From the IMG/VR virus record IMGVR_UViG_3300034117_001173, positions 1 through 53,732 of that record: a DNA stretch of 53,732 nucleotides; one strand, given 5' to 3'. Source of the DNA: a virus. The notes under the pieces were generated by a model that saw only the letters and a list, made by a program, of their open reading frames with translations, did not search any database and was not told the origin of the DNA. Below are positions 1 through 53,732 of this stretch, one piece after another; position 1 is the stretch's first letter, and the number at the start of each line of letters is the position of its first letter. The position numbers were made by a program, and so were the translations under genes.

Positions 1-228
1 TCCGTAAATGAAATAGCGGGTGCTATTATGGATTCTTATCATGGAGATGTGGTTATCGTGATGAATGCGGATACACAATTCATTTCTTTTAGGAGATACA
101 AGGGGTCGGAGGTTGACATTGCTAAAATGGCTGCTACTCTTTGTGATGGTGGTGGGGGCGAATGGGCATCGGGAGGCAAAATCACCAAGGAATTTTTGAA
201 ATTTAGTGAAACCTTAACTGAAATATGA
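1..228 (+). CDS. hypothetical protein, 5'-truncated by window edge
   Basis: The reading frame is open from base 1 with no stop before the first ATG at 28, so the gene may begin upstream; from the ATG it is 66 aa. There is no recognisable domain. Its stop overlaps the start of the next gene (ATGA at 225-228), a translational-coupling arrangement used throughout this region. Function unknown. Confidence 0.5.
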   Translation, partial: SVNEIAGAIMDSYHGDVVIVMNADTQFISFRRYKGSEVDIAKMAATLCDGGGGEWASGGKITKEFLKFSETLTEI

Positions 229-707
229 ACTTTTACGAAACAGCACTGGATAGCATCGGCGGATATCCCAAATCAACCACAAAGGATGGGATTATTACCG
301 AAAGAACCGAATGGCAAGAGGGGTGGAACGCTTGTCTGTCAAAAATCATAGACAATACCATAGCATTTGAAAAATGGTTCTACTCTCTGGAAGATAATCA
401 GAGAACTCTACTGGAGAAAGTGGAAGATTATCGTTATCTCACATTGAAAGATGGGGAAGTGAAGTGCTTCATCAATTGCAATGACTTTTTCTGGTGGGCT
501 TGCGGTGATTGTGAGGAGCTTGATGAATGGAATCTGTTGGAACAATCTCTGAATGATGCGGGAGACGATGGTTGTCTTCTGTATTGTGCTAGAAAGCGGA
601 AGATGCGCCCTCAAGGAGCATTCTATAAATATCTGAAACCCAAAAATCATCATTGGTTTGATGCTTGTGGGGAGAAACGAGAAATTAACTTTGGAAATCC
701 TGAATAA
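225..707 (+). CDS. hypothetical protein (160 aa)
   Basis: An intact 160-aa frame coupled to the gene before it by an ATGA overlap. It is rich in Trp, Cys and acidic residues (for example FFWWACGDCEELDEWN near residues 87-102). No membrane segment or signal peptide is visible and no family is recognised. The gene after it starts 2 bases past its stop. It is probably part of an early/middle operon of small phage genes. Confidence 0.6.
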   Translation: MNFYETALDSIGGYPKSTTKDGIITERTEWQEGWNACLSKIIDNTIAFEKWFYSLEDNQRTLLEKVEDYRYLTLKDGEVKCFINCNDFFWWACGDCEELDEWNLLEQSLNDAGDDGCLLYCARKRKMRPQGAFYKYLKPKNHHWFDACGEKREINFGNPE

Positions 708-709
708 TA

Positions 710-1399
710 ATGAAATTATACGAAATACAACACATCAACGAGAAACACAACCCCAATAAGGTAATGGGGGAGGAATTGCGATTCGTCTCCGAAGTGTCTA
801 AAATCTCTGAGAAATTCTATCCAGCGGAAAAACAACCAAAGGATTGGGATAACGTGCGAAGGATATCTCATATGCTGTTTCTGGCATGGAATAATGATAA
901 TCCGTATGAAGGATCGGTATATCTTGGGGAGTTCTATACACCAAAGCCTAATAATCCTAATCCCACGGGGGAATTCTATAAGTTCTTTGAGAATTTTAAT
1001 GGATATCCGATCAATTATGATCAAAAAACGATGTTTCGTGGTTATATTGAAGGGTATAATTATCTCACCTTTACCAGACGAAAAGGTGTATCCATTTTCT
1101 TGTTGACGCTGGCTGCTTGGGAAGCTTTCAACGGTAAAAATGTTATCCATTTTTCTTCCAACCGACAATTATGTGAGATGGTGCGGAGACAATATGATGA
1201 AAATATCGATATTCGTTTTGATGGTAAATCTCCTCCAATTGAGTTCCAAAATATCAATAGGGACACATTCCCATTGAAAGGTATTAGATATCAAGTGGGT
1301 TTATTTGACAATTCTGGTCTAAATCAATTTCATAAAAATTGGAGTCATTTCCAACCGCTTTTTGAAAACAATATTCACATAGAAACAATAGAATTATGA
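710..1399 (+). CDS. hypothetical protein (229 aa)
   Basis: An intact 229-aa soluble protein that I do not recognise. The C-terminal half contains a compact hydrophobic stretch (GVSIFLLTLAAWEAFNG) within an otherwise mixed sequence, more like a buried helix than a membrane span. Its stop overlaps the ATG at 1396 of a truncated gene. It sits in a run of small early-type genes. Confidence 0.6.
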   Translation: MKLYEIQHINEKHNPNKVMGEELRFVSEVSKISEKFYPAEKQPKDWDNVRRISHMLFLAWNNDNPYEGSVYLGEFYTPKPNNPNPTGEFYKFFENFNGYPINYDQKTMFRGYIEGYNYLTFTRRKGVSIFLLTLAAWEAFNGKNVIHFSSNRQLCEMVRRQYDENIDIRFDGKSPPIEFQNINRDTFPLKGIRYQVGLFDNSGLNQFHKNWSHFQPLFENNIHIETIEL

Positions 1400-1521
1400 G
1401 CAATCCTTCATCTGCAATTATAGAAAGCGAGAGCGATCACTTATTCATTTGTTATTGTTCCTTCGTGAACCATCTCAAAGGTGAACTACCGATGGGCAAG
1501 ACCCAGCGGCTTCAGTCTTAG
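1396..1521 (+). pseudogene. truncated paralogue of the 2838 gene, cut by the TnpB element
   Basis: The frame starts with ATG at 1396 and reads MSNPSSAIIESESDHLFICY, then CSFVNHLKGELPMGK, before ending at a stop inside the mobile element. The first ~30 residues closely match the start of the gene at 2838 (DPSSNIIENEQNHLFLCYC, then TFVNNIKGK). Similarity ends at about base 1480, where the TnpB element begins in the opposite orientation. The remaining ~60 codons are not found on the far side of the element, so the insertion was accompanied by loss of the 3' part, or this is a partial duplicate. A 41-aa product could still be made. Confidence 0.6.
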
Positions 1522-1600
1522 TCTATAAGACTTCTTTTTAGACGCTTCACAGACAGTAGTTTCGTCGCCATTGCTGGCAACCAGAGCTTCCATCTCCACA
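1480..1600 (-). ncRNA. putative omega-RNA 3' region and right-end hairpin
   Basis: On the minus strand the last codons of tnpB form a hairpin: stem CCG-c-TGGG, loop, CCCA-t-CGG at 1509-1489. TnpB families use an omega-RNA made from the 3' end of tnpB and the element's right end, with the guide following directly. If so, the guide would begin near base 1480 and read into the truncated gene on the minus strand. Placement is by analogy to characterised TnpB systems; only the hairpin is seen directly. Confidence 0.35.
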
Positions 1601-2703
1601 TCTGTAATCGCCAATCCCTGACGATGAATGTTTTTTGCGGCGTTGATGTCCCTGTCATGGTTCTCACCACACTTGGGACATATCCAACGCCTCACTGACA
1701 AAGGTAGCTTATCGATAATATAATCACACTTATGGCAGGTCTTGGAACTAGGATACCATCTATCAATCTTCCTAATCTCCTTACCATACCACTTGGCTTT
1801 ATATTCCAACATTGATATAAAAGAACTCCAAGAGCTATCTTGAATACTATAAGAAAGATTTACATTCTTAATCATGTTCTTAACAGCCAGAGATTCTAAA
1901 GAAATCATATCATACTCGTTAATCAAACGAGTGCTTAATTTGTGTTGGAAATCCTTCCGAGAATTGGTTATCTTCTCGTGGATTCTCGCTACTTTTTTTC
2001 TTTGTCTTTTGTATCTATTGCTACCTTTCGTTTTCCTACTTAAATGTTTTTGAGCTTTTGAAAGCTTTTGTTTTAAAGAATGATTGAATTTGGGATTTTT
2101 TACTTTCTCCCCATCGCTTGTTACTATGAAATCTGTAATACCCAAGTCAATACCCAAAGTCTTACCAGTCTTTGGTTTAGATTTCTTGGGGACTTCACAA
2201 AGGATGGAAGCAAAATATTTATCGGTGGGCGTTTTGGAAATTGTTGCTGATTTGATTTTTCCTTCCAATTTACGATGGAGATGAATCGGTATTCCTTCTT
2301 TAAATTTATAAATTTGTAATTTATTATTATTTTTTATTTTAACTCCTTGGCAAACCCCAAATGATTGTTGGTTTGATTTCTTTTTAAATTTTGGAAATTT
2401 AGATTTCTTACGGAAAAAATTGCCATACGCAGTCTCAAGATTTTTTAAAGATTGTTGTAGTGTTTGTGAATTGACTTTTTTGAGCCATGAATATTCATCA
2501 GAGTCTTTTAATTTTTTAACACCAGAACAACAATAATTATAATTTAAAGTTTTGCCATTATTCAAATAATGATCTTGTTTCTCTTTTAGAAAATAATTAT
2601 AAATAAATCGAGAGCATCCAAAATGCTTTGCTAGTAATTCCTTCTGAGAATCTAACGGATAGATTCTGAATTTGAAAGCTTGGTATGTAATTTCCTCTTC
2701 TAT
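1486..2703 (-). CDS. tnpB: TnpB RNA-guided endonuclease (IS605 OrfB family), apparent ATA start
   Basis: The product is a RuvC-type nuclease guided by omega-RNA. The N-terminus has the usual TnpB opening (AFKFRIYPLDSQK, then FGCSRFIYNYFL). The three RuvC acidic residues are present in GIDLGITDF (D), SLESLAV (E) and DRDINAAKN (D). A zinc ribbon with two Cys pairs (CHKC ... CPKC) precedes the last one. From 2703 the protein is 405 aa, normal for the family. The frame has no ATG before the conserved N-terminus. A TTG at 2565 would delete the first 46 conserved residues. A late promoter (2709-2717) lies exactly 5 nt before an ATA codon at 2703, where other genes have ATG. The start is therefore either a rare ATA or a mutated ATG. 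The coding DNA is more A/T-rich than its neighbours. Confidence 0.85.
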   Translation of the reverse strand: MEEEITYQAFKFRIYPLDSQKELLAKHFGCSRFIYNYFLKEKQDHYLNNGKTLNYNYCCSGVKKLKDSDEYSWLKKVNSQTLQQSLKNLETAYGNFFRKKSKFPKFKKKSNQQSFGVCQGVKIKNNNKLQIYKFKEGIPIHLHRKLEGKIKSATISKTPTDKYFASILCEVPKKSKPKTGKTLGIDLGITDFIVTSDGEKVKNPKFNHSLKQKLSKAQKHLSRKTKGSNRYKRQRKKVARIHEKITNSRKDFQHKLSTRLINEYDMISLESLAVKNMIKNVNLSYSIQDSSWSSFISMLEYKAKWYGKEIRKIDRWYPSSKTCHKCDYIIDKLPLSVRRWICPKCGENHDRDINAAKNIHRQGLAITDVEMEALVASNGDETTVCEASKKKSYRLRLKPLGLAHR

Positions 2704-2708
2704 GTTAT

Positions 2709-2717
2709 TATTTAGTC
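2709..2717 (-). promoter_or_regulatory. late promoter in front of tnpB
   Basis: The minus strand reads GACTAAATA, then 5 nt, then ATA (2703-2701). It is identical in core and spacing to the promoters of structural genes such as 33479 and 40982. Confidence 0.6.
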
Positions 2718-2762
2718 TTTTTCTTAATATTTTATGAAATATCGTAATTTAATTTGACTTCG

Positions 2763-2781
2763 GTGAAAAATAGATTATAGT
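2763..2781 (+). promoter_or_regulatory. class 2 promoter, divergent copy
   Basis: GTGAAAAATAGATTATAGT matches the class 2 consensus TTAAAAACTAGANTAYAAT at 14 of 19 positions and lies 6 nt before the ATG at 2788, the same spacing as the better copies. Confidence 0.45.
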
Positions 2782-2787
2782 ATATAT

Positions 2788-2835
2788 ATGAAACGCCTAT
2801 TTGATTCATCTATCGAACAACCCCACGCAATTTAA
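2788..2835 (+). CDS. possible leader micro-ORF (15 aa)
   Basis: ATG at 2788 begins a 15-codon frame (MKRLFDSSIEQPHAI) that ends 2 bases before the ATG of the gene at 2838. It starts exactly where a class 2 promoter predicts the transcript to begin, so it could be a translated leader delivering ribosomes to the next gene. It could equally be a remnant of an older gene start. No function can be assigned. Confidence 0.35.
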   Translation: MKRLFDSSIEQPHAI

Positions 2836-2837
2836 TT

Positions 2838-3125
2838 ATGATATACGACCCCTCCTCAAATATAATAGAAAATGAACAGAACCACTTATTTCTCTGTTAT
2901 TGCACTTTCGTAAATAACATCAAAGGTAAGAAATTATCCATCCAGAACGTTTTCGTGACAACTCTCCAAGAGGAGAAGCTGAAAACGATCCTGAAAACGA
3001 TATTGTCCCTTGACTCTGATCAGGAGCTTGTTAAGGTGTTTTTGGATCAAGACAGCACAATTTCGAAGAGTAAATTTGTCACCAAGTATGTTCGTTCCGA
3101 GCAGAAAAAAGTTAAAAAGAAATGA
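2838..3125 (+). CDS. hypothetical protein, intact paralogue of the gene truncated at 1396
   Basis: A 95-aa protein whose first ~35 residues match the truncated gene at 1396-1480, so this family was present in at least two tandem copies. The C-terminal half is charged and helical (LQEEKLKTILKTIL ... KKVKKK). No known domain. Its stop overlaps the start of the YopX-like gene by ATGA, so the two are translationally coupled. Confidence 0.6.
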   Translation: MIYDPSSNIIENEQNHLFLCYCTFVNNIKGKKLSIQNVFVTTLQEEKLKTILKTILSLDSDQELVKVFLDQDSTISKSKFVTKYVRSEQKKVKKK

Positions 3126-3556
3126 GAGATATAAAATTCAGGATTTGGAATATTCTATATAAAGAGATGTTTTACCCATCTTCGACTCCGATAATGAATG
3201 GAGAATATGCTGAAAAATTCTATTTACAATTGAACGGCAAGTTGCGTGGAGATTTTAAACATTGTGGAGATGTTGATTGTTCCGATGATTACGTTCTTCA
3301 ACAATTCACTGGATTGATAGACAAAAACAACAAAGAGATTTATGATGGGGATATCCTTGAGAGGGTGGGTAATGGGTCTTTTTGTAAAATTGTGGTTGGT
3401 TGGAATGATAAAGAATGTTGTTTCGTCCATAACAATGTCAATAATTTACATGGATCGCCATCTCCACTGCATGATAATTTTGTAAATTTATGCGACTGGA
3501 CATATTGGGTGGTGTGTGGTAATATATTTGAAAATCCAGAACTCTTGGAACAATGA
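3122..3556 (+). CDS. YopX-like protein
   Basis: A 144-aa protein beginning MRDIKFRIWNILYKEMFYP, with the central signature LQQFTGLIDKNNKEIYDGDI and the ending VVCGNIFENPELL. This is the characteristic layout of the phage and Gram-positive YopX family: 'KFRaWd', 'qyTGLkDknGkeIyegDi' and a C-terminal 'GNiyenpeLl'. The family is small, cytosolic and of unknown biochemical role, common in phage early regions. It overlaps both neighbours by ATGA. Confidence 0.8.
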   Translation: MRDIKFRIWNILYKEMFYPSSTPIMNGEYAEKFYLQLNGKLRGDFKHCGDVDCSDDYVLQQFTGLIDKNNKEIYDGDILERVGNGSFCKIVVGWNDKECCFVHNNVNNLHGSPSPLHDNFVNLCDWTYWVVCGNIFENPELLEQ

Positions 3557-3852
3557 AATACACCTATAGCATCCAAAGTCCATGTCTAAACAAATGGAAC
3601 TCTTTCATCAAATATCAAATCAAATCGTATTGTGACGGTTATATGGATGGGAGAAAACACGATTTACCACGACCACATCTGAGAATGGTTAGGTCTGATG
3701 GAAAAATCATCCGCGAATTAACAGAATATGAAGATGTGGGTATTGGTATGATCGCGGGATTCCCCACTGCTGAACAATACGAACGGGCTGCTGAGAGGGC
3801 ATTGGAAAGAGCTAGGAAGATCAGAGAGAATCAAGAGAAGAACAGACGATGA
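3553..3852 (+). CDS. hypothetical protein with charged C-terminal helix
   Basis: A 99-aa protein. The last third (QYERAAERALERARKIRENQ) is a strongly predicted amphipathic Arg/Glu-rich helix, possibly a coiled coil or nucleic-acid-contacting tail. It is coupled to the genes on both sides by start/stop overlaps. No family recognised. Confidence 0.55.
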   Translation: MKYTYSIQSPCLNKWNSFIKYQIKSYCDGYMDGRKHDLPRPHLRMVRSDGKIIRELTEYEDVGIGMIAGFPTAEQYERAAERALERARKIRENQEKNRR

Positions 3853-4079
3853 TACAAAAATACGATTTAATTAGTGGAGGAGTGAGAGAAGTGTATGATT
3901 ACATTGAATCTCTACCTCATTTTGATTCGTGGCAACTTGGGAAAAGTTATGAGGATCAAATTAATAGACTTTTAGCCCGTGATGTTTTTTTACGACATAT
4001 TGGAGCAGTGACTTATCAAGGTAGGGATGACGATGGGGCTGTAACCATTCATGCAGCATTTGTGGCAATTATGGATTGA
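3849..4079 (+). CDS. hypothetical protein (76 aa)
   Basis: A small soluble protein in the early operon, starting in an ATGA overlap with the gene before it. The next ATG (4081) lies one base past its stop. No recognisable domain. Confidence 0.5.
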   Translation: MIQKYDLISGGVREVYDYIESLPHFDSWQLGKSYEDQINRLLARDVFLRHIGAVTYQGRDDDGAVTIHAAFVAIMD

Positions 4080-4080
4080 T

Positions 4081-4401
4081 ATGAAACTTAATTTAGGAGA
4101 TTCCGGTTCACAACATTCCCATCGCAATTATTATTGCCCAACATGTAAATGTTTTGGTTGGAGAACACCACATGAAGAAGGCTGTGTTGGGGAGAAGGTT
4201 ATGATTTCCGCCACCGCTAGAATACCAAGGAAAAATGCTTCTAAGAAAACGTGGGATGAATTTTATGATAAGTTCGTTCTCCAGAAAGATTTGAAAGAAT
4301 TTTTATCAAAACCTAAAAAAGAATCCAAATCGATGAAGACTTGGAGAATACGGAGAAAGTTGAAATCATTCGACGTTAAAACCAATAAATGGTATGACTG
4401 A
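4081..4401 (+). CDS. hypothetical protein with possible zinc-binding N-terminus
   Basis: I chose the ATG at 4081, one base after the previous stop, rather than an upstream in-frame ATG inside that gene; this gives 106 aa. The N-terminal part has a CPTCKCF motif followed by HEEGC, which could bind one metal ion. The C-terminal half is very basic (KPKKESKSMKTWRIRRKLK), suggesting nucleic-acid contact. It overlaps the next gene by 8 nt. Function unknown. Confidence 0.5.
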   Translation: MKLNLGDSGSQHSHRNYYCPTCKCFGWRTPHEEGCVGEKVMISATARIPRKNASKKTWDEFYDKFVLQKDLKEFLSKPKKESKSMKTWRIRRKLKSFDVKTNKWYD

Positions 4402-5023
4402 TTTCCAAAAAAGAATATATAACTCCCATCTGGCGATTTCTCGTAAGATGCGCGACAAACCATTTCGGATTCGTAAGGACTTCTCCGATATGGATCAATC
4501 CAAATTGGATCACCTTGCTTCTCTGGAAAGGTTCTTCAACAGTTATAATAATATTAAAATTGATGATTACTTCTCTGCTCCTTATAGGATTTTCGAGGAT
4601 GATGATTATTTTGATCTGGAATTCTTCTTGACTTCCAAAGCTAAAAAGGCATATTCACAGTATATGAAGAAGATTGAGATGGATGATCCTGATTCTGAAA
4701 GTTCTCTCAAGAGATTGGTTGATAGTCTCAAATTTATTAAGAACTTTTGTAAAGAAAAAGGGTTGACTTTGGAACAATATCCCTTATATACAGAAGAGTC
4801 ACTACCAAACATGATTGACCATCTAAAGAACCATCACATTAATATGTATGCTTTGCATTCTTTGGGTGTCTCAAAAATCGAGGTGGAGAATCGGATTCTG
4901 GATTTCATATTCTCAGATTTTTGGATCACTTTTCAAAAGACGAAAAACAAATTTCATCTGAGCAAGAAAATGAAGGAATTCTCTCACAAAGCAATAACAA
5001 AAATAAAAGAACAAATAAAATAA
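4394..5023 (+). CDS. hypothetical protein, possibly gp59-like helicase loader
   Basis: A 209-aa, largely helical and charged protein directly upstream of the gp32 gene. In T4 the helicase-loading protein gp59 (217 aa, all-helical) is encoded immediately upstream of gene 32. Position, length, helical character and charge fit gp59. The sequence similarity I can see by eye is weak (the central segment ending LDFIFSDFW may correspond to the T4 C-terminal domain). The assignment is an inference from synteny; a structure-based search would decide it. Confidence 0.45.
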   Translation: MTDFQKRIYNSHLAISRKMRDKPFRIRKDFSDMDQSKLDHLASLERFFNSYNNIKIDDYFSAPYRIFEDDDYFDLEFFLTSKAKKAYSQYMKKIEMDDPDSESSLKRLVDSLKFIKNFCKEKGLTLEQYPLYTEESLPNMIDHLKNHHINMYALHSLGVSKIEVENRILDFIFSDFWITFQKTKNKFHLSKKMKEFSHKAITKIKEQIK

Positions 5024-5027
5024 AACA

Positions 5028-5936
5028 ATGGCAACAAAACAAAAAACAAAATTCGGCGCAGCTATGTTCGATTCGATCAAAGCGGCATTAAACAAGAACA
5101 ACGATTCATCGGGGGGTCAATTCTCCAATATCATGAGCTTCCCAGCAGGACACACCTACACGCTTAGGTTGATTCCCAACGTGGAAGACCCTGAGAAGAG
5201 TCTGTTTCATCATTGGGTGCATGGATTCACCAGCAAGGCGAGTGGTAAATACACAAGCTTCCTTGGACTTCAAACCATGGGAGATCGTGATCCAATTGCG
5301 GAGCTTCGTTGGAAACTTTTCAAAAGCTGGAAAGAAGCAAATCCAAAGGCTGAGAACAGGGAATACAGTGCGGACATCTCCCAAAAGGAGCAATGGCTTG
5401 TGAATGTCTATGTGATCAACGATCCCGCAAAGCCAGAGAACAATGGCACGGTGAAGATTCTTCGCATGGGACCACAACTCAAGAAGATCATTGATGATGC
5501 AACCGAAGGGGAGCGTTCCGATGAACTTGGTTGGGACATCTTCGACCCTACCAAGGGACATGATTTCAAGATCGTGGCAGAGAAGAAAGGGGACTACACA
5601 ACCTTTGAATCTTCCTTTATCACAACCAAATCTAAGACTGTTCTGGATGAGGAAGAGATTGAAAAGATTTGTTCGGAAATCCATGATCTGGAAGCTGTGT
5701 ATTCCGTGAAGACCTATGATGAGCTTCAGGAAGTCCTTAACGAACACTTCTTCGTTGGCGAAGAAAAGGAAGAGCGCAAGACTCTGAAACAAGCCAAGAA
5801 AGAAGCGGTTGAAGACGAGGACAAGGATGAAATTCCCATGAAACATGAGGAAAAGAAACCAGCGGCAAAACCAAAGAAAGTTGAGAAGCAGGAGGACGAC
5901 GATATTGACGAACTTCTTGCAGGACTAGACGATTAA
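5028..5936 (+). CDS. 32: single-stranded DNA-binding protein gp32
   Basis: A 302-aa homologue of T4 gp32 (301 aa), which coats ssDNA at the replication fork and recruits replication and recombination proteins. The N-terminal basic region (KQKTKFGAAMFDSIK) corresponds to the cooperativity domain. The core contains the FHHWVHGF, LGLQTMGDRDPI and QWLVNVYVINDP segments typical of the family OB fold. The C-terminus is highly charged and ends in an acidic tail (EDDDIDELLAGLDD), the known protein-interaction tail. T4's Zn-binding residues are not obviously kept: the core has LGLQTMGDRDPI where the T4 family has a Cys/His cluster. The gene ends in a strong terminator. Confidence 0.9.
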   Translation: MATKQKTKFGAAMFDSIKAALNKNNDSSGGQFSNIMSFPAGHTYTLRLIPNVEDPEKSLFHHWVHGFTSKASGKYTSFLGLQTMGDRDPIAELRWKLFKSWKEANPKAENREYSADISQKEQWLVNVYVINDPAKPENNGTVKILRMGPQLKKIIDDATEGERSDELGWDIFDPTKGHDFKIVAEKKGDYTTFESSFITTKSKTVLDEEEIEKICSEIHDLEAVYSVKTYDELQEVLNEHFFVGEEKEERKTLKQAKKEAVEDEDKDEIPMKHEEKKPAAKPKKVEKQEDDDIDELLAGLDD

Positions 5937-5943
5937 CCCGATT

Positions 5944-5980
5944 CCCTCCCCATCAAGTCGGTGGGGAGGGTTTCCTTTTT
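5944..5980 (+). terminator. rho-independent terminator after gene 32
   Basis: A 9-bp perfect stem, CCCTCCCCA (5944-5952) paired with TGGGGAGGG (5962-5970), with a 9-nt loop and a T-rich run after it. It ends the gp32 transcript 8 bases past the stop codon. Confidence 0.9.
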
Positions 5981-5986
5981 AAATAT

Positions 5987-6463
5987 ATGAATCCGAACAT
6001 ACCAGAAGAATATAAAACGATGGCTGCTCTACTTGGGGAGAGTGCTGCCATTGATTCGTTGATGATCAATAATCCTGCACAGTTGGCTACCAATACCAAC
6101 ACTCTCAAGAGAGGTATCGCAGAATATCAAGAGCAACAGAAGCGAGAGCGCATTCAACCACCCCAACAATCCGTTCCAACACATCATTATGGTGATGTTG
6201 CGGCAACCAATATTCCACTGCCATATTATCCCCCTCAACCCATTCCACAAGTTCCCCAATATGCTCCCATGCCCCAAAAAGTGGATGACGGGCAATTGGA
6301 ACTGAATTTGGAACCATCCAAGGCAGATATCATCATCAATTTACTGAAAGAGATTTCTTTAAAGTTGACAAAGCAAAATAGTCTGATAGAAAAGCAATAT
6401 GCAATTAAGCCTGAAAAAGAAAGAGTTCCAGTTCTTGCTACAAAGCCTCGGCACAATCCATGA
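5987..6463 (+). CDS. hypothetical protein with Pro/Gln-rich linker
   Basis: A 158-aa protein with three parts: a helical N-terminus (1-55), a Pro/Gln/Tyr-rich low-complexity linker (~57-100, for example PYYPPQPIPQVPQY), and a C-terminal helix (ADIIINLLKEISLKLTKQN) followed by a basic tail. It starts just past the gp32 terminator and its end overlaps the sliding clamp gene by 65 nt. The two-domain-with-linker design suggests an adaptor within the replication complex, but no homologue is recognised. Confidence 0.55.
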   Translation: MNPNIPEEYKTMAALLGESAAIDSLMINNPAQLATNTNTLKRGIAEYQEQQKRERIQPPQQSVPTHHYGDVAATNIPLPYYPPQPIPQVPQYAPMPQKVDDGQLELNLEPSKADIIINLLKEISLKLTKQNSLIEKQYAIKPEKERVPVLATKPRHNP

Positions 6464-7106
6464 CACCTGTGTTCTGGAACTGAGGGAAGATGGTATTCAT
6501 GGGATTGCCTCCAGCGAGGATAATTCCATGTATGCCCATGCTTACCTTGCAGGTGATTATGAGGATCAGAATCTCAATCTACCATCCTTGAAGAAGCTTT
6601 CCAAAGCTTTGGATATGATTTCTTCCGATGATATCAAGCTCAAGCTGAATAACAATCATCTGGAATACAAGGACAAGTCCCTGAAGTTCAAGTATCATCT
6701 CCACGAAGATGGAGTGATCACCAAACCGAAGCTGTCTCTGGAAAAGATTCGTAATTTTGAATACAATCTCCAATTTGATTTGGATTTTGAATTCCTTTCC
6801 AATGTTCTTCAGAAATCATCCATCACAAACACCAATAAGCTTTACCTCTTCACTGAGAATGATTCTCTGGTGTGGAAGCTGGGCGATGAGACGGTTCCCA
6901 ACAGTGACACTCTGAGCATCGTGGGGGATGAAGTGGATTTTGAATTGGAATCATTCATTCTGAAGATTGATAATCTCAAATTGCTTTCCAAGGTATCCAA
7001 GAACGGAAATGTGTTCAAGATCAATTCCAAGCTGGGAGTTGGTTGCATCATCACGAAGAGTGGGGATTTTGAGATGGAATACATCTTATCATCGCTTAAA
7101 AACTAG
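6399..7106 (+). CDS. 45: DNA polymerase sliding clamp gp45
   Basis: A 235-aa protein matching T4 gp45 (228 aa) in size and in the alternating strand/helix pattern of PCNA-fold clamps. It opens with a helix-strand unit (MQLSLKKKEFQFLLQSLGTI) followed by an EDGIHGIASSEDNSMYAHAYL-like segment and ends with the strand pair GCIITKSGDFEMEYILSSL. The trimeric ring tethers DNA polymerase and, in T4, activates late transcription together with gp33 and gp55, which fits the late promoters in this window. The start overlaps the preceding gene by 65 nt. A class 2 promoter for the next gene overlaps its stop codon. Confidence 0.75.
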   Translation: MQLSLKKKEFQFLLQSLGTIHDTCVLELREDGIHGIASSEDNSMYAHAYLAGDYEDQNLNLPSLKKLSKALDMISSDDIKLKLNNNHLEYKDKSLKFKYHLHEDGVITKPKLSLEKIRNFEYNLQFDLDFEFLSNVLQKSSITNTNKLYLFTENDSLVWKLGDETVPNSDTLSIVGDEVDFELESFILKIDNLKLLSKVSKNGNVFKINSKLGVGCIITKSGDFEMEYILSSLKN

Positions 7107-7114
7107 AATATAAT
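7096..7114 (+). promoter_or_regulatory. class 2 promoter (TTAAAAACTAGAATATAAT)
   Basis: A full match to the class 2 consensus, 6 nt before the ATG at 7121. It contains the TAG stop of the clamp gene. Confidence 0.75.
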
Positions 7115-7120
7115 AAAATT

Positions 7121-7807
7121 ATGGGAATGTTTAACAACCTCACAATAGACGAGAGCATCACTCTACCCGATCTTCCTTCAGAGATTGATCGGAAGACTTT
7201 GGTGTTCCAAACCAAGGATTTGGATGAAAATCTGATGCTGAATTTCAGGGTAAATTCTGAAAAGAAGTTGGAAATCCTCAGACAAACAGGACATCATTTT
7301 GAAAATCCCAACATTCCGTTCTTTGGTATGGAATTCGTAGTTGAAAAAGAATGGTGGGAGCCATATGACTTCACCGGAACGGTTGGTATTTACGAATCTT
7401 ATCGTCATCCTGAAGATAAGGGTATGCAGTATGGCACTCCTGATGCTCATAGATTTATCTGTGGATGGATTGAATGGGATGTTAAATTCATTGATGGTGA
7501 ATTGAGTGATATTACTTTGGTAAAGCACGACATTCCTTACAAGAGAACGGATGATGAATTGAAAGCGTATTTGGAAGAAGTCGAACAAAACCGCAAGGAA
7601 ATCAATGACAGGCTTAGGAAGAATCGTTTGGAAAACCCAAACGCCAAAGAAATGCTGATTGATGGGATTGATGAGATCACCCGAAGGAATTATGTGATTC
7701 CTCAAATTGAGGATTATTACACGGATTTAAAAGAAATACAAAATAAAATAAATGAATACAGAACAAAATACGACAGATGGTATGGAACAGCACCGGAGCA
7801 AGATTGA
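7121..7807 (+). CDS. hypothetical protein (228 aa)
   Basis: First gene behind a class 2 promoter; the ATG lies 6 nt after TATAAT, so the mRNA is predicted to be leaderless. The N-terminal ~140 residues look like a beta-rich domain with Trp/Pro motifs (EKEWWEPYDFTGTVGIYE). The C-terminal ~80 residues are charged and likely coiled coil (LEEVEQNRKEINDRLRKNR). No known family. Its last 56 nt overlap the next gene. Confidence 0.6.
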   Translation: MGMFNNLTIDESITLPDLPSEIDRKTLVFQTKDLDENLMLNFRVNSEKKLEILRQTGHHFENPNIPFFGMEFVVEKEWWEPYDFTGTVGIYESYRHPEDKGMQYGTPDAHRFICGWIEWDVKFIDGELSDITLVKHDIPYKRTDDELKAYLEEVEQNRKEINDRLRKNRLENPNAKEMLIDGIDEITRRNYVIPQIEDYYTDLKEIQNKINEYRTKYDRWYGTAPEQD

Positions 7808-7994
7808 AGGAACGCGAGCGGTTATCGAACAGCTTCAACAGCAGCAGAATGATCTATATGACAAGTTGATTGATGAAATTGAGCCATCAGAAGAACAAGA
7901 ACCTTGGCTATGGGATCATTGTTTCAATAGTTATCCTTGTGACTCTTCCGAATATGGTAAAATGGTAGAAAGGGGTATCTATGGCGATCAATGA
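7752..7994 (+). CDS. hypothetical acidic protein (80 aa)
   Basis: A small protein with a Gln-rich helix (TRAVIEQLQQQQNDLYDKL) and a Cys/Trp-containing C-terminus. The ATG at 7752 gives 80 aa; an internal ATG at 7782 is possible. It overlaps the preceding gene by 56 nt and the following gene by 14 nt. Function unknown. Confidence 0.45.
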   Translation: MNTEQNTTDGMEQHRSKIEGTRAVIEQLQQQQNDLYDKLIDEIEPSEEQEPWLWDHCFNSYPCDSSEYGKMVERGIYGDQ

Positions 7995-8238
7995 TGTGAC
8001 GGGAAAAGTTATAAAGTCTGGTATCCAGAACAAAGCTTATGATGAAGGGTGGGAGCGTATCTTCGCCAAGAAGACCGCCCACGAATGGCTCAAGGAAACG
8101 CCAGAGGTTATTCGTATTGTGAATCCCAATGGCTGGGCATGGGACGATGGAGTGACGATGGATACTCCCATTAAATGGTCGGATTTTAATAATCGTTTGA
8201 ATCATTCAACAGTAATTGCCGATATATCAGTTAAATAA
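7981..8238 (+). CDS. hypothetical protein (85 aa)
   Basis: An 85-aa soluble protein. It is one of the few genes here with a plausible Shine-Dalgarno-like stretch (GAAAGGGG about 6 nt before the ATG). The 3' end (GTTAAATA) doubles as the late promoter for the gene at 8243. No domain recognised. Confidence 0.55.
   Translation: MAINDVTGKVIKSGIQNKAYDEGWERIFAKKTAHEWLKETPEVIRIVNPNGWAWDDGVTMDTPIKWSDFNNRLNHSTVIADISVK
8230..8237 (+). promoter_or_regulatory. late promoter, 5 nt before the ATG at 8243
   Basis: GTTAAATA, spacer of 5 nt, then ATG. It overlaps the stop of the preceding gene. Confidence 0.5.
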
Positions 8239-8242
8239 TTGA

Positions 8243-8842
8243 ATGAAATCGTTTTATCAATTTTTTTGGGAAAAATTCACCGATATTGGCAAATTATCTC
8301 CCGAACAATTAAGAAAGGGTCAAAGACTTGATCCAAACAATCCTGATAATTTTCAACAGGTGAGCGGTAGGGTATTTTTCCAAGCCCTGACAAATATCAC
8401 GAAGAATGATGAATTTCGCAAAACGGTAAATCCCAAATTTTTTAAGAACATCAAGAATAATCTCAGTGTTTATCCCGTTCAAGATTACCAGCGCATGAAG
8501 TGTTTCTTGGGTAAGAACAATTCCAGTGGATTTTGTATCAAGGATGAAGATGAATTGGTTTCGGTGTTCTCCTCGCAGGAATCTTCGGGTAATGCTCTGG
8601 TGCAGGAGGCTATCAAACAGGGAGCCACAAGATTGGACTGTTTTGCAACCCAAGACGATAAAGGCAACATCAAGGATGAAGGTTTGTTCAGGCTTTACAG
8701 TAGAAATGGTTTCGTGATTGATCGAACGCTGAATATGGAGGGAGAATATCCGGTGAAAAACGGTATTTCATATTTTGTGGATGATAACGGAAACGTTGAT
8801 CCCACAAATCCTACGGTGGTGATTTTTATGGTTAAAAACTAG
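8243..8842 (+). CDS. hypothetical protein, possible GNAT-like fold
   Basis: A 199-aa protein. The C-terminal half (SSGNALVQEAIKQGATRLDC ... LFRLYSRNGFVIDRT) resembles the last helices and strands of GNAT acetyltransferases, in which a helix is followed by a buried strand and a 'LYxxxGF' element. The acetyl-CoA pyrophosphate loop is not clearly visible, so the call is tentative. It has its own late promoter. Its last codons (AAA AAC TAG) form part of the class 2 promoter for the next gene. Confidence 0.55.
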   Translation: MKSFYQFFWEKFTDIGKLSPEQLRKGQRLDPNNPDNFQQVSGRVFFQALTNITKNDEFRKTVNPKFFKNIKNNLSVYPVQDYQRMKCFLGKNNSSGFCIKDEDELVSVFSSQESSGNALVQEAIKQGATRLDCFATQDDKGNIKDEGLFRLYSRNGFVIDRTLNMEGEYPVKNGISYFVDDNGNVDPTNPTVVIFMVKN

Positions 8843-8850
8843 AGTATAAT
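8832..8850 (+). promoter_or_regulatory. class 2 promoter (TTAAAAACTAGAGTATAAT)
   Basis: A full consensus match, 6 nt before the ATG at 8857. It includes the TAG stop of the preceding gene. Confidence 0.75.
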
Positions 8851-8856
8851 GCTATC

Positions 8857-9162
8857 ATGATTATATTTTATCCAGAAGAATACAAAGAAAATGCTTCCAA
8901 ATACGAGAATGTTCGTTTTTATCCAATAAAAGACAAATTCATGTCTATTGACGTTGATGACAATGGGATGTATGATACATTCGTGTTAAAAGTTGAGCAT
9001 TCTGACGGGGAAGATGTGTTGAATTATGGTGGTTATAAGGAATTGAATAGGAACATTCATTACTATACAACTTCAGTTGATTGTAGGTATGAATCTAAAA
9101 ATTTGGATATATTGATTGAAAAATTTAAAAAATGGGAGGAAATTTGGAACAATGAAGGATGA
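8857..9162 (+). CDS. hypothetical protein (101 aa)
   Basis: First gene behind a class 2 promoter and predicted leaderless. It is a small soluble protein with many Tyr, Asp and Asn residues and no recognisable domain. It overlaps the next gene by 11 nt. Confidence 0.55.
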   Translation: MIIFYPEEYKENASKYENVRFYPIKDKFMSIDVDDNGMYDTFVLKVEHSDGEDVLNYGGYKELNRNIHYYTTSVDCRYESKNLDILIEKFKKWEEIWNNEG

Positions 9163-9967
9163 TTTGAACATACGAGAGCTTTACCAAAAGATAATTGAGG
9201 AGCGAGCTACAGCAAGAGGTGTAATTTTAATGGAAAACGTTAAGATTCCTTCCAAAAATTCTAGTCCTGATCAGATTAATTTTGATGGGGACTCCTATTC
9301 ATATGAATCGGGAGAAGCTTTTTCTTTCATAGGAAAGACACTCTTTCATACTTCCAATACACACCCATCTATTTTCAATGCTTTAGCTAAAGTCAAAGCA
9401 GACCCTAAACAATTTAAGAGTATTTTAAAAGATTACTCTGTTAAGGTTTGTGGTGAAGCGACTTCTGATGATCTTGACTATTATTATGATAATCAAAAGG
9501 ATCAGATCATGGGCAATACTCGACGCAACACATTTTCTGGAAGAATCTGGAAAAATATTAAATCCAAATCTGCTGGTAAGAATGTCTCTCTGATTGCTTT
9601 TTGGTGTGATACTAAAAATATTGATAATAATATATTGAAAAGTATTAAGAATTGTTTTGCGGGTGATGATATTTTTTGGGTTGCCATAGATTCCAAACAA
9701 TTTTCTCATTACGGTGATACTTTTAGGGACACGCCATCGGGGGAGATCAAAGAATTAAAAAGCAAAATATATCCCGAATTATCACATGAAGATATCGTTG
9801 ATATTCTGATGAGGGCGCATTCCAATTTCAAAATATCCCCCTTTGAAAAGAAGGTAGTATGGGAATTTCGAGGAATTAATCCAGAGGAATTGAAAGTTAT
9901 TGATGGTGGATACCCATCGGTGGCTGAATTTAGAGATAAACAAAAATTTAGTGAGGGTGTTGAATAA
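9152..9967 (+). CDS. hypothetical protein (271 aa)
   Basis: The ATG at 9152 is preferred over one at 9116 because it overlaps the previous gene by only 11 nt, in line with neighbours. The product is a mixed alpha/beta protein. A segment reading SLIAFWCDTKN ... DDIFWVAIDSKQF looks like a buried core sheet. The N-terminal helix (IRELYQKIIEERATARGVIL) resembles those on phage structural or virion-associated proteins. No family recognised. Confidence 0.55.
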   Translation: MKDDLNIRELYQKIIEERATARGVILMENVKIPSKNSSPDQINFDGDSYSYESGEAFSFIGKTLFHTSNTHPSIFNALAKVKADPKQFKSILKDYSVKVCGEATSDDLDYYYDNQKDQIMGNTRRNTFSGRIWKNIKSKSAGKNVSLIAFWCDTKNIDNNILKSIKNCFAGDDIFWVAIDSKQFSHYGDTFRDTPSGEIKELKSKIYPELSHEDIVDILMRAHSNFKISPFEKKVVWEFRGINPEELKVIDGGYPSVAEFRDKQKFSEGVE

Positions 9968-10371
9968 TGTCTTATTTATTATTTCTTGATGATGTGCGCC
10001 AACCCAAAGATGCATTTCTATATAATGACGGGGGTGTGATGCTGTTGGATAAGACCAAAACATCCAATGGAAATTGGGAAATTGTTAGAAATTATAACGA
10101 TTTCGTGAAGATTATTGAGGAACGAGGGTTTCCATCCATTTGTTCATTTGACAATGATTTGTGCTTGGAACACATGAAATATTATATCAATTTTCTCAAG
10201 AATCCCGGTTATTATGAATGGGAGAATTTCCAAACAAAGTCTGGTATTCACTGTGCCAAGTATCTGAAGGATAAATTGTCTCCAAATGATAACATCAAGG
10301 TCTATGTTCACTCTGCAAATGAGGAAGGAAGACGGATTATTCGTGACATTATGAAAGAATATCTTGCTTGA
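9967..10371 (+). CDS. cyclic-phosphate-processing receiver-like protein (cREC)
   Basis: A 134-aa stand-alone domain. It begins LLFLDDVRQPKDA (acidic pair after strand 1), has SFDNDLCLEHM in the middle and KVYVHSANEEGRRIIRDIM at the end. This is the layout of the family described by comparative genomics as receiver-like domains for cyclic-phosphate processing ('FLDDeR.P', 'SFDhDL', 'vHS.N..G'). Such proteins occur in many phages; the proposed substrates (RNA or cyclic-nucleotide phosphates) are inferred, not shown. It starts in a one-base overlap with the previous stop. Confidence 0.7.
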   Translation: MSYLLFLDDVRQPKDAFLYNDGGVMLLDKTKTSNGNWEIVRNYNDFVKIIEERGFPSICSFDNDLCLEHMKYYINFLKNPGYYEWENFQTKSGIHCAKYLKDKLSPNDNIKVYVHSANEEGRRIIRDIMKEYLA

Positions 10372-10387
10372 GTTATCCAAAATATTC

Positions 10388-10395
10388 GTTAAGTA
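10388..10395 (+). promoter_or_regulatory. late promoter, variant GTTAAGTA
   Basis: GTTAAGTA with exactly 5 nt to the ATG at 10401. The same G variant occurs at 42435 and 52448. Confidence 0.5.
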
Positions 10396-10400
10396 TTAAC

Positions 10401-10748
10401 ATGAAGAACAACGTTAGCACACAGGGGTATTTCATCAAGAGACTCAGGGATTCGGGGTTTGCAACCATTAAGCTGTTTGATAAGTATGCCCAACACGATC
10501 CCCGCAAATGGTCGATCATGGTTGATCCTAGCAATACTTCGGTTATTATTACCTGTTATCAGAACAAGGAAGCTCTGGGGGATGTGATGTTTGAGTTTAA
10601 TGACGGGGGTAATCGTTTTATCAAGAATTTCAACCTTAAAACTCAGAGTATGGAAATTGTTGTCACTACTCTGATTGAAAAAGGAGTGAGGCAGATGAAT
10701 GTTAATTCTGTTTATGTCAAGGATAAGTATGAATATGGCCAAGAATGA
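10401..10748 (+). CDS. hypothetical protein (115 aa)
   Basis: The ATG at 10401 is chosen because a late-type promoter ends 5 nt before it; an upstream in-frame TTG at 10368 lies in the previous gene. The protein is a small alpha/beta fold with a strand-rich centre (SIMVDPSNTSVIITCYQNK). No family recognised. It overlaps the next gene by 14 nt. Confidence 0.55.
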   Translation: MKNNVSTQGYFIKRLRDSGFATIKLFDKYAQHDPRKWSIMVDPSNTSVIITCYQNKEALGDVMFEFNDGGNRFIKNFNLKTQSMEIVVTTLIEKGVRQMNVNSVYVKDKYEYGQE

Positions 10749-11049
10749 TGAAGAACCGGAGGAAATCTTCGTGGATGAGCAGGTATTGGAAGTTCTTCGG
10801 GAATCCCTGAAAAAGAAGCTTAGGAACGAGCGTAAGAAAGGTTCTCATCCACTGACAAACGATGCTCTAAAGGCTATTTTGAAGGAATTTTTAGTATGTG
10901 GTAAGCTCCTCGGATATGATCTGGATGGAAATGTTGTGGAAATCGCATTTCACGCCAATAAGATGGAGGATAATGCCATGCAAAACCTATTCATCCAGAA
11001 ATTTGGAGAGTTCATGGCTGGTAGGATGAATCTTGCAGACGATTTTTGA
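10735..11049 (+). CDS. hypothetical acidic/basic helical protein (104 aa)
   Basis: ATG at 10735 chosen; upstream starts would lie inside the preceding gene. An acidic N-terminus (NDEEPEEIFVDE) is followed by a very basic helix (RESLKKKLRNERKKGS). The size and charge pattern are those of a small transcription or replication accessory factor, but no specific match is recognised. A weak late-type sequence (ATAAGTA) lies 5 nt before the ATG. Confidence 0.5.
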   Translation: MAKNDEEPEEIFVDEQVLEVLRESLKKKLRNERKKGSHPLTNDALKAILKEFLVCGKLLGYDLDGNVVEIAFHANKMEDNAMQNLFIQKFGEFMAGRMNLADDF

Positions 11050-11052
11050 ATA

Positions 11053-11322
11053 ATGTTTTTTAAAAAACCAAAAATTAAGAAAGGTGATGTTTATGCCGTT
11101 CAAACGGGGGATTTCGTTGGACAATTATTCAATTTTATTAAAAAAGATGGGGATGATTATGTGTTTCTCTCTGTTCCAGATATAAAAATCCAAAGAGTCC
11201 CGGAAGACAAATTTGACTTTGCCAAAGAACATGAGATTATTGAATTCGTTGAACATCTCCCAAAAAATATCCGCCGCGTTGTCCAAGCCCAATACGAAGT
11301 CCTTGCAAAAGAGGATCATTGA
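11053..11322 (+). CDS. hypothetical protein (89 aa)
   Basis: A small protein with a beta-rich first half (KGDVYAVQTGDFVGQLFNFI) resembling a small-barrel domain. It ends where the primase begins; the two overlap by about 20 nt if primase uses the TTG at 11303. Function unknown. Confidence 0.55.
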   Translation: MFFKKPKIKKGDVYAVQTGDFVGQLFNFIKKDGDDYVFLSVPDIKIQRVPEDKFDFAKEHEIIEFVEHLPKNIRRVVQAQYEVLAKEDH

Positions 11323-12334
11323 GTTTCCCACTGATTATGTGGTGTCCAAATTTTACGAATATGGATATAAAGTTTCTTTTAACAGCCATAATGGTAATTA
11401 TAATTGCTGTTGTCCCATATGCCGGGAAGGTAAAAGTTGGGGATCAAAGAAACGATGCTTCTACATTCCCGAAAATGACAACATATTTTGCCACAATTGC
11501 GGCTGGTCATCCAAGCCTTACAAATGGATCAAGGAAGTGTCGGGATTGTCCTTCAATCAGATGGTGGATGAGATTGAGAAAGGTAATTATGGGATGATTA
11601 ATGTCATGGATATGGAAGAAAAACAGGAAAAACCCAAATCAGCATCCTTACCGATGGATAGTATCAATCTATTTGATAAGAATCAGACCGATTACTACAA
11701 GAATAACAAGATCGTCCAAAAAGCTCTGGCTTACATCAAGGAAAGGCGATTGGATACCGCTGTGAACCGTCCAGATGCCTTCTACATCTCTTTGAAGGAT
11801 GAAAAGCATGATAAGCGTCTGGTGATACCTTTCAAGGATGAGAACGGGAAGATTGTTTATTACCAGAGCCGACGATTGGTGGATGACGAATCCCCTTCTT
11901 ACCTATCAAAAGATGGGGGAGATAAGAGTGTGTTTGGAATTGAGCGCATATCATCCGATTTGGATAAGGTATTCATCATAGAAGGACCACTGGATGCTTG
12001 TTTTGTGAACAATGGGCTTGGTATTGGGGGTATTACCAAGGGTGATCAGCTTTTCACATCGTATCAACAGGAACAGATGGATGGTTTGAAGTTCTTTGAG
12101 AGGATTTGGGTATTGGATAGCCAGTGGATCGATAAAACAGCACGGGAGAAGACCCTAAAGCTGATTGATATGGGAGAAAAGGTCTTCATCTGGCCAGAAT
12201 ATGATGGAAAAAAGTTCAAAGACCTGAATGCTGTGTGTATGGCTTATGGCATGGATGAATATCCCACGGATTTAATCGTGAAAAATAGCTGCAAGGGTTT
12301 GGCAGCTACGGTAAAAATGAAATTAATCAAATAA
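11303..12334 (+). CDS. 61: DNA primase gp61
   Basis: T4 gp61-type primase, which makes RNA primers for Okazaki fragments with the gp41 helicase. The N-terminal zinc-binding domain has CPIC ... CHNC spaced as in gp61. The TOPRIM part contains the conserved VFIIEGPLDACFVNNG (glutamate and acidic residues for metal) and IWVLDSQWID. The TTG at 11303 places the zinc motif ~33 residues from the start, as in T4 (342 aa; here 343 aa). An ATG at 11213 is in frame but would overlap the previous gene by 110 nt. The last bases abut a convergent gene. Confidence 0.85.
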   Translation: MQKRIIEFPTDYVVSKFYEYGYKVSFNSHNGNYNCCCPICREGKSWGSKKRCFYIPENDNIFCHNCGWSSKPYKWIKEVSGLSFNQMVDEIEKGNYGMINVMDMEEKQEKPKSASLPMDSINLFDKNQTDYYKNNKIVQKALAYIKERRLDTAVNRPDAFYISLKDEKHDKRLVIPFKDENGKIVYYQSRRLVDDESPSYLSKDGGDKSVFGIERISSDLDKVFIIEGPLDACFVNNGLGIGGITKGDQLFTSYQQEQMDGLKFFERIWVLDSQWIDKTAREKTLKLIDMGEKVFIWPEYDGKKFKDLNAVCMAYGMDEYPTDLIVKNSCKGLAATVKMKLIK

Positions 12335-12751
12335 TCACTGAGACTTCTTCGCAGTCATAAACGACTGTTGAAGGGCAGCAAGATCGGAAGCAATGCGACC
12401 AATTTTCACTTGTTGGTTCTTCAAATTACCCAACATCGACTCAGGATTGGCGGTAGCCAGAACACTCTGAATACTGTTTGGCTGATCACCATTGAGATAA
12501 CCAAGGAACTTATCAATATTTGAATTCCATTTATCAACAACACCAACCATTTGCTCATTCTGGCGAGCCATGGCATCCCCAATCTCATCCACAGCGGATG
12601 GATCAACTTCCATGTCCACATCATAATCATCCATGGCAACATCATCGTCTAGGGACATCTCAGCAGCACCTCTCTCCAAATCAGGATCAATGTCAAGTTG
12701 GGGAGCTTCTTGGAGAATTTTGAGGAATTTAGCGTGGAATTTATTAGCCAT
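12335..12751 (-). CDS. hypothetical late acidic protein
   Basis: A 138-aa protein on the opposite strand to its neighbours, with its own late promoter 5 nt before the ATG. The middle is very acidic (DDDVAMDDYDVDMEVDPS) and the rest helical. An acidic helical protein expressed late is typical of prohead core or scaffold components (as T4 gp67/gp68), but no sequence match supports that. It is convergent with primase with no gap. Confidence 0.55.
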   Translation of the reverse strand: MANKFHAKFLKILQEAPQLDIDPDLERGAAEMSLDDDVAMDDYDVDMEVDPSAVDEIGDAMARQNEQMVGVVDKWNSNIDKFLGYLNGDQPNSIQSVLATANPESMLGNLKNQQVKIGRIASDLAALQQSFMTAKKSQ

Positions 12752-12756
12752 GATAG

Positions 12757-12764
12757 TATTTAGT
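12757..12764 (-). promoter_or_regulatory. late promoter for the gene ending at 12335
   Basis: The minus strand reads ACTAAATA, 5 nt, then ATG (12751). Confidence 0.65.
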
Positions 12765-12774
12765 GGAAATAGCG

Positions 12775-12793
12775 TTAAAAACTAGAATATAAT
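12775..12793 (+). promoter_or_regulatory. class 2 promoter (TTAAAAACTAGAATATAAT)
   Basis: A full match, 6 nt before the ATG at 12800. This copy is fully intergenic, so its conservation is not due to coding. Confidence 0.8.
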
Positions 12794-12799
12794 GAAAAT

Positions 12800-13090
12800 A
12801 TGACATACAAAAACGGGGAAACGGTGAAATGTGGTGATGTTATTCGGTGGCATTGTGATGATTGGGAAGAAGGGAAGACTTGGATATTTACAGGAATCTA
12901 TCATAATGAAAATAAAATAGTATATATTGGGGGTGGAATTGATTTTGGAATGGGAATTGGTAATACACTGACGGCAACAGAGGTTGAGGAAGAAGCTGGT
13001 AATAACGATTCATATTGCCAAGGTGTTGAAAAGGTGGGTGAAGCATCTGATATTTATAGAATTATCAGGCTTTATGGAAAAAGTGATTAA
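12800..13090 (+). CDS. hypothetical protein (96 aa)
   Basis: First gene of a class 2 transcript and predicted leaderless. It is a beta-rich small protein (GDVIRWHCDDWEEGKTWIFT ... KIVYIGGGIDFGMG) with no recognised family. A late promoter for the next gene overlaps its 3' end. Confidence 0.6.
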   Translation: MTYKNGETVKCGDVIRWHCDDWEEGKTWIFTGIYHNENKIVYIGGGIDFGMGIGNTLTATEVEEEAGNNDSYCQGVEKVGEASDIYRIIRLYGKSD

Positions 13091-13093
13091 ATA
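13086..13093 (+). promoter_or_regulatory. late promoter, 5 nt before the ATG at 13099
   Basis: ATTAAATA, 5 nt, ATG. Confidence 0.6.
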
Positions 13094-13098
13094 CTAAT

Positions 13099-13449
13099 AT
13101 GTCTGCCTCAAATTCTCCCTATTCCACTGCAATCGCGTCCGGTGCCATCGATTTCGACTTTGAAAGTTCGCTGAATCCTTCGGAACAGATGCGAAAATAC
13201 AAGACGGATGAGAAAGAAGCCAAGGCTCCCCACACTCTACCGTTTGAATTTGGGGAATTACCCCAACAAATGGCAAATATCGTGGATAATGCGTTTGCAG
13301 CGTCCCGAAATCTGGAAAATCTCCTGAAAATGGAGGAATTTCAGAAAAACGGGGAACTTATCAAACTCAAGGGAAATCTGGAGAAGATTATTATGTATCT
13401 CATGCAGAACGGGGATAAAACGCTTGAGAAATTCACAATTGGACATTAA
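13099..13449 (+). CDS. hypothetical late protein (116 aa)
   Basis: Has its own late promoter. The N-terminal third is disordered-looking. The C-terminal two thirds are helical, with heptad-like spacing (ASRNLENLLKMEEFQKNGEL and following), probably a coiled coil. It could be a small virion or assembly protein. A class 2 promoter overlaps its stop. Confidence 0.55.
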   Translation: MSASNSPYSTAIASGAIDFDFESSLNPSEQMRKYKTDEKEAKAPHTLPFEFGELPQQMANIVDNAFAASRNLENLLKMEEFQKNGELIKLKGNLEKIIMYLMQNGDKTLEKFTIGH

Positions 13450-13464
13450 AAACTAGACTACAAT
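13446..13464 (+). promoter_or_regulatory. class 2 promoter (TTAAAAACTAGACTACAAT)
   Basis: Matches the class 2 consensus with C in the -10 part (TACAAT); 7 nt before the ATG at 13472. Confidence 0.65.
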
Positions 13465-13471
13465 CCTAAGC

Positions 13472-13654
13472 ATGGAAGACGAGAATACAATTGATTTGGA
13501 CGTGGTAATGGATTTTATTGATCAAGCTGGGGAATTGCAGGATATCTGCAATAGGCTCTATATTGCTCGAAATATTTCACTATCAAGTGAAGGTGTGGAG
13601 AATTGTTTGAGGGAAATTGACAATATTTTCAGAGATAAAGATAATTTTAATTGA
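13472..13654 (+). CDS. hypothetical protein (60 aa)
   Basis: A short acidic helical protein, first gene after a class 2 promoter. No recognised domain. Confidence 0.5.
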   Translation: MEDENTIDLDVVMDFIDQAGELQDICNRLYIARNISLSSEGVENCLREIDNIFRDKDNFN

Positions 13655-13688
13655 TTATGAAATATGAAATACGAAATCCAACATAAAA

Positions 13689-13871
13689 GTGGCACGTAAT
13701 AAAGAAATGAACAAACAACTTTGGAATCAACTCATGTTTGGGTGTGTGATGGGTGTGATAACTACCCCGCTATTGCTTCTCATTAACATAAAAAATCTTG
13801 ATTATCTTCCATTTACATGGATACTCTTGGGTGTGGTTGGGTTATACGCACACTATAAATCTGAAAAATAA
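13689..13871 (+). CDS. small membrane protein, two predicted TM segments
   Basis: A 60-aa protein from a GTG at 13689 (an ATG at 13707 would give 54 aa). It has two hydrophobic spans, MFGCVMGVITTPLLLLI and FTWILLGVVGLYAHY, separated by a short loop, and charged ends. It probably sits in the host inner membrane. Its position directly before two more early genes, one also with TM segments, suggests a membrane-associated cluster. Holin function is possible but not supported by a lysin gene nearby. Confidence 0.5.
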   Translation: MARNKEMNKQLWNQLMFGCVMGVITTPLLLLINIKNLDYLPFTWILLGVVGLYAHYKSEK

Positions 13872-14255
13872 ATGAAAAATCAACAAAGATGGCTAACAAA
13901 CAAGCTCAAAGGAACTTGGATGGATAAGGACGCACTGCTGGAAATCTGTTTATTTGAATCTCTGGTTCATTATGTGGAGGAAGAACGAGGTCTTCGTGAT
14001 AATCTTGATGAGCTATTCAAAGAAGAGCTTGAGAAAGGACATGTGACGCAAGAGACTGTCGATCTGATCAAGGCCAGAGAAGGCTTGCTCAAACAATGTT
14101 ATGATTGGATCAAGGTGGGACGATCTGAAATCGTAAAAATTCTTGACACGATTGAGGATTGGAAAGAATATGAGAAGATTGAGAAAGAACTTTATGATGA
14201 GGATTCGGAAGTGATGCGGATCATCATCCAACAGCGGGGCTACATGTGGACATAA
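13872..14255 (+). CDS. hypothetical helical protein (127 aa)
   Basis: A charged, all-helical protein beginning directly at the stop of the small membrane protein. No domain recognised. Its end passes the region of the next start, giving a tight operon. Confidence 0.55.
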   Translation: MKNQQRWLTNKLKGTWMDKDALLEICLFESLVHYVEEERGLRDNLDELFKEELEKGHVTQETVDLIKAREGLLKQCYDWIKVGRSEIVKILDTIEDWKEYEKIEKELYDEDSEVMRIIIQQRGYMWT

Positions 14256-14260
14256 AAATT

Positions 14261-14791
14261 ATGACAGAAAAAATAGAAAAAATAGGACTGCAAATATTGG
14301 GAGGAATTACTATTTCCCTTGGGTTGGCTTTTGGGTTGACCACAAATGAGATGGATTTCCTACGATATTTCGTGTTATCCATGATTGGATGTGGGGTGGG
14401 AATGTTTTGGTGGAACAATCGCAAGCAAAAGGATGATAGGGTTATTGAATTGGAGAACCAGCTTGAGAAGAAACAGACCGATGAGCGGGTGATTCAATTG
14501 GAGAAGATGCTTCAGGAAGCGGATGGGGTGATGGTCGAACAGGAAGAGGTGATTAAAAACTACGAGAGTATGTTGGAAGAAGCTTCCGTTAGATTCCCCT
14601 GCAACTGTGGTCAAAACATGTTTGAGGGTATTTTCAAACCGGAGGAGGAATATGAAGTGAAATGTGATGCCTGTAATAACACATATTCCGTTACTTTAAA
14701 GCTTGATACTGTTCTGATCACGGAACCGATTGAGGATTTAAACATCGATAAATTAATTAAAACAAAACTAAATGATAAAAATACAAACTAA
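14261..14791 (+). CDS. membrane-anchored coiled-coil protein with zinc-ribbon-like end
   Basis: ATG at 14261 chosen over an in-frame GTG at 14246 inside the previous gene. The product is 176 aa. Two hydrophobic spans (LQILGGITISLGLAFGL and FVLSMIGCGVGMFWW) are followed by a long coiled coil (VIELENQLEKKQTDERVIQL ...). A C-terminal CNC ... CDAC cysteine set could bind zinc. It is a tethered cytosolic scaffold of unknown purpose, with a small membrane protein two genes upstream. Confidence 0.6.
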   Translation: MTEKIEKIGLQILGGITISLGLAFGLTTNEMDFLRYFVLSMIGCGVGMFWWNNRKQKDDRVIELENQLEKKQTDERVIQLEKMLQEADGVMVEQEEVIKNYESMLEEASVRFPCNCGQNMFEGIFKPEEEYEVKCDACNNTYSVTLKLDTVLITEPIEDLNIDKLIKTKLNDKNTN

Positions 14792-14810
14792 AAAAAGAGG
14801 GGTGATCAAA

Positions 14811-15002
14811 ATGACCATCGAGGAATTTGCAAAATGGGCTTGCTTGGTGGAAGCATTCCATTTCATTCAACAGAGGGCGGAAGAACTTGAAGTCAATCCA
14901 GCGGAGATGATCAAACCGTTGGCAATCACCCAATATATTGAGGATAGACTTCCTGCAATGTTATGGGACACAAGAATTGAACATCAATTGGGAAATATTT
15001 GA
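14811..15002 (+). CDS. hypothetical protein (63 aa)
   Basis: The ATG at 14811 follows a purine-rich stretch (AGAGGGGTGAT) that could act as a ribosome binding site; an ATG at 14772 would give 76 aa and overlap the previous gene by 20 nt. It is a small helical protein of unknown function. Confidence 0.45.
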   Translation: MTIEEFAKWACLVEAFHFIQQRAEELEVNPAEMIKPLAITQYIEDRLPAMLWDTRIEHQLGNI

Positions 15003-15005
15003 AAC

Positions 15006-15191
15006 ATGGAAGAAATAATCTACGAAAATATTACACTTGCCAAATCTGCCTGTGAACAATATATTAAAGCAATTTACGAATTGCAATCTACTCTAGGAGT
15101 ATGGGAGGAAAACGAAGATTCTTGTGTAGCTACATATTCATATGCAAGATACCGTGATGAGATGGGTAATGTGAAGAACTATTGTTTATAA
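15006..15191 (+). CDS. hypothetical protein (61 aa)
   Basis: A small protein starting 3 bases after the previous stop. It is the last + strand gene of the early block, converging on and overlapping by 6 nt the glycosyltransferase gene on the minus strand. Confidence 0.45.
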   Translation: MEEIIYENITLAKSACEQYIKAIYELQSTLGVWEENEDSCVATYSYARYRDEMGNVKNYCL

Positions 15192-16022
15192 TTTTGATAA
15201 TATCGTAGCTTCCACTTCAATCTTGTTCATATCTTCCACTGATACGACCCCTTTGAACTGTTCCTTGAGAACTTTGGTATCTTGCCCCAATTCGTGATGC
15301 CCAATCATGTAATTACGAAAGCGATCCTTGAGATCATTCTTGTATGGGATACCAGCAGGACGCTCAAAGCGGTGTAACCAACGCAGGAAGGGCAAGCAGA
15401 GCGTCTTCTTACCGTGTTGGCGGTATTTCTCATGGATATACTTCTCCTCCCCCCCAAAGCCCCTAAAAGCTTTGTTGAATCCCAACCATGAGTCTGTCCT
15501 ACAGGAGAACAGTCCCATGCCTTGGGCTGGTATTTCAAAGGGGGGAGCATCCGTTTCCTTGCCCCTCTCATCCGTTTGCCACGTTCCCCACATATGGGAA
15601 CTCCAAGTGTCATCAAAGTGGGTGGAATAATGATGGAAATCATCATAAAGCAGAGGACCTTGTAAAAGATTTCCACCATCTCCACCACAATCGTATAAAT
15701 GGATCAGCTTTTTCAAGGCACCGGGGACAATCATCACATGGCTATCCATGCATAGGGTATAAGGGGTATCCGATAGGGAAAACACCTTATTTTTAACGGT
15801 GGATGCGTTGTATTTGGTGAATGGGAGGTATTGAAAAGGTTCTTTGATCCAATTCGTGAGATTCCTATTGGATTGCCCATGGGGAGAATCAGGATTATTA
15901 TCAATAATAATAAATTCAATATCATCTATAACTTCCCGATGATATGTTCTAATGGCTTGAATGCTGAAATATAATCCATCATAATCATTATAGGTGGGAA
16001 TACCAATCGTGAGTTTTCGCAT
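15186..16022 (-). CDS. GT-A glycosyltransferase with polypeptide-GalNAc-transferase-like motifs
   Basis: A 278-aa GT2/GT27-type enzyme. The nucleotide-binding start is LTIGIPTYNDYDGLYFSIQA with the strand FIIIDNNPDS. The metal site is DSH (in LCMDSHVMI) rather than DxD, as in polypeptide GalNAc-transferases (DxH). The later segment GFNKAFRGFGGEEKYIHEKY corresponds to their acceptor-side 'GGE(N/E)' motif. It lies 11 nt after the Thr/Pro/Ser-rich protein gene and is the last gene of the adhesin transcription unit, so the likely acceptor is a virion protein, possibly that neighbour. The sugar donor is unknown. Confidence 0.75.
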   Translation of the reverse strand: MRKLTIGIPTYNDYDGLYFSIQAIRTYHREVIDDIEFIIIDNNPDSPHGQSNRNLTNWIKEPFQYLPFTKYNASTVKNKVFSLSDTPYTLCMDSHVMIVPGALKKLIHLYDCGGDGGNLLQGPLLYDDFHHYSTHFDDTWSSHMWGTWQTDERGKETDAPPFEIPAQGMGLFSCRTDSWLGFNKAFRGFGGEEKYIHEKYRQHGKKTLCLPFLRWLHRFERPAGIPYKNDLKDRFRNYMIGHHELGQDTKVLKEQFKGVVSVEDMNKIEVEATILSKL

Positions 16023-16033
16023 GTTAATAATTA

Positions 16034-16510
16034 TCAGAACCCAAGCTTTTTACAATAACTTTCACATTCAATAGGCACAACTGTTCCAGTTCTTGGAACA
16101 GTTGTTGTGGTCGTTGTGGTCGTAGTCGTTGTTGTGGTGGTCGTAGTTATTTGAATGGTAAATGGATTGAGAGATGTCGGGGGTGTTATATCAATCACTA
16201 ACGGGGGAATGGTTCGTGTTGTAAAGTTCAGAATGATGGGGGGATTGATTACTGGTGGGTTTGGAGGGGGAGCGCAACAACTTAAAGATGGTGTTGTGGG
16301 GGGTTCTGTAGTGGTGGGGGGTTCTGTAGTGATGGGGGGTTCTGTAGTGGTGTCTGATGGAGCAGTCGTGGTGCTTGTAGTAGTCGTGGTGTCTGATGGA
16401 GCAGTCGTGGTGCTTGTAGTAGTCGTGGTGTCTGATGGAGCAGTCGTGGTGCTTGTAGTAGGCGTTGGAGTGGTGGTGCCTGAGAGAGTAGTGGTGGTGC
16501 TTGTAGGCAT
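16034..16510 (-). CDS. mucin-like Thr/Ser/Pro-rich repeat protein
   Basis: A 158-aa protein that is mostly low complexity. It contains three 13-residue repeats of the type APSDTTTTTSTTT (39-nt units from 16353 to 16469), three EPPTTT-like hexads and a run of about 20 Thr near residues 115-138. The ends are less repetitive; the C-terminus (VPIECESYCKKLGF) has two Cys. The composition is that of a densely O-glycosylated stalk. It lies 24 nt after a fibre-type gene and 11 nt before a glycosyltransferase. Probably a virion surface protein or spacer. Confidence 0.65.
   Translation of the reverse strand: MPTSTTTTLSGTTTPTPTTSTTTAPSDTTTTTSTTTAPSDTTTTTSTTTAPSDTTTEPPITTEPPTTTEPPTTPSLSCCAPPPNPPVINPPIILNFTTRTIPPLVIDITPPTSLNPFTIQITTTTTTTTTTTTTTTTVPRTGTVVPIECESYCKKLGF
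16353..16469 (-). repeat. three 39-nt tandem repeats in the Thr-rich gene
   Basis: The 39-nt unit starts at 16353, 16392 and 16431 (the third diverges at its end) and encodes 13 residues. Upstream on the + strand, an 18-nt unit (GGGGGGTTCTGTAGTGGT) occurs three times. In-frame tandem units allow length change by slippage or recombination. Confidence 0.85.
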
Positions 16511-16534
16511 TACAGTGTCAAAGTATATGTTACA

Positions 16535-17002
16535 TTAAACGATTATATAATTCACATCAGAAACGATGTAAAAAGTGTTTGGATCGTTGGAAGCAGACAG
16601 CGTTGACCACCCAACCGAAGTGACCCGAACCAGATTATCAATCTGAACACCTCCCAGAGCTTGGTTGATATCACTTGTCAACCCGGAACCGCCGATTTTT
16701 TCCCAATCGGATAAGTTTGACCCATCATTTTGTTTGAGTCTATATAATACGAGAGCATCACTATTATATGCCAAATCTCCTATTTCTGCGGGAGAGAAGG
16801 TGGTGACATCGGGATTTGATCCCTTGAATTTATTGCCAACCAAAACACCCCCGTTATCCGCACCATTGCCAATGAAAAGACGTTCAGTATCGGTGGTGAA
16901 TGCAAATTCTCCTGAATTTAACAGAACGTTTAAACGTTCTGCATTGGTTCCTTGGCGGGCAAGCAACTTTAAAAGGGTGTCGTTGGTGATTGATATTGAC
17001 AT
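16535..17002 (-). CDS. tail fibre/adhesin protein with Mtd-N-like domain
   Basis: A 155-aa protein. Residues ~15-47 (RQGTNAERLNVLLNSGEFAF, then TTDTERLFIGNG) match the N-terminal domain of phage tropism determinants and receptor-binding proteins ('RrGTaaew...l..GElayetDt.rl.iGdG'), which attaches adhesins to the tail. The C-terminal part is beta-rich and short. The neighbouring gene (17004) carries the same domain, so the two are probably paralogues serving one structure. The start follows the previous stop by one base. Confidence 0.65.
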   Translation of the reverse strand: MSISITNDTLLKLLARQGTNAERLNVLLNSGEFAFTTDTERLFIGNGADNGGVLVGNKFKGSNPDVTTFSPAEIGDLAYNSDALVLYRLKQNDGSNLSDWEKIGGSGLTSDINQALGGVQIDNLVRVTSVGWSTLSASNDPNTFYIVSDVNYIIV

Positions 17003-17003
17003 A

Positions 17004-18062
17004 TTAGTATGTGAAGATTGGGATTGCGAATCTATTTACCGTTTTTCCGGTTTCGGATGTATCCCCCGCAAATGTGATGAATCCAGCGGAAGATAAGGTG
17101 ATTGATACGGAAGAAAGACCGTTGGAAGACAATGCCGTGAAACTTGTCAATTGTATTCCGGGAACCACACCATCCGTGAGTTGCGATGGACTACCATTAA
17201 AAAGAGCAGATAAGGAATGATGCGTGGAATTCCCAGTCAGAGTATCATAAATTGTCAATGCATCTTTGGAAATGGCTTCCCAATTCGATAGTGCGGTGGC
17301 TGGTAATGATTGTAATTGATAAATCACTTTATCAACTGATGCTGTGTTCCCAACTTTAGCAGTAACTCCACTGAGAGCGTTATATGCGGATACTGGCAAA
17401 TGGGATTGTGTGTTCAATCCATAGGCGGAAATTCTGGCGTAATTGGCGGAAAGTATTCCCGATTGGAATGTGAAATCGGTGGGGGAAACAGTCAAAGAAA
17501 TTGGTCTTCCATTACCACCACTCAATCCATTACTGAAAGAAGATGAAAGAATTTCCCTTGTTGTGATTCCTCCTGTTTTTATGGAGAGTTGATTGGAAGA
17601 TATTTCAAAGAAATTTGTTCTATAATTTAATTGAATTTTACCATCAATGATATTGACACCATTTGTAACCGTGTTTGGGTTAATTTTGGATGCCGATAGT
17701 CCACTTACTGCCATATTAACAGTGGAAGTCGAATCATATATAAATTCAGAAGAGAATTTTGTTCTCACATCTCCCCAATTCGTGGCGGAACTATAAGGAG
17801 ATGCAGTAAGTTGATACCAGATTGAATTTACAGATACAAGATCACCAACTTCAGCCAAAGTGGTGCTAAGACTATAATAATTGTTGAGAGGGGGGTGGAC
17901 TTTACTGGAAACCGGATTACCACCACTCAACACTCCGTTACCAATGAATAGACGTTTGGAATCTGTTGCGTGGACAAGTTCTCCTTGGTCAAAACGGGTT
18001 GAATTGATCTCAGCGTTTGTTCCTCTACGAACTTTGATTTTTGAAATGTAGATATCAGCCAT
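17004..18062 (-). CDS. tail fibre/adhesin protein with Mtd-N-like domain
   Basis: A 352-aa protein. The N-terminus contains VRRGTNAEINSTRFDQGEL then ATDSKRLFIGNG, the Mtd-N-like attachment domain. The rest is Ser/Thr/Asn-rich and beta-structured, including several YxLS-type strand repeats and a C-terminal VSITLSSAGFITFAGDTSET segment. It lies between the glycine-rich adhesin and a shorter relative in one late operon. Likely a trimeric fibre or tip protein. Confidence 0.65.
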   Translation of the reverse strand: MADIYISKIKVRRGTNAEINSTRFDQGELVHATDSKRLFIGNGVLSGGNPVSSKVHPPLNNYYSLSTTLAEVGDLVSVNSIWYQLTASPYSSATNWGDVRTKFSSEFIYDSTSTVNMAVSGLSASKINPNTVTNGVNIIDGKIQLNYRTNFFEISSNQLSIKTGGITTREILSSSFSNGLSGGNGRPISLTVSPTDFTFQSGILSANYARISAYGLNTQSHLPVSAYNALSGVTAKVGNTASVDKVIYQLQSLPATALSNWEAISKDALTIYDTLTGNSTHHSLSALFNGSPSQLTDGVVPGIQLTSFTALSSNGLSSVSITLSSAGFITFAGDTSETGKTVNRFAIPIFTY

Positions 18063-18066
18063 ATTA

Positions 18067-18945
18067 TTACCACTCTAAATACACAATTCCACTACCAGCT
18101 ACGCTATCACTCGCCCCCGCTGTGCTACACCCAACCCCTCCACCATATGCTCGACTTCCACCCCAATAAGAAGACCCACCAGTGGAGTCTCTATCATTCT
18201 CCCCAGCAACAGCGTGTCCACCATCCCCACCTTTGACTTCCAAAAATGACGTAACTTTCGGAGAGGAACCAATATTAGCTCCCCCTCCACCATAACTCCC
18301 ACCAAAAACCGTCGTGGTATTTCCTCCTGTGGCAGATGCTACAATATTACCATCATCATCTGTTATCGATGATGTATCACCGACAGCATTCCCCGAATTA
18401 CCAGCAGCACCCACAACAACAGTGAATTCTTCACCGGGAATAGTATCCATATACCCAATGGCAGTTCCTCCCCCACCAGCACTTCTAACTACAGCATATC
18501 CCCCACCACCTGTCACAATGAATTTCACTACTTTGACATTTTCTGGCACGGTGAATGTGTAGGAACCTGCTATTGTATATGTTTGTATGCCTTTTGGTGC
18601 TGTGGTTATGTTCGTAATAGTCCCATCGGTCATAGTGATGATGGGATTATAGTAAGAACCATTTGCAATACCCCCTAAAAATTGCTGTATTTGCGACCAA
18701 GAACTGAGTGATAAAACATTGGTTCCCCCAGATGTCATAAGACTGAGATTAAAACCGGGATCAGATAGCGGATATGTTATTCCAGCTATTGACGCTCTAT
18801 CATTAGATAATTTCAAAGATGATGGGTTTCCAACACCATCATATATGGTTTTAAGATCGCTTGTTGTTAGTGCATTGTTGCTGGTGTGTAATATCCCTAA
18901 AAAGGAATCCGCAGCGAATTGGTCTGTTAAATCTGGTAAAGTCAT
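18067..18945 (-). CDS. glycine-rich adhesin-type virion protein
   Basis: A 292-aa protein. The first ~115 residues resemble short fibre N-termini. After a strand (YTIAGSYTFTVPENVKVVKF) the C-terminal half is a Gly-rich domain (VTGGGGYAVVRSAGGGGTAI ... GGSYGGGGANIG) ending in GSGIVYLEW. Such domains (polyglycine helix sandwich, as in T2/T6 gp38-type adhesins and many tail-tip proteins) bind host receptors, with the loops between Gly runs setting specificity. It is first in the adhesin operon behind a late promoter. Confidence 0.7.
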   Translation of the reverse strand: MTLPDLTDQFAADSFLGILHTSNNALTTSDLKTIYDGVGNPSSLKLSNDRASIAGITYPLSDPGFNLSLMTSGGTNVLSLSSWSQIQQFLGGIANGSYYNPIITMTDGTITNITTAPKGIQTYTIAGSYTFTVPENVKVVKFIVTGGGGYAVVRSAGGGGTAIGYMDTIPGEEFTVVVGAAGNSGNAVGDTSSITDDDGNIVASATGGNTTTVFGGSYGGGGANIGSSPKVTSFLEVKGGDGGHAVAGENDRDSTGGSSYWGGSRAYGGGVGCSTAGASDSVAGSGIVYLEW

Positions 18946-18950
18946 AACAT

Positions 18951-18958
18951 TATTTAAT
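18951..18958 (-). promoter_or_regulatory. late promoter of the adhesin operon
   Basis: The minus strand reads ATTAAATA, 5 nt, ATG (18945). It is predicted to drive 18945, 18062, 17002, the Thr-rich gene and the glycosyltransferase as one unit. Confidence 0.65.
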
Positions 18959-20732
18959 CCACGGTTATCAAATTGGCAACCAATTGTTTTTGGAGATCGG
19001 TTAATAGTGTTAAGATGCGTTGCATCATCAAAACATTGACAGATTCATTCCCATTCATGTAAAGATTGTTGGTGTCGTATGTGATTTCTTGTATTTTATT
19101 TAGAAATACGTCATTTTTACCAATTGAGTAGGAATTGGTTGCATTTGTATAAAGTGTTAGTATATCTTTGAGAATGTATGATATGGTTTTGTTGAAAAAT
19201 AATCCATACGAAGTGTCTGCACATTTGACACCATCATAATTTTTTATTAAATCCAAGGAAATGGAACTAAGATATGAATCGGGAATATTTTGCCGAAGAG
19301 GATATATTCTACCAGAATTCAATAAGAAAACGTAATTTTTATCAGATTTAACGATATTATCGAACATATAATTAGTGTAATAATTGGAATCCAGAGATGT
19401 GGTATTCCATTTCAAATTACCATTTCCAAATTTTTGGATATAATTTTTCCACGTTTCTTTTTTCACATACTTGAGGTTGCTTTCTCGCATTTGCCCTGTT
19501 GGATATGTTGGGTTTGATACCACACGGGTTTGACATTGCGCCGAACTATTTAAATAAAATATATTGGAATCGTGATTGGAAAACGATACCCTATAATTGT
19601 CACTATTTTGGAATTCTGATATTGGGGTGTCCCTCAACGTTCCTTCAATATCCAAAGGATCAAAAAACATAATATGAAAAATATTTGATTTTTGATGTAA
19701 AATGATGACATAATCATCAATAACCCGAATATTAACGCTTAATAATTCCTCAATCCCAAGGGATGCTAAATTGAACTCAATTATTTTTTCTGTTGAGTAT
19801 TTATTTCTAAGAACAAGAGCATCATTTTCAATGGATGTCCTGTAATTATCCCCGAAACGAATGAATTCTGTTGAAAAATTTGGGATATTATAAAATTTGC
19901 GTCCCCATTTACCGATCAAGTCCTTAAATTTCTTTTCAATACTCCATTTAAATATTTCAGAATTAACATCCCCTAATTTGATCGAGTCCACCAGAACTAA
20001 AGTATCGCATTCAATATAATTAATAGAATCATATACCAATAAATCACCAAGCGTGATAATGGTTATTTTATTTTCAAATTCATCATAATCAATTCCATAT
20101 ACCTCTTCGGAAAATTCCAACTCCTGAACGGAGTATTCGATATATCCTTCATCTGTAAATGATCCCTTGAGAGTATAAAGTTCGAAACCAGTTGAACATA
20201 GATATTTAAACGTTTGATCAGATTTGACAAATAACGCCCCATATTTAATCTTTTCAAGAAATGCCCATTCGAGAGAATATCGAAATGGATCGATATGAGA
20301 TATATTTTTCTTCCCCGACATGAGATCGTCGTTTCTCATGTCAACGATGGTGGATGACAACCCGTAATAATGGGAGTCGTTTTCCGTGAAATTGATGATT
20401 TGAGGATTATTAACAACCAAAGATTTGAAAACAATTAGATTATTCTGGTTGATGATGGATAATAATCTTTCCATCTCAACCTTGTTGAGAACATCAAAAA
20501 CATTGGCTGTTATATCGGATGTTTCCGTGATTGAATCAAATTGATTGTCAAATTCCATTTTATTGAGATAGAAATCTGAAATGAAAGTGTTCTTCGGGGT
20601 AAGTTGCTCAGAAGTCTCGCTTTTTTTGCGTTCCGTATATGCAACCCCTTCTTCAACGTGGAAGAATCCAGAGTAATCGGCACCATTTAAGGTAAATGCT
20701 TCACCTGATGTAAATTTGAAATACGAAATCAT
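18954..20732 (-). CDS. large virion structural protein, unknown
   Basis: A 592-aa, Asn/Tyr/Ser-rich, beta-dominated protein. The composition and position in the baseplate/fibre block point to a structural role, but I recognise no domain. The C-terminus (MQRILTLLTDLQKQLVANL) is a probable coiled coil for oligomerisation. It starts in an ATGA overlap with the preceding gene. Confidence 0.65.
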   Translation of the reverse strand: MISYFKFTSGEAFTLNGADYSGFFHVEEGVAYTERKKSETSEQLTPKNTFISDFYLNKMEFDNQFDSITETSDITANVFDVLNKVEMERLLSIINQNNLIVFKSLVVNNPQIINFTENDSHYYGLSSTIVDMRNDDLMSGKKNISHIDPFRYSLEWAFLEKIKYGALFVKSDQTFKYLCSTGFELYTLKGSFTDEGYIEYSVQELEFSEEVYGIDYDEFENKITIITLGDLLVYDSINYIECDTLVLVDSIKLGDVNSEIFKWSIEKKFKDLIGKWGRKFYNIPNFSTEFIRFGDNYRTSIENDALVLRNKYSTEKIIEFNLASLGIEELLSVNIRVIDDYVIILHQKSNIFHIMFFDPLDIEGTLRDTPISEFQNSDNYRVSFSNHDSNIFYLNSSAQCQTRVVSNPTYPTGQMRESNLKYVKKETWKNYIQKFGNGNLKWNTTSLDSNYYTNYMFDNIVKSDKNYVFLLNSGRIYPLRQNIPDSYLSSISLDLIKNYDGVKCADTSYGLFFNKTISYILKDILTLYTNATNSYSIGKNDVFLNKIQEITYDTNNLYMNGNESVNVLMMQRILTLLTDLQKQLVANLITVD

Positions 20733-22954
20733 GGGATTGTTAAATTATTTATTTGAGTGGTTATTGAAGAGCGATCAACAATCTCTGAAGATATACGATT
20801 ACGAAGTCCATCCATATCAGAATCTTCCAATTCAACATTTTTGATGAATATATTGACAAAATTCGATTTATAAGCTTGATTGTTGCACACACTTTGAAGA
20901 TATTCAACCGTGTCGGTGCTGTTTCTCATACCACAAGGTAAAGTAATTGTAATTGGGTCTATTTTAGATTCCCCGTCAAGCATTGGAGTGATAAATGCGA
21001 GATTTTCTGATGTATATTCTGTAGTTACACCAACTTTCAACAAGGTATTTTGGTTAAAAATGTCCTCATCATTCACAACAAAATCTCCAAACACCAATCT
21101 TTTTCCATAAAATTGGTAAATATCAAAAGTATAATACCCCACAATTTGGTTATTTAGAAAGAAATATAATTGTCCGGTTACAGCATCAATGGAAACACAA
21201 ACAAAATTGCGCTGGGATGGTTTATACACAACCGTTTCCGTGAAAGTGGTGGTTTCAACGAATCCGGGATTATAAAGGTTCATTTCAAATATGAGATTAT
21301 CACCTCTTTTTTCAATGGTGAGTCCTCCATTGGTATTATTTCGTTTGCTTTTGAATTTCCAATTTTGTCTATTACCATCAAAATAAAATTTTACGGTGAA
21401 TTTACTAGCATCATTCAATTGTTTGAAATAATTAATATTATTTCCGGTTGTTGTTAGGGATTGACAGGGTGTTATCACCACCGGATCGGTTACAGACTCT
21501 TCCGCTTTAATTCTTTCGTATGTGTATTTGCAATTCGGTACAAATAACATATCACTTTTTTTATCAAACACCGTGAAAGATGAGAGACTGTCCCGTATTG
21601 ATGTATTTCCAGTCACTAATTCCTCCACCACATCATCATATGTAGGATTGAATGAATTATCTCCCACCAGTGCCAAGGATTTTTCAATCAAATCGGGGTA
21701 ATAGTAACGATCCACCCAAACTTTATCACTACCAAGGGGGGAACCGGACAACCAAGTGCATAGATATGTTTGCCCATCATCATAGCTCACTGAAACATCG
21801 GAGCGATATACCTTATCTGCATATTCGGGTGTTGGATATCCAAATGCTCCCGATTCCACGAATTTTGTATCATTGATATTGATCCTGCTGAATGGGGACA
21901 TGTTATCCGGCGCAGTAAAACGATTCAGTCCGGGAAGAATTTCATATGATTTGTTGTAAAGAACATAATTTAGAGCTAAAGTCTCATCTTTTTCAGTGTC
22001 GATATCATTGAAAATGGATGTATAATTCCGCATACCATCAACGAAAAATTTCAAGTCTTGTGAAGATAATAATGTGTTGCCCGATGTAAACGTATTGTCT
22101 TGGGTGAGTTGATTCTTTAGAACAATGATATCAGTTGAATCGTTTTCACGGTGTAACAGATAGTTATTATCCAAATCCTTTAGTATTCCGTTTTCCGATA
22201 TGGTATTATCGTCCCCATATTCAACATAAGAAGTATTTGGATTAATATTGAAATCGGAATATATGTCTTTGCTCAGATAAATGGGATTGGTGTAAACACT
22301 CGCTTTATTTGCGGATGTGGATGGAGATAATGTCAGCGAATTACCCGTTTTTCTGACAAAATAAGGAACACCAGATAAGGTTTGGAAGAGGAATATAGCC
22401 TTGTTTGGGCGGGAGTAGATATATTTGAAATCATAGGCAGTCAATCCTAGATTTTGAGTATAAAAATTTAATTCATTATTAGCATTTCTAGTCAAATAAT
22501 ATTTTTTATAGTCATAATATTGATGAATGTTGCAAACATTGTTGGGTTTCAGTGTAATGACAAAATTTGTGGACAAAGAATCACCGTTTGTCGAGAAATT
22601 ATAATTTCCGTAGTATTCACTCTCGTTATAGATACCCGACAATCCCAATCTTCTGGTATCTGCTCTTTGAAACGCCAAAAAATTACCCCCAAAGTTCAGA
22701 TTGGTTAATAATGAATCGGATTTCAGAATTTGATCTTCCTTTTCGAGAATGTTCGATACTTTGGTATTTCTAGTCAGTAAGAAATTGGTATAATTCTTAT
22801 TTTTGACATCAACGATACCCGAAAGAGCGTTGTAAAACGTCAGCGTATAATCTCCTTGATAATATCTTGAAAAATTCTGAAACCTTATATCTTCCAAATT
22901 TGAGGAAAGGGGAACAGATTCACAGGATGATAATTTATCAAATAAAATAGCCAC
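20729..22954 (-). CDS. large virion structural protein with LamG-like segment, GTG start
   Basis: 741 aa from the GTG at 22954, chosen because a late promoter (22960-22967) ends exactly 5 nt before it; an ATG at 22996 would lie inside the previous gene. Residues ~520-670 look like a concanavalin/LamG-type jelly roll (FTVKFYFDGNRQNWKF ... FVCVSIDAVTGQLYFFLNNQ), a fold often used for glycan contact in phage tails. The rest is Asn/Tyr-rich beta structure without a recognised family. It overlaps the next gene by ATGA. Confidence 0.65.
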   Translation of the reverse strand: MAILFDKLSSCESVPLSSNLEDIRFQNFSRYYQGDYTLTFYNALSGIVDVKNKNYTNFLLTRNTKVSNILEKEDQILKSDSLLTNLNFGGNFLAFQRADTRRLGLSGIYNESEYYGNYNFSTNGDSLSTNFVITLKPNNVCNIHQYYDYKKYYLTRNANNELNFYTQNLGLTAYDFKYIYSRPNKAIFLFQTLSGVPYFVRKTGNSLTLSPSTSANKASVYTNPIYLSKDIYSDFNINPNTSYVEYGDDNTISENGILKDLDNNYLLHRENDSTDIIVLKNQLTQDNTFTSGNTLLSSQDLKFFVDGMRNYTSIFNDIDTEKDETLALNYVLYNKSYEILPGLNRFTAPDNMSPFSRININDTKFVESGAFGYPTPEYADKVYRSDVSVSYDDGQTYLCTWLSGSPLGSDKVWVDRYYYPDLIEKSLALVGDNSFNPTYDDVVEELVTGNTSIRDSLSSFTVFDKKSDMLFVPNCKYTYERIKAEESVTDPVVITPCQSLTTTGNNINYFKQLNDASKFTVKFYFDGNRQNWKFKSKRNNTNGGLTIEKRGDNLIFEMNLYNPGFVETTTFTETVVYKPSQRNFVCVSIDAVTGQLYFFLNNQIVGYYTFDIYQFYGKRLVFGDFVVNDEDIFNQNTLLKVGVTTEYTSENLAFITPMLDGESKIDPITITLPCGMRNSTDTVEYLQSVCNNQAYKSNFVNIFIKNVELEDSDMDGLRNRISSEIVDRSSITTQINNLTIP

Positions 22955-22958
22955 AAGA

Positions 22959-23444
22959 TTATTTAATGAGTAATTCCAATAGATAACCACCTTCATTAGT
23001 CACCAATTGATGCATCTTTGAACCGCTCTGTAAATAAACGGTATTTACAAGCTTAACATCTCCCACTGATGTCGCATAATCATAGTTGGTGATGGATAAA
23101 GGTAATGTAAAAGTTGATATATCAGTATTGGTATAATATAAGGAAACCGTCGCTGTCAGTGTTTGACTTGTGGAGATGACAGATGGGAAGTATTCGTGTG
23201 TGTAGGTGGTCATCAGAAGAGATGAAAACACGTTGGATGCAATGTTTTGATTCTGTAGTATATCATTTTCAAAGAAATCTTCCACATTATCTCCCCAATC
23301 AATGGTTAGGTGTGTGGGAAAAATTCGTTCAGTGACTCCCGATAAAGATAATGTCAACAAGGTATGATCAACCACACCTATTGTTGAATAGGTTGTGGTT
23401 TGGTTGGTGTTTGTTGAAGACAAGGATAGGAATTTGGTGTTCAT
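22959..23444 (-). CDS. hypothetical structural protein (161 aa)
   Basis: A beta-rich protein with alternating Thr/Ser/Leu strands (HTLLTLSLSGVTERIFPTHL, then TIDWGDNVEDFF). The TIDWGDN element and surrounding strands resemble a PKD/Ig-like domain. It begins in an ATGA overlap with the 854-aa gene. Probably a baseplate or fibre accessory protein. Confidence 0.6.
   Translation of the reverse strand: MNTKFLSLSSTNTNQTTTYSTIGVVDHTLLTLSLSGVTERIFPTHLTIDWGDNVEDFFENDILQNQNIASNVFSSLLMTTYTHEYFPSVISTSQTLTATVSLYYTNTDISTFTLPLSITNYDYATSVGDVKLVNTVYLQSGSKMHQLVTNEGGYLLELLIK
22960..22967 (-). promoter_or_regulatory. late promoter inside the end of the upstream gene
   Basis: The minus strand reads ATTAAATA, 5 nt, GTG (22954). 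Its TAA is the stop codon of the gene ending at 22959. Confidence 0.6.
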
Positions 23445-26005
23445 CGTTGTTTGATTTGCTTATGGTTAATCATGGAGAACGGATTCAATTTGAAATCAAA
23501 TTCCTGAATGATGAATTGGTTGCCCACGGTTTTCATGAGGAATGATATGTTATATTGATCGGAGCGATTATCATAGGTGAACATTGGTTCCTCTGCCTTG
23601 ATGTATGCTTCCGATCCTCCTGACACCGTGTAGAAGTTGGTCAATCCCCCTACAGAATAGATTTTTTTGATGTGTTTCGTGGTATCAATCTCATAAATTG
23701 TTGGATATATTTTGAAATCGTTACTCACCACTGGATAAGTCTCAACATCCAATCTTGCGTAATACACCTTATCTTTTTTCTTGAATCGTTTGGACACTTT
23801 TTGGTAAGGATTATCATTGAATGATGTGACATATGTGGATTTCTTGGGATTTACAAAAGCTCCATTGTCAAAAAGGATTTTTTTAGCGATTAGATTGTTA
23901 TCGGTTTGGATGAATATGGTGTCTCCCACCACTTCGAATGAGGAAACACCCGATAATTCGTTATAAACAGAACTCAACAGGGTTGTTGAGAGGTAACTGA
24001 AGGTTGTTTGAAGTGATTTAACCTCTTTGGTGTATGCATTCCTAACATAGATCGTGCCATGTGACGACAACCTTGTGAAGTAATTCTCAGTTGGGGAAGA
24101 TGAAAGATTGTAAACACTGGATTGCAATACCGTGGGATCGTAATAGATAGATGGGAATTGAAATTGGATATCACACAACGAATTGGTTGCCTTACCCCCA
24201 TCAATCATGAATGTATTCACTTCATCAGGAACAATTTCTTGGGTTGCATTCGCAGTTAAAGTTGGATATGAAGGATCAACCAATGCTCTTTGAAGGGGGG
24301 ATGAGTCGTGGATACCCCCCTCAATCAAACGGGAGTAATAGTAAGTGCCACTGAGAGGATACCCACTCAAATCGGATGAAATGGTATCGGTTACGAGAAC
24401 TCCATTGCGGAAAACATTATAACCTTCCAGAATTTGACAAATTGGATAAAAATCGGGAGGATATGTGAAATTATCCGTAAATTTTCCTCCGAACAGAATG
24501 TAATGGCGGGAGAAATCGGTGGTAAATCCTCCCGTGTGTGAAGATAACCCCGATCTTGTGGTATATGGAAAGGTGGAATCATCAACCGTTGAATAATCAA
24601 AGGCATATCCTTCCCCATATTTGAAATCGTAGAAGGTATGTCCATCTAGAATGATATATTGTTTCTCTGTTTCTGGTATTACCTTGATGGTTTGCTTGAA
24701 ACTCCCATCATTTTTAAACAAACCATAGAGATTGTTATAGATATCCTCCTTGGAATCCTGAATGTAACCCGATTCAAACACTTTATCCAGATATTTTGAA
24801 GGTGTCGTCTCCGTTTGGGAGATATAACCGTAATATTGGGAATCGCTTTTATTACTAATCGGTTGATTTTTGGCTTTCCCCGAAGAATCATTGCGTTTCA
24901 GGAATAAATCGTTGTTTACGAATGTTAGAATACCATCATTATTACCCCTGATATCAGGATCAGGAAAATAGTAGATGGTATTGGGTTCTAGATTATCAAA
25001 ATTGAAGGAATATGAAGGTATTTCCCCATCAATCAAAATAATGGATAGCTTGTGGGGGCGAAAGAACCCCATTTCCACAGGTGTTGTGAATTCTTTTCTC
25101 TGAGTGGAAGCTGTTGTGGGATATTTCGTGTTGAAAAAGGAAGCTGCTGGATTATCAGCATCCAACATCTTACCCGAAATGAAGTCATATACAGTGGAAC
25201 CCGTGGAAAGATAATAATAATTGGAAGAAATGTATTTCTCCGTTAATTTTCTCTTGTTATCCAGTAAGGAGTTCCCTTCTTTCAATTCAATCAGTGAAGC
25301 GGATACCCCAGCAAATACTTCGGGAATGAGTTCTGCATTGGTTTTGAGGAAAATATCCAGCCCATAATCCAAATCCTTGTTATCATATATCTGAACATTC
25401 GGTGTTTGATTGAAGTATTCAGGATATGTTTCATACAACTCCTCGATTTCCACCTCCAAATCGTTTTTCAGATTGGAAAAGTCATAATTGATCTTTCTGT
25501 TATCAAGATTTTCCAAATAATTTATGGTAATATCTTTGATATCCTTGGTCAATCCAAAATTTGTTCCTGAAATTCTCTTCTTGGTGATCTGAAACTTGGC
25601 TTCTTCCCGTTTTTTATTATAATATTCCGAAATTTCAATTAATTTGCGGGAATAAAACGGAATGGCAATATCAAGATCAAGGGGATCGTTGAAATCCAGC
25701 TTGGAAAGGAACTTCTGCTCCTCTAAAGTGGTGTATTCTAGATTGACATCCTGAATGAATTCCCGATACCTTTCGATGATCACGGAATTATCATCCGCAG
25801 TCTTGGTATTCTTCACAAAATTCCAAGATTTGAGATATGCCGTGTAATAATCCTGATTTTTTGAAGGATTGAAAGACACATCCATCGTTTTGATGAATTG
25901 TAGGAACGAAAGGGATGTATTCGCATCCAGAGCATCACGAACCACCACATTTGGATTGGTGATGGACTTGGGAATGTTTGGATAACCTAATGATGCTAGA
26001 GTCAT
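23441..26005 (-). CDS. large virion structural protein (854 aa), unknown
   Basis: The N-terminal ~250 residues are helical and charged. The remainder is beta-rich with many Tyr/Asn/Gly residues (for example SGYPLSGTYYYSRLIEGGIH). No homologue is recognised. It is probably a baseplate wedge periphery or fibre-connecting protein, given its place two genes after gp6. It has its own late promoter with a 6-nt spacer and is followed by a coupled gene. Confidence 0.65.
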   Translation of the reverse strand: MTLASLGYPNIPKSITNPNVVVRDALDANTSLSFLQFIKTMDVSFNPSKNQDYYTAYLKSWNFVKNTKTADDNSVIIERYREFIQDVNLEYTTLEEQKFLSKLDFNDPLDLDIAIPFYSRKLIEISEYYNKKREEAKFQITKKRISGTNFGLTKDIKDITINYLENLDNRKINYDFSNLKNDLEVEIEELYETYPEYFNQTPNVQIYDNKDLDYGLDIFLKTNAELIPEVFAGVSASLIELKEGNSLLDNKRKLTEKYISSNYYYLSTGSTVYDFISGKMLDADNPAASFFNTKYPTTASTQRKEFTTPVEMGFFRPHKLSIILIDGEIPSYSFNFDNLEPNTIYYFPDPDIRGNNDGILTFVNNDLFLKRNDSSGKAKNQPISNKSDSQYYGYISQTETTPSKYLDKVFESGYIQDSKEDIYNNLYGLFKNDGSFKQTIKVIPETEKQYIILDGHTFYDFKYGEGYAFDYSTVDDSTFPYTTRSGLSSHTGGFTTDFSRHYILFGGKFTDNFTYPPDFYPICQILEGYNVFRNGVLVTDTISSDLSGYPLSGTYYYSRLIEGGIHDSSPLQRALVDPSYPTLTANATQEIVPDEVNTFMIDGGKATNSLCDIQFQFPSIYYDPTVLQSSVYNLSSSPTENYFTRLSSHGTIYVRNAYTKEVKSLQTTFSYLSTTLLSSVYNELSGVSSFEVVGDTIFIQTDNNLIAKKILFDNGAFVNPKKSTYVTSFNDNPYQKVSKRFKKKDKVYYARLDVETYPVVSNDFKIYPTIYEIDTTKHIKKIYSVGGLTNFYTVSGGSEAYIKAEEPMFTYDNRSDQYNISFLMKTVGNQFIIQEFDFKLNPFSMINHKQIKQR

Positions 26006-26011
26006 TGGTAT

Positions 26012-26019
26012 TATTTAGA
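26012..26019 (-). promoter_or_regulatory. late promoter for the 854-aa gene
   Basis: The minus strand reads TCTAAATA, 6 nt, ATG (26005). Confidence 0.6.
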
Positions 26020-28096
26020 GATGATACAGTGATAAGGAAGAGTATAACATATCTCGCAAAGAAATGTTCATCATTTCAGAATTATAATTGAAATCAAATT
26101 CCTCAAAGATTGGTTGAGATGTTTCGGTGAGTATGGGTTCCCCATCTTCATCCCTTAATACATGTTTGGATGAGAGATTATCATAAAGGGTGTAGTCATA
26201 TACAATCGTATTATCAACAAGGGTGTTTTCATATCCCGTCTGATATTCAAAGAATAAATAATACTTCTCCAGATCGGAATATTGGTAGGTGTCGGGAAGA
26301 ACCAGAGGCCAACCCCAATTTGCATTGTATCCCGATAACATGTAAGCACTCAACACGGTTTCTTCCACGGGTTGTTCAGTATTCAGCAACACATAGCGGT
26401 TGGAGAACTTTTCCAGAGCCACAATGGGGGTTCCCGCCGATATGATGTAGGTATCGGTGTTGATCTCCGTTCCCAGATTTGTTCCGAAGATTTCCTTGGA
26501 AGAAAATCCCTTGATATCAAAATTCTCCTTAAATTTGTTATTAAATCCAATCAATTTGTTCTTGCTGATCGATCCCAAGTCCAGAATACGCTTGATTTTC
26601 TCCGGATATGTGAAAAGGTTGGATTCAAACACATCATTATCAACCCCCGTCATTTTCATCTGGGAAATCAGGGAGAATATTTCACCTCTGTCCACATCTT
26701 GGGTGTTTTCCACGAAATTGGTAATCTTTTCATAGATTTTCTTACCAAGAGTGTCATAGGAAGAACTTAGGGTTCCAAACACCGATCCCATGAAATCGTC
26801 AAATAATACCGTCTTATCCAAGAGGAATTCTTGGAATCTTAAACCCTTGAATGTCTCTTGGGCATCAAAATCTTCATTTCTCTTTTCAATGGAAACGTAA
26901 TTTTTGGGATACACATCGAAGTAGTCGGTGATTCCTACCAAGGAATATGAACTCCCCTGATCATTGGTTGTGGACAGGTTTGCACTCAACTGAACATAGT
27001 GTAAAACATCGTTCGTTTTTAATTTTATCTTACCTCTGGCGGAACCATAATAAGCTCCCACATCTTCCAATTCATAATAGGAAGAATTTACTACGTCTCC
27101 CCCCGATAATACCAGAACATTGACATCGGAAGCGGAAAGCAGGGGAAAGTTCTTGACGCTGAAATTCTCCGAATCCTTGATTTTTATAACAAATGGTATG
27201 TCCACATGGGAGAATTTTCTACCATCAATTTTAAAAGAATCAATTTCATAGAATTCCCCATCCAATCCATTACTGGTGATTGATAAATCCTCCACCTCAT
27301 CATTATCCACGATAAGGGCTGATAGTGAAATTTTGGTATTGTTCCGATTATTGAGATATTCCACACTTCTATCAAAAAACAGATCAATGTTGATCCGATT
27401 GATGGAATCATCCTTGAAATGAATATCCTTGGTTCCCGATACCCCAACAAAAAACGAATTATTATCAGATTCCGTGGCACCTATCAGATTGGTTCCCGAT
27501 ATTTTGGCATAGATCGAAGTGTTATCCGTGGTGATGCGGTCAATTTCCTGATATTGATAGCTTGAGAGGTAATTGTTGTAAATCTTCTCATGAAAAGCAT
27601 ATGTCTTATCCAAATGACGAAATTTTGTCAATTCATCGAAATAATAATCGCTGTTGCTACCGCTTATGCGGTAGAACAGGCTTGTGGTTGGAATGGTTGG
27701 AGGATAATATGCTCTGATTGTGATGGGATCGCTGATCTTACCACATTTCCATGATATATTGTCATAGTAGGTAGGACTGTCAAAATCCACGGTGAATGTG
27801 TGCTTGAGATAATCAATAATGTGAATGATCTTGTATTCCGTGGAAATCACCGCATTGGAATAGCAATCATAGAGGGTGAAATTGACGACATATTTGCCGG
27901 GATTTTCCCAATACTTCTCTGCCGTCAAAGAACTGGAAATGGTTCCATCTCCAAAGTCCCACAAGACCCGAACATAGCTGAAATCATCCAGATCGGGAAC
28001 GAACCGAAGCGGTGTCTGTTCCAGAGCATAGGAACTCAACACATTTTCGTTCTTCCAATCCAGAACACTAAATTCTATATCGCCAAAGCTGCTCAT
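26015..28096 (-). CDS. baseplate-associated protein with PKD domain
   Basis: A 693-aa protein. The N-terminal part contains a PKD/Ig-like domain (VRVLWDFGDGTISSSLTAEK then YWENPGKYVVNFTLYD, with the family's 'WDFGDGt.s....p.h.Y..pG.Y.V' signature). Such domains in phage tails are thought to bind surface polysaccharide or act as spacers. The C-terminal half includes a helical stretch (DTLGKKIYEKITNFVENTQD). It is translationally coupled to gp6 (ATGA), so it is probably an adjacent wedge component occupying the place of T4 gp7. Confidence 0.7.
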   Translation of the reverse strand: MSSFGDIEFSVLDWKNENVLSSYALEQTPLRFVPDLDDFSYVRVLWDFGDGTISSSLTAEKYWENPGKYVVNFTLYDCYSNAVISTEYKIIHIIDYLKHTFTVDFDSPTYYDNISWKCGKISDPITIRAYYPPTIPTTSLFYRISGSNSDYYFDELTKFRHLDKTYAFHEKIYNNYLSSYQYQEIDRITTDNTSIYAKISGTNLIGATESDNNSFFVGVSGTKDIHFKDDSINRINIDLFFDRSVEYLNNRNNTKISLSALIVDNDEVEDLSITSNGLDGEFYEIDSFKIDGRKFSHVDIPFVIKIKDSENFSVKNFPLLSASDVNVLVLSGGDVVNSSYYELEDVGAYYGSARGKIKLKTNDVLHYVQLSANLSTTNDQGSSYSLVGITDYFDVYPKNYVSIEKRNEDFDAQETFKGLRFQEFLLDKTVLFDDFMGSVFGTLSSSYDTLGKKIYEKITNFVENTQDVDRGEIFSLISQMKMTGVDNDVFESNLFTYPEKIKRILDLGSISKNKLIGFNNKFKENFDIKGFSSKEIFGTNLGTEINTDTYIISAGTPIVALEKFSNRYVLLNTEQPVEETVLSAYMLSGYNANWGWPLVLPDTYQYSDLEKYYLFFEYQTGYENTLVDNTIVYDYTLYDNLSSKHVLRDEDGEPILTETSQPIFEEFDFNYNSEMMNISLRDMLYSSLSLYHL

Positions 28097-29901
28097 TCGC
28101 TATCCGTGATTAGGATTCTATCTCCGATTGTTTGTGGTCTGTAAAAATAAGGGAACTTGAAAAATGGTAGTGTGGTTGTTTGGTTCACAAATTCTTCATC
28201 CACACCTTCATAGACGGGATTCCAGCTTATGAAGGAGATTCCATTGAATATCTCATTCCCATTGCGGGTTCTGATCTTGTCAACACCTTCCAATCCAAGA
28301 ATTGTGGATGTCAGGTCTGAAAGATCAAGCCTTTGACCCAGAGAATTATTGAGAGGGTTGAAGAAATCCAGAATAATGTTGATAATACGCTTTTTCAGGT
28401 TCTCCTTGTTAATCTTGGAATTGGATGTGCGAACGATTTCCAATTTGGAGGTGGAATACACATCCTTATTCGCTGCTTGAGCGGAATACCCAATATCAAA
28501 TGCCGTATAGATTGGATCACGGGGAACAACCTCGTGACTAAGCATCTTCTTATCAAATGTGGAGTCAATGATCAGGTTTTTCAGGCTGTTTGAGAGAAAT
28601 GGGGGATACTCTGCATCCGTTTGAACCACAAACTTGGGAACCACGAAGATATTCACATTGTTGAAGTCACAGGAATCCGCAAAATTAACCTGATTCAATA
28701 TAACCCTATTGGATTTATTGGGATCAACACAGATTCGATAGAAATAATCAATGTATTCATCAATGAACTTCTTATTGTTCACCACTTCCACCGATTGAAG
28801 CACGTTGGAAAGGTTTTTAGTGAGATATGTGTCATAATCAATCTCTGTCACAAGCCTAAGCTGCGAACTGAGATACTTGGGAACATTCTGGCGAATCTGA
28901 TCCACCGTCTCCCCATCGGAAATTGCCGTGGAATTGGCGGTATTGGAGAAATTCAGAGTTGCATTGTTTGTCAGGTCAATGATGGACGAAGGATCAACAG
29001 TAATTACATCATTATAAATCTGAGTGAATTGAGAAGTGTTTAAATTGAACAATTTGTTGCCATTGATGACATTCTTGCTGATAATACCCTTGTCATTATC
29101 GCTTAGGAGATAATAAACGGCAACCTGATCACCCTCGGCAAGTTTCTTACCAAACACATTATTACCAAATTTGATTTCATAATGCCCGTTCTCATTGAGA
29201 CGAACCGAATAGTATCTATCGGAATCAGGAGTGAGAAACAGGTTGTCAGTCTCGTCATATTCATACCAAGTTGCATCTCCGATTTCTTTCACGTAAACAG
29301 CGAGAGTGCCATGGGCAATGAAACGATCATCGTTCTCATCCACCAGATTATCAACAACAATCGGAAAGGTTTCAAATTCCTTACCCTCCGCTGTGTAAAT
29401 CGGGTATTCCTGAACGGTTCCCTGATAGAGAATGAGATTATTTTCAATGGAATCGATTTTCTCCGATCCGCTTGTGGTCTTCTCAAAGGAGAAATCGTTC
29501 AGGATGGTGTATTGGATGTTATTGACAAGGAAATAGGAATACTTGCGGAGGGTGTAGTTCCCAGCCGCTAGGGAGGCACTGGCGGTGCAGGTGACGGGAA
29601 CCAGAGACGTTTGTTTGCCCGTAGGATTGTATCCCACAAGGTTCACGATCTTGTTCATGTTCTCATAGAGAGATGTCTGGGAGAAAAGAGCTTCCGATCC
29701 CGTTTGATTCAAATAGAAAAGCAGGGTGTGGTAACTATAAGCGATGATGTCGATGAAAGAAGCTAGATTGCTCCCCTCGTAATTCTGATCCGTGAATTTG
29801 GGATTCTCATTCAGCCGTTGGATGATGAAATCTTTCAGGGACAACGCATCGAAGTTGATGTATGCGTTTTTGGGCAGGTTATACTCAAGAGAATCACTCA
29901 T
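28093..29901 (-). CDS. 6: baseplate wedge protein gp6
   Basis: A 602-aa homologue of T4 gp6 (660 aa), the inner wedge protein forming the ring that holds the baseplate together. The N-terminal signature NPKFTDQNYEGSNLASFIDI followed by IAYSYHTLLFYLNQTGSEAL aligns with T4 'FLDYDFEGSRLNVLCDLLAYNTLY', including the LYENMNKIVNLVGYNP helix. The central part is baseplate-J-like (NEDGYEIKFGNNVFG-type strands) and the C-terminal helix-strand region ends the fold. First gene of the minus-strand baseplate operon, with its own late promoter. Confidence 0.85.
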   Translation of the reverse strand: MSDSLEYNLPKNAYINFDALSLKDFIIQRLNENPKFTDQNYEGSNLASFIDIIAYSYHTLLFYLNQTGSEALFSQTSLYENMNKIVNLVGYNPTGKQTSLVPVTCTASASLAAGNYTLRKYSYFLVNNIQYTILNDFSFEKTTSGSEKIDSIENNLILYQGTVQEYPIYTAEGKEFETFPIVVDNLVDENDDRFIAHGTLAVYVKEIGDATWYEYDETDNLFLTPDSDRYYSVRLNENGHYEIKFGNNVFGKKLAEGDQVAVYYLLSDNDKGIISKNVINGNKLFNLNTSQFTQIYNDVITVDPSSIIDLTNNATLNFSNTANSTAISDGETVDQIRQNVPKYLSSQLRLVTEIDYDTYLTKNLSNVLQSVEVVNNKKFIDEYIDYFYRICVDPNKSNRVILNQVNFADSCDFNNVNIFVVPKFVVQTDAEYPPFLSNSLKNLIIDSTFDKKMLSHEVVPRDPIYTAFDIGYSAQAANKDVYSTSKLEIVRTSNSKINKENLKKRIINIILDFFNPLNNSLGQRLDLSDLTSTILGLEGVDKIRTRNGNEIFNGISFISWNPVYEGVDEEFVNQTTTLPFFKFPYFYRPQTIGDRILITDSE

Positions 29902-29907
29902 TGTTAT

Positions 29908-29915
29908 TATTTAGG
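29908..29915 (-). promoter_or_regulatory. late promoter for gp6
   Basis: The minus strand reads CCTAAATA, 6 nt, ATG (29901). It is divergent from the promoter at 29924, with 8 bases between the two elements. Confidence 0.65.
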
Positions 29916-29923
29916 TGGATGAT

Positions 29924-29931
29924 ATTAAATA
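29924..29931 (+). promoter_or_regulatory. late promoter, 5 nt before the ATG at 29937
   Basis: ATTAAATA, 5 nt, ATG. Confidence 0.65.
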
Positions 29932-29936
29932 ATCAT

Positions 29937-31325
29937 ATGGAATTTGATAAGGAGTATCGTAGATTGATGTTGGAGTTCTCGGAAGGAGCGATCCGTAACA
30001 TTGTGAAGAAATTTCAGAACGATGCCACGGAACAGGAAATCCGTAGGGAATTACAAGATTTTGAGAAATATAAGAACGCTCTCCAAAAGAAAGACCCTTT
30101 CCAATATAAATCGTGGATAGAGTTCACGGAAGCGATCCATGCTGCAAAGGGTAAGGCGGAATTTAAAAAGAAAAAAGCACCAACCAAAGATGTGGTTGCC
30201 AATCAGGAGGATATTGTAGCTGATGATGAGAATGTGACGATCTATCGGGGGGATTCCCAAGATAAATGTGTGTTATATGGAAAGGGATACTCTTTCTGTA
30301 TCTCAAGAACGGGAGGTGGTAATATGTTCTCAAATTATCGGTTTAATGATTTGGCAACGTTTTATTTTATTTATTTTAAAAAGAAGCCTAAGACCGCAAC
30401 TGACCATATTATGGTATTAGATCGTAATAGACGAGGATATGATTGGACATTTGCAGATAATAATACCAAAGAAGTGGAAGGTGGGTGGAACGAGATAGTT
30501 CGTAAATATCCAGAATTAACGAAATATGAAAAATTATTGGTTAATAAGGAACTGGATAACGTGGAAAAAGATTTTTTAGAAAGAAAAAGAAATTTTAAAA
30601 AACAATTACCATCATACACCAATGATCCAGATGTTGATTTTGATAAAGCGGTGTTACTGTGGAATAAATTTTCTCATAAAGAAAAAGCGGCAGTTCTTTC
30701 GGATTACTACGATGATACACTTCACGATGTAATCTGGAAACAATTGGATTCTGGTCTTAGGAACGAATATATCAACATTAATCCTAATTTGTCTGATTAT
30801 CAAATGGATGATTTGAAACCGAATGAGATATTACGATATAAAAAAGTCAGAGATACGTTATTTGATGATGAGTATCCCGATTATTATCCAGAATTTAGTG
30901 CCAACAAGCTTGATGATATTGAAAATGTTTTGAAGCATCCTTTTTTTGCGATGACTTATATGATGTCATGGAAAAACAATTTAGAAAATATCCCATATGA
31001 AGTGTATGAATTACTAGCAGACGATCCTTATTTGGCTTTGGAGTATGCAGAATGGGTTGTTGAAAATGCCCCAAACACCATGATACCAGCAGATATTTAT
31101 GAATCTATAATGGAATCGGAGCGTGGTAGTGACATCTCTGATGAATTGCGTAACTATTTTGGAAAACGTGGATATTTTGGAGAAGATTGGGAAGAAGATG
31201 ATACTTTTACAGAATCATTTCATTCAGAATTATGTGATATTTTATCGGAAACAACAGATAGTATTCAAGAATCCACCCACTTTGACAAATACTATCAAAG
31301 TATAATGTCGAGTTTTTTCAAATGA
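29937..31325 (+). CDS. hypothetical late protein (462 aa)
   Basis: The ATG at 29937 is set by the promoter spacing; an upstream in-frame ATG lies within the gp6 gene. The segment VTIYRGDSQDKCVLYGKGYS, then FCISRTGGGNMFSNYRFN and FYFIYFKKKPK, belongs to a domain I know from many uncharacterised myovirus proteins ('cv.YGkgtkwCis....n.F..Yr......yfi'). Its function is unknown. The N-terminus is helical and basic; the C-terminal half is acidic and helical. It converges on gp25 with an 8-nt overlap. Confidence 0.65.
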   Translation: MEFDKEYRRLMLEFSEGAIRNIVKKFQNDATEQEIRRELQDFEKYKNALQKKDPFQYKSWIEFTEAIHAAKGKAEFKKKKAPTKDVVANQEDIVADDENVTIYRGDSQDKCVLYGKGYSFCISRTGGGNMFSNYRFNDLATFYFIYFKKKPKTATDHIMVLDRNRRGYDWTFADNNTKEVEGGWNEIVRKYPELTKYEKLLVNKELDNVEKDFLERKRNFKKQLPSYTNDPDVDFDKAVLLWNKFSHKEKAAVLSDYYDDTLHDVIWKQLDSGLRNEYININPNLSDYQMDDLKPNEILRYKKVRDTLFDDEYPDYYPEFSANKLDDIENVLKHPFFAMTYMMSWKNNLENIPYEVYELLADDPYLALEYAEWVVENAPNTMIPADIYESIMESERGSDISDELRNYFGKRGYFGEDWEEDDTFTESFHSELCDILSETTDSIQESTHFDKYYQSIMSSFFK

Positions 31326-31803
31326 TCGAATAACCCGTGGAATTCAACTTCGATTTCAGGGAAAGTCCCTTGACACCCAGAGATGGAACATCAATTTGCA
31401 GGGACACATCATATTCCTGTTCATCCTCATTACCCACCACACTCACGTTTCTCACGACAATGCGTGGTTCCGAACGGGGTAATTTCCTTTCAATATCATC
31501 CTGAATGTCTTCCGCTGTGAATTCATCCACGGGTTCAAACAGATATCGTCTCAGATCAATGCCAAAGAGGGGATTGAGTATCTTTTGACCGGGGGAGGTG
31601 AGGAATGCATTGGAAATGCTTGTCTTGATGGCTTCCACATCAAAAATAGCCCGAATATCCTTCAATTGCTCCTTACGATTGAGTTGGTTGTTGAAAGAAT
31701 ATGATGGTTCCAAATCAAATGACACATCTTTGTAGAGATAGTCATTTTTCAACGATGCCTCATCAATCTTGGATGCTTGAAGTGATTTGATTTTGATGTT
31801 CAT
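31318..31803 (-). CDS. 25: baseplate wedge protein gp25
   Basis: 161 aa from the ATG at 31803, chosen because it lies 5 nt after the previous stop; a longer frame would run back into that gene. T4 gp25 (132 aa) is a wedge sheath-initiator of the GPW/gp25 family. The signature is FLTSPGQKILNPLFGIDLRR, then YLFEPVDEFTAEDIQDDIER and PRSEPRIVVRNVSV, equivalent to 'l.T.pGER...p.fG..l...lFe.....' of the family. It works with gp6 in the same baseplate core. Confidence 0.85.
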   Translation of the reverse strand: MNIKIKSLQASKIDEASLKNDYLYKDVSFDLEPSYSFNNQLNRKEQLKDIRAIFDVEAIKTSISNAFLTSPGQKILNPLFGIDLRRYLFEPVDEFTAEDIQDDIERKLPRSEPRIVVRNVSVVGNEDEQEYDVSLQIDVPSLGVKGLSLKSKLNSTGYSII

Positions 31804-31807
31804 ATGA

Positions 31808-33445
31808 TTACCAGTCGGAGCAAGCAGCAGCCTTGGGTGATCCGGGTTTAGCGGAAGAACATTTATGCCGTGCGCGGAATGATTTGCGGCGTTTTGGATT
31901 ATCCTTCCCAACTCTTACACCAGCTTCTCCCCAATGAATCCTTTTATAAGAACCATCTGGTTGTCTGGCACACTTAGTCCACTTTTTACCCTTGCGATCA
32001 CTGGAGGCTTTTTTGGTTGGACCGTCACATTTCTTGGATTTTTCCAAAAACACGGCGACTTCCTGAAGATCAATCATGAAATCATTCAAATCCACGTTGA
32101 AAGAGGATGCGTATTTGTTCGCCAATTCATCGAATGACTCGGTGATAGCTGCCGCTTTGAGGGCTGTGACGAGCTTGATTGCAGCATTGGCTCTACCACG
32201 GATGGCTTGGAATCTTCCTTTGGCTAGATCGGTAAGCATTCTCTTACGATCTTTGTCAATTTTCTGTTTTTTGAGATATACAAGCAGATCGGGACGAATT
32301 TCTTCCCATTCTTTTTCATTTTTAACACCTTCCAAACGCTGGATCATGTCATCTCCTCCTCCAAGAGCCTTGGCACGTTTGGCTTGCTTCATATTGAGGG
32401 AAATCGCAGGACTTTTCATGATCACATTATAAAAATAAGAAATCATTTTAAACAGGGGCAAGCTTCTGTAAAGTTGTTCAATGGAAATACTGTAATTATC
32501 CCCTCTTTTAGCTTCAAAGAAGTTATTTTTATATTCATCATAATTCTGCTTCTGCATATCAAGGAACAAAACCAAAGGATTCATATCAGAATTATCTGAA
32601 AATAACATTTCCAAAAGTTGAAGCTGTGTTTGAGCATCCTTGGCAACTTCTTTCTCAATCATATTAATATCCAATTCATGAAGAGGTATCGTTCTTTTCG
32701 GAGATTCTTCGGGAGTTGACAGGATTTCTTCGGCTTGTTTTTTATAAAGTCTTTTGGCAGTGTCACGAATCACTGCAAGCATTTGTTCCAGATAGCTATC
32801 GTTAATTTCCTCGTTTTCTTGAGAAACATTTTCAATGGATTCGTAAACATCATCTAACTCAGATTGTGCTTCATCACGAATAGCCTTAAATTTTATTAAA
32901 TCTTTCTTAAAATCCTCAATATCCTTTTCAGTTTTATTTTTTGGATTGTTTATAATAGTGGCAAGATTGTTGATCTTTCCCCAAAGATTGTCAATGTGTT
33001 TTGGTTTGGTTTTAAGCACACTTTCCTGATATGCGGAGATTTGACGACGATTTTTCTCAAATCCTTTCATAATACCTTTCATTTGGTCTGCAAACACATC
33101 ATCATTCTTGAGAAGTTGAAAAGATTTACCTAAAAGCTTGATAACATTGGCTTGATCTGTCATACCTTTATCTTTAGGGTTATGGGCTGGTGTTATATGA
33201 GAATTGGGATCGTAAGATGCAAAACTTGAAAGACTCATAACATCCGTTAAATTTTCTCCTTTATACTGGTCTATTGTTTTTCGTCTTCCTTCCCTGTCTC
33301 TATTGACCGGATTGTAATTTGATTTGCCTATTGGAGAAGACGAAAAACCAGATGGTCCAGCCGCTTGTTGGGCGTTGAATACTCTTTCCCCCGGCTTGGT
33401 TCCTTTTGCTTCCACCACTAAATTATACAAATCATCAAAGTTCAT
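31808..33445 (-). CDS. hypothetical late protein with Cys/basic C-terminal module
   Basis: A 545-aa protein. Residues ~100-270 are long charged helices (for example KKDLIKFKAIRDEAQSELDD), likely coiled coil. The last ~75 residues are strongly basic with Cys, His and Trp (KKCDGPTKKASSDRKGKKWT ... RRKSFRARHKCSSAKPGSPK ... CSDW), a module I have seen at the ends of unrelated phage and large-virus proteins. It may bind DNA or mark proteins for packaging; neither is shown. Late promoter 5 nt before the ATG; gp25 follows in the same unit. Confidence 0.65.
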   Translation of the reverse strand: MNFDDLYNLVVEAKGTKPGERVFNAQQAAGPSGFSSSPIGKSNYNPVNRDREGRRKTIDQYKGENLTDVMSLSSFASYDPNSHITPAHNPKDKGMTDQANVIKLLGKSFQLLKNDDVFADQMKGIMKGFEKNRRQISAYQESVLKTKPKHIDNLWGKINNLATIINNPKNKTEKDIEDFKKDLIKFKAIRDEAQSELDDVYESIENVSQENEEINDSYLEQMLAVIRDTAKRLYKKQAEEILSTPEESPKRTIPLHELDINMIEKEVAKDAQTQLQLLEMLFSDNSDMNPLVLFLDMQKQNYDEYKNNFFEAKRGDNYSISIEQLYRSLPLFKMISYFYNVIMKSPAISLNMKQAKRAKALGGGDDMIQRLEGVKNEKEWEEIRPDLLVYLKKQKIDKDRKRMLTDLAKGRFQAIRGRANAAIKLVTALKAAAITESFDELANKYASSFNVDLNDFMIDLQEVAVFLEKSKKCDGPTKKASSDRKGKKWTKCARQPDGSYKRIHWGEAGVRVGKDNPKRRKSFRARHKCSSAKPGSPKAAACSDW

Positions 33446-33450
33446 GTTAA

Positions 33451-33458
33451 TATTTAGA
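33451..33458 (-). promoter_or_regulatory. late promoter for the 545-aa gene
   Basis: The minus strand reads TCTAAATA, 5 nt, ATG (33445). Confidence 0.65.
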
Positions 33459-33465
33459 GTAAATG

Positions 33466-33473
33466 ACTAAATA
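33466..33473 (+). promoter_or_regulatory. late promoter, 5 nt before the ATG at 33479
   Basis: GACTAAATA then 5 nt then ATG. Divergent with the promoter at 33451. Confidence 0.7.
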
Positions 33474-33478
33474 ATCCT

Positions 33479-34294
33479 ATGGGCAAGAAATTTGATCAGA
33501 TATTTGAAGCGGTTGTGTCACGTTCGGAAATTGGGGGGTACCTTAACGGTGATATTGTAAAGTTCCGTGATGGATATAAGAACACGGAAACTTACAAGTA
33601 TATGCCATCCACACTCAAGAAAGAAGTGGATGAATTGGCAACTTGTGGACTGAACATCAAGGTATGCCAAGTTGGAGATAAGCAATCGGGATATTCCGTT
33701 GGGAATCAATTCAAACCAGCATCACAGGTCGTTCTCACCATTGCTGCCGATCATGGTGGTGGTAGAACGTATGGTAGAGTCACAGTGACTCCCGACATGG
33801 TTGATATGGTGGATGTGAGCGCAGGAGTTCCAGTTCCAGACAAATTCAAGAAAAAAGACGTTGTGATCATCAAGCCCAAGCAGCTTAAAATCGATCCTAA
33901 TATCATCACCAATGTCACTGACAAGGGAAATGGCAAGAATACCCCCACCGATCTGAAATTGGCAGGAGAATCCAAGTCTTGGGATTTCACCAAAGAATTG
34001 GGTAATATTTATGATGAAATATTGCAAGAAAAATTTGATTTCAAAAAAGCCGATAGAAATAAAAATGGTGAATTAGAAGATTGGAAAGAAAATATAGGTA
34101 AAAAAGTCTTCGGTGATGATGAAGATGGGGATGAAGAAGAAGATAACGAAGAATGCGGAGAAGAAGACGAACAAGATGCTTGTTATGAAAAAGTAAAATC
34201 TCGATATGATGTATGGCCTAGTGCATATGCCTCTGGAGCATTGGTCAAATGTAGAAAAGTGGGAGCAAAAAATTGGGGAAATAGTGAAAAATAA
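33479..34294 (+). CDS. hypothetical late protein with Cys/basic C-terminal module
   Basis: A 271-aa protein in three parts: a beta-rich N-terminal domain (~1-135, with a KFRDGYKNTETYKYMPSTL segment), an acidic linker (DDEDGDEEEDNEECGEEDEQ) preceded by an EF-hand-like ADRNKNGELEDWKE, and a C-terminal motif CYEKVKSRYDVWPSAYASGA, then LVKCRKVG. That last motif recurs in many uncharacterised phage and large-virus proteins. It abuts the next gene, which carries another small Cys module. Probably a virion or assembly protein. Confidence 0.65.
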   Translation: MGKKFDQIFEAVVSRSEIGGYLNGDIVKFRDGYKNTETYKYMPSTLKKEVDELATCGLNIKVCQVGDKQSGYSVGNQFKPASQVVLTIAADHGGGRTYGRVTVTPDMVDMVDVSAGVPVPDKFKKKDVVIIKPKQLKIDPNIITNVTDKGNGKNTPTDLKLAGESKSWDFTKELGNIYDEILQEKFDFKKADRNKNGELEDWKENIGKKVFGDDEDGDEEEDNEECGEEDEQDACYEKVKSRYDVWPSAYASGALVKCRKVGAKNWGNSEK

Positions 34295-34545
34295 TGGAAC
34301 AGATGTCCCAAAGAGAATTACTGGAAAATTTACGTGATTGGTTTGCTCCTCATGTAGATAAGGAAGGTAAAAAATTTAAAGGTTGGATCAATTGTAAAAC
34401 GGGAGGTCCATGTGGTAGGAAGGATACCTCAAAAGGTTCTTACCCTGCATGTAGAGCTACAAAGGCAGACTGTAAAAAAATAAAAGGTAAGATGTATAAA
34501 AAGAAAAGCTCCAAAAGAGTTAATTGGGGAAAAAAGAATAAATAA
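34294..34545 (+). CDS. small Cys-rich basic protein
   Basis: An 83-aa protein starting at the last base of the previous stop codon. Its core KFKGWINCKTGGPCGRKD, then YPACRATKADCKKIKGK, is a compact Cys-rich basic module seen in phages and large DNA viruses, usually of unknown function. Four Cys could bind one zinc. The AAATAA at its end forms part of the late promoter for the next gene. Confidence 0.6.
   Translation: MEQMSQRELLENLRDWFAPHVDKEGKKFKGWINCKTGGPCGRKDTSKGSYPACRATKADCKKIKGKMYKKKSSKRVNWGKKNK
34537..34544 (+). promoter_or_regulatory. late promoter, 5 nt before the ATG at 34550
   Basis: AATAAATA, 5 nt, ATG. It overlaps the stop codon of the preceding gene. Confidence 0.55.
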
Positions 34546-34549
34546 TAAT

Positions 34550-35242
34550 ATGGCACAATTCAATAACAAAGACCAGCGCAATTTGGAAGAACTTCTTGAG
34601 GAAGGATGGATGGATCGTCTCAAGGCACGGGGAGCCGAAGCTCTGGGTTCCGCCAAGGGTTTGGGTCAACAAATCAAAGGTGGTTTTCAACAAGCTGGTG
34701 GTTCTGCCCTTAGCAAAGCTGGAGATTGGATTGAAAGTGATAAGTTATCCAGAAAAGGTCAGGAATATTCCCAACAAGGTCAACAAGCATCGGGAGAAGG
34801 TATGGTTTCTGGTCACAATGCTAAAGTCCAGTATCTTCAAAAGAATATTGACAAACGTATTGACTCATTTGTCGCTGATATTAAAAATGATATTAAAAAG
34901 CTTGGGTTGGACATTGGTAACATTGAAATTGTGTCTGGTATCAATGCTGCTCTCGGACACCTCAAGAAAAGCGTGAGTGGTGCAACACCTCCTCCGCTAC
35001 CACAACAATCTGGTGCAACACCTCCCCCTTTACCAAAACAATCTGGTGCAACACCTCCTCCTTTACCAAAACAATCTGGTGCAACACCTCCTCCTTTACC
35101 ACAACAGCAAATGGATGTAGAGAATTCTGAAATAATTCAAAACCCAAACAAGAGCAAGATTGTGCAAAACCGCTTAGATAAATATCTTCCGGGTTCTCCA
35201 TCAGAGGCAGAAGAGGATTTGGATAAATTATTCTGGAAATAA
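34550..35242 (+). CDS. hypothetical late protein with Pro-rich 11-residue repeats
   Basis: A 230-aa protein. The N-terminal part is Gly/Gln/Ala-rich (SAKGLGQQIKGGFQQAGGSA) with amphipathic helices. Residues 144-187 are four tandem 11-residue repeats GATPPPLPKQS, a probable stiff polyproline stalk. The C-terminal ~40 residues are acidic. Late expressed and likely a virion or assembly linker. It converges on gp44 with a 15-nt overlap. Confidence 0.6.
   Translation: MAQFNNKDQRNLEELLEEGWMDRLKARGAEALGSAKGLGQQIKGGFQQAGGSALSKAGDWIESDKLSRKGQEYSQQGQQASGEGMVSGHNAKVQYLQKNIDKRIDSFVADIKNDIKKLGLDIGNIEIVSGINAALGHLKKSVSGATPPPLPQQSGATPPPLPKQSGATPPPLPKQSGATPPPLPQQQMDVENSEIIQNPNKSKIVQNRLDKYLPGSPSEAEEDLDKLFWK
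34979..35110 (+). repeat. four 33-nt tandem repeats (GATPPPLP units)
   Basis: 33-nt units encode GATPPPLPQQS/GATPPPLPKQS. The middle copies are nearly identical in DNA, indicating recent duplication. Confidence 0.85.
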
Positions 35243-36151
35243 TTCCTCAAGCTGTAGCAAGCAAGCAATAGCACAAATCTCTCTGTCCGTAACGGACATC
35301 ATCTTAAACAGGCTCTCCGCAATGATAAGGATAGCCTGTTTTTTTGTGGTATCATCCATGGAGAGATCGTAGAAATAATTCAAAAGGTCTTTCAACAAAG
35401 ATTCGTGATCGGAATCGAATAATTCCTCGTTCTCAATCAGGAATTTACGTGTTTTCAAAGTATCTCCCGATTGGAGATTGGTGTAAATCAAATCCATCAC
35501 CTGATTGGTGTCTTTTTTCGTCTCAATGGAGAGAATACCGGATTTGGAATATTTTTCCAATTCATTGATACATTTTCTGATATCAGGATAATGGCTTTTG
35601 ATCAGGGCAACCAAAGGTTTCTTCTGGTTATCAGGAATCTCAACATTTTCCTTTTTCAGAATCTCCAGACACCTACGGGTGACATCTTTCAGGGATGTAT
35701 GGAGCGTGAGACTCTGGCAACGGGATTGTAGGGCGGGTTCAATCTTATATTTATTATTACCAGTTAGGATGAATCTGGTGGTTGATGCGTAAGACTCCAT
35801 CACATTGCGAAGAGCATTTTGAGCATTTTTGCTTTGCCCATCACACTCATCAAGGATGATGATTTTCAACCCCCCGTCAAAGCTTCTTGTCTGTGCAAAC
35901 CCAATTACTTTTTCCCTGATGGTGTCAATACCATTCTCATCGGAAGCATTTATATATAAAAAGTCACAGTTGAGAATATCTTTGGCGATGATTTTAGCTA
36001 AGGTGGTTTTTCCCACTCCGGGTTTACCAGTCAACAATAAATGGGGTATTTTTTTACCAAAATTTTGAATAATTTTTCTAGTATTATCATCTACCATCAG
36101 ATCATCCAAGGTCTGTGGTCTGTATTTTTCCACCCAAATTTGCTCTTCCAT
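35228..36151 (-). CDS. 44: sliding-clamp loader ATPase gp44
   Basis: A 307-aa RFC-type AAA+ ATPase equivalent to T4 gp44 (319 aa), which with gp62 loads the gp45 clamp onto DNA. It opens with the RFC signature WVEKYRPQTLDDLM. Walker A is LLTGKPGVGKTT, Walker B IIILDECDG, sensor 1 FILTGNNKYKI, and the arginine-finger motif ALQSRCQSL (SRC) is intact. It is separated from gp45 by 29 kb and lies next to sugar-nucleotide genes. gp62 is not in the window. Confidence 0.9.
   Translation of the reverse strand: MEEQIWVEKYRPQTLDDLMVDDNTRKIIQNFGKKIPHLLLTGKPGVGKTTLAKIIAKDILNCDFLYINASDENGIDTIREKVIGFAQTRSFDGGLKIIILDECDGQSKNAQNALRNVMESYASTTRFILTGNNKYKIEPALQSRCQSLTLHTSLKDVTRRCLEILKKENVEIPDNQKKPLVALIKSHYPDIRKCINELEKYSKSGILSIETKKDTNQVMDLIYTNLQSGDTLKTRKFLIENEELFDSDHESLLKDLLNYFYDLSMDDTTKKQAILIIAESLFKMMSVTDREICAIACLLQLEELFPE
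35306..35346 (+). terminator. + strand terminator lying within the gp44 gene
   Basis: AACAGGCT (35307-35314) pairs with AGCCTGTT (35333-35340), followed by a run of T. It is oriented to stop transcripts from 34550, about 65 nt past that gene's stop, and is embedded in the opposite-strand coding sequence of gp44. A second small hairpin (TGTCCG, loop TAA, CGGACA) lies at 35284-35298. Confidence 0.6.
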
Positions 36152-36171
36152 GATTGGAAATTATCACACAT

Positions 36172-36924
36172 TCAAGACAAATCAAGCCCGATTGAGTGAT
36201 TTGAGCGTTCATCGATAGTTCTAACAAGATTAGCACAATCCAATAAACTAGAAAATGTGCCAACGTCGAACCAAAATCCATCCAATTTCTCAACCCCTAC
36301 ACCTTCTTTATCATTCATCAAACGAATCAGGTCAACGATTTCCAGTTCTCCCCTAGCAGATGGTTTTACCTTTTTAGCCATTTCCACAACTTCATTGGAA
36401 AACACGTAAAGACCAATCACAGCATCCTCTGAGATGAATTCCTTGGGTTTTTCCACAATTTGAATAATATTATCGTTTTCATCCGTTTCAACTACACCAT
36501 ATGCTGAAGGGTCTTTTACCTTGTAGGTGTAAATAGTGTTTGGTTGGGGATGAATGGGGGAATTGCCAATAATGACATTATCTCCAAGAATTAAGCATAT
36601 TTCATCAGCATCTTTGATAAATTCCTCTCCAACAATGAAAGCATCCACCAATCCCTTTGGGGAATCTTGAATAGCGTAAGAAAGATTCAATCCGAATTTA
36701 CTTCCATCTCCAAGCAGAATCTTGAATTGTTTCTGTTGATCCTCATCGGCATTAATAATGAGAATGTCAACATATCCCATATCCTTCAGTGTTTGGAGTG
36801 GAAATGCAATGACGGGCTTATTGTATAAATTTAAAAGCTGTTTTGATATTACCTTGGTTACAGGGTAAAGACGGGTTGCCCTCCCACCCGAAAGCACAAT
36901 ACCACGCTTAATATTCTCTTGCAT
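36172..36924 (-). CDS. rmlA: glucose-1-phosphate thymidylyltransferase-like nucleotidyltransferase
   Basis: A 250-aa enzyme of the RmlA/RfbA type, which makes dTDP-glucose from dTTP and glucose-1-phosphate, the first step to dTDP-rhamnose and related sugars. Key motifs: GIVLSGGRATRLYPVTKVIS (nucleotide loop, although the usual GxGTRL reads GGRATRL), KQLLNLYNKPVIAFPL, LILGDNVIIG and the EKPKEF strand. Slightly shorter than bacterial RmlA (~290 aa). It overlaps the end of the reductase gene upstream, so both are probably co-expressed. Confidence 0.8.
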   Translation of the reverse strand: MQENIKRGIVLSGGRATRLYPVTKVISKQLLNLYNKPVIAFPLQTLKDMGYVDILIINADEDQQKQFKILLGDGSKFGLNLSYAIQDSPKGLVDAFIVGEEFIKDADEICLILGDNVIIGNSPIHPQPNTIYTYKVKDPSAYGVVETDENDNIIQIVEKPKEFISEDAVIGLYVFSNEVVEMAKKVKPSARGELEIVDLIRLMNDKEGVGVEKLDGFWFDVGTFSSLLDCANLVRTIDERSNHSIGLDLS

Positions 36925-37822
36925 ATTTTTCCTCTATTTCTTGTTTGATTCTCTTGTCTTCCGCTTGTTTCTCAAGCATTTTATTGAAGCATTCTTTCAT
37001 TACATCTTTCTCAAATCGCATCTCATAGATTTCCTTTGATTTTGAGCCATCCAGAACGCAATTGCTCCTACCCGTGGCAATGGGAAGATCGGCAAGATAT
37101 ACGAATTTCCAATTATCGTTGTGGAAACCGTATTCTTTCATAATATCACATACTTCCTGAGTGGTCAATGCCCCCGGATTGATGACATTGTAGATGTTCT
37201 GTCCTTTCCATTTACCGACTTTTTTAATCAAAAGATTTCTTACAAATTCGCAGAAATCGGGAATATATGTCTTGGAATTGCGGAAATTGATCAGATCGTT
37301 GTATTGTCTAATTTTGTTCAAATAATTCCTACCAGATGATTCGTAATGGAATGGCATACGAACGCGCAGAATTATATTATCCATGGTTTTTGATAGGTTT
37401 TCAAAAGCGTGTTTGGATTTGGAGTAGAATGAAGCCCTGTTACAGAACAATCCATAATTCGGGGAATCTTCCTCACTCCACACTTTCTCATAACCATCAT
37501 AAACACAACCAGATGAGATATGAAGATAATTTATATTTCTGGTATTGCATATGGCATTCACTCTTAGAGGAGATGTTGTGTTCAAATCCCAACAAAGCTC
37601 TTTTTTTTTCTCAGCTTCGTCAATATTGGGTCTTCCCGTGAATCCTGAACAATTGATCACCGTGTCAATATCATTATTGAGAAGAAATTTATGTAATGTA
37701 TTTGCATTGTGGTAATCCATTTCTTTAGCCGATTGGATAATCACGTTAAAATCATTTTTCAGATGATTGAAGAGGTGATTGCTGACGTAACCTTTTCCTA
37801 AAATTAATAAATTAAGCTTCAT
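36908..37822 (-). CDS. NAD-dependent sugar epimerase/reductase (RmlD-like SDR)
   Basis: 304 aa from the ATG at 37822, where the Rossmann strand begins (MKLNLLILGKGYVSNHLFNH); a longer frame would run through the gene before it. An extended short-chain dehydrogenase with the NAD loop GKGYVS, the segment NCSGFTGRPNIDEAE (RmlD-like 'N.aa.t.vd.aE'), ISSGCVYDG and the catalytic YxxxK in FYSKSKHAF. The C-terminus is a charged helix. Together with RmlA it suggests production of a dTDP-sugar, though RmlB and RmlC are not in the window. Confidence 0.75.
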   Translation of the reverse strand: MKLNLLILGKGYVSNHLFNHLKNDFNVIIQSAKEMDYHNANTLHKFLLNNDIDTVINCSGFTGRPNIDEAEKKKELCWDLNTTSPLRVNAICNTRNINYLHISSGCVYDGYEKVWSEEDSPNYGLFCNRASFYSKSKHAFENLSKTMDNIILRVRMPFHYESSGRNYLNKIRQYNDLINFRNSKTYIPDFCEFVRNLLIKKVGKWKGQNIYNVINPGALTTQEVCDIMKEYGFHNDNWKFVYLADLPIATGRSNCVLDGSKSKEIYEMRFEKDVMKECFNKMLEKQAEDKRIKQEIEEKYAREY

Positions 37823-38030
37823 ATACGTTTTCAATAAATTCCCGAACGTTTTCCAAATTACAAATATCATTTTCGTATAGATATCCCTGTATGCCCTCAC
37901 ATAAATCATCAGCCATTTGGGAAATCTCTTCGTCATCCACGGTATGAAGGAAATCCTGTAAATCCATAATGGATTTGATGATTTTCTCTTCGTGTAGTTC
38001 CAATTTTTTCAGTATCGTATTCTTTTTCAT
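37812..38030 (-). CDS. hypothetical acidic helical protein (72 aa)
   Basis: A small acidic protein, first gene of the sugar-nucleotide/clamp-loader unit. The ATG lies 13 nt from a late-promoter-like element, longer than the usual 5 nt. It overlaps the reductase by 11 nt. No domain recognised. Confidence 0.5.
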   Translation of the reverse strand: MKKNTILKKLELHEEKIIKSIMDLQDFLHTVDDEEISQMADDLCEGIQGYLYENDICNLENVREFIENVYEA

Positions 38031-38043
38031 CGATGTAGGAATT

Positions 38044-38051
38044 TATTTAGA
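38044..38051 (-). promoter_or_regulatory. late-type promoter upstream of the 38030 gene
   Basis: The minus strand reads TCTAAATA, but with 13 nt to the ATG (38030), the one clear exception to the short spacing. Confidence 0.45.
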
Positions 38052-38068
38052 GTTTTTCATATGTCAAC

Positions 38069-38076
38069 ATTAAATA
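38069..38076 (+). promoter_or_regulatory. late promoter, 5 nt before the ATG at 38082
   Basis: ATTAAATA, 5 nt, ATG. Confidence 0.6.
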
Positions 38077-38081
38077 ATCGT

Positions 38082-39290
38082 ATGCCGAAGATTTCTCAAA
38101 TACCATCCGCAACATTACCCATTATTGGTAATGAAGTGGCTATCATCAATCAAAATGGAAGCACTTATTCCAGTGTTTTGAGTAATTTTATTGGGCGGGG
38201 TTCTGATGTTTCTACCTTATCTGCCAATTGGCAAAACACTTACACCACATTTTCCTCAAATTCCGCCAATTATGCAAAGGTTAATGTCAATAATAATTTT
38301 TCATCTACCCAAACGTTCACCACAAGTTCAATAAATGTCGGAGGATTTCCTTTATCTGCGACAGTGGGTGGTAATAGTTTGTTTGGTGGTAATCGCGCAG
38401 GTAACGGTGCCACATGCGCATGTTTCTCCAATTTCCTTGGTTATAACGCAGGTAACGGTGCCACGAACGCATCCAACTCCAATTTCTTTGGTCGATGTTC
38501 AGGTAACGGTGCCACGAACGCATCCAACTCCAATTTCTTTGGTAATGGTGTAGGTAACGGTGCCACATGCGCATCCAACTCCAATTTCTTTGGTAATGGT
38601 GTAGGTAACTGTGCCACATGCGCATCCAACTCCAATTTCCTTGGTTATAACGCAGGTAACGGTGCCACATGCGCATCCAACTCCAATTTCTTTGGTCGAT
38701 GTTCAGGTAACGGTGCCACGATCGCATCCAACTCCAATTTCCTTGGTAATGGCGCAGGTAACGGTGCCACAGGCGCATTTAGATCCAATTTCCTTGGTTA
38801 TAACGCAGGTAACGGTGCCACGTTCACAAACAACTCCAATTTCTTTGGTTCAAACGCAGGTAACGGTGTCACGAACACAGGTAACTCCAATTTCTTTGGT
38901 TCAAACGCAGGTAACGGTGCCACGAACGCATCCAACTCCAATTTCTTTGGTCGATGTTCAGGTAACGGTGCCACAAACGCATCCAACTCCAATTTCTTTG
39001 GTAATCGCGCAGGTTACTGTGCCACATGCGCATCCAACTCCAATTTCCTTGGTTATAACGCAGGTAACGGTGCCACAAACGCATGTCACTCTATATTCAT
39101 TGGTTATAACGCAGGTAACGGTGCCTCTCTATCAGCTTCAATCGCCCTTGGCTCTTGTGCCATCCCCACATCACACAATCAATTAGTGTTGGGGTCGTCA
39201 GCATACCCACTATCAACTGTTAATAGCGGCAACTGTTTAGTTGTAAACATAAATGGAACTATGAAGAAAATAGCGTTGCTTTCCGTTTAA
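38082..39290 (+). CDS. tail fibre/adhesin with fourteen 17-residue repeats
   Basis: 402 aa from the ATG at 38082, set by promoter spacing (an ATG at 38061 lies before the promoter). The N-terminus (KISQIPSATLPIIGNEVAII) resembles attachment parts of other phage fibres. Fourteen uninterrupted repeats of the type GNGATNASNSNFFGRCS follow, consistent with a beta-helix shaft. The ending (IALGSCAIPTSHNQLVLGSS ... NGTMKKIAL) is of a kind seen at the ends of surface repeat proteins. Variable codons cluster at the same two places in each repeat. The sugar and sulfate transfer genes that follow may modify it. Confidence 0.7.
   Translation: MPKISQIPSATLPIIGNEVAIINQNGSTYSSVLSNFIGRGSDVSTLSANWQNTYTTFSSNSANYAKVNVNNNFSSTQTFTTSSINVGGFPLSATVGGNSLFGGNRAGNGATCACFSNFLGYNAGNGATNASNSNFFGRCSGNGATNASNSNFFGNGVGNGATCASNSNFFGNGVGNCATCASNSNFLGYNAGNGATCASNSNFFGRCSGNGATIASNSNFLGNGAGNGATGAFRSNFLGYNAGNGATFTNNSNFFGSNAGNGVTNTGNSNFFGSNAGNGATNASNSNFFGRCSGNGATNASNSNFFGNRAGYCATCASNSNFLGYNAGNGATNACHSIFIGYNAGNGASLSASIALGSCAIPTSHNQLVLGSSAYPLSTVNSGNCLVVNINGTMKKIALLSV
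38400..39113 (+). repeat. fourteen 51-nt tandem repeats in the fibre gene
   Basis: Units start every 51 nt from 38400 (GGTAACGGTGCC...) without a single indel. Each encodes 17 residues. Interchangeable variants end in GYNA, GRCS, GNGV, GSNA, GNGA or GNRA and are shuffled along the array. Confidence 0.95.
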
Positions 39291-39295
39291 TGTTA

Positions 39296-39303
39296 TATAA
39301 ATA
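39296..39303 (+). promoter_or_regulatory. late promoter, perfect TATAAATA
   Basis: An exact match to the T4 late -10 box, 5 nt before the ATG at 39309. This copy ties the family of elements to gp55-type late transcription. Confidence 0.8.
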
Positions 39304-39308
39304 GCAAT

Positions 39309-40181
39309 ATGATAAAAAATGCTATTTTTCATATTGAGGGGGGGTTGGGTAAAAACATTGTAGCCACTTCGGTTATCCGTTCCTATAAAAAGGAACATCC
39401 AATCCACAACATTATAGTAAATTCTGCATATCCTGACATTTTTCAAGGAAATCCTGATATTGATAGGTGTTATCTATTGGGAAATACTCCGTATTTTTAT
39501 GAGGACTTTATCTTCGATAAAGATTGTGAAATATTTGCACATGATCCATATAAAACAACAAATCATATCACCAAACAACAACCTCTGGTGAAATCGTGGT
39601 GTGATATGATAGGGATTAATTACGATGGTTTAAATCCAAACATTTATTTTAATTTTAGGGAAGGGGAAATACCCAGAGCGTTACTACCTCAAACTGATAA
39701 ACCCATTCTCATCTTCCAACCATTTGGAGGCGCACAAAACCAAGAATTTCCATACTCATGGACAAGGGATATTCATCCTTTCATTGCTCAACAAATAATC
39801 AATAATCTTAAAGAACAATATACGATATTGCATATTTGTCACCCCCACCATCCTCAATTACAAAATGTGATTCGCTATGATAAAAATCAAAATAAAAAGA
39901 TTTTATGTGCCATGTTGAATCTTTCTAAAAAAAGAATTCTAATCGACTCTTCTTTACAACATGCTGCGGCTGCCATGGGATTACCATCAACAGTGGTGTG
40001 GGTTGGGACACAACCGGAAGTATTTGGTTATGACATGCATAATAATATAACTCCCCCTGTTACCTTTCCAAAGGGTAATATTAATTCGTATTTATATGAT
40101 TATAGTTTCAATGGAATCATCCATGAATGCCCATATGATAATATTTATCAAATTTTCAATATCGAAAACATCATAAAATGA
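39309..40181 (+). CDS. GT9-like glycosyltransferase (heptosyltransferase type)
   Basis: A 290-aa GT-B-like protein. It opens with AIFHIEGGLGKNIVATSVIR, the GT9 pattern of a glycine loop followed by a helix. The C-terminal nucleotide-sugar domain contains ILIFQPFGGAQ, YTILHICHP and IDSSLQHAAAAMGLPSTVVW, close to the 'D(S/T)...HlAaalg.P.v.lfg' motif of LPS heptosyltransferases. Donor and acceptor are unknown. Behind a perfect late promoter and coupled by ATGA to the sulfotransferase, so these act late, perhaps on the virion or on the host envelope. Confidence 0.75.
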   Translation: MIKNAIFHIEGGLGKNIVATSVIRSYKKEHPIHNIIVNSAYPDIFQGNPDIDRCYLLGNTPYFYEDFIFDKDCEIFAHDPYKTTNHITKQQPLVKSWCDMIGINYDGLNPNIYFNFREGEIPRALLPQTDKPILIFQPFGGAQNQEFPYSWTRDIHPFIAQQIINNLKEQYTILHICHPHHPQLQNVIRYDKNQNKKILCAMLNLSKKRILIDSSLQHAAAAMGLPSTVVWVGTQPEVFGYDMHNNITPPVTFPKGNINSYLYDYSFNGIIHECPYDNIYQIFNIENIIK

Positions 40182-40969
40182 GAGATATATTTTATGTGTC
40201 TGGCTTACCCAGATCGGGAAGCACTCTTCTGATGAATCTGATGGCACAAAATCCTAAAGTATTCTGTACTCCTACATCGGGTTTGAATCAATTGATGAAT
40301 AATATCAAAACATCGTGGGGTAATATCATTGAACATCGATCTGATAAAAACGCTGGTAATGATGAAAATTTGAAGCGTATCCTCAACACTGTATTACATT
40401 CCTACCATAATACCGAAAAACCGTATGTCATCGACAAATGTAGGGGGTGGGGATTCTCCATTGAAATGTTGGAGGCAATCACCAATAAAAAAACCAAGAT
40501 CATAGCACCAGTTAGAGATATAAAGGATGTTCTTGCGTCTTTCGAATTATTATATCGAAAGGGTTCCTACAAGTTCAACCCCCAAGGACCAATGCCCCAA
40601 TGTTTAACAACTGAAGGTAGGATGATGCATTGGGCAAGTTTGGAGGGGGAAGTCGGTGCTGCTTACGCAATATTGAAGGATGCTTTTTTAAGAGGATTGG
40701 GGGATAGATTCCTTTTGGTGGATTATGATTACCTGACACATAATCCTAAAATTGTCATGGACGTAATTTGGGATTTCCTCAATATACCCAAATGTGAACA
40801 TGATTTTGAAAACATATTGAACCAAACACCAGAAGATGATGGTGTTTATAATTATGTCGATTTACATAAAATTAAGAGTAAAGTCACCCCATCCAGTTCA
40901 AAAGCTAAAGAAATTTTGGGGGATGAAATATGTAAAGGATTGGATGGTTATGAATTTTGGAAGAAATGA
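40178..40969 (+). CDS. PAPS-dependent sulfotransferase
   Basis: A 263-aa enzyme. The N-terminus FYVSGLPRSGSTLLMNLM is the 5'-phosphosulfate-binding loop, and KIIAPVRDIKDVLASF is the 3'-phosphate-binding segment with its Arg. The C-terminal part (FLLVDYDYLTHNPKIVMDVI) matches the family 'l.YEdL..nP......i..Fl' region. The acceptor is probably a sugar or a tyrosine. It is coupled to the glycosyltransferase, so a sulfated glycan is the simplest joint product. Confidence 0.85.
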   Translation: MRDIFYVSGLPRSGSTLLMNLMAQNPKVFCTPTSGLNQLMNNIKTSWGNIIEHRSDKNAGNDENLKRILNTVLHSYHNTEKPYVIDKCRGWGFSIEMLEAITNKKTKIIAPVRDIKDVLASFELLYRKGSYKFNPQGPMPQCLTTEGRMMHWASLEGEVGAAYAILKDAFLRGLGDRFLLVDYDYLTHNPKIVMDVIWDFLNIPKCEHDFENILNQTPEDDGVYNYVDLHKIKSKVTPSSSKAKEILGDEICKGLDGYEFWKK

Positions 40970-40976
40970 CTAAATA
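40969..40976 (+). promoter_or_regulatory. late promoter, 5 nt before the ATG at 40982
   Basis: GACTAAATA, 5 nt, ATG. It overlaps the stop of the sulfotransferase (TGAC TAA). Confidence 0.7.
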
Positions 40977-40981
40977 ATGAT

Positions 40982-41347
40982 ATGTCTATACTAGGTAATA
41001 ACACACTACCACCACCCCCGACACCCAATAAGGAAGTCCTATTGAAACAAGCGGTATCCCGTATCAAAAATCTTTCCAAGGAATGTTTCAGTAATTTGGT
41101 GAGAACCCAACGAGAAGGTATTGAGATTGTTTGGGAGGACGAAACCCTCACTCCGCAGGAAATAATTGATGAGATGGGGTCGGATGTTTTTAAGATTTTT
41201 CAATTCCATGGGGAGCTTACACAATTTATTCTGATGTTGGCCAAAGGGGATGGAGCAACGGTTGATGTCAAGTATCCCACCCACTCATTTACCGCAAACC
41301 TCAGTGCTGGAACTATCACCGTCCACGATACACTTTACCAACAATAA
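40982..41347 (+). CDS. hypothetical late protein (121 aa)
   Basis: A Pro-rich N-terminus (NNTLPPPPTPNK) is followed by a helical domain and a C-terminal beta hairpin (FTANLSAGTITVHDTLY). Late expressed and next to packaging genes, so perhaps a neck or head-completion protein. No family recognised. Confidence 0.55.
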   Translation: MSILGNNTLPPPPTPNKEVLLKQAVSRIKNLSKECFSNLVRTQREGIEIVWEDETLTPQEIIDEMGSDVFKIFQFHGELTQFILMLAKGDGATVDVKYPTHSFTANLSAGTITVHDTLYQQ

Positions 41348-41351
41348 TTAT

Positions 41352-42377
41352 ATGAAAAAACAACCGACATTGGGAGATATATATGGACAAATGCTGAACA
41401 GTGTTCAAGTCGTTCAAGAGAACGCACAGGAAAACATCAACAAGTCCAAAAAAATTCCCAAGCAATCCAAAAACGCTTTCAACGAAACAAATCCCTTGCA
41501 AAAAGGTGGTCCATCTGAGAAAAGCGGTTATCACAAAGCTTTGAATGATACTTATGATGAGGATGAAGAGCGTAAGTATGCTAATCTTGATAAACTTAAA
41601 GAAAAGTTGAAGAATCCCAATCTTTCTGATAAACAGAAGGAATCTCTTAAAAAAGAAATTGCAAGAATGGAGAGTGGAATCCAAAGAGAGGAAGCGGAAG
41701 AGAGAATTCACAAGGAATCTAAAAAAATTGCAAGAGATAGACTAAATACATTTATGACTAAGAAATCTACATTTGATAAGTTGTTTGAATCCGTTATGGG
41801 TAATAATTTTGACCAGCAAGAGGATGCTCAAGAAGTTGATGCCCTCGGCCTTGGTGATGCTCCCATGGACGATGAGTTTGGAGATGACGAATTCGGTGAC
41901 GATGAAGACCAAGTTACATTTACTCTTGATCGTGCCACAGCACAAAAGCTTCACGATGTTTTGATGGGAGTTCTTGATGGTGGTATGGAAGACGAAGGAG
42001 ATGATCTGGACTTTGATGAAGGCGATGATTTCGGAGGAGACGACGAAATGGATGAAGATAACGAAGAAGAAGATGATTTCTCTTATGACGAAGATGAAGA
42101 GCGCGGAACGTTTCCAACTGACAAGGTTGGTAATGACGGAACCGTAGGTGCCAAGGATGGCAAGGGTGGTGGTCAACAACACAAGCTCCAAGGTCGTAGC
42201 AACAAGGTTAATGGCCGTCCCCAACCAAAAAACCAAAAAACCAAGGTAGTGGGAACCACTGATAAGGTTGGTAATGACGGTGATTATGGTCACGCTCTCC
42301 ACGGTGCAAAGCAACCTGATATGGGCAAGCAGAACAAAGTTTCGGATATTAGACAGGCAGAAGATTTCTTCCGCTAA
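41352..42377 (+). CDS. hypothetical late protein, highly acidic with Gly/Lys-rich end
   Basis: 341 aa from the ATG at 41352, 4 bases after the previous stop (in-frame codons further upstream lie in that gene). The N-terminal half is basic and helical. The centre is extremely acidic (DDEFGDDEFGDDEDQVTF, then EGDDFGGDDEMDEDNEEE). The C-terminus is Gly/Asn/Lys-rich with a repeated TDKVGNDG. The charge layout is like that of prohead scaffold/core proteins, but no homologue is recognised. It ends in a strong terminator. Confidence 0.6.
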   Translation: MKKQPTLGDIYGQMLNSVQVVQENAQENINKSKKIPKQSKNAFNETNPLQKGGPSEKSGYHKALNDTYDEDEERKYANLDKLKEKLKNPNLSDKQKESLKKEIARMESGIQREEAEERIHKESKKIARDRLNTFMTKKSTFDKLFESVMGNNFDQQEDAQEVDALGLGDAPMDDEFGDDEFGDDEDQVTFTLDRATAQKLHDVLMGVLDGGMEDEGDDLDFDEGDDFGGDDEMDEDNEEEDDFSYDEDEERGTFPTDKVGNDGTVGAKDGKGGGQQHKLQGRSNKVNGRPQPKNQKTKVVGTTDKVGNDGDYGHALHGAKQPDMGKQNKVSDIRQAEDFFR

Positions 42378-42402
42378 TATGAATTAAAAAAATAAACCTA
42401 AG

Positions 42403-42434
42403 AAGAGGGGATCGTGATGATTCCCTCTTTTTTT
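42403..42434 (+). terminator. rho-independent terminator
   Basis: AAGAGGG (42403-42409) pairs with CCCTCTT (42423-42429), followed by a run of T. It lies about 25 nt after the 341-aa gene and just before the next late promoter. Confidence 0.85.
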
Positions 42435-42442
42435 GTTAAGTA
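42435..42442 (+). promoter_or_regulatory. late promoter, variant GTTAAGTA
   Basis: GTTAAGTA, 5 nt, ATG (42448). Confidence 0.55.
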
Positions 42443-42447
42443 TTAGC

Positions 42448-42804
42448 ATGAAGTCCTTTCTGGAATTTTTCGAAGAGCGCAATGGTGTGATACTTGAGTA
42501 TCGACACAAGGATGGATTTGGTGACATTAAGCAATCCCTCCACGCCAATAATAAGAAGGGGGGTAATATTACCCGCGATCCCCTGACAAGAAAGATACCA
42601 TGGAACAAAGGACCGTATAAGAAGATCAGAACAGCAGGAGAGATTCTGATTGGGGATGATCTGTTAAAGGAATTGGGACAACTCAATGGTGTGGAATTTA
42701 AAGATGGTAAAGAGATCAAAAGAAAAAACAGTAATCAAATCCTAAAGCTGTTCACCAATCTCCATGGTCAACAATGTGGTAAAATCGTAGAAGTTAAAAA
42801 ATAA
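42448..42804 (+). CDS. hypothetical late protein (118 aa)
   Basis: The ATG at 42448 is set by the promoter spacing. A small basic protein (LTRKIPWNKGPYKKIRTAGE, KDGKEIKRKNSNQIL), possibly DNA-binding. It sits where T4 carries neck and small-terminase genes, but size and sequence do not identify it. Its stop touches the start of the gp14-like gene. Confidence 0.55.
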   Translation: MKSFLEFFEERNGVILEYRHKDGFGDIKQSLHANNKKGGNITRDPLTRKIPWNKGPYKKIRTAGEILIGDDLLKELGQLNGVEFKDGKEIKRKNSNQILKLFTNLHGQQCGKIVEVKK

Positions 42805-43712
42805 TGGGTTGTCCAACAATTCCACTTTCCTGTCTCACTCCTGAAAACATCTTTGCTGGTGTTTATCGCCCCAATTGCGGGGGATTTGCCGATCCTTCCA
42901 ATTTCAAGGCTGAAAGAGCCATATTCAATTCCCAATTTGGGGAGCTTATCAATAATTATGGGGTGGAGATTGATTATTATGTGAACACCTTCAACCCAAA
43001 GGCAATGAACTCCATCTATGGGGAACACACTCTCATGTATTGGCTCGGTCCAACAGTTATCAAAGCATATATCCAGATGGAGAATGCCTCCCCAATTTAT
43101 GCTCTGGCTGGTATGGATTCCCCCGATACTTTGACACTCTATTTACATATTGATGATTTTAATGTCAAATTTGCTGGACTTAGCGTATTTGATGGTGTTT
43201 TAAGAGATGAAAACAATAATCCCATATTAACGGAAGCAGGGGAGCAAATTATTATTGATCAGGAAAATGGTCCATGGGCTTGCGAACCCAAATCACAGGA
43301 TAAGATCAGGGTGACACCATTTGGATGTGATAGGCCGAATGGCAGGGGAGCCAAGATATTTGAGGTTACGGAAGCTCTGGATGAAGATGCCGCTGAACTC
43401 AATCCTGCAATGGGTCATTATGTTTGGAGATTGAAAGCTGTTCGTAGTGAGCATAACTTCACCACCAATGAACCAAGGGAAAATATGAATCATCAAATTG
43501 CTGATAATTCTTTCTTCGGTAAGCTGTCTTCCACGATGTTCCCAGAATTGACGGGAATGTATCCGGGTCTTTCGGCAGCATTTTTGTCGCTATCTTCTGT
43601 TCTGGATGATAACAAGATATACACCGAAAGTTCCGATGAAATCGTGCAAAGGGATGTGTTTCCTCCATCCACGGGAGGTAGTGATGGTAGTGTATATGGG
43701 AATTATTTCTAA
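42804..43712 (+). CDS. 14: neck protein, gp14-like
   Basis: A 302-aa protein. The segment INNYGVEIDYYVNTFNPKAM, then NSIYGEH, resembles T4 gp14 (256 aa) '[22 protein letters not shown]', and the following DTLTLYLHIDDF matches its beta-strand after the insertion. gp14 joins head and tail in the collar. The location, just before terminase large subunit, agrees with the T4 order 13-14-15-16-17. Similarity is moderate, so the name is probable rather than certain. The promoter for terminase overlaps its stop. Confidence 0.6.
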   Translation: MGCPTIPLSCLTPENIFAGVYRPNCGGFADPSNFKAERAIFNSQFGELINNYGVEIDYYVNTFNPKAMNSIYGEHTLMYWLGPTVIKAYIQMENASPIYALAGMDSPDTLTLYLHIDDFNVKFAGLSVFDGVLRDENNNPILTEAGEQIIIDQENGPWACEPKSQDKIRVTPFGCDRPNGRGAKIFEVTEALDEDAAELNPAMGHYVWRLKAVRSEHNFTTNEPRENMNHQIADNSFFGKLSSTMFPELTGMYPGLSAAFLSLSSVLDDNKIYTESSDEIVQRDVFPPSTGGSDGSVYGNYF

Positions 43713-43715
43713 ATA
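43708..43715 (+). promoter_or_regulatory. late promoter of the terminase N-part gene
   Basis: TCTAAATA, 6 nt, ATG (43722). It contains the TAA stop of the neck gene. Confidence 0.6.
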
Positions 43716-43721
43716 GGTAAT

Positions 43722-44081
43722 ATGGGTAGGAAAAAAGATACATATATGGGCAATCCTAATTTGCCCACAGCTAGTGCTACATTCGAATATACACCAGAGA
43801 TGGTGGCTGAGATTGCCAAGTGTCGGGATGATATTTTATATTTTGCTGAAAATTATTTCTATATCATTGAGCCGGATTTAGGTAAGATTAAAATACCGTT
43901 GTTACCATATCAGAAGCGGTTGCTGAACGCATTTAGAGATAACAGATTTAATATTGTCAACTCATCTCGTCAATCGGGAAAATGTTTTGTTGGTGATACT
44001 AAAATAAAAATACGAAACAAAAAAACAGGTGAAATAGAAGAAGTTGAAGCTGAAAAGTTTTACAATTCTATTAAAAAATAG
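43722..44081 (+). CDS. 17: terminase large subunit gp17, N-extein fused to split-intein N part
   Basis: A 119-aa product. Residues 1-87 are the start of a T4 gp17-type packaging ATPase (LPYQKRLLNAFRDNRFNIVN, then SSRQSGK). Residue 88 is Cys, and residues 88-119 are an intein N-terminal fragment with the block A pattern CFVGDTKIKIRNKKTGEIEE. The protein stops after only 32 intein residues. The break falls inside Walker A (SRQSGK then TT), so the ATPase exists only after trans-splicing with the product of 45363. No full terminase gene is present elsewhere in the window. Confidence 0.9.
   Translation: MGRKKDTYMGNPNLPTASATFEYTPEMVAEIAKCRDDILYFAENYFYIIEPDLGKIKIPLLPYQKRLLNAFRDNRFNIVNSSRQSGKCFVGDTKIKIRNKKTGEIEEVEAEKFYNSIKK
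43983..44078 (+). other. split intein, N-terminal fragment (32 aa)
   Basis: Begins with the nucleophile Cys directly after Gly-Lys of the P-loop and contains block A only. Block B is on the C fragment. This early break is like that of the AceL-TerL type of atypically split inteins, which are also in phage terminases. Confidence 0.85.
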
Positions 44082-44101
44082 ACAAATATCTAAGCGATTA
44101 G

Positions 44102-44109
44102 ACTAAATA
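44102..44109 (+). promoter_or_regulatory. late promoter of the homing endonuclease
   Basis: GACTAAATA, 5 nt, ATG (44115), 20 nt after the stop of the terminase N-part gene. Confidence 0.65.
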
Positions 44110-44114
44110 TATAC

Positions 44115-45362
44115 ATGACGAACAAAACATGTATAATTACTGGAAAATTATTGTCAGATGGAAAAAAGTGGAAGGGTTGTCATAGTAGAACCTTGTTTTT
44201 TATATATAAAGATAATAAATTTGATTTAGAAAAAACTAAAGAAGATGTTGAAAATAACTTGATATATATTGACGAGTATGATGAATATTATTCTTGTTGG
44301 AGAGCAGCATCCAGATCATTGGGAATGAGATACAATCTGAGTGAAGTTGATAAAATATCTCTCTATGAAAAATATTTTAAACCGAATAGTAAATGTAAAA
44401 AACATGATTGTAATAATCAAGTTCCTTATGATTTTTTGAAGTATAATACTTGTTGTTTGTTGCATTATAATCAAAATTTGAAAAGTTTAAAATTAAAAGA
44501 TTTTAAATACACCTGTTTAGAAGATGGGAATACATTCACAAGAATAAATCGCTTGACTAGACACCTCAAAGGTGTGCTAAACATCGATCCAGAAGATTAT
44601 TATAAAAAACATATTAAAAAATGTGATAGTGAGGGATTTTGTAAATGGTGTAAAACCCCAACACGATTTAAAAATGTGCGAGATGGATACGATAAATTTT
44701 GCTACAACACATCTTGTAATGTTTTGTGGTATAATAAACATGAAAATCGCGCTAAAAATTGCGCTGAAAAGATTAGAAAAACACATTTAATCGGGGATCG
44801 TTTACCATCTCAAGAGGGATATTGGTTAAAACGAGGACATACGCAAGAGGAGGCTTATAAAAAAGTTAGAGAAACACAAGCCACCAACGCTGTTGACTCT
44901 ATCATGGAAAGAAAGAAATGCTCATTGGAAGAAGCAGTTCAAATTAGAGCTGAAATAACCGATAAATGGTTGAAATCATTTAAGAGAATGAATTATTCAA
45001 TGATTTCACAGAAATTGTTTGTTGAGGTTTGGAAAAGAGTGAAAGATAAATATAAAAATATTTACTTCGCAACATTAAACAATGGAGAGATTGTCAACGA
45101 TGGTAAAAATCATGAGTTTAGGGTGAAAACATTTAGATCAAGTAGAAAAATAGATTTTTATATCAAAGATATTAATAAATGCATCGAATTTGACGGGACA
45201 TATTGGCATGGGAAAAAAGGTAAAGGGGCTTCTGAAGAATTATTAAGGGAAAGTGAAATAATTGGAACGTTGGGGTGTAAAGTTTTACACGTTAAAGAAA
45301 AAGATTTCAATAATGATAATGAAAAAATCATAGAAGATTGTGTAAATTTTTTAAATAGTTAA
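44115..45362 (+). CDS. free-standing Vsr/EDxHD-type homing endonuclease
   Basis: A 415-aa protein located between the two terminase halves. The C-terminal nuclease domain has RKIDFYI (Asp), CIEFDGTYWHG and LHVKEKDF, the Vsr-like fold of the homing endonuclease family described in fractured split-intein genes. The middle has zinc-finger-like Cys/His groups (FCKWCKTP ... FCYNTSCNVLWYNKH) and a RINRLTRHLKG element like MucR/Ros-type DNA-binding parts. It probably cuts intein-less terminase alleles so that the whole insert is copied in. Strongly A/T-rich compared with the flanking late genes. Its stop abuts the ATG of the terminase C part. Confidence 0.85.
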   Translation: MTNKTCIITGKLLSDGKKWKGCHSRTLFFIYKDNKFDLEKTKEDVENNLIYIDEYDEYYSCWRAASRSLGMRYNLSEVDKISLYEKYFKPNSKCKKHDCNNQVPYDFLKYNTCCLLHYNQNLKSLKLKDFKYTCLEDGNTFTRINRLTRHLKGVLNIDPEDYYKKHIKKCDSEGFCKWCKTPTRFKNVRDGYDKFCYNTSCNVLWYNKHENRAKNCAEKIRKTHLIGDRLPSQEGYWLKRGHTQEEAYKKVRETQATNAVDSIMERKKCSLEEAVQIRAEITDKWLKSFKRMNYSMISQKLFVEVWKRVKDKYKNIYFATLNNGEIVNDGKNHEFRVKTFRSSRKIDFYIKDINKCIEFDGTYWHGKKGKGASEELLRESEIIGTLGCKVLHVKEKDFNNDNEKIIEDCVNFLNS

Positions 45363-45707
45363 ATGGGGAAGATAATAGAAACCATAGATTTAACTGATTA
45401 TGAAATCTGGACTGATTCTGGGTGGCACGACTTGACACATCTTCATAAGACAGTTGTATATGATGTGTGGATCATAACAACCGAAAATTTTCAATTAGAA
45501 TGTGCTGATGAACACATAATTTTTAAAAATTCTGATTATGAGGAAGTTTTTTGTGAGAACTTGAATATTGGTGATAATATTTGGACGGAAAACGGTCTTG
45601 AAGCGGTTTTATCAATTGTTAAGACTGATCGTAGCGAACATATGTATGATGCGACTGTGGATAGCGAAGATCATCGAATTTTCACTAACGGTATTTTAAG
45701 TCATAAT
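45363..45707 (+). other. split intein, C-terminal fragment (115 aa)
   Basis: Residues 1-115 of the second terminase gene. It includes block B (ELECADEHIIF region, His present), block F (MYDATVDSEDHRIF) and block G ending ILSHN, followed by Thr as the +1 residue. Penultimate His and terminal Asn are intact, so splicing should be active. Confidence 0.85.
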
Positions 45708-47225
45708 ACCACATGTCTAACCATATTAGCCCTACATGAGACTTGTTTTAAGGATTATAGAAACACTATAATCGTTGCCAACAAAGAAGACACCGCGAAA
45801 ATGATTTTCAAGCGTGTTAAATTAGCATATGAGGAATTGCCCAACTGGTTGAAACCCGGAGTTAAAACATGGGGTCAGGAAAGCACCGAATTTTCAAATG
45901 GTTCAACCATCGGGATTGCAACGACAAGTAGTTCAACTGCGAGAGGAAGCACTATTCAATGCCTCTTACTTGACGAATTGGCGTGGGTTGATCCCGATAG
46001 TTTGGTGGTTGATTTCATGTCTTCTGTCCTACCAACCATCTCCAGAGCAAAAACATCTAAAATATTAATCACTTCAACTCCCAGAGGAAAAGATAATGTT
46101 TTTTATAAAATGTTTGCAGATGCGTTGAAAAAAGGAACTGATGGGTGGAACGAATTTCACGCTGAAACGATCACTTGGGAGGAGGTTCCGGGTAGAGACG
46201 AAGCATGGAAATTGAAAGAAGTTGCTCGTTTAGGATCATATGAATTATTTGAACAGGAATATAATTGTCATTTTGTTGACAATAGTGAATCATCGTTGGA
46301 CGAAGCATTGTTCGATAAACTTAAAATCGATTGTAAATCACCGCTCCACATCCTAAAAGACGGTAAATATAAAATATGGGAAGAATACGATCCTGAGAAA
46401 ATTTATGTCATTGGGGGAGACGTTTCCGAAGGTGTTGGGTTGGATGCATCGGTTTTAGAAGTCCTTGACATCACAAACCCCAATGAAATCATACAAGTTG
46501 CGGAATATCATAATAATATGATCGGCCCATCGGAATTTACCAATGAAGTTGTTGAAATTTGTGGGCATTGGGGAAATCCTTTGCTATTGATTGAGCGCAA
46601 CAACCAAGGAACCGGAGTATGTGATACCTTGGCAAATACACATATGTATCAGAATCTTGTGTCTTGGGGAGCCAAGGAAGCGCATAAGAACAAGCAGAAT
46701 GGTATGATTTCCCACATCAATACCAAATACAAAGCGGTTCTCAACCAGAGATATTTTGTTAATGAAGCGCAATCCGTGGTATTCCGCAACATCGACACCC
46801 TGAAAGAGTTCAAGATGTTTGTGCGATACCCAAATGGCTCTTGGAAAGCCAAAAGCGGGGAACATGATGACCGTGTGATGGCATTTGTGTGGGCATTGAT
46901 GGCTCTTTACAAGGATATAACTGAATTGTATTTTGAAGTTGAGGAACTGGATGATTGTGATAAACCTTTACGCATAAAACCCATCGATCAGGGACTTCAC
47001 CAATACAGATCATCCACATCCATATACACGAATGAAGAGGTTGACAAGATTGAACACTCCAATATCTCTCCCATGCTCTTCGGAGGATTTGGGGGTGCTG
47101 CTGTCAGCGACATGGCGGAATTGGAAGCTGCGGGTTGGGCTTTACCAGATCATTCGGTGTTCTCCAATCCCGAAAGGAATATCTCTTCCGATCAATGGGC
47201 AGCAATGGAGAAATATTTCGGTTGA
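45363..47225 (+). CDS. 17: terminase large subunit gp17, intein C part fused to C-extein
   Basis: A 620-aa product: 115 aa of intein followed by 505 aa of terminase. The extein starts TTCLTILALHE, which completes Walker A. Walker B is QCLLLDELAWVD, and the coupling motif is LITSTPRG. The RuvC-like nuclease has GGDVSEGVGLD, LLIERNNQG and GEHDDRVMA, giving the three acidic residues. The joined protein would be 592 aa against 610 for T4 gp17. It packages DNA into the prohead and cuts it at the end. The gene starts immediately at the endonuclease stop codon with no promoter of its own. Confidence 0.92.
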   Translation: MGKIIETIDLTDYEIWTDSGWHDLTHLHKTVVYDVWIITTENFQLECADEHIIFKNSDYEEVFCENLNIGDNIWTENGLEAVLSIVKTDRSEHMYDATVDSEDHRIFTNGILSHNTTCLTILALHETCFKDYRNTIIVANKEDTAKMIFKRVKLAYEELPNWLKPGVKTWGQESTEFSNGSTIGIATTSSSTARGSTIQCLLLDELAWVDPDSLVVDFMSSVLPTISRAKTSKILITSTPRGKDNVFYKMFADALKKGTDGWNEFHAETITWEEVPGRDEAWKLKEVARLGSYELFEQEYNCHFVDNSESSLDEALFDKLKIDCKSPLHILKDGKYKIWEEYDPEKIYVIGGDVSEGVGLDASVLEVLDITNPNEIIQVAEYHNNMIGPSEFTNEVVEICGHWGNPLLLIERNNQGTGVCDTLANTHMYQNLVSWGAKEAHKNKQNGMISHINTKYKAVLNQRYFVNEAQSVVFRNIDTLKEFKMFVRYPNGSWKAKSGEHDDRVMAFVWALMALYKDITELYFEVEELDDCDKPLRIKPIDQGLHQYRSSTSIYTNEEVDKIEHSNISPMLFGGFGGAAVSDMAELEAAGWALPDHSVFSNPERNISSDQWAAMEKYFG

Positions 47226-47255
47226 TTTTGTGTGTTTTCATGCTAACGTGAAAGT

Positions 47256-47762
47256 GTGAAATGTTATGAAAATTACATCACCGATCTAAAAGATGATGAA
47301 GTGTTTGTGTTCACTTCGAATTTATTGGGGTGGCACGGGGCCGGATCAGCGGGATATGCATCTTTTGGAGAAATTGGTAACGTTTGGAGAAAATACGATT
47401 ACCATTTAAAAGAGAATGGGTGGAAAGGTCGATGGAATGTGAAGGGTTGTGCTGAAGGTATCCAAGAAGGGCGAGAGGGTAAATCATATGCAATCCCATC
47501 CGTCACGAAAGCGGGAGCCAAACGATCCATACCAAAAAAACAATTAAAACAAAATATCCAAAGGTTTTACCGATTTGCGGAGAATAATCCAAAGTGGAAA
47601 TTCTATGTCGCGCAGGATGCGAAGTTGGGATATAATGGTTATGATGTGGATGAAATGGTGGAAATGTGGGCAGTTGAATATCCTCCCGATAATGTTTATT
47701 TTTATAAACCATTCTATGATCTGTTAAAGGAGCGTTTCCCATTAAATATGTTTAGTGAGTAA
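47256..47762 (+). CDS. A1S_2505-type phage protein
   Basis: A 168-aa protein from a GTG at 47256. It matches the phage family with 'vFVFgsNl.G.HGaGaA..A' near the N-terminus (EVFVFTSNLLGWHGAGSAGY), then EGREGKSYAIPSVTKAG, and a helix plus strand before AQDAKLGYNGYDVDEM. The Gly-rich loops recall macro-type nucleotide-binding folds, but a ligand is not known. It lies in an unusual place for this family, between terminase and sheath. Its end overlaps the next start. Confidence 0.7.
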   Translation: MKCYENYITDLKDDEVFVFTSNLLGWHGAGSAGYASFGEIGNVWRKYDYHLKENGWKGRWNVKGCAEGIQEGREGKSYAIPSVTKAGAKRSIPKKQLKQNIQRFYRFAENNPKWKFYVAQDAKLGYNGYDVDEMVEMWAVEYPPDNVYFYKPFYDLLKERFPLNMFSE

Positions 47763-48363
47763 TACAGAGGTCCGACAATCGTTCTTAAATCGCAGCAGGA
47801 AGGATAAATTCCTTCTCGTTTTCGATTTGCCCCCAATTTTAAAGAGAATCCAATCCAATTACACAAGGAATGACAATACCATCATTCCCGATAGTGTGCA
47901 ATTCAGCATCTATGGGACGATGGTTCCGGGATTGACCATTAAAGCGATTGCCACCCGATATGCGGGAGATACGCTTTATGTGTCAAGCCATAGCAAAGAC
48001 CCTTATCCTCCCGTAAATGTCAAATTCAAAGTGGATAGCGGATATAATAATTATTGGGTAATTTACCAATGGCTGAATCTACAACATGACCAAAAGACGG
48101 GTCAATTCAATGAAAAGGGTATTATAGTGGATGGTAATTTTTCGGATTATCAGACGGATATTACGATGTATGGATTGGATGAATATGATAATAAAGTAAT
48201 TCAATTTAAATATACGAAAGCTTTTGTAACATCAATCGATGAATTAGCATTCTCTCAGAATGAGACGGGTGAAATGGAGATTGAAAGCGGATTTACTTTT
48301 GTTTTCTCACAAATGCACATCAATTTACTGGGATGTGATAGATATAATCAGACTCTGAGTTGA
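47755..48363 (+). CDS. hypothetical late protein, possibly tail-tube-like
   Basis: A 202-aa protein from a GTG overlapping the previous stop. The pattern of a strand with Pro-Gly turn (MVPGLTIKAIATRYAGDTLY), a second strand (PPVNVKFKVDSGYNNYW) and helix (VIYQWLNLQHDQ) is like that of gp19-type tube proteins and tail terminators. It could be a tail completion or tube-capping protein. The evidence is the strand order only. Confidence 0.5.
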   Translation: MSNTEVRQSFLNRSRKDKFLLVFDLPPILKRIQSNYTRNDNTIIPDSVQFSIYGTMVPGLTIKAIATRYAGDTLYVSSHSKDPYPPVNVKFKVDSGYNNYWVIYQWLNLQHDQKTGQFNEKGIIVDGNFSDYQTDITMYGLDEYDNKVIQFKYTKAFVTSIDELAFSQNETGEMEIESGFTFVFSQMHINLLGCDRYNQTLS

Positions 48364-48393
48364 CATTTCAATTTTTCAAGGTAAAGTAATTCC

Positions 48394-48564
48394 ATGGAAA
48401 ATATATTTTTAGGAAAATTACCAACAATGGTTCAAGGAGAAGAACCATTGGGTGCAGAATTGATAGCCAAATTGGAAAAATATGCAGAAGATAATAAATT
48501 ACCGTCTTTCAAGATTGTCGAGGATGTTGATGGAAATTCTGTGGCAGAGATGATTGAAAAATAG
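48394..48564 (+). CDS. small hypothetical protein (56 aa)
   Basis: A short intact frame (MENIFLGKLPTMVQGEEPLG ...) ending in EMIEK. An AAGG-like sequence lies about 12 nt before the ATG. Codon use and acidic/helical character resemble the neighbours. It fills most of the 250-nt gap before the sheath gene. Function unknown. Confidence 0.5.
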   Translation: MENIFLGKLPTMVQGEEPLGAELIAKLEKYAEDNKLPSFKIVEDVDGNSVAEMIEK

Positions 48565-48601
48565 TGTGTTTTATAGAATAACAAATTTTCAGCCATAAAT
48601 T

Positions 48602-48609
48602 GCTAAATA
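48602..48609 (+). promoter_or_regulatory. late promoter of the tail sheath gene
   Basis: GCTAAATA, 5 nt, ATG (48615). Confidence 0.7.
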
Positions 48610-48614
48610 GTAAT

Positions 48615-50996
48615 ATGGCAACACGCACAATAAATTCGGCTGGGGTGGAGATATTTGAGAGAGATTTAAGTCTCGTCGCACAGGCGAATGTAGGGACTAA
48701 TATTTTCGTAGCAGGTTATACACCTCAAGGATATTCTGATGAGGTTATCAAAATCACTTCCAGAGACGAACTGGAAGCAATCTATGGAACCCCAACCAAT
48801 AGCGCAGAACGTTATTTCTATTACACTGTGAGGGAACTCCTGAATTCTCCCGCAAACATCTACACTTTCCGTCTTCCTTATGGTTCCGGTTCTGGTGATG
48901 GATTTGGAAGCCAACATTCTGCCCTTGTTTATCCCGTTGTTGCCGCAACCCCCACCGGAGTTACCACAACGAGAAACCTCGATCTCTCCGCTGGAACCTA
49001 TTTCCTCGGAAAACCCTATCAGATTACCCTATCGGAAACGGAATTTGCCCAAGCCATGGAAGGAACCCTCTTTGATTGGTCTGCAACGGCATCTCCCCTT
49101 TCCTCTTTTTCCTCTGTAAAGGCAAATACCCTTTCTGCCATGGGCGGTGCTGGTATCATTGTGCTTGATAAAGCCCAAACCACGATCAATAGCCAATTTG
49201 AAGGTTATTATGTCGGTATCGCAGATAACGTAAATCTCAATCCAGCATCCAATTTTGATGCAATCACCCGCGCATATACCACAAGCCTTACTGCTGGTGT
49301 GATTTCGGATTTCACGCAGATTCCAAACGGAACGCTCCAATTCAATCTCTCCGCTACCGATGGAGGTGCCACTGGTAGTATTTCCCAAGTCATGGAGAAC
49401 CTTACCGACTACAACATTGCCGATAGGGAAGACGATGACCTTCTTAACGTTGGTGTCTTCAAGCTCCGTAAGAGTGTATATGCAACGGAAGCATTCAAGC
49501 TGGATTATGTGCTTGATGACCGTATCGTGGGTTCCATTGATACTTTCAGAACTCAACTCAATCCAAATGGTGGACCATCCGTTCCATTCTTCCTTGAAAC
49601 TCAGGATACCAATTCCCGCAATGTGGAAATCATGGTCAATCCATACATCTCCAACAAGTTCACCGAATCCTCGCTGGATTCTTCGGGTAATCCCACCAAG
49701 AAAATCCGTGTGGTAACTGAGAGCTTGCTTGCCACTCAATATACAAGCATCTCCGCTGCATTAGGTATTACAACCACTACCTCTACCGCCTCCGCTCTTA
49801 GTTCTAATTTAACAGTAGCTAACACATATGCACTTTCGGGTCTTTCTGAAAGCGTTGGAGTCGCAAATGCCCTGTATCCTCTGGGTGTTTACAATCCTGT
49901 CAAGATCACCCAAAAAATCATCGGCAATGTTCCAACCAAGATCAACCGCGCTCTGGAAAGCATCAAGAATGATGAAATCTATGACATTGATGTGGTTGTC
50001 GAAGGTGGTCTGGGAACGATCTTCACGATGACATCTGCTGCGGGAACCGCATATTATGACGATACCCTTTATAACAGTGCGTTGAAGGCTAAGGTGGACT
50101 CCCTGAGAACATCCCAAGATATTTTCTACAATACGGTAGCAACCGATCTTCGTGCCAATTACAGCGCGATCTTCAACCAATTTGAGAACTTCTGTAACCT
50201 CCCCTCCAATACTGGTGGTCGTGGCGACTGCGTATTCATTGCTGATCCTATCCGTCACATTCTTGTGACTGGAAGAAACACCAAGATTCTTTCTGATAGA
50301 AACAAGAACTTCCAAACAGATGTTTATTGGGCTATGAGACACCAATTCGAATTGGAAAACACTTCCTATGCTGCAACTTATGGAAACTGGGTGCAAGCCT
50401 ATGATGATTTCACAGGTGAAAAGGTTTGGCTTCCATTCTCTGGATACCAAGCTGCTATCATGGCACGTAGCGATGCTGCGGAATTCCCATGGTCTGCTCC
50501 TGCTGGATTCACCCGTGGTCTGGTGACAAACGCTCTGGACATCGCAATCAATCCGAATCAGAAACAGCGTGATGAGTTCTACAAGATCAACATCAACCCT
50601 GTTATGTTCTCCCCCGCCCAAGGTGTGGTTGTCTTTGGTCAAAAGACCATGAGCCGCAAACCAAGCGCATTTGATCGCATCAATGTCCGTAGGTTGTTCC
50701 TTGCTCTGGAAAGACCTACCAAGAAAGCTGCCCAATTCTTCGTGTTTGAACCCAACAACGAATTCACACGCACTCGCTTGGTAAACACGCTTACGCCGAT
50801 TTTCGAATTTGCGAAACAGAACGGTGGTTGCTATGATTATCTGATCGTTTGCGACGAAAGGAATAATACTCCACAAGTCATTGATACCAATGAGTTGAAG
50901 GTTGATATTCTGATCAAACCAACGAGAACCGCTGAGTTTATTTTGATAACTTTTACGGCTACCCGTAGTGATGCGAATCTGGAAGAATTGATTTAA
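48615..50996 (+). CDS. 18: tail sheath protein gp18
   Basis: 793 aa from the ATG at 48615 (promoter spacing; an in-frame TTG at 48600 precedes the promoter). The N-terminus SAGVEIFERDLSLVAQANVG, then TNIFVAGYTPQGYSDEV, is the contractile sheath signature. The C-terminus has the conserved VFEPNNEFTRTRLVNTLTPI, then VCDERNNTPQVIDTNELKVD and IKPTRTAEFILITF, which form the intersubunit beta-sheet handshake. Longer than T4 gp18 (659 aa) through insertion in the outer domains (~100-400). It is more G/C-rich and regular in codon use than neighbours, as expected for an abundant protein. Followed by a terminator. Confidence 0.95.
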   Translation: MATRTINSAGVEIFERDLSLVAQANVGTNIFVAGYTPQGYSDEVIKITSRDELEAIYGTPTNSAERYFYYTVRELLNSPANIYTFRLPYGSGSGDGFGSQHSALVYPVVAATPTGVTTTRNLDLSAGTYFLGKPYQITLSETEFAQAMEGTLFDWSATASPLSSFSSVKANTLSAMGGAGIIVLDKAQTTINSQFEGYYVGIADNVNLNPASNFDAITRAYTTSLTAGVISDFTQIPNGTLQFNLSATDGGATGSISQVMENLTDYNIADREDDDLLNVGVFKLRKSVYATEAFKLDYVLDDRIVGSIDTFRTQLNPNGGPSVPFFLETQDTNSRNVEIMVNPYISNKFTESSLDSSGNPTKKIRVVTESLLATQYTSISAALGITTTTSTASALSSNLTVANTYALSGLSESVGVANALYPLGVYNPVKITQKIIGNVPTKINRALESIKNDEIYDIDVVVEGGLGTIFTMTSAAGTAYYDDTLYNSALKAKVDSLRTSQDIFYNTVATDLRANYSAIFNQFENFCNLPSNTGGRGDCVFIADPIRHILVTGRNTKILSDRNKNFQTDVYWAMRHQFELENTSYAATYGNWVQAYDDFTGEKVWLPFSGYQAAIMARSDAAEFPWSAPAGFTRGLVTNALDIAINPNQKQRDEFYKININPVMFSPAQGVVVFGQKTMSRKPSAFDRINVRRLFLALERPTKKAAQFFVFEPNNEFTRTRLVNTLTPIFEFAKQNGGCYDYLIVCDERNNTPQVIDTNELKVDILIKPTRTAEFILITFTATRSDANLEELI

Positions 50997-51003
50997 CCAT
51001 CTG

Positions 51004-51011
51004 ACTAAATA
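51004..51011 (+). promoter_or_regulatory. orphan late-promoter-like element before a terminator
   Basis: ACTAAATA with no start codon after it; the terminator begins 9 nt further on. If active it would make only a ~40-nt RNA. It may be a remnant from insertion of the downstream endonuclease cassette. Confidence 0.35.
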
Positions 51012-51020
51012 AAAAATCTA

Positions 51021-51056
51021 AATCCCGATTGGTTTTTACTAATCGGGATTTTTTAT
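51021..51056 (+). terminator. rho-independent terminator after tail sheath
   Basis: A 10-bp perfect stem, AATCCCGATT (51021-51030) with AATCGGGATT (51041-51050), 10-nt loop, then TTTTTATT. Confidence 0.92.
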
Positions 51057-51077
51057 TAGAAAAGATTGTGTCGAACA

Positions 51078-51085
51078 ACTAAATA
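51078..51085 (+). promoter_or_regulatory. late promoter of the GIY-YIG endonuclease
   Basis: ACTAAATA, 5 nt, ATG (51091). The 14 nt ACTAAATAATAATA recur unchanged at 51848. Confidence 0.65.
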
Positions 51086-51090
51086 ATAAT

Positions 51091-51852
51091 ATGTCCACTA
51101 CTATCGACAATATAGGAGTTCCTACTGATTATAAAAAATCCCCAGCAATTTATATTTTCAGAAATAATATAAATGATAAATTTTATATCGGAGAAACATT
51201 AAATCTAAAACAGCGAATGTATTCGTATTGTCGTCTTAAAAAAGAAAACAGACCAATAATTAAAGCTATTAGAAAATACGGTATTGAAAATTTTTCATTT
51301 GAATATTATTTTTTTCCAAATTTTACAAAAGATGATTTGATAAAATTGGAAGAAGAAATGATTAAAAAATATAAAAGTTCTGTATTTGAAAATGGTTATA
51401 ATATATGGATAAAGGGTCAAAATAGGAGAGGTGCGACACATTCTGAAGAATCTCGTAAAAGAAGAAGTGAAATTTTTAAAGGGAGGATTATCACAAAAGA
51501 GTGGAGGGAGAATATTTCCAAATCTAAAAGGGGTGAAAAACATCCAATGTATGGTAAAAAATTATCAGAGGAAACAAAGAAAAAAATGGGAGATTCGCGT
51601 AGAGGTGAGAGAAATGGTAGATATGGTAAAAAAACATCCAATGAACATAAAAATAAATTAATGATGAATCGGAAAGATCGTATAGAAGTGGAGCAATATA
51701 CGAAATGTGGTGAGTTTATTGGAAGATATCCATCAATTAGAGAAGCAGCAAGACAAACTGGAATAGATAGTAGATATATTAATCCAGTTTGTGATAAAAT
51801 TGGGAGAAGTGCTAAAGGATATATTTGGAAAAAAGTGATACCAAATGACTAA
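51091..51852 (+). CDS. GIY-YIG homing endonuclease with NUMOD3 and IENR-type DNA-binding modules
   Basis: A 253-aa free-standing endonuclease of the Seg type. The GIY-YIG domain: AIYIFRNNINDKFYIGET, catalytic Arg in NLKQRMYSY, Glu in IKLEEEMIKKY, and the GYN element. It is followed by NUMOD3-like repeats (GATHSEESRKRRSE, RGEKHPMYGKKLSEETKKK, NGRYGKKTSNEHK) and a C-terminal helix-turn-helix module (SIREAARQTGIDSRYINPV ... GYIWKKV). It is A/T-rich against its neighbours, inserted between tail sheath and tail tube, and is probably mobile by cutting endonuclease-free relatives. Confidence 0.92.
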   Translation: MSTTIDNIGVPTDYKKSPAIYIFRNNINDKFYIGETLNLKQRMYSYCRLKKENRPIIKAIRKYGIENFSFEYYFFPNFTKDDLIKLEEEMIKKYKSSVFENGYNIWIKGQNRRGATHSEESRKRRSEIFKGRIITKEWRENISKSKRGEKHPMYGKKLSEETKKKMGDSRRGERNGRYGKKTSNEHKNKLMMNRKDRIEVEQYTKCGEFIGRYPSIREAARQTGIDSRYINPVCDKIGRSAKGYIWKKVIPND

Positions 51853-51855
51853 ATA
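51848..51855 (+). promoter_or_regulatory. late promoter of the tail tube gene
   Basis: GACTAAATA, 8 nt, ATG (51864). It overlaps the stop region of the endonuclease gene. Confidence 0.65.
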
Positions 51856-51863
51856 ATAATACA

Positions 51864-52439
51864 ATGGCAACGAGCATCGAAAACTTTTTCAACCAAGCCT
51901 CCCAAAAACAATTTGCAAGGGACTTCCTATTCCGTGTTAAACAGATCAATATCACTGGTTTATCTCTAAACGGAGAAACAGATTTGATTTATGCTCGTAG
52001 TGCATCCCTACCCGGACGCGATATTGAGAACAAGCAAGTCAACTTCAGTGGGCAGACCTTCAATTTGCCGGGAAAATCATCTTATCCGGGTTCTGAAGGT
52101 TGGAGTGTTGAATTTTATGTTGACCAATCCTTGGATATCCGCACCAAACTTGAACGCGCAAGCAGACTTCTTTTCAACAATGAGGACACCACTGGAAATA
52201 TCTGTATGCCCGGTTTTGAGTCAATTATCACTTTAGATGTTCTCCAAATTCCATGCCAACGTGGAACCAATGTTTCCAGCGGCGGGTCGTTGGAAGTTAT
52301 TAAAACAATTGAGCTTGTTGGTGCCTCTTTGAGAACCATCGGAGAAATTGCATATCAAATTGCTGATGGAACTGGAGAAGTTCTTAATTTCCCAGCTACT
52401 TTCGCTTATCACTTCTATAAAGATTTCTCCGTTGCTTAA
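51864..52439 (+). CDS. 19: tail tube protein gp19
   Basis: A 191-aa protein equivalent to T4 gp19 (163 aa). The N-terminus SIENFFNQASQKQFARDFLF fits the start of the tube fold. The family's beta-barrel segments are visible: LIYARSASLPGRDIENKQVN (the 'a.s..lPg..i....v.y.G' motif), FNLPGKSSYPGSEGWSVEFY, and the final FPATFAYHFYKDF strand. It forms the inner tail tube inside gp18. A second, related protein follows. Confidence 0.85.
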   Translation: MATSIENFFNQASQKQFARDFLFRVKQINITGLSLNGETDLIYARSASLPGRDIENKQVNFSGQTFNLPGKSSYPGSEGWSVEFYVDQSLDIRTKLERASRLLFNNEDTTGNICMPGFESIITLDVLQIPCQRGTNVSSGGSLEVIKTIELVGASLRTIGEIAYQIADGTGEVLNFPATFAYHFYKDFSVA

Positions 52440-52447
52440 TCTTTCTG

Positions 52448-52455
52448 ATTAAGTA
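52448..52455 (+). promoter_or_regulatory. late promoter, variant ATTAAGTA
   Basis: ATTAAGTA, 5 nt, ATG (52461). Confidence 0.55.
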
Positions 52456-52460
52456 TCTTC

Positions 52461-53063
52461 ATGGCTGGTCCTCAAATCAACGATTTCCTTCAGGCGTTCT
52501 CAGGAGAAGCCAAATACTGTCTATCTATACCAGTTCTTTGGACGGTATCCATAGATGGTGTTACGGAATCAGCAATCAATAGCGTTCTATCGGATGCTGG
52601 GGAGAATTGGAAAGCCAAGATCGCTCCCAATGCCATGACTAGGAACGGAACAATACTTCCAGCCCAAGCTGTTACCATCCCCCAAGAATCATCCAATTTC
52701 ACTCCCATGGTGGCAGGAGATTCCTATGGTGGATTCCTTCCCGGCTATGCCATGTCATCCCGAAGCGATTTCCTCTCCCGTAGCTTCTCCATCAACTTTC
52801 TGGAAACAAGACAGGATTTGGAGCATGAGTATTTTCGTCCTTGGCAGATCGCCATTGGTATCAAGGGTCTGGTGGAGCGTGGTGTGAATCTCAAGTCCAC
52901 CATCACCGTAAAACAATACACCAATAACGGGGTGCTTCGAAAAGGATACCAATTCAAACGGGCATTCCCCGTTGCTGTGGAGGGATTCACCATGGATTAT
53001 GACAACACTGATTATCCGATCAAGAGTGTGACGTTTGCTTGTGAGAATTATTCTCAGCTATGA
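52461..53063 (+). CDS. tail-tube-like protein
   Basis: A 200-aa protein immediately after gp19, with its own promoter. It shares features of the tube fold: LPAQAVTIPQESSNF, a strand-rich middle (SRSFSINFLETRQDLEHEYF, then RPWQIAIGIKGL) and a final VEGFTMDYDNTDYPIKSVTF strand. It could be a tube paralogue, as T4 gp54/gp48 at the baseplate end, or a second tube subunit. Overlaps the next gene by ATGA. Confidence 0.65.
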   Translation: MAGPQINDFLQAFSGEAKYCLSIPVLWTVSIDGVTESAINSVLSDAGENWKAKIAPNAMTRNGTILPAQAVTIPQESSNFTPMVAGDSYGGFLPGYAMSSRSDFLSRSFSINFLETRQDLEHEYFRPWQIAIGIKGLVERGVNLKSTITVKQYTNNGVLRKGYQFKRAFPVAVEGFTMDYDNTDYPIKSVTFACENYSQL

Positions 53064-53732
53064 AAATCAAATTCAAAGACCTTAAAGAAATCTCCGAAAA
53101 TGGGGATGATTGCCTGATTGATTATCTCAACAACTTTTCAGGGGATAACATTTATGAAAAATTTTTAAATGTTTTAACATGTTGGGAACGTGATGTCTCC
53201 TATGACATGGGATTCACCGTGGAAGAGAAGAACGTGAAAGTATCCCTTTCATACTTTATAAAAGAATTGGAAAATTACGATAAGGAACCCCTGATCATCA
53301 AGACCGATAATCTGGAATTTGAATTGGATGTCCCTCCCCTGTTTAAAAAGGATTACGATATTTTCTCCATATCGGAGACGATCCGAAAGGTGAAATATGG
53401 GGAATCCGTGTTGGATTTTGCCAATGTGGGGGATAAAGCAGCTTTGATTGAACAGCTTCCCGCATCCACATACAATACTCTGATCAATGCACTTCTCAAA
53501 AATGAATCCAAAACAATTCGTTTTACTAATTCATCCTTGAAAAACATTAATATTAATTTCATGGGACATGCTCCCCTTGAGCTTCTAAGGGGTCTGTGCC
53601 ATCCGTATGGGGAAGATTATTATAGAGATATCATCTACCACCTGTCGGCTAAAATAGACGGTAATATACTCCTGAATTCCACCATGCGAGACATTGATTA
53701 CTTTGTCGATAAGCTCAATCAGGAAAATACTT
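53060..53732 (+). CDS. hypothetical protein, possibly baseplate hub assembly (3'-truncated)
   Basis: The frame is open from the ATG at 53060 (overlapping the previous stop) to the window end, 224 codons so far. It is a helical, Leu/Asp-rich, cytosolic-type protein (KKDYDIFSISETIRKVKYGE, RDIIYHLSAKIDGN). The position after the tube genes and the general character fit T4 gp26-like hub assembly proteins, but I see no decisive motif. Confidence 0.6.
   Translation, partial: MKIKFKDLKEISENGDDCLIDYLNNFSGDNIYEKFLNVLTCWERDVSYDMGFTVEEKNVKVSLSYFIKELENYDKEPLIIKTDNLEFELDVPPLFKKDYDIFSISETIRKVKYGESVLDFANVGDKAALIEQLPASTYNTLINALLKNESKTIRFTNSSLKNININFMGHAPLELLRGLCHPYGEDYYRDIIYHLSAKIDGNILLNSTMRDIDYFVDKLNQENT

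What the first reader, a model, noticed from the sequence alone, without database searches (positions are those of the whole stretch)
43722..47225. Terminase large subunit fractured in its P-loop by an atypically split intein, with an endonuclease gene between the halves
The ATPase Walker A motif is cut between Lys (end of SRQSGK) and Thr (start of TTCLTI). The upstream gene ends in a 32-residue intein N fragment. The downstream gene begins with a 115-residue intein C fragment that holds blocks B, F and G and ends HN, with Thr at +1. Between them lies a Vsr/EDxHD-type nuclease gene with its own late promoter. Fractured genes of this design (split intein plus this nuclease family) were described from environmental sequences. 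Inteins broken this early, with block B on the C part, are rare; the AceL-TerL type is the known parallel. DNA packaging would depend on trans-splicing, so the timing of head filling could be set by how fast the two halves meet.
Basis: partly seen in the sequence, partly recalled or inferred. Interest (0 to 1): 0.92.

Follow-up and report, generated by a model that had tools for sequence, protein, structure and literature searches.

The report
Packaging-motor gene broken by mobile intein
In this virus of bacteria the gene for the DNA-packaging motor is cut in two at its energy-binding site by a self-splicing protein element that carries its own DNA-cutting gene; related viruses show the same spot empty, filled by a one-piece version, or broken, so the stages of this breakage can be compared.

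Summary
The T4-type terminase large subunit is encoded as an N-half (87 aa extein, 32 aa intein N), a 415-aa nuclease gene and a C-half (115 aa intein C, 505 aa extein), broken between Lys and Thr of Walker A. The nuclease has a Vsr/EDxHD-type catalytic domain (VIA-align Z 10.5 to I-Bth0305I). Eleven other contigs match at 100% DNA identity; nine divergent contigs and one 462-kb phage record repeat the layout.

The comparison with AceL-TerL needs correction: Cat, the consensus of AceL and GOS, most resembles inteins at another TerL site. The P-loop site is known for one-piece inteins; fractured genes with this nuclease family are known. The head-filling timing idea lacks support: all three genes carry the same late-promoter-like motif, and one-piece sister alleles exist.

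New here: in near-identical TerL alleles the site is empty, holds a one-piece LAGLIDADG-type intein, or is fractured; one-piece sisters nest among fractured ones; in some pairs the three-part element is younger at silent sites than its host gene; a relative sits in a DnaB-type helicase P-loop. Best reading: a mobile fractured-gene element kept tolerable by trans-splicing. Splicing and cutting were not tested.

The parts
43722..44081 (+). terminase N-half gene (119 aa): 87 aa N-extein + 32 aa intein N
   Evidence: ORF; phrog_5989 4.4e-28 on residues 4-90
43722..43982 (+). N-extein, ending in Walker A SRQSGK
   Evidence: in the intein-free relatives printed the frame runs straight on to a Thr or Ser codon
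43983..44078 (+). intein N fragment, 32 aa, Cys1, block A only
   Evidence: 60% identical in L009 (30 aa), 46% in L060 (28 aa); alignments
43709..43715 (+). CTAAATA late-promoter-like motif upstream of the N-half
44103..44109 (+). CTAAATA late-promoter-like motif upstream of the nuclease gene; the same motif stands before the nuclease gene of L009
44115..45362 (+). free-standing homing-type endonuclease gene, 415 aa
   Evidence: ORF; 11-member family A4
44505..44612 (+). zinc-finger-like region (residues ~131-166), presumed DNA binding
   Evidence: ROS_MUCR 0.013, under its cut-off; C2H2 chains with profile A4
44985..45359 (+). Vsr/EDxHD-type catalytic domain (residues 291-415)
   Evidence: AF2 model; VIA-align Z 10.5 to I-Bth0305I 3r3p, 9.4 to Vsr 1cw0
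45351..45357 (+). TTAAATA motif; TAAATA starts 11 nt before the ATG of the C-half
45363..47225 (+). terminase C-half gene (620 aa), ATG directly after the nuclease stop codon
45363..45707 (+). intein C fragment, 115 aa, with blocks B, F and G, ends SHN
   Evidence: intein_Cterm over its cut-off; VidaL 6e-5 and CatC 0.0061 by phmmer
45708..47222 (+). C-extein, 505 aa, starts Thr(+1); rest of the ATPase domain and RNase H-like nuclease domain
   Evidence: Terminase_6N and Terminase_6C

Best explanation
This is a mobile fractured-gene element made of three parts: intein N, a free-standing Vsr/EDxHD-type homing endonuclease gene, and intein C. It sits between Lys and Thr of the terminase Walker A motif. 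The two half-proteins are made separately; the intein parts join into a Hint domain and splice in trans (Cys1, Asn115, Thr+1), giving a 592-aa motor with an intact P-loop. The nuclease cuts intein-free terminase alleles of co-infecting phages, and repair copies all three parts into them. Shown: anatomy, modelled fold of the nuclease domain and of a one-piece sister intein, empty and occupied alleles, purifying selection in relatives, and in some pairs lower silent divergence of the element than of its host gene. Inferred: splicing, cutting, and homing as the cause of the spread.
For: Layout and splice residues. One terminase found in a 177.6-kb contig with the identical locus. The one-piece sister intein of L102 folds with pLDDT 90.9 and matches inteins in the PDB, VidaL first at 2.6e-11; its weakest block (residues 31-40, mean pLDDT 59) is where the window intein is broken, after residue 32. 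Nuclease fold. Near-identical TerL alleles: L025 empty, L020/L021/L041 one-piece LAGLIDADG-type intein, L009 fractured; L009 is 99-100% identical to L025, L020 and L041 over the 305 bp before the junction and 91-100% (150-bp bins) over the 1.5 kb after it. dN/dS: nuclease 0.10-0.25 in the four pairs that are not saturated, intein C 0.07-0.10 in five pairs. Silent divergence of intein N + nuclease + intein C is below that of the exteins in 5 of 5 pairs of L060/L076/L079/L080, all intervals clear of 0 (L060-L079 barely, 0.008-0.191); in L076-L079 two downstream genes (pS 0.56, 0.60) behave like the exteins (0.62), not like the element (0.31). L076-L080 shows lower divergence in the first 120 codons next to the junction.
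Against: No splicing or cutting was tested. The five pairs share four contigs and are not independent. L060-L077 shows no deficit (nuclease 0.42, C-half gene 0.41, neighbours 0.32 and 0.45), L077-L079 little (nuclease 0.57, others 0.62-0.65). Window-L009 is saturated in the nuclease. The gradient next to the junction is seen in L076-L080 only; the other pairs lack it. So recent mobility is shown in relatives, not for the window copy itself. Intein N has higher ratios (0.23-0.49, on 32-35 codons). His365 of the nuclease lies in a weakly modelled stretch (364-370).
Confidence: 0.8

Rival explanations
1. A regulatory device: the break sets the time of head filling through the rate at which the halves meet.
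For: Neither half alone has a whole Walker A motif. Nuclease and intein C are under purifying selection in relatives.
Against: One-piece sisters (L102, L109) and intein-free alleles occur in the same gene. All three genes carry the same late-type motif. Occupancy differs among near-identical alleles.
Confidence: 0.06
2. The nuclease gene lies in a self-splicing RNA intron, so that a one-piece intein is made from spliced mRNA; an intein plus an intron in TerL was proposed for Campylobacter phage IBB_35 (PMC3322345, passages).
For: A similar layout was read so by those authors.
Against: No Rfam match at gathering level in 7 sources including the window; in 43500-46000 only a sub-threshold snoRNA hit at E 2.2. 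Only 33 bp lie between the N-half stop codon and the nuclease ATG, and none between the nuclease stop codon and the C-half ATG. The N-half has its own stop codon and the C-half its own start codon.
Confidence: 0.03
3. A two-chain terminase: the halves work without splicing, like the genes-in-pieces ribonucleotide reductase split by a homing endonuclease.
For: Such a case is mentioned in PMC10448857 (passage) and cited in PMC3322345 (reference list).
Against: The splice residues are kept: Cys1 in 21 of 21 rows with an intein N, a final HN in 22 of 23 rows with an intein C (L110 ends SQ). The break is inside the P-loop, and one-piece sisters are joined in frame.
Confidence: 0.05
4. A dead relic or an assembly artefact.
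For: Metagenome contigs; the silent-site data do not show recent movement of the window copy.
Against: 100.000% identity in 11 of 11 contigs and low dN/dS in relatives. It is the only terminase found.
Confidence: 0.02

Closest known systems
AceL-TerL, GOS-TerL and their consensus Cat (atypical split TerL inteins)
   Same: Terminase large subunit; short N fragment (25, 37 and 30 aa against 32 here) and long C part (104, 115 and 104 aa against 115 here); sizes from PMC11766414 (passages). Block B on the C part is seen for CatC in the alignment.
   Different: Cys at +1 there, Thr here. CatC matches the intein at the downstream REFE|C site of L109 at 1.3e-15, those at two sites beside Walker B at 1.1e-7 and 2.4e-9, this intein at 0.0061. 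A different insertion site and subfamily is most likely; AceL and GOS themselves were not compared.
VidaL split intein (PDB 6vgv)
   Same: Best solved relative by sequence (6e-5) and by fold of the L102 sister intein (2.6e-11).
   Different: 22% identical to the L102 intein in the fold comparison; its host gene and break point were not checked here.
Fractured genes of Dassa et al. 2009 (title seen in reference lists only; content recalled)
   Same: Host gene broken at a split intein with a free-standing nuclease gene of a new family between the halves.
   Different: Here the break in the intein is early; recalled examples are broken at the usual place.
One-piece TerL P-loop inteins: mycobacteriophage TerL1-a (PMC5050341, passages) and the Ackermannviridae intein (e.g. 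Klebsiella phage Magnus, MN045230)
   Same: Lys|Thr position. The Ackermannviridae intein is homologous: Klebsiella phage Menlow 42.3% over 90% of the C part; Magnus aligns with it.
   Different: One piece; no nuclease gene between halves in the Ackermannviridae records opened. Whether TerL1-a is of the same intein family was not tested.
Campylobacter phages F379 (MT932329) and IBB_35 (HM246721)
   Same: F379: terminase halves with a nuclease gene between them, homologous intein. IBB_35: one-piece homologous intein plus further interruptions downstream.
   Different: Insertion three residues earlier (PRQ|SSKS); the F379 nuclease hits T5orf172 at 0.0043, under the cut-off, with a GIY-YIG look by eye.
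I-Bth0305I (EDxHD homing endonuclease, PDB 3r3p)
   Same: Catalytic-domain fold, Z 10.5, 94 residues, 2.8 A.
   Different: 19% identity; the PDB entry calls it a mobile intron protein, so not a fractured-gene nuclease.

Membership tests
Split intein (class 1) | Cys/Ser/Thr at 1, block B His, block F/G with His-Asn end, Cys/Ser/Thr at +1 | tested here: met
   Cys1; CADEH; MYDATVDSEDHRIFTNGILSHN; Thr+1; block names recalled
Split intein (class 1) | Hint fold | tested here: met
   Model of the one-piece sister L102, pLDDT 90.9; 65 PDB matches at E<=0.001, the top ones inteins.
Split intein (class 1) | trans-splicing activity | not testable with these tools
   needs co-expression
Atypical split TerL inteins (AceL/GOS/Cat) | short N part without block B, long C part with block B | tested here: met
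   32 and 115 aa; comparison sizes from PMC11766414
Atypical split TerL inteins (AceL/GOS/Cat) | Cys at +1 and same insertion site | tested here: not met
   Thr+1 at the P-loop; CatC best matches the intein at the REFE|C site. The native site of AceL/GOS was not read in a paper, so the site half of this row is indirect
Fractured gene with free-standing nuclease (Dassa 2009, definition recalled) | host gene broken at the intein, nuclease gene between the halves | tested here: met
Fractured gene with free-standing nuclease (Dassa 2009, definition recalled) | uninterrupted homologous gene elsewhere | tested here: met
   28 of 41 scorable loci are empty at the site
EDxHD/Vsr homing endonuclease | Vsr-like catalytic fold | tested here: met
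   Z 10.5 to 3r3p, 9.4 to 1cw0, 10.6 to 3hrl over residues 291-415; Foldseek alone gives 3r3p E 0.095, probability 0.98
EDxHD/Vsr homing endonuclease | sequence-level kinship | tested here: inconclusive
   profile A4 to 3r3p E 0.033; 10 of 11 members hit REase_MTES_1575 at E<=0.1, the window protein under its cut-off
EDxHD/Vsr homing endonuclease | namesake catalytic residues, position by position | not tested
   E334, D347, E358, H365 and E395 are invariant in 11 but were not mapped to I-Bth0305I
EDxHD/Vsr homing endonuclease | cuts intein-free alleles | not testable with these tools
   needs a cleavage assay
T4-type terminase large subunit | Terminase_6N and 6C domains | tested here: met
   both over their cut-offs in the C-half; N-half phrog_5989
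Group I/II intron with ORF | ribozyme core | tested here: not met
   no Rfam match at gathering level, none of an intron family up to E 5 in 43500-46000

The most novel reading that the evidence does not exclude
A three-gene mobile element (intein N, EDxHD-type nuclease, intein C) that homes into P-loops of phage motor genes. It competes for one site with LAGLIDADG-type inteins, has a relative in the P-loop of a DnaB-type replicative helicase, and can pass back and forth between fractured and one-piece states, so that natural split inteins are a reversible stage of intein life and not an end point.
Probability: 0.45. Interest if true: 0.78.

Novelty: new variant of a known kind. Interest (0 to 1): 0.62.

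Why it matters
How inteins come to be split in nature, and how a gene survives being broken, is open to question. Here one site in one gene shows the empty state, a one-piece LAGLIDADG-type intein and the fractured state in near-identical alleles, and one-piece and fractured sisters of the same intein in three lineages, one of them in cultured phages (Campylobacter phages CPt10 and F379; CJLB-12 lacks the nuclease gene). That makes origin and reversal of gene fracture testable at the bench. It also offers an early-split intein with Thr at +1, of possible use for protein labelling if it proves fast, and suggests that a phage can stake its packaging motor on a selfish element.

Tried and rejected
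RNA intron between the halves: rejected. A second terminase gene: not found in the window record or the 177.6-kb contig; the completeness of that contig is not given, so this is not proof. Cellular genomes: one scan with the nuclease alignment found no relative among 219 pattern matches. The single nuclease against the PDB found only a zinc finger at 0.83; the profile listed 40 chains up to E 10, 3r3p at 0.033 and the others zinc-finger or similar DNA-binding proteins by name. Foldseek alone ranked 3r3p 17th; VIA-align put it second, level with 3hrl, a putative endonuclease. The model has pTM 0.35 and weak stretches inside the domain (323-332, 364-370). Alignment A5 placed three intein N rows wrongly; it was dropped for A6. 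The short resemblance between the linker of one-piece L109 and the DNA after the N-half stop codon of L077 is too short to tell insertion from deletion, and the trees are unrooted for this question. The intein tree has 23 rows (L084, without a C part, was dropped) and weak deep branches (4 of 20 starred; the fork that holds L109 with the L060 group is 93/93, not starred). In the TerL tree L078, L110, L082, L083, Magnus and L102 are flagged as long branches, and it has SH-aLRT support only. CJLB-12 may hold a sequencing error; it was not checked. Papers not held: (Dassa 2009 and I-Bth0305I by PMC id; two DOIs recalled for the GOS-TerL and VidaL papers), so what they contain is recalled. Not in print, as far as seen: the full-text searches in the open library listed no paper that by title or abstract start treats a P-loop-site split TerL intein with an EDxHD gene; lists were capped (for example 20 of 28, 20 of 127, 20 of 84, 12 of 27), and most subscription papers are missing there.
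Full report
What is there. The window holds a T4-type phage segment with the terminase large subunit in three genes: 43722-44081, 44115-45362 and 45363-47225. The first carries 87 aa of terminase ending SRQSGK, then 32 aa starting with Cys. The third starts with 115 aa ending SHN, followed by Thr and 505 aa of terminase. Profiles place both halves in one terminase family (phrog_5989 and others; Terminase_6N and 6C in the C-half), and intein_Cterm reaches its cut-off. One terminase was found in the window record and one in the 177,639-bp contig that carries the identical locus. Eleven of eleven further contigs compared match at 100.000%, five over the whole 3504 bp and six over 1033-3320 bp.

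The nuclease. The middle protein has a zinc-finger-like middle part and a C-terminal catalytic domain. Ten of eleven family members hit the Pfam model REase_MTES_1575 at E 0.1 or better (the window protein is under the cut-off). The profile finds I-Bth0305I only at E 0.033. The AlphaFold2 model (mean pLDDT 71.5, pTM 0.35; most of the last 120 residues well modelled, weak at 323-332 and 364-370) matches 3hrl at Z 10.6, I-Bth0305I at 10.5 and Vsr at 9.4, all within residues 291-415. E334, D347, E358, H365 and E395 are invariant in eleven sequences. The name EDxHD is therefore supported by fold; the namesake residues were not mapped.

The intein. The C part is nearest to VidaL (6e-5) and CatC (0.0061) among solved chains. 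A homologous intein in one piece, in contig L102, folds with pLDDT 90.9 and pTM 0.81; its weakest block, residues 31-40, coincides with the break after residue 32 in the window. Foldseek gives 65 PDB matches at E 0.001 or better, VidaL first.

Relatives at the same site. The first scan gave 47 loci. Of these, 41 show both flanks of the site: 9 are fractured with a nuclease gene (8 identical to the window, and L009), 4 hold a one-piece intein of 350-356 aa with Ala at position 1 (L018, L020, L021, L041; the LAGLIDADG domain was tested for L018 only), and 28 are empty; 6 could not be scored. The scan started from window peptides, so these are not population frequencies. Further scans with alignments (L060 already) gave fractured copies in L060, L076, L077, L078, L079, L080, L082 and L083, N-half plus nuclease in L084, C-half plus nuclease in L107 and L108 (cut by the contig end), and one-piece copies in L102 (759-codon frame) and L109 (986-codon frame with three inteins). 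Loci L085-L094 hold only distant nuclease relatives and were not studied.

Cultured and named phages. The intein C part finds 308 of 50,697 phage records at E 0.001 (40 rows seen). Twelve phage records were opened: one-piece in Magnus, Kuja, VP-1, VPALA, CPt10 and IBB_35 (6); fractured with a nuclease gene in F379, CJLB-13 and the metagenomic LR756500 (3); fractured without one in CJLB-12 (1); C-half without its N-half nearby in SCTP-2 (1); not readable in KFM-TASP06 (1). CJLB-12 and F379 are 99.8-99.9% identical on both sides of the missing nuclease gene. In the Campylobacter phages the insertion lies three residues earlier in the P-loop.

Mobility. L009 (fractured), L020, L021 and L041 (LAGLIDADG-type intein) and L025 (empty) have near-identical terminases (path lengths from L009 of 0.002-0.004 in the TerL tree). 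L009 is 99-100% identical in DNA to L025, L020 and L041 over the 305 bp before the junction that it holds and 91-100% over the 1.5 kb after it. L018 (LAGLIDADG) and L040 (empty) are a second such pair. One-piece inteins nest among fractured ones: L102 with L009 (96/90), L109 in the L060 group (93/93), CPt10 with F379 (100/100). Parsimony needs five changes of state and starred branches force three; the tree cannot tell gain from loss. In five of five pairs among L060, L076, L079 and L080 the element has fewer silent differences than the exteins, for example 0.31 against 0.62 in L076-L079, where two neighbouring genes stand at 0.56 and 0.60; the pairs are not independent, and L060-L079 is marginal. 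L060-L077 shows no such gap, L077-L079 little, and window-L009 cannot be judged. A relative with 51% identity in intein C lies in the P-loop (GKTNVGK|T) of a DnaB-like replicative helicase in L106; of the nuclease a 27-residue remnant was found there, at E 0.008.

Expression. TAAATA stands shortly before the ATG of an ORF of 40 aa or more in 21 of 66 occurrences in the window; other orders of the same six letters give 2-6, apart from AATAAT, 16, which overlaps it. All three genes have it, at 11 or 12 nt. It looks like a T4-type late promoter (recalled: TATAAATA) with almost no leader. Nothing suggests a timing difference between the halves.

Comparison with what is known. TerL is a known intein hotspot, and Lys|Thr of its P-loop is a known site in mycobacteriophages (PMC5050341, passages). 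A TerL intein is noted for Salmonella phage Mooltan (PMC6486243, passage) and for IBB_35, whose authors saw an intein plus an intron with a nuclease gene (PMC3322345, passages). Atypical split TerL inteins are known (AceL, GOS; PMC11766414, passages), with Cys at +1. Their consensus Cat matches the intein at the REFE|C site further down the gene at 1.3e-15. Fractured genes with a new nuclease family are known to me by title and recall. The window thus joins known features in a way not found in the papers searched, which makes it a new variant of a known kind.

Judgement. Mobile fractured-gene element with trans-splicing: 0.8. Timing device: 0.06. Two-chain enzyme without splicing: 0.05. RNA intron: 0.03. 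Relic or artefact: 0.02.

Noticed in passing
L078:301-5464: One terminase with what look like four inteins: P-loop (fractured with nuclease gene), before Walker B (one piece), after Walker B (fractured, no nuclease gene) and a fourth downstream (one piece): three polypeptides for one protein.
   Followed up: partly
L109:4605-7562: A single 986-codon frame encodes a terminase with three one-piece mini-inteins, at the P-loop, after Walker B and at REFE|C.
   Followed up: partly
L108:1-3654: Terminase broken twice: at the P-loop with a Vsr-type nuclease gene and downstream with a different ORF, HNH-like by eye (Pfam gave only DUF7487, under its cut-off).
   Followed up: partly
L012:907-4042, L035, L027: Close relatives of the window's terminase (L012: 89.5% N-extein, 93-94% C-extein) are empty at the P-loop but interrupted before Walker B (STIQ|CLLLDE), with GIY-YIG genes in L012 and L035; in L027 an ORF without Pfam match runs on in frame into intein C and C-extein.
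   Followed up: partly
L106:4161-6149: Relative of this intein split in the P-loop of a DnaB-like replicative helicase; only a 27-residue remnant of the nuclease end was found between the halves.
   Followed up: partly
L084:2684-4621: N-half and nuclease gene are followed by other genes; no C-half was found (tblastn in the locus; Pfam profile in the 14.7-kb contig).
   Followed up: partly
L110:4558-6444: The intein C part of the 462-kb phage record LR756500 ends SSQ instead of SHN before Thr: a Gln-ending split intein.
   Followed up: no
L018, L020, L021, L041: The 350-356-aa inteins at the same P-loop site start with Ala instead of Cys (KALALDTP), so they probably use another splicing class.
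   Followed up: no
L113:1976-5321 (Vibrio phage VP-1): One-piece P-loop intein; the frame then runs into a GIY-YIG-looking stretch near the REFE|C-type site, and a separate 'terminase like family protein' gene follows: probably an unannotated fractured terminase in a cultured phage.
   Followed up: no
L112:2956-3882 (Salicola phage SCTP-2): C-half without an adjacent N-half; it ends in another split-intein-like N part before Walker B, so the terminase may be in three or more unlinked pieces; the other pieces were not located.
   Followed up: no
window, 21 places, e.g. 33468, 43710, 44104, 45352, 48604: NTAAATA about 11 nt before ATG recurs through the window on both strands: a late-promoter-like motif with almost no leader. 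It suggests that the sheath gene starts at 48615 (ATG), not at 48600 (TTG).
   Followed up: partly
L009:4614-5429: An extra 271-aa ORF with a GIY-YIG-like look by eye lies downstream of the tail-tube-like gene; no PHROG match.
   Followed up: no
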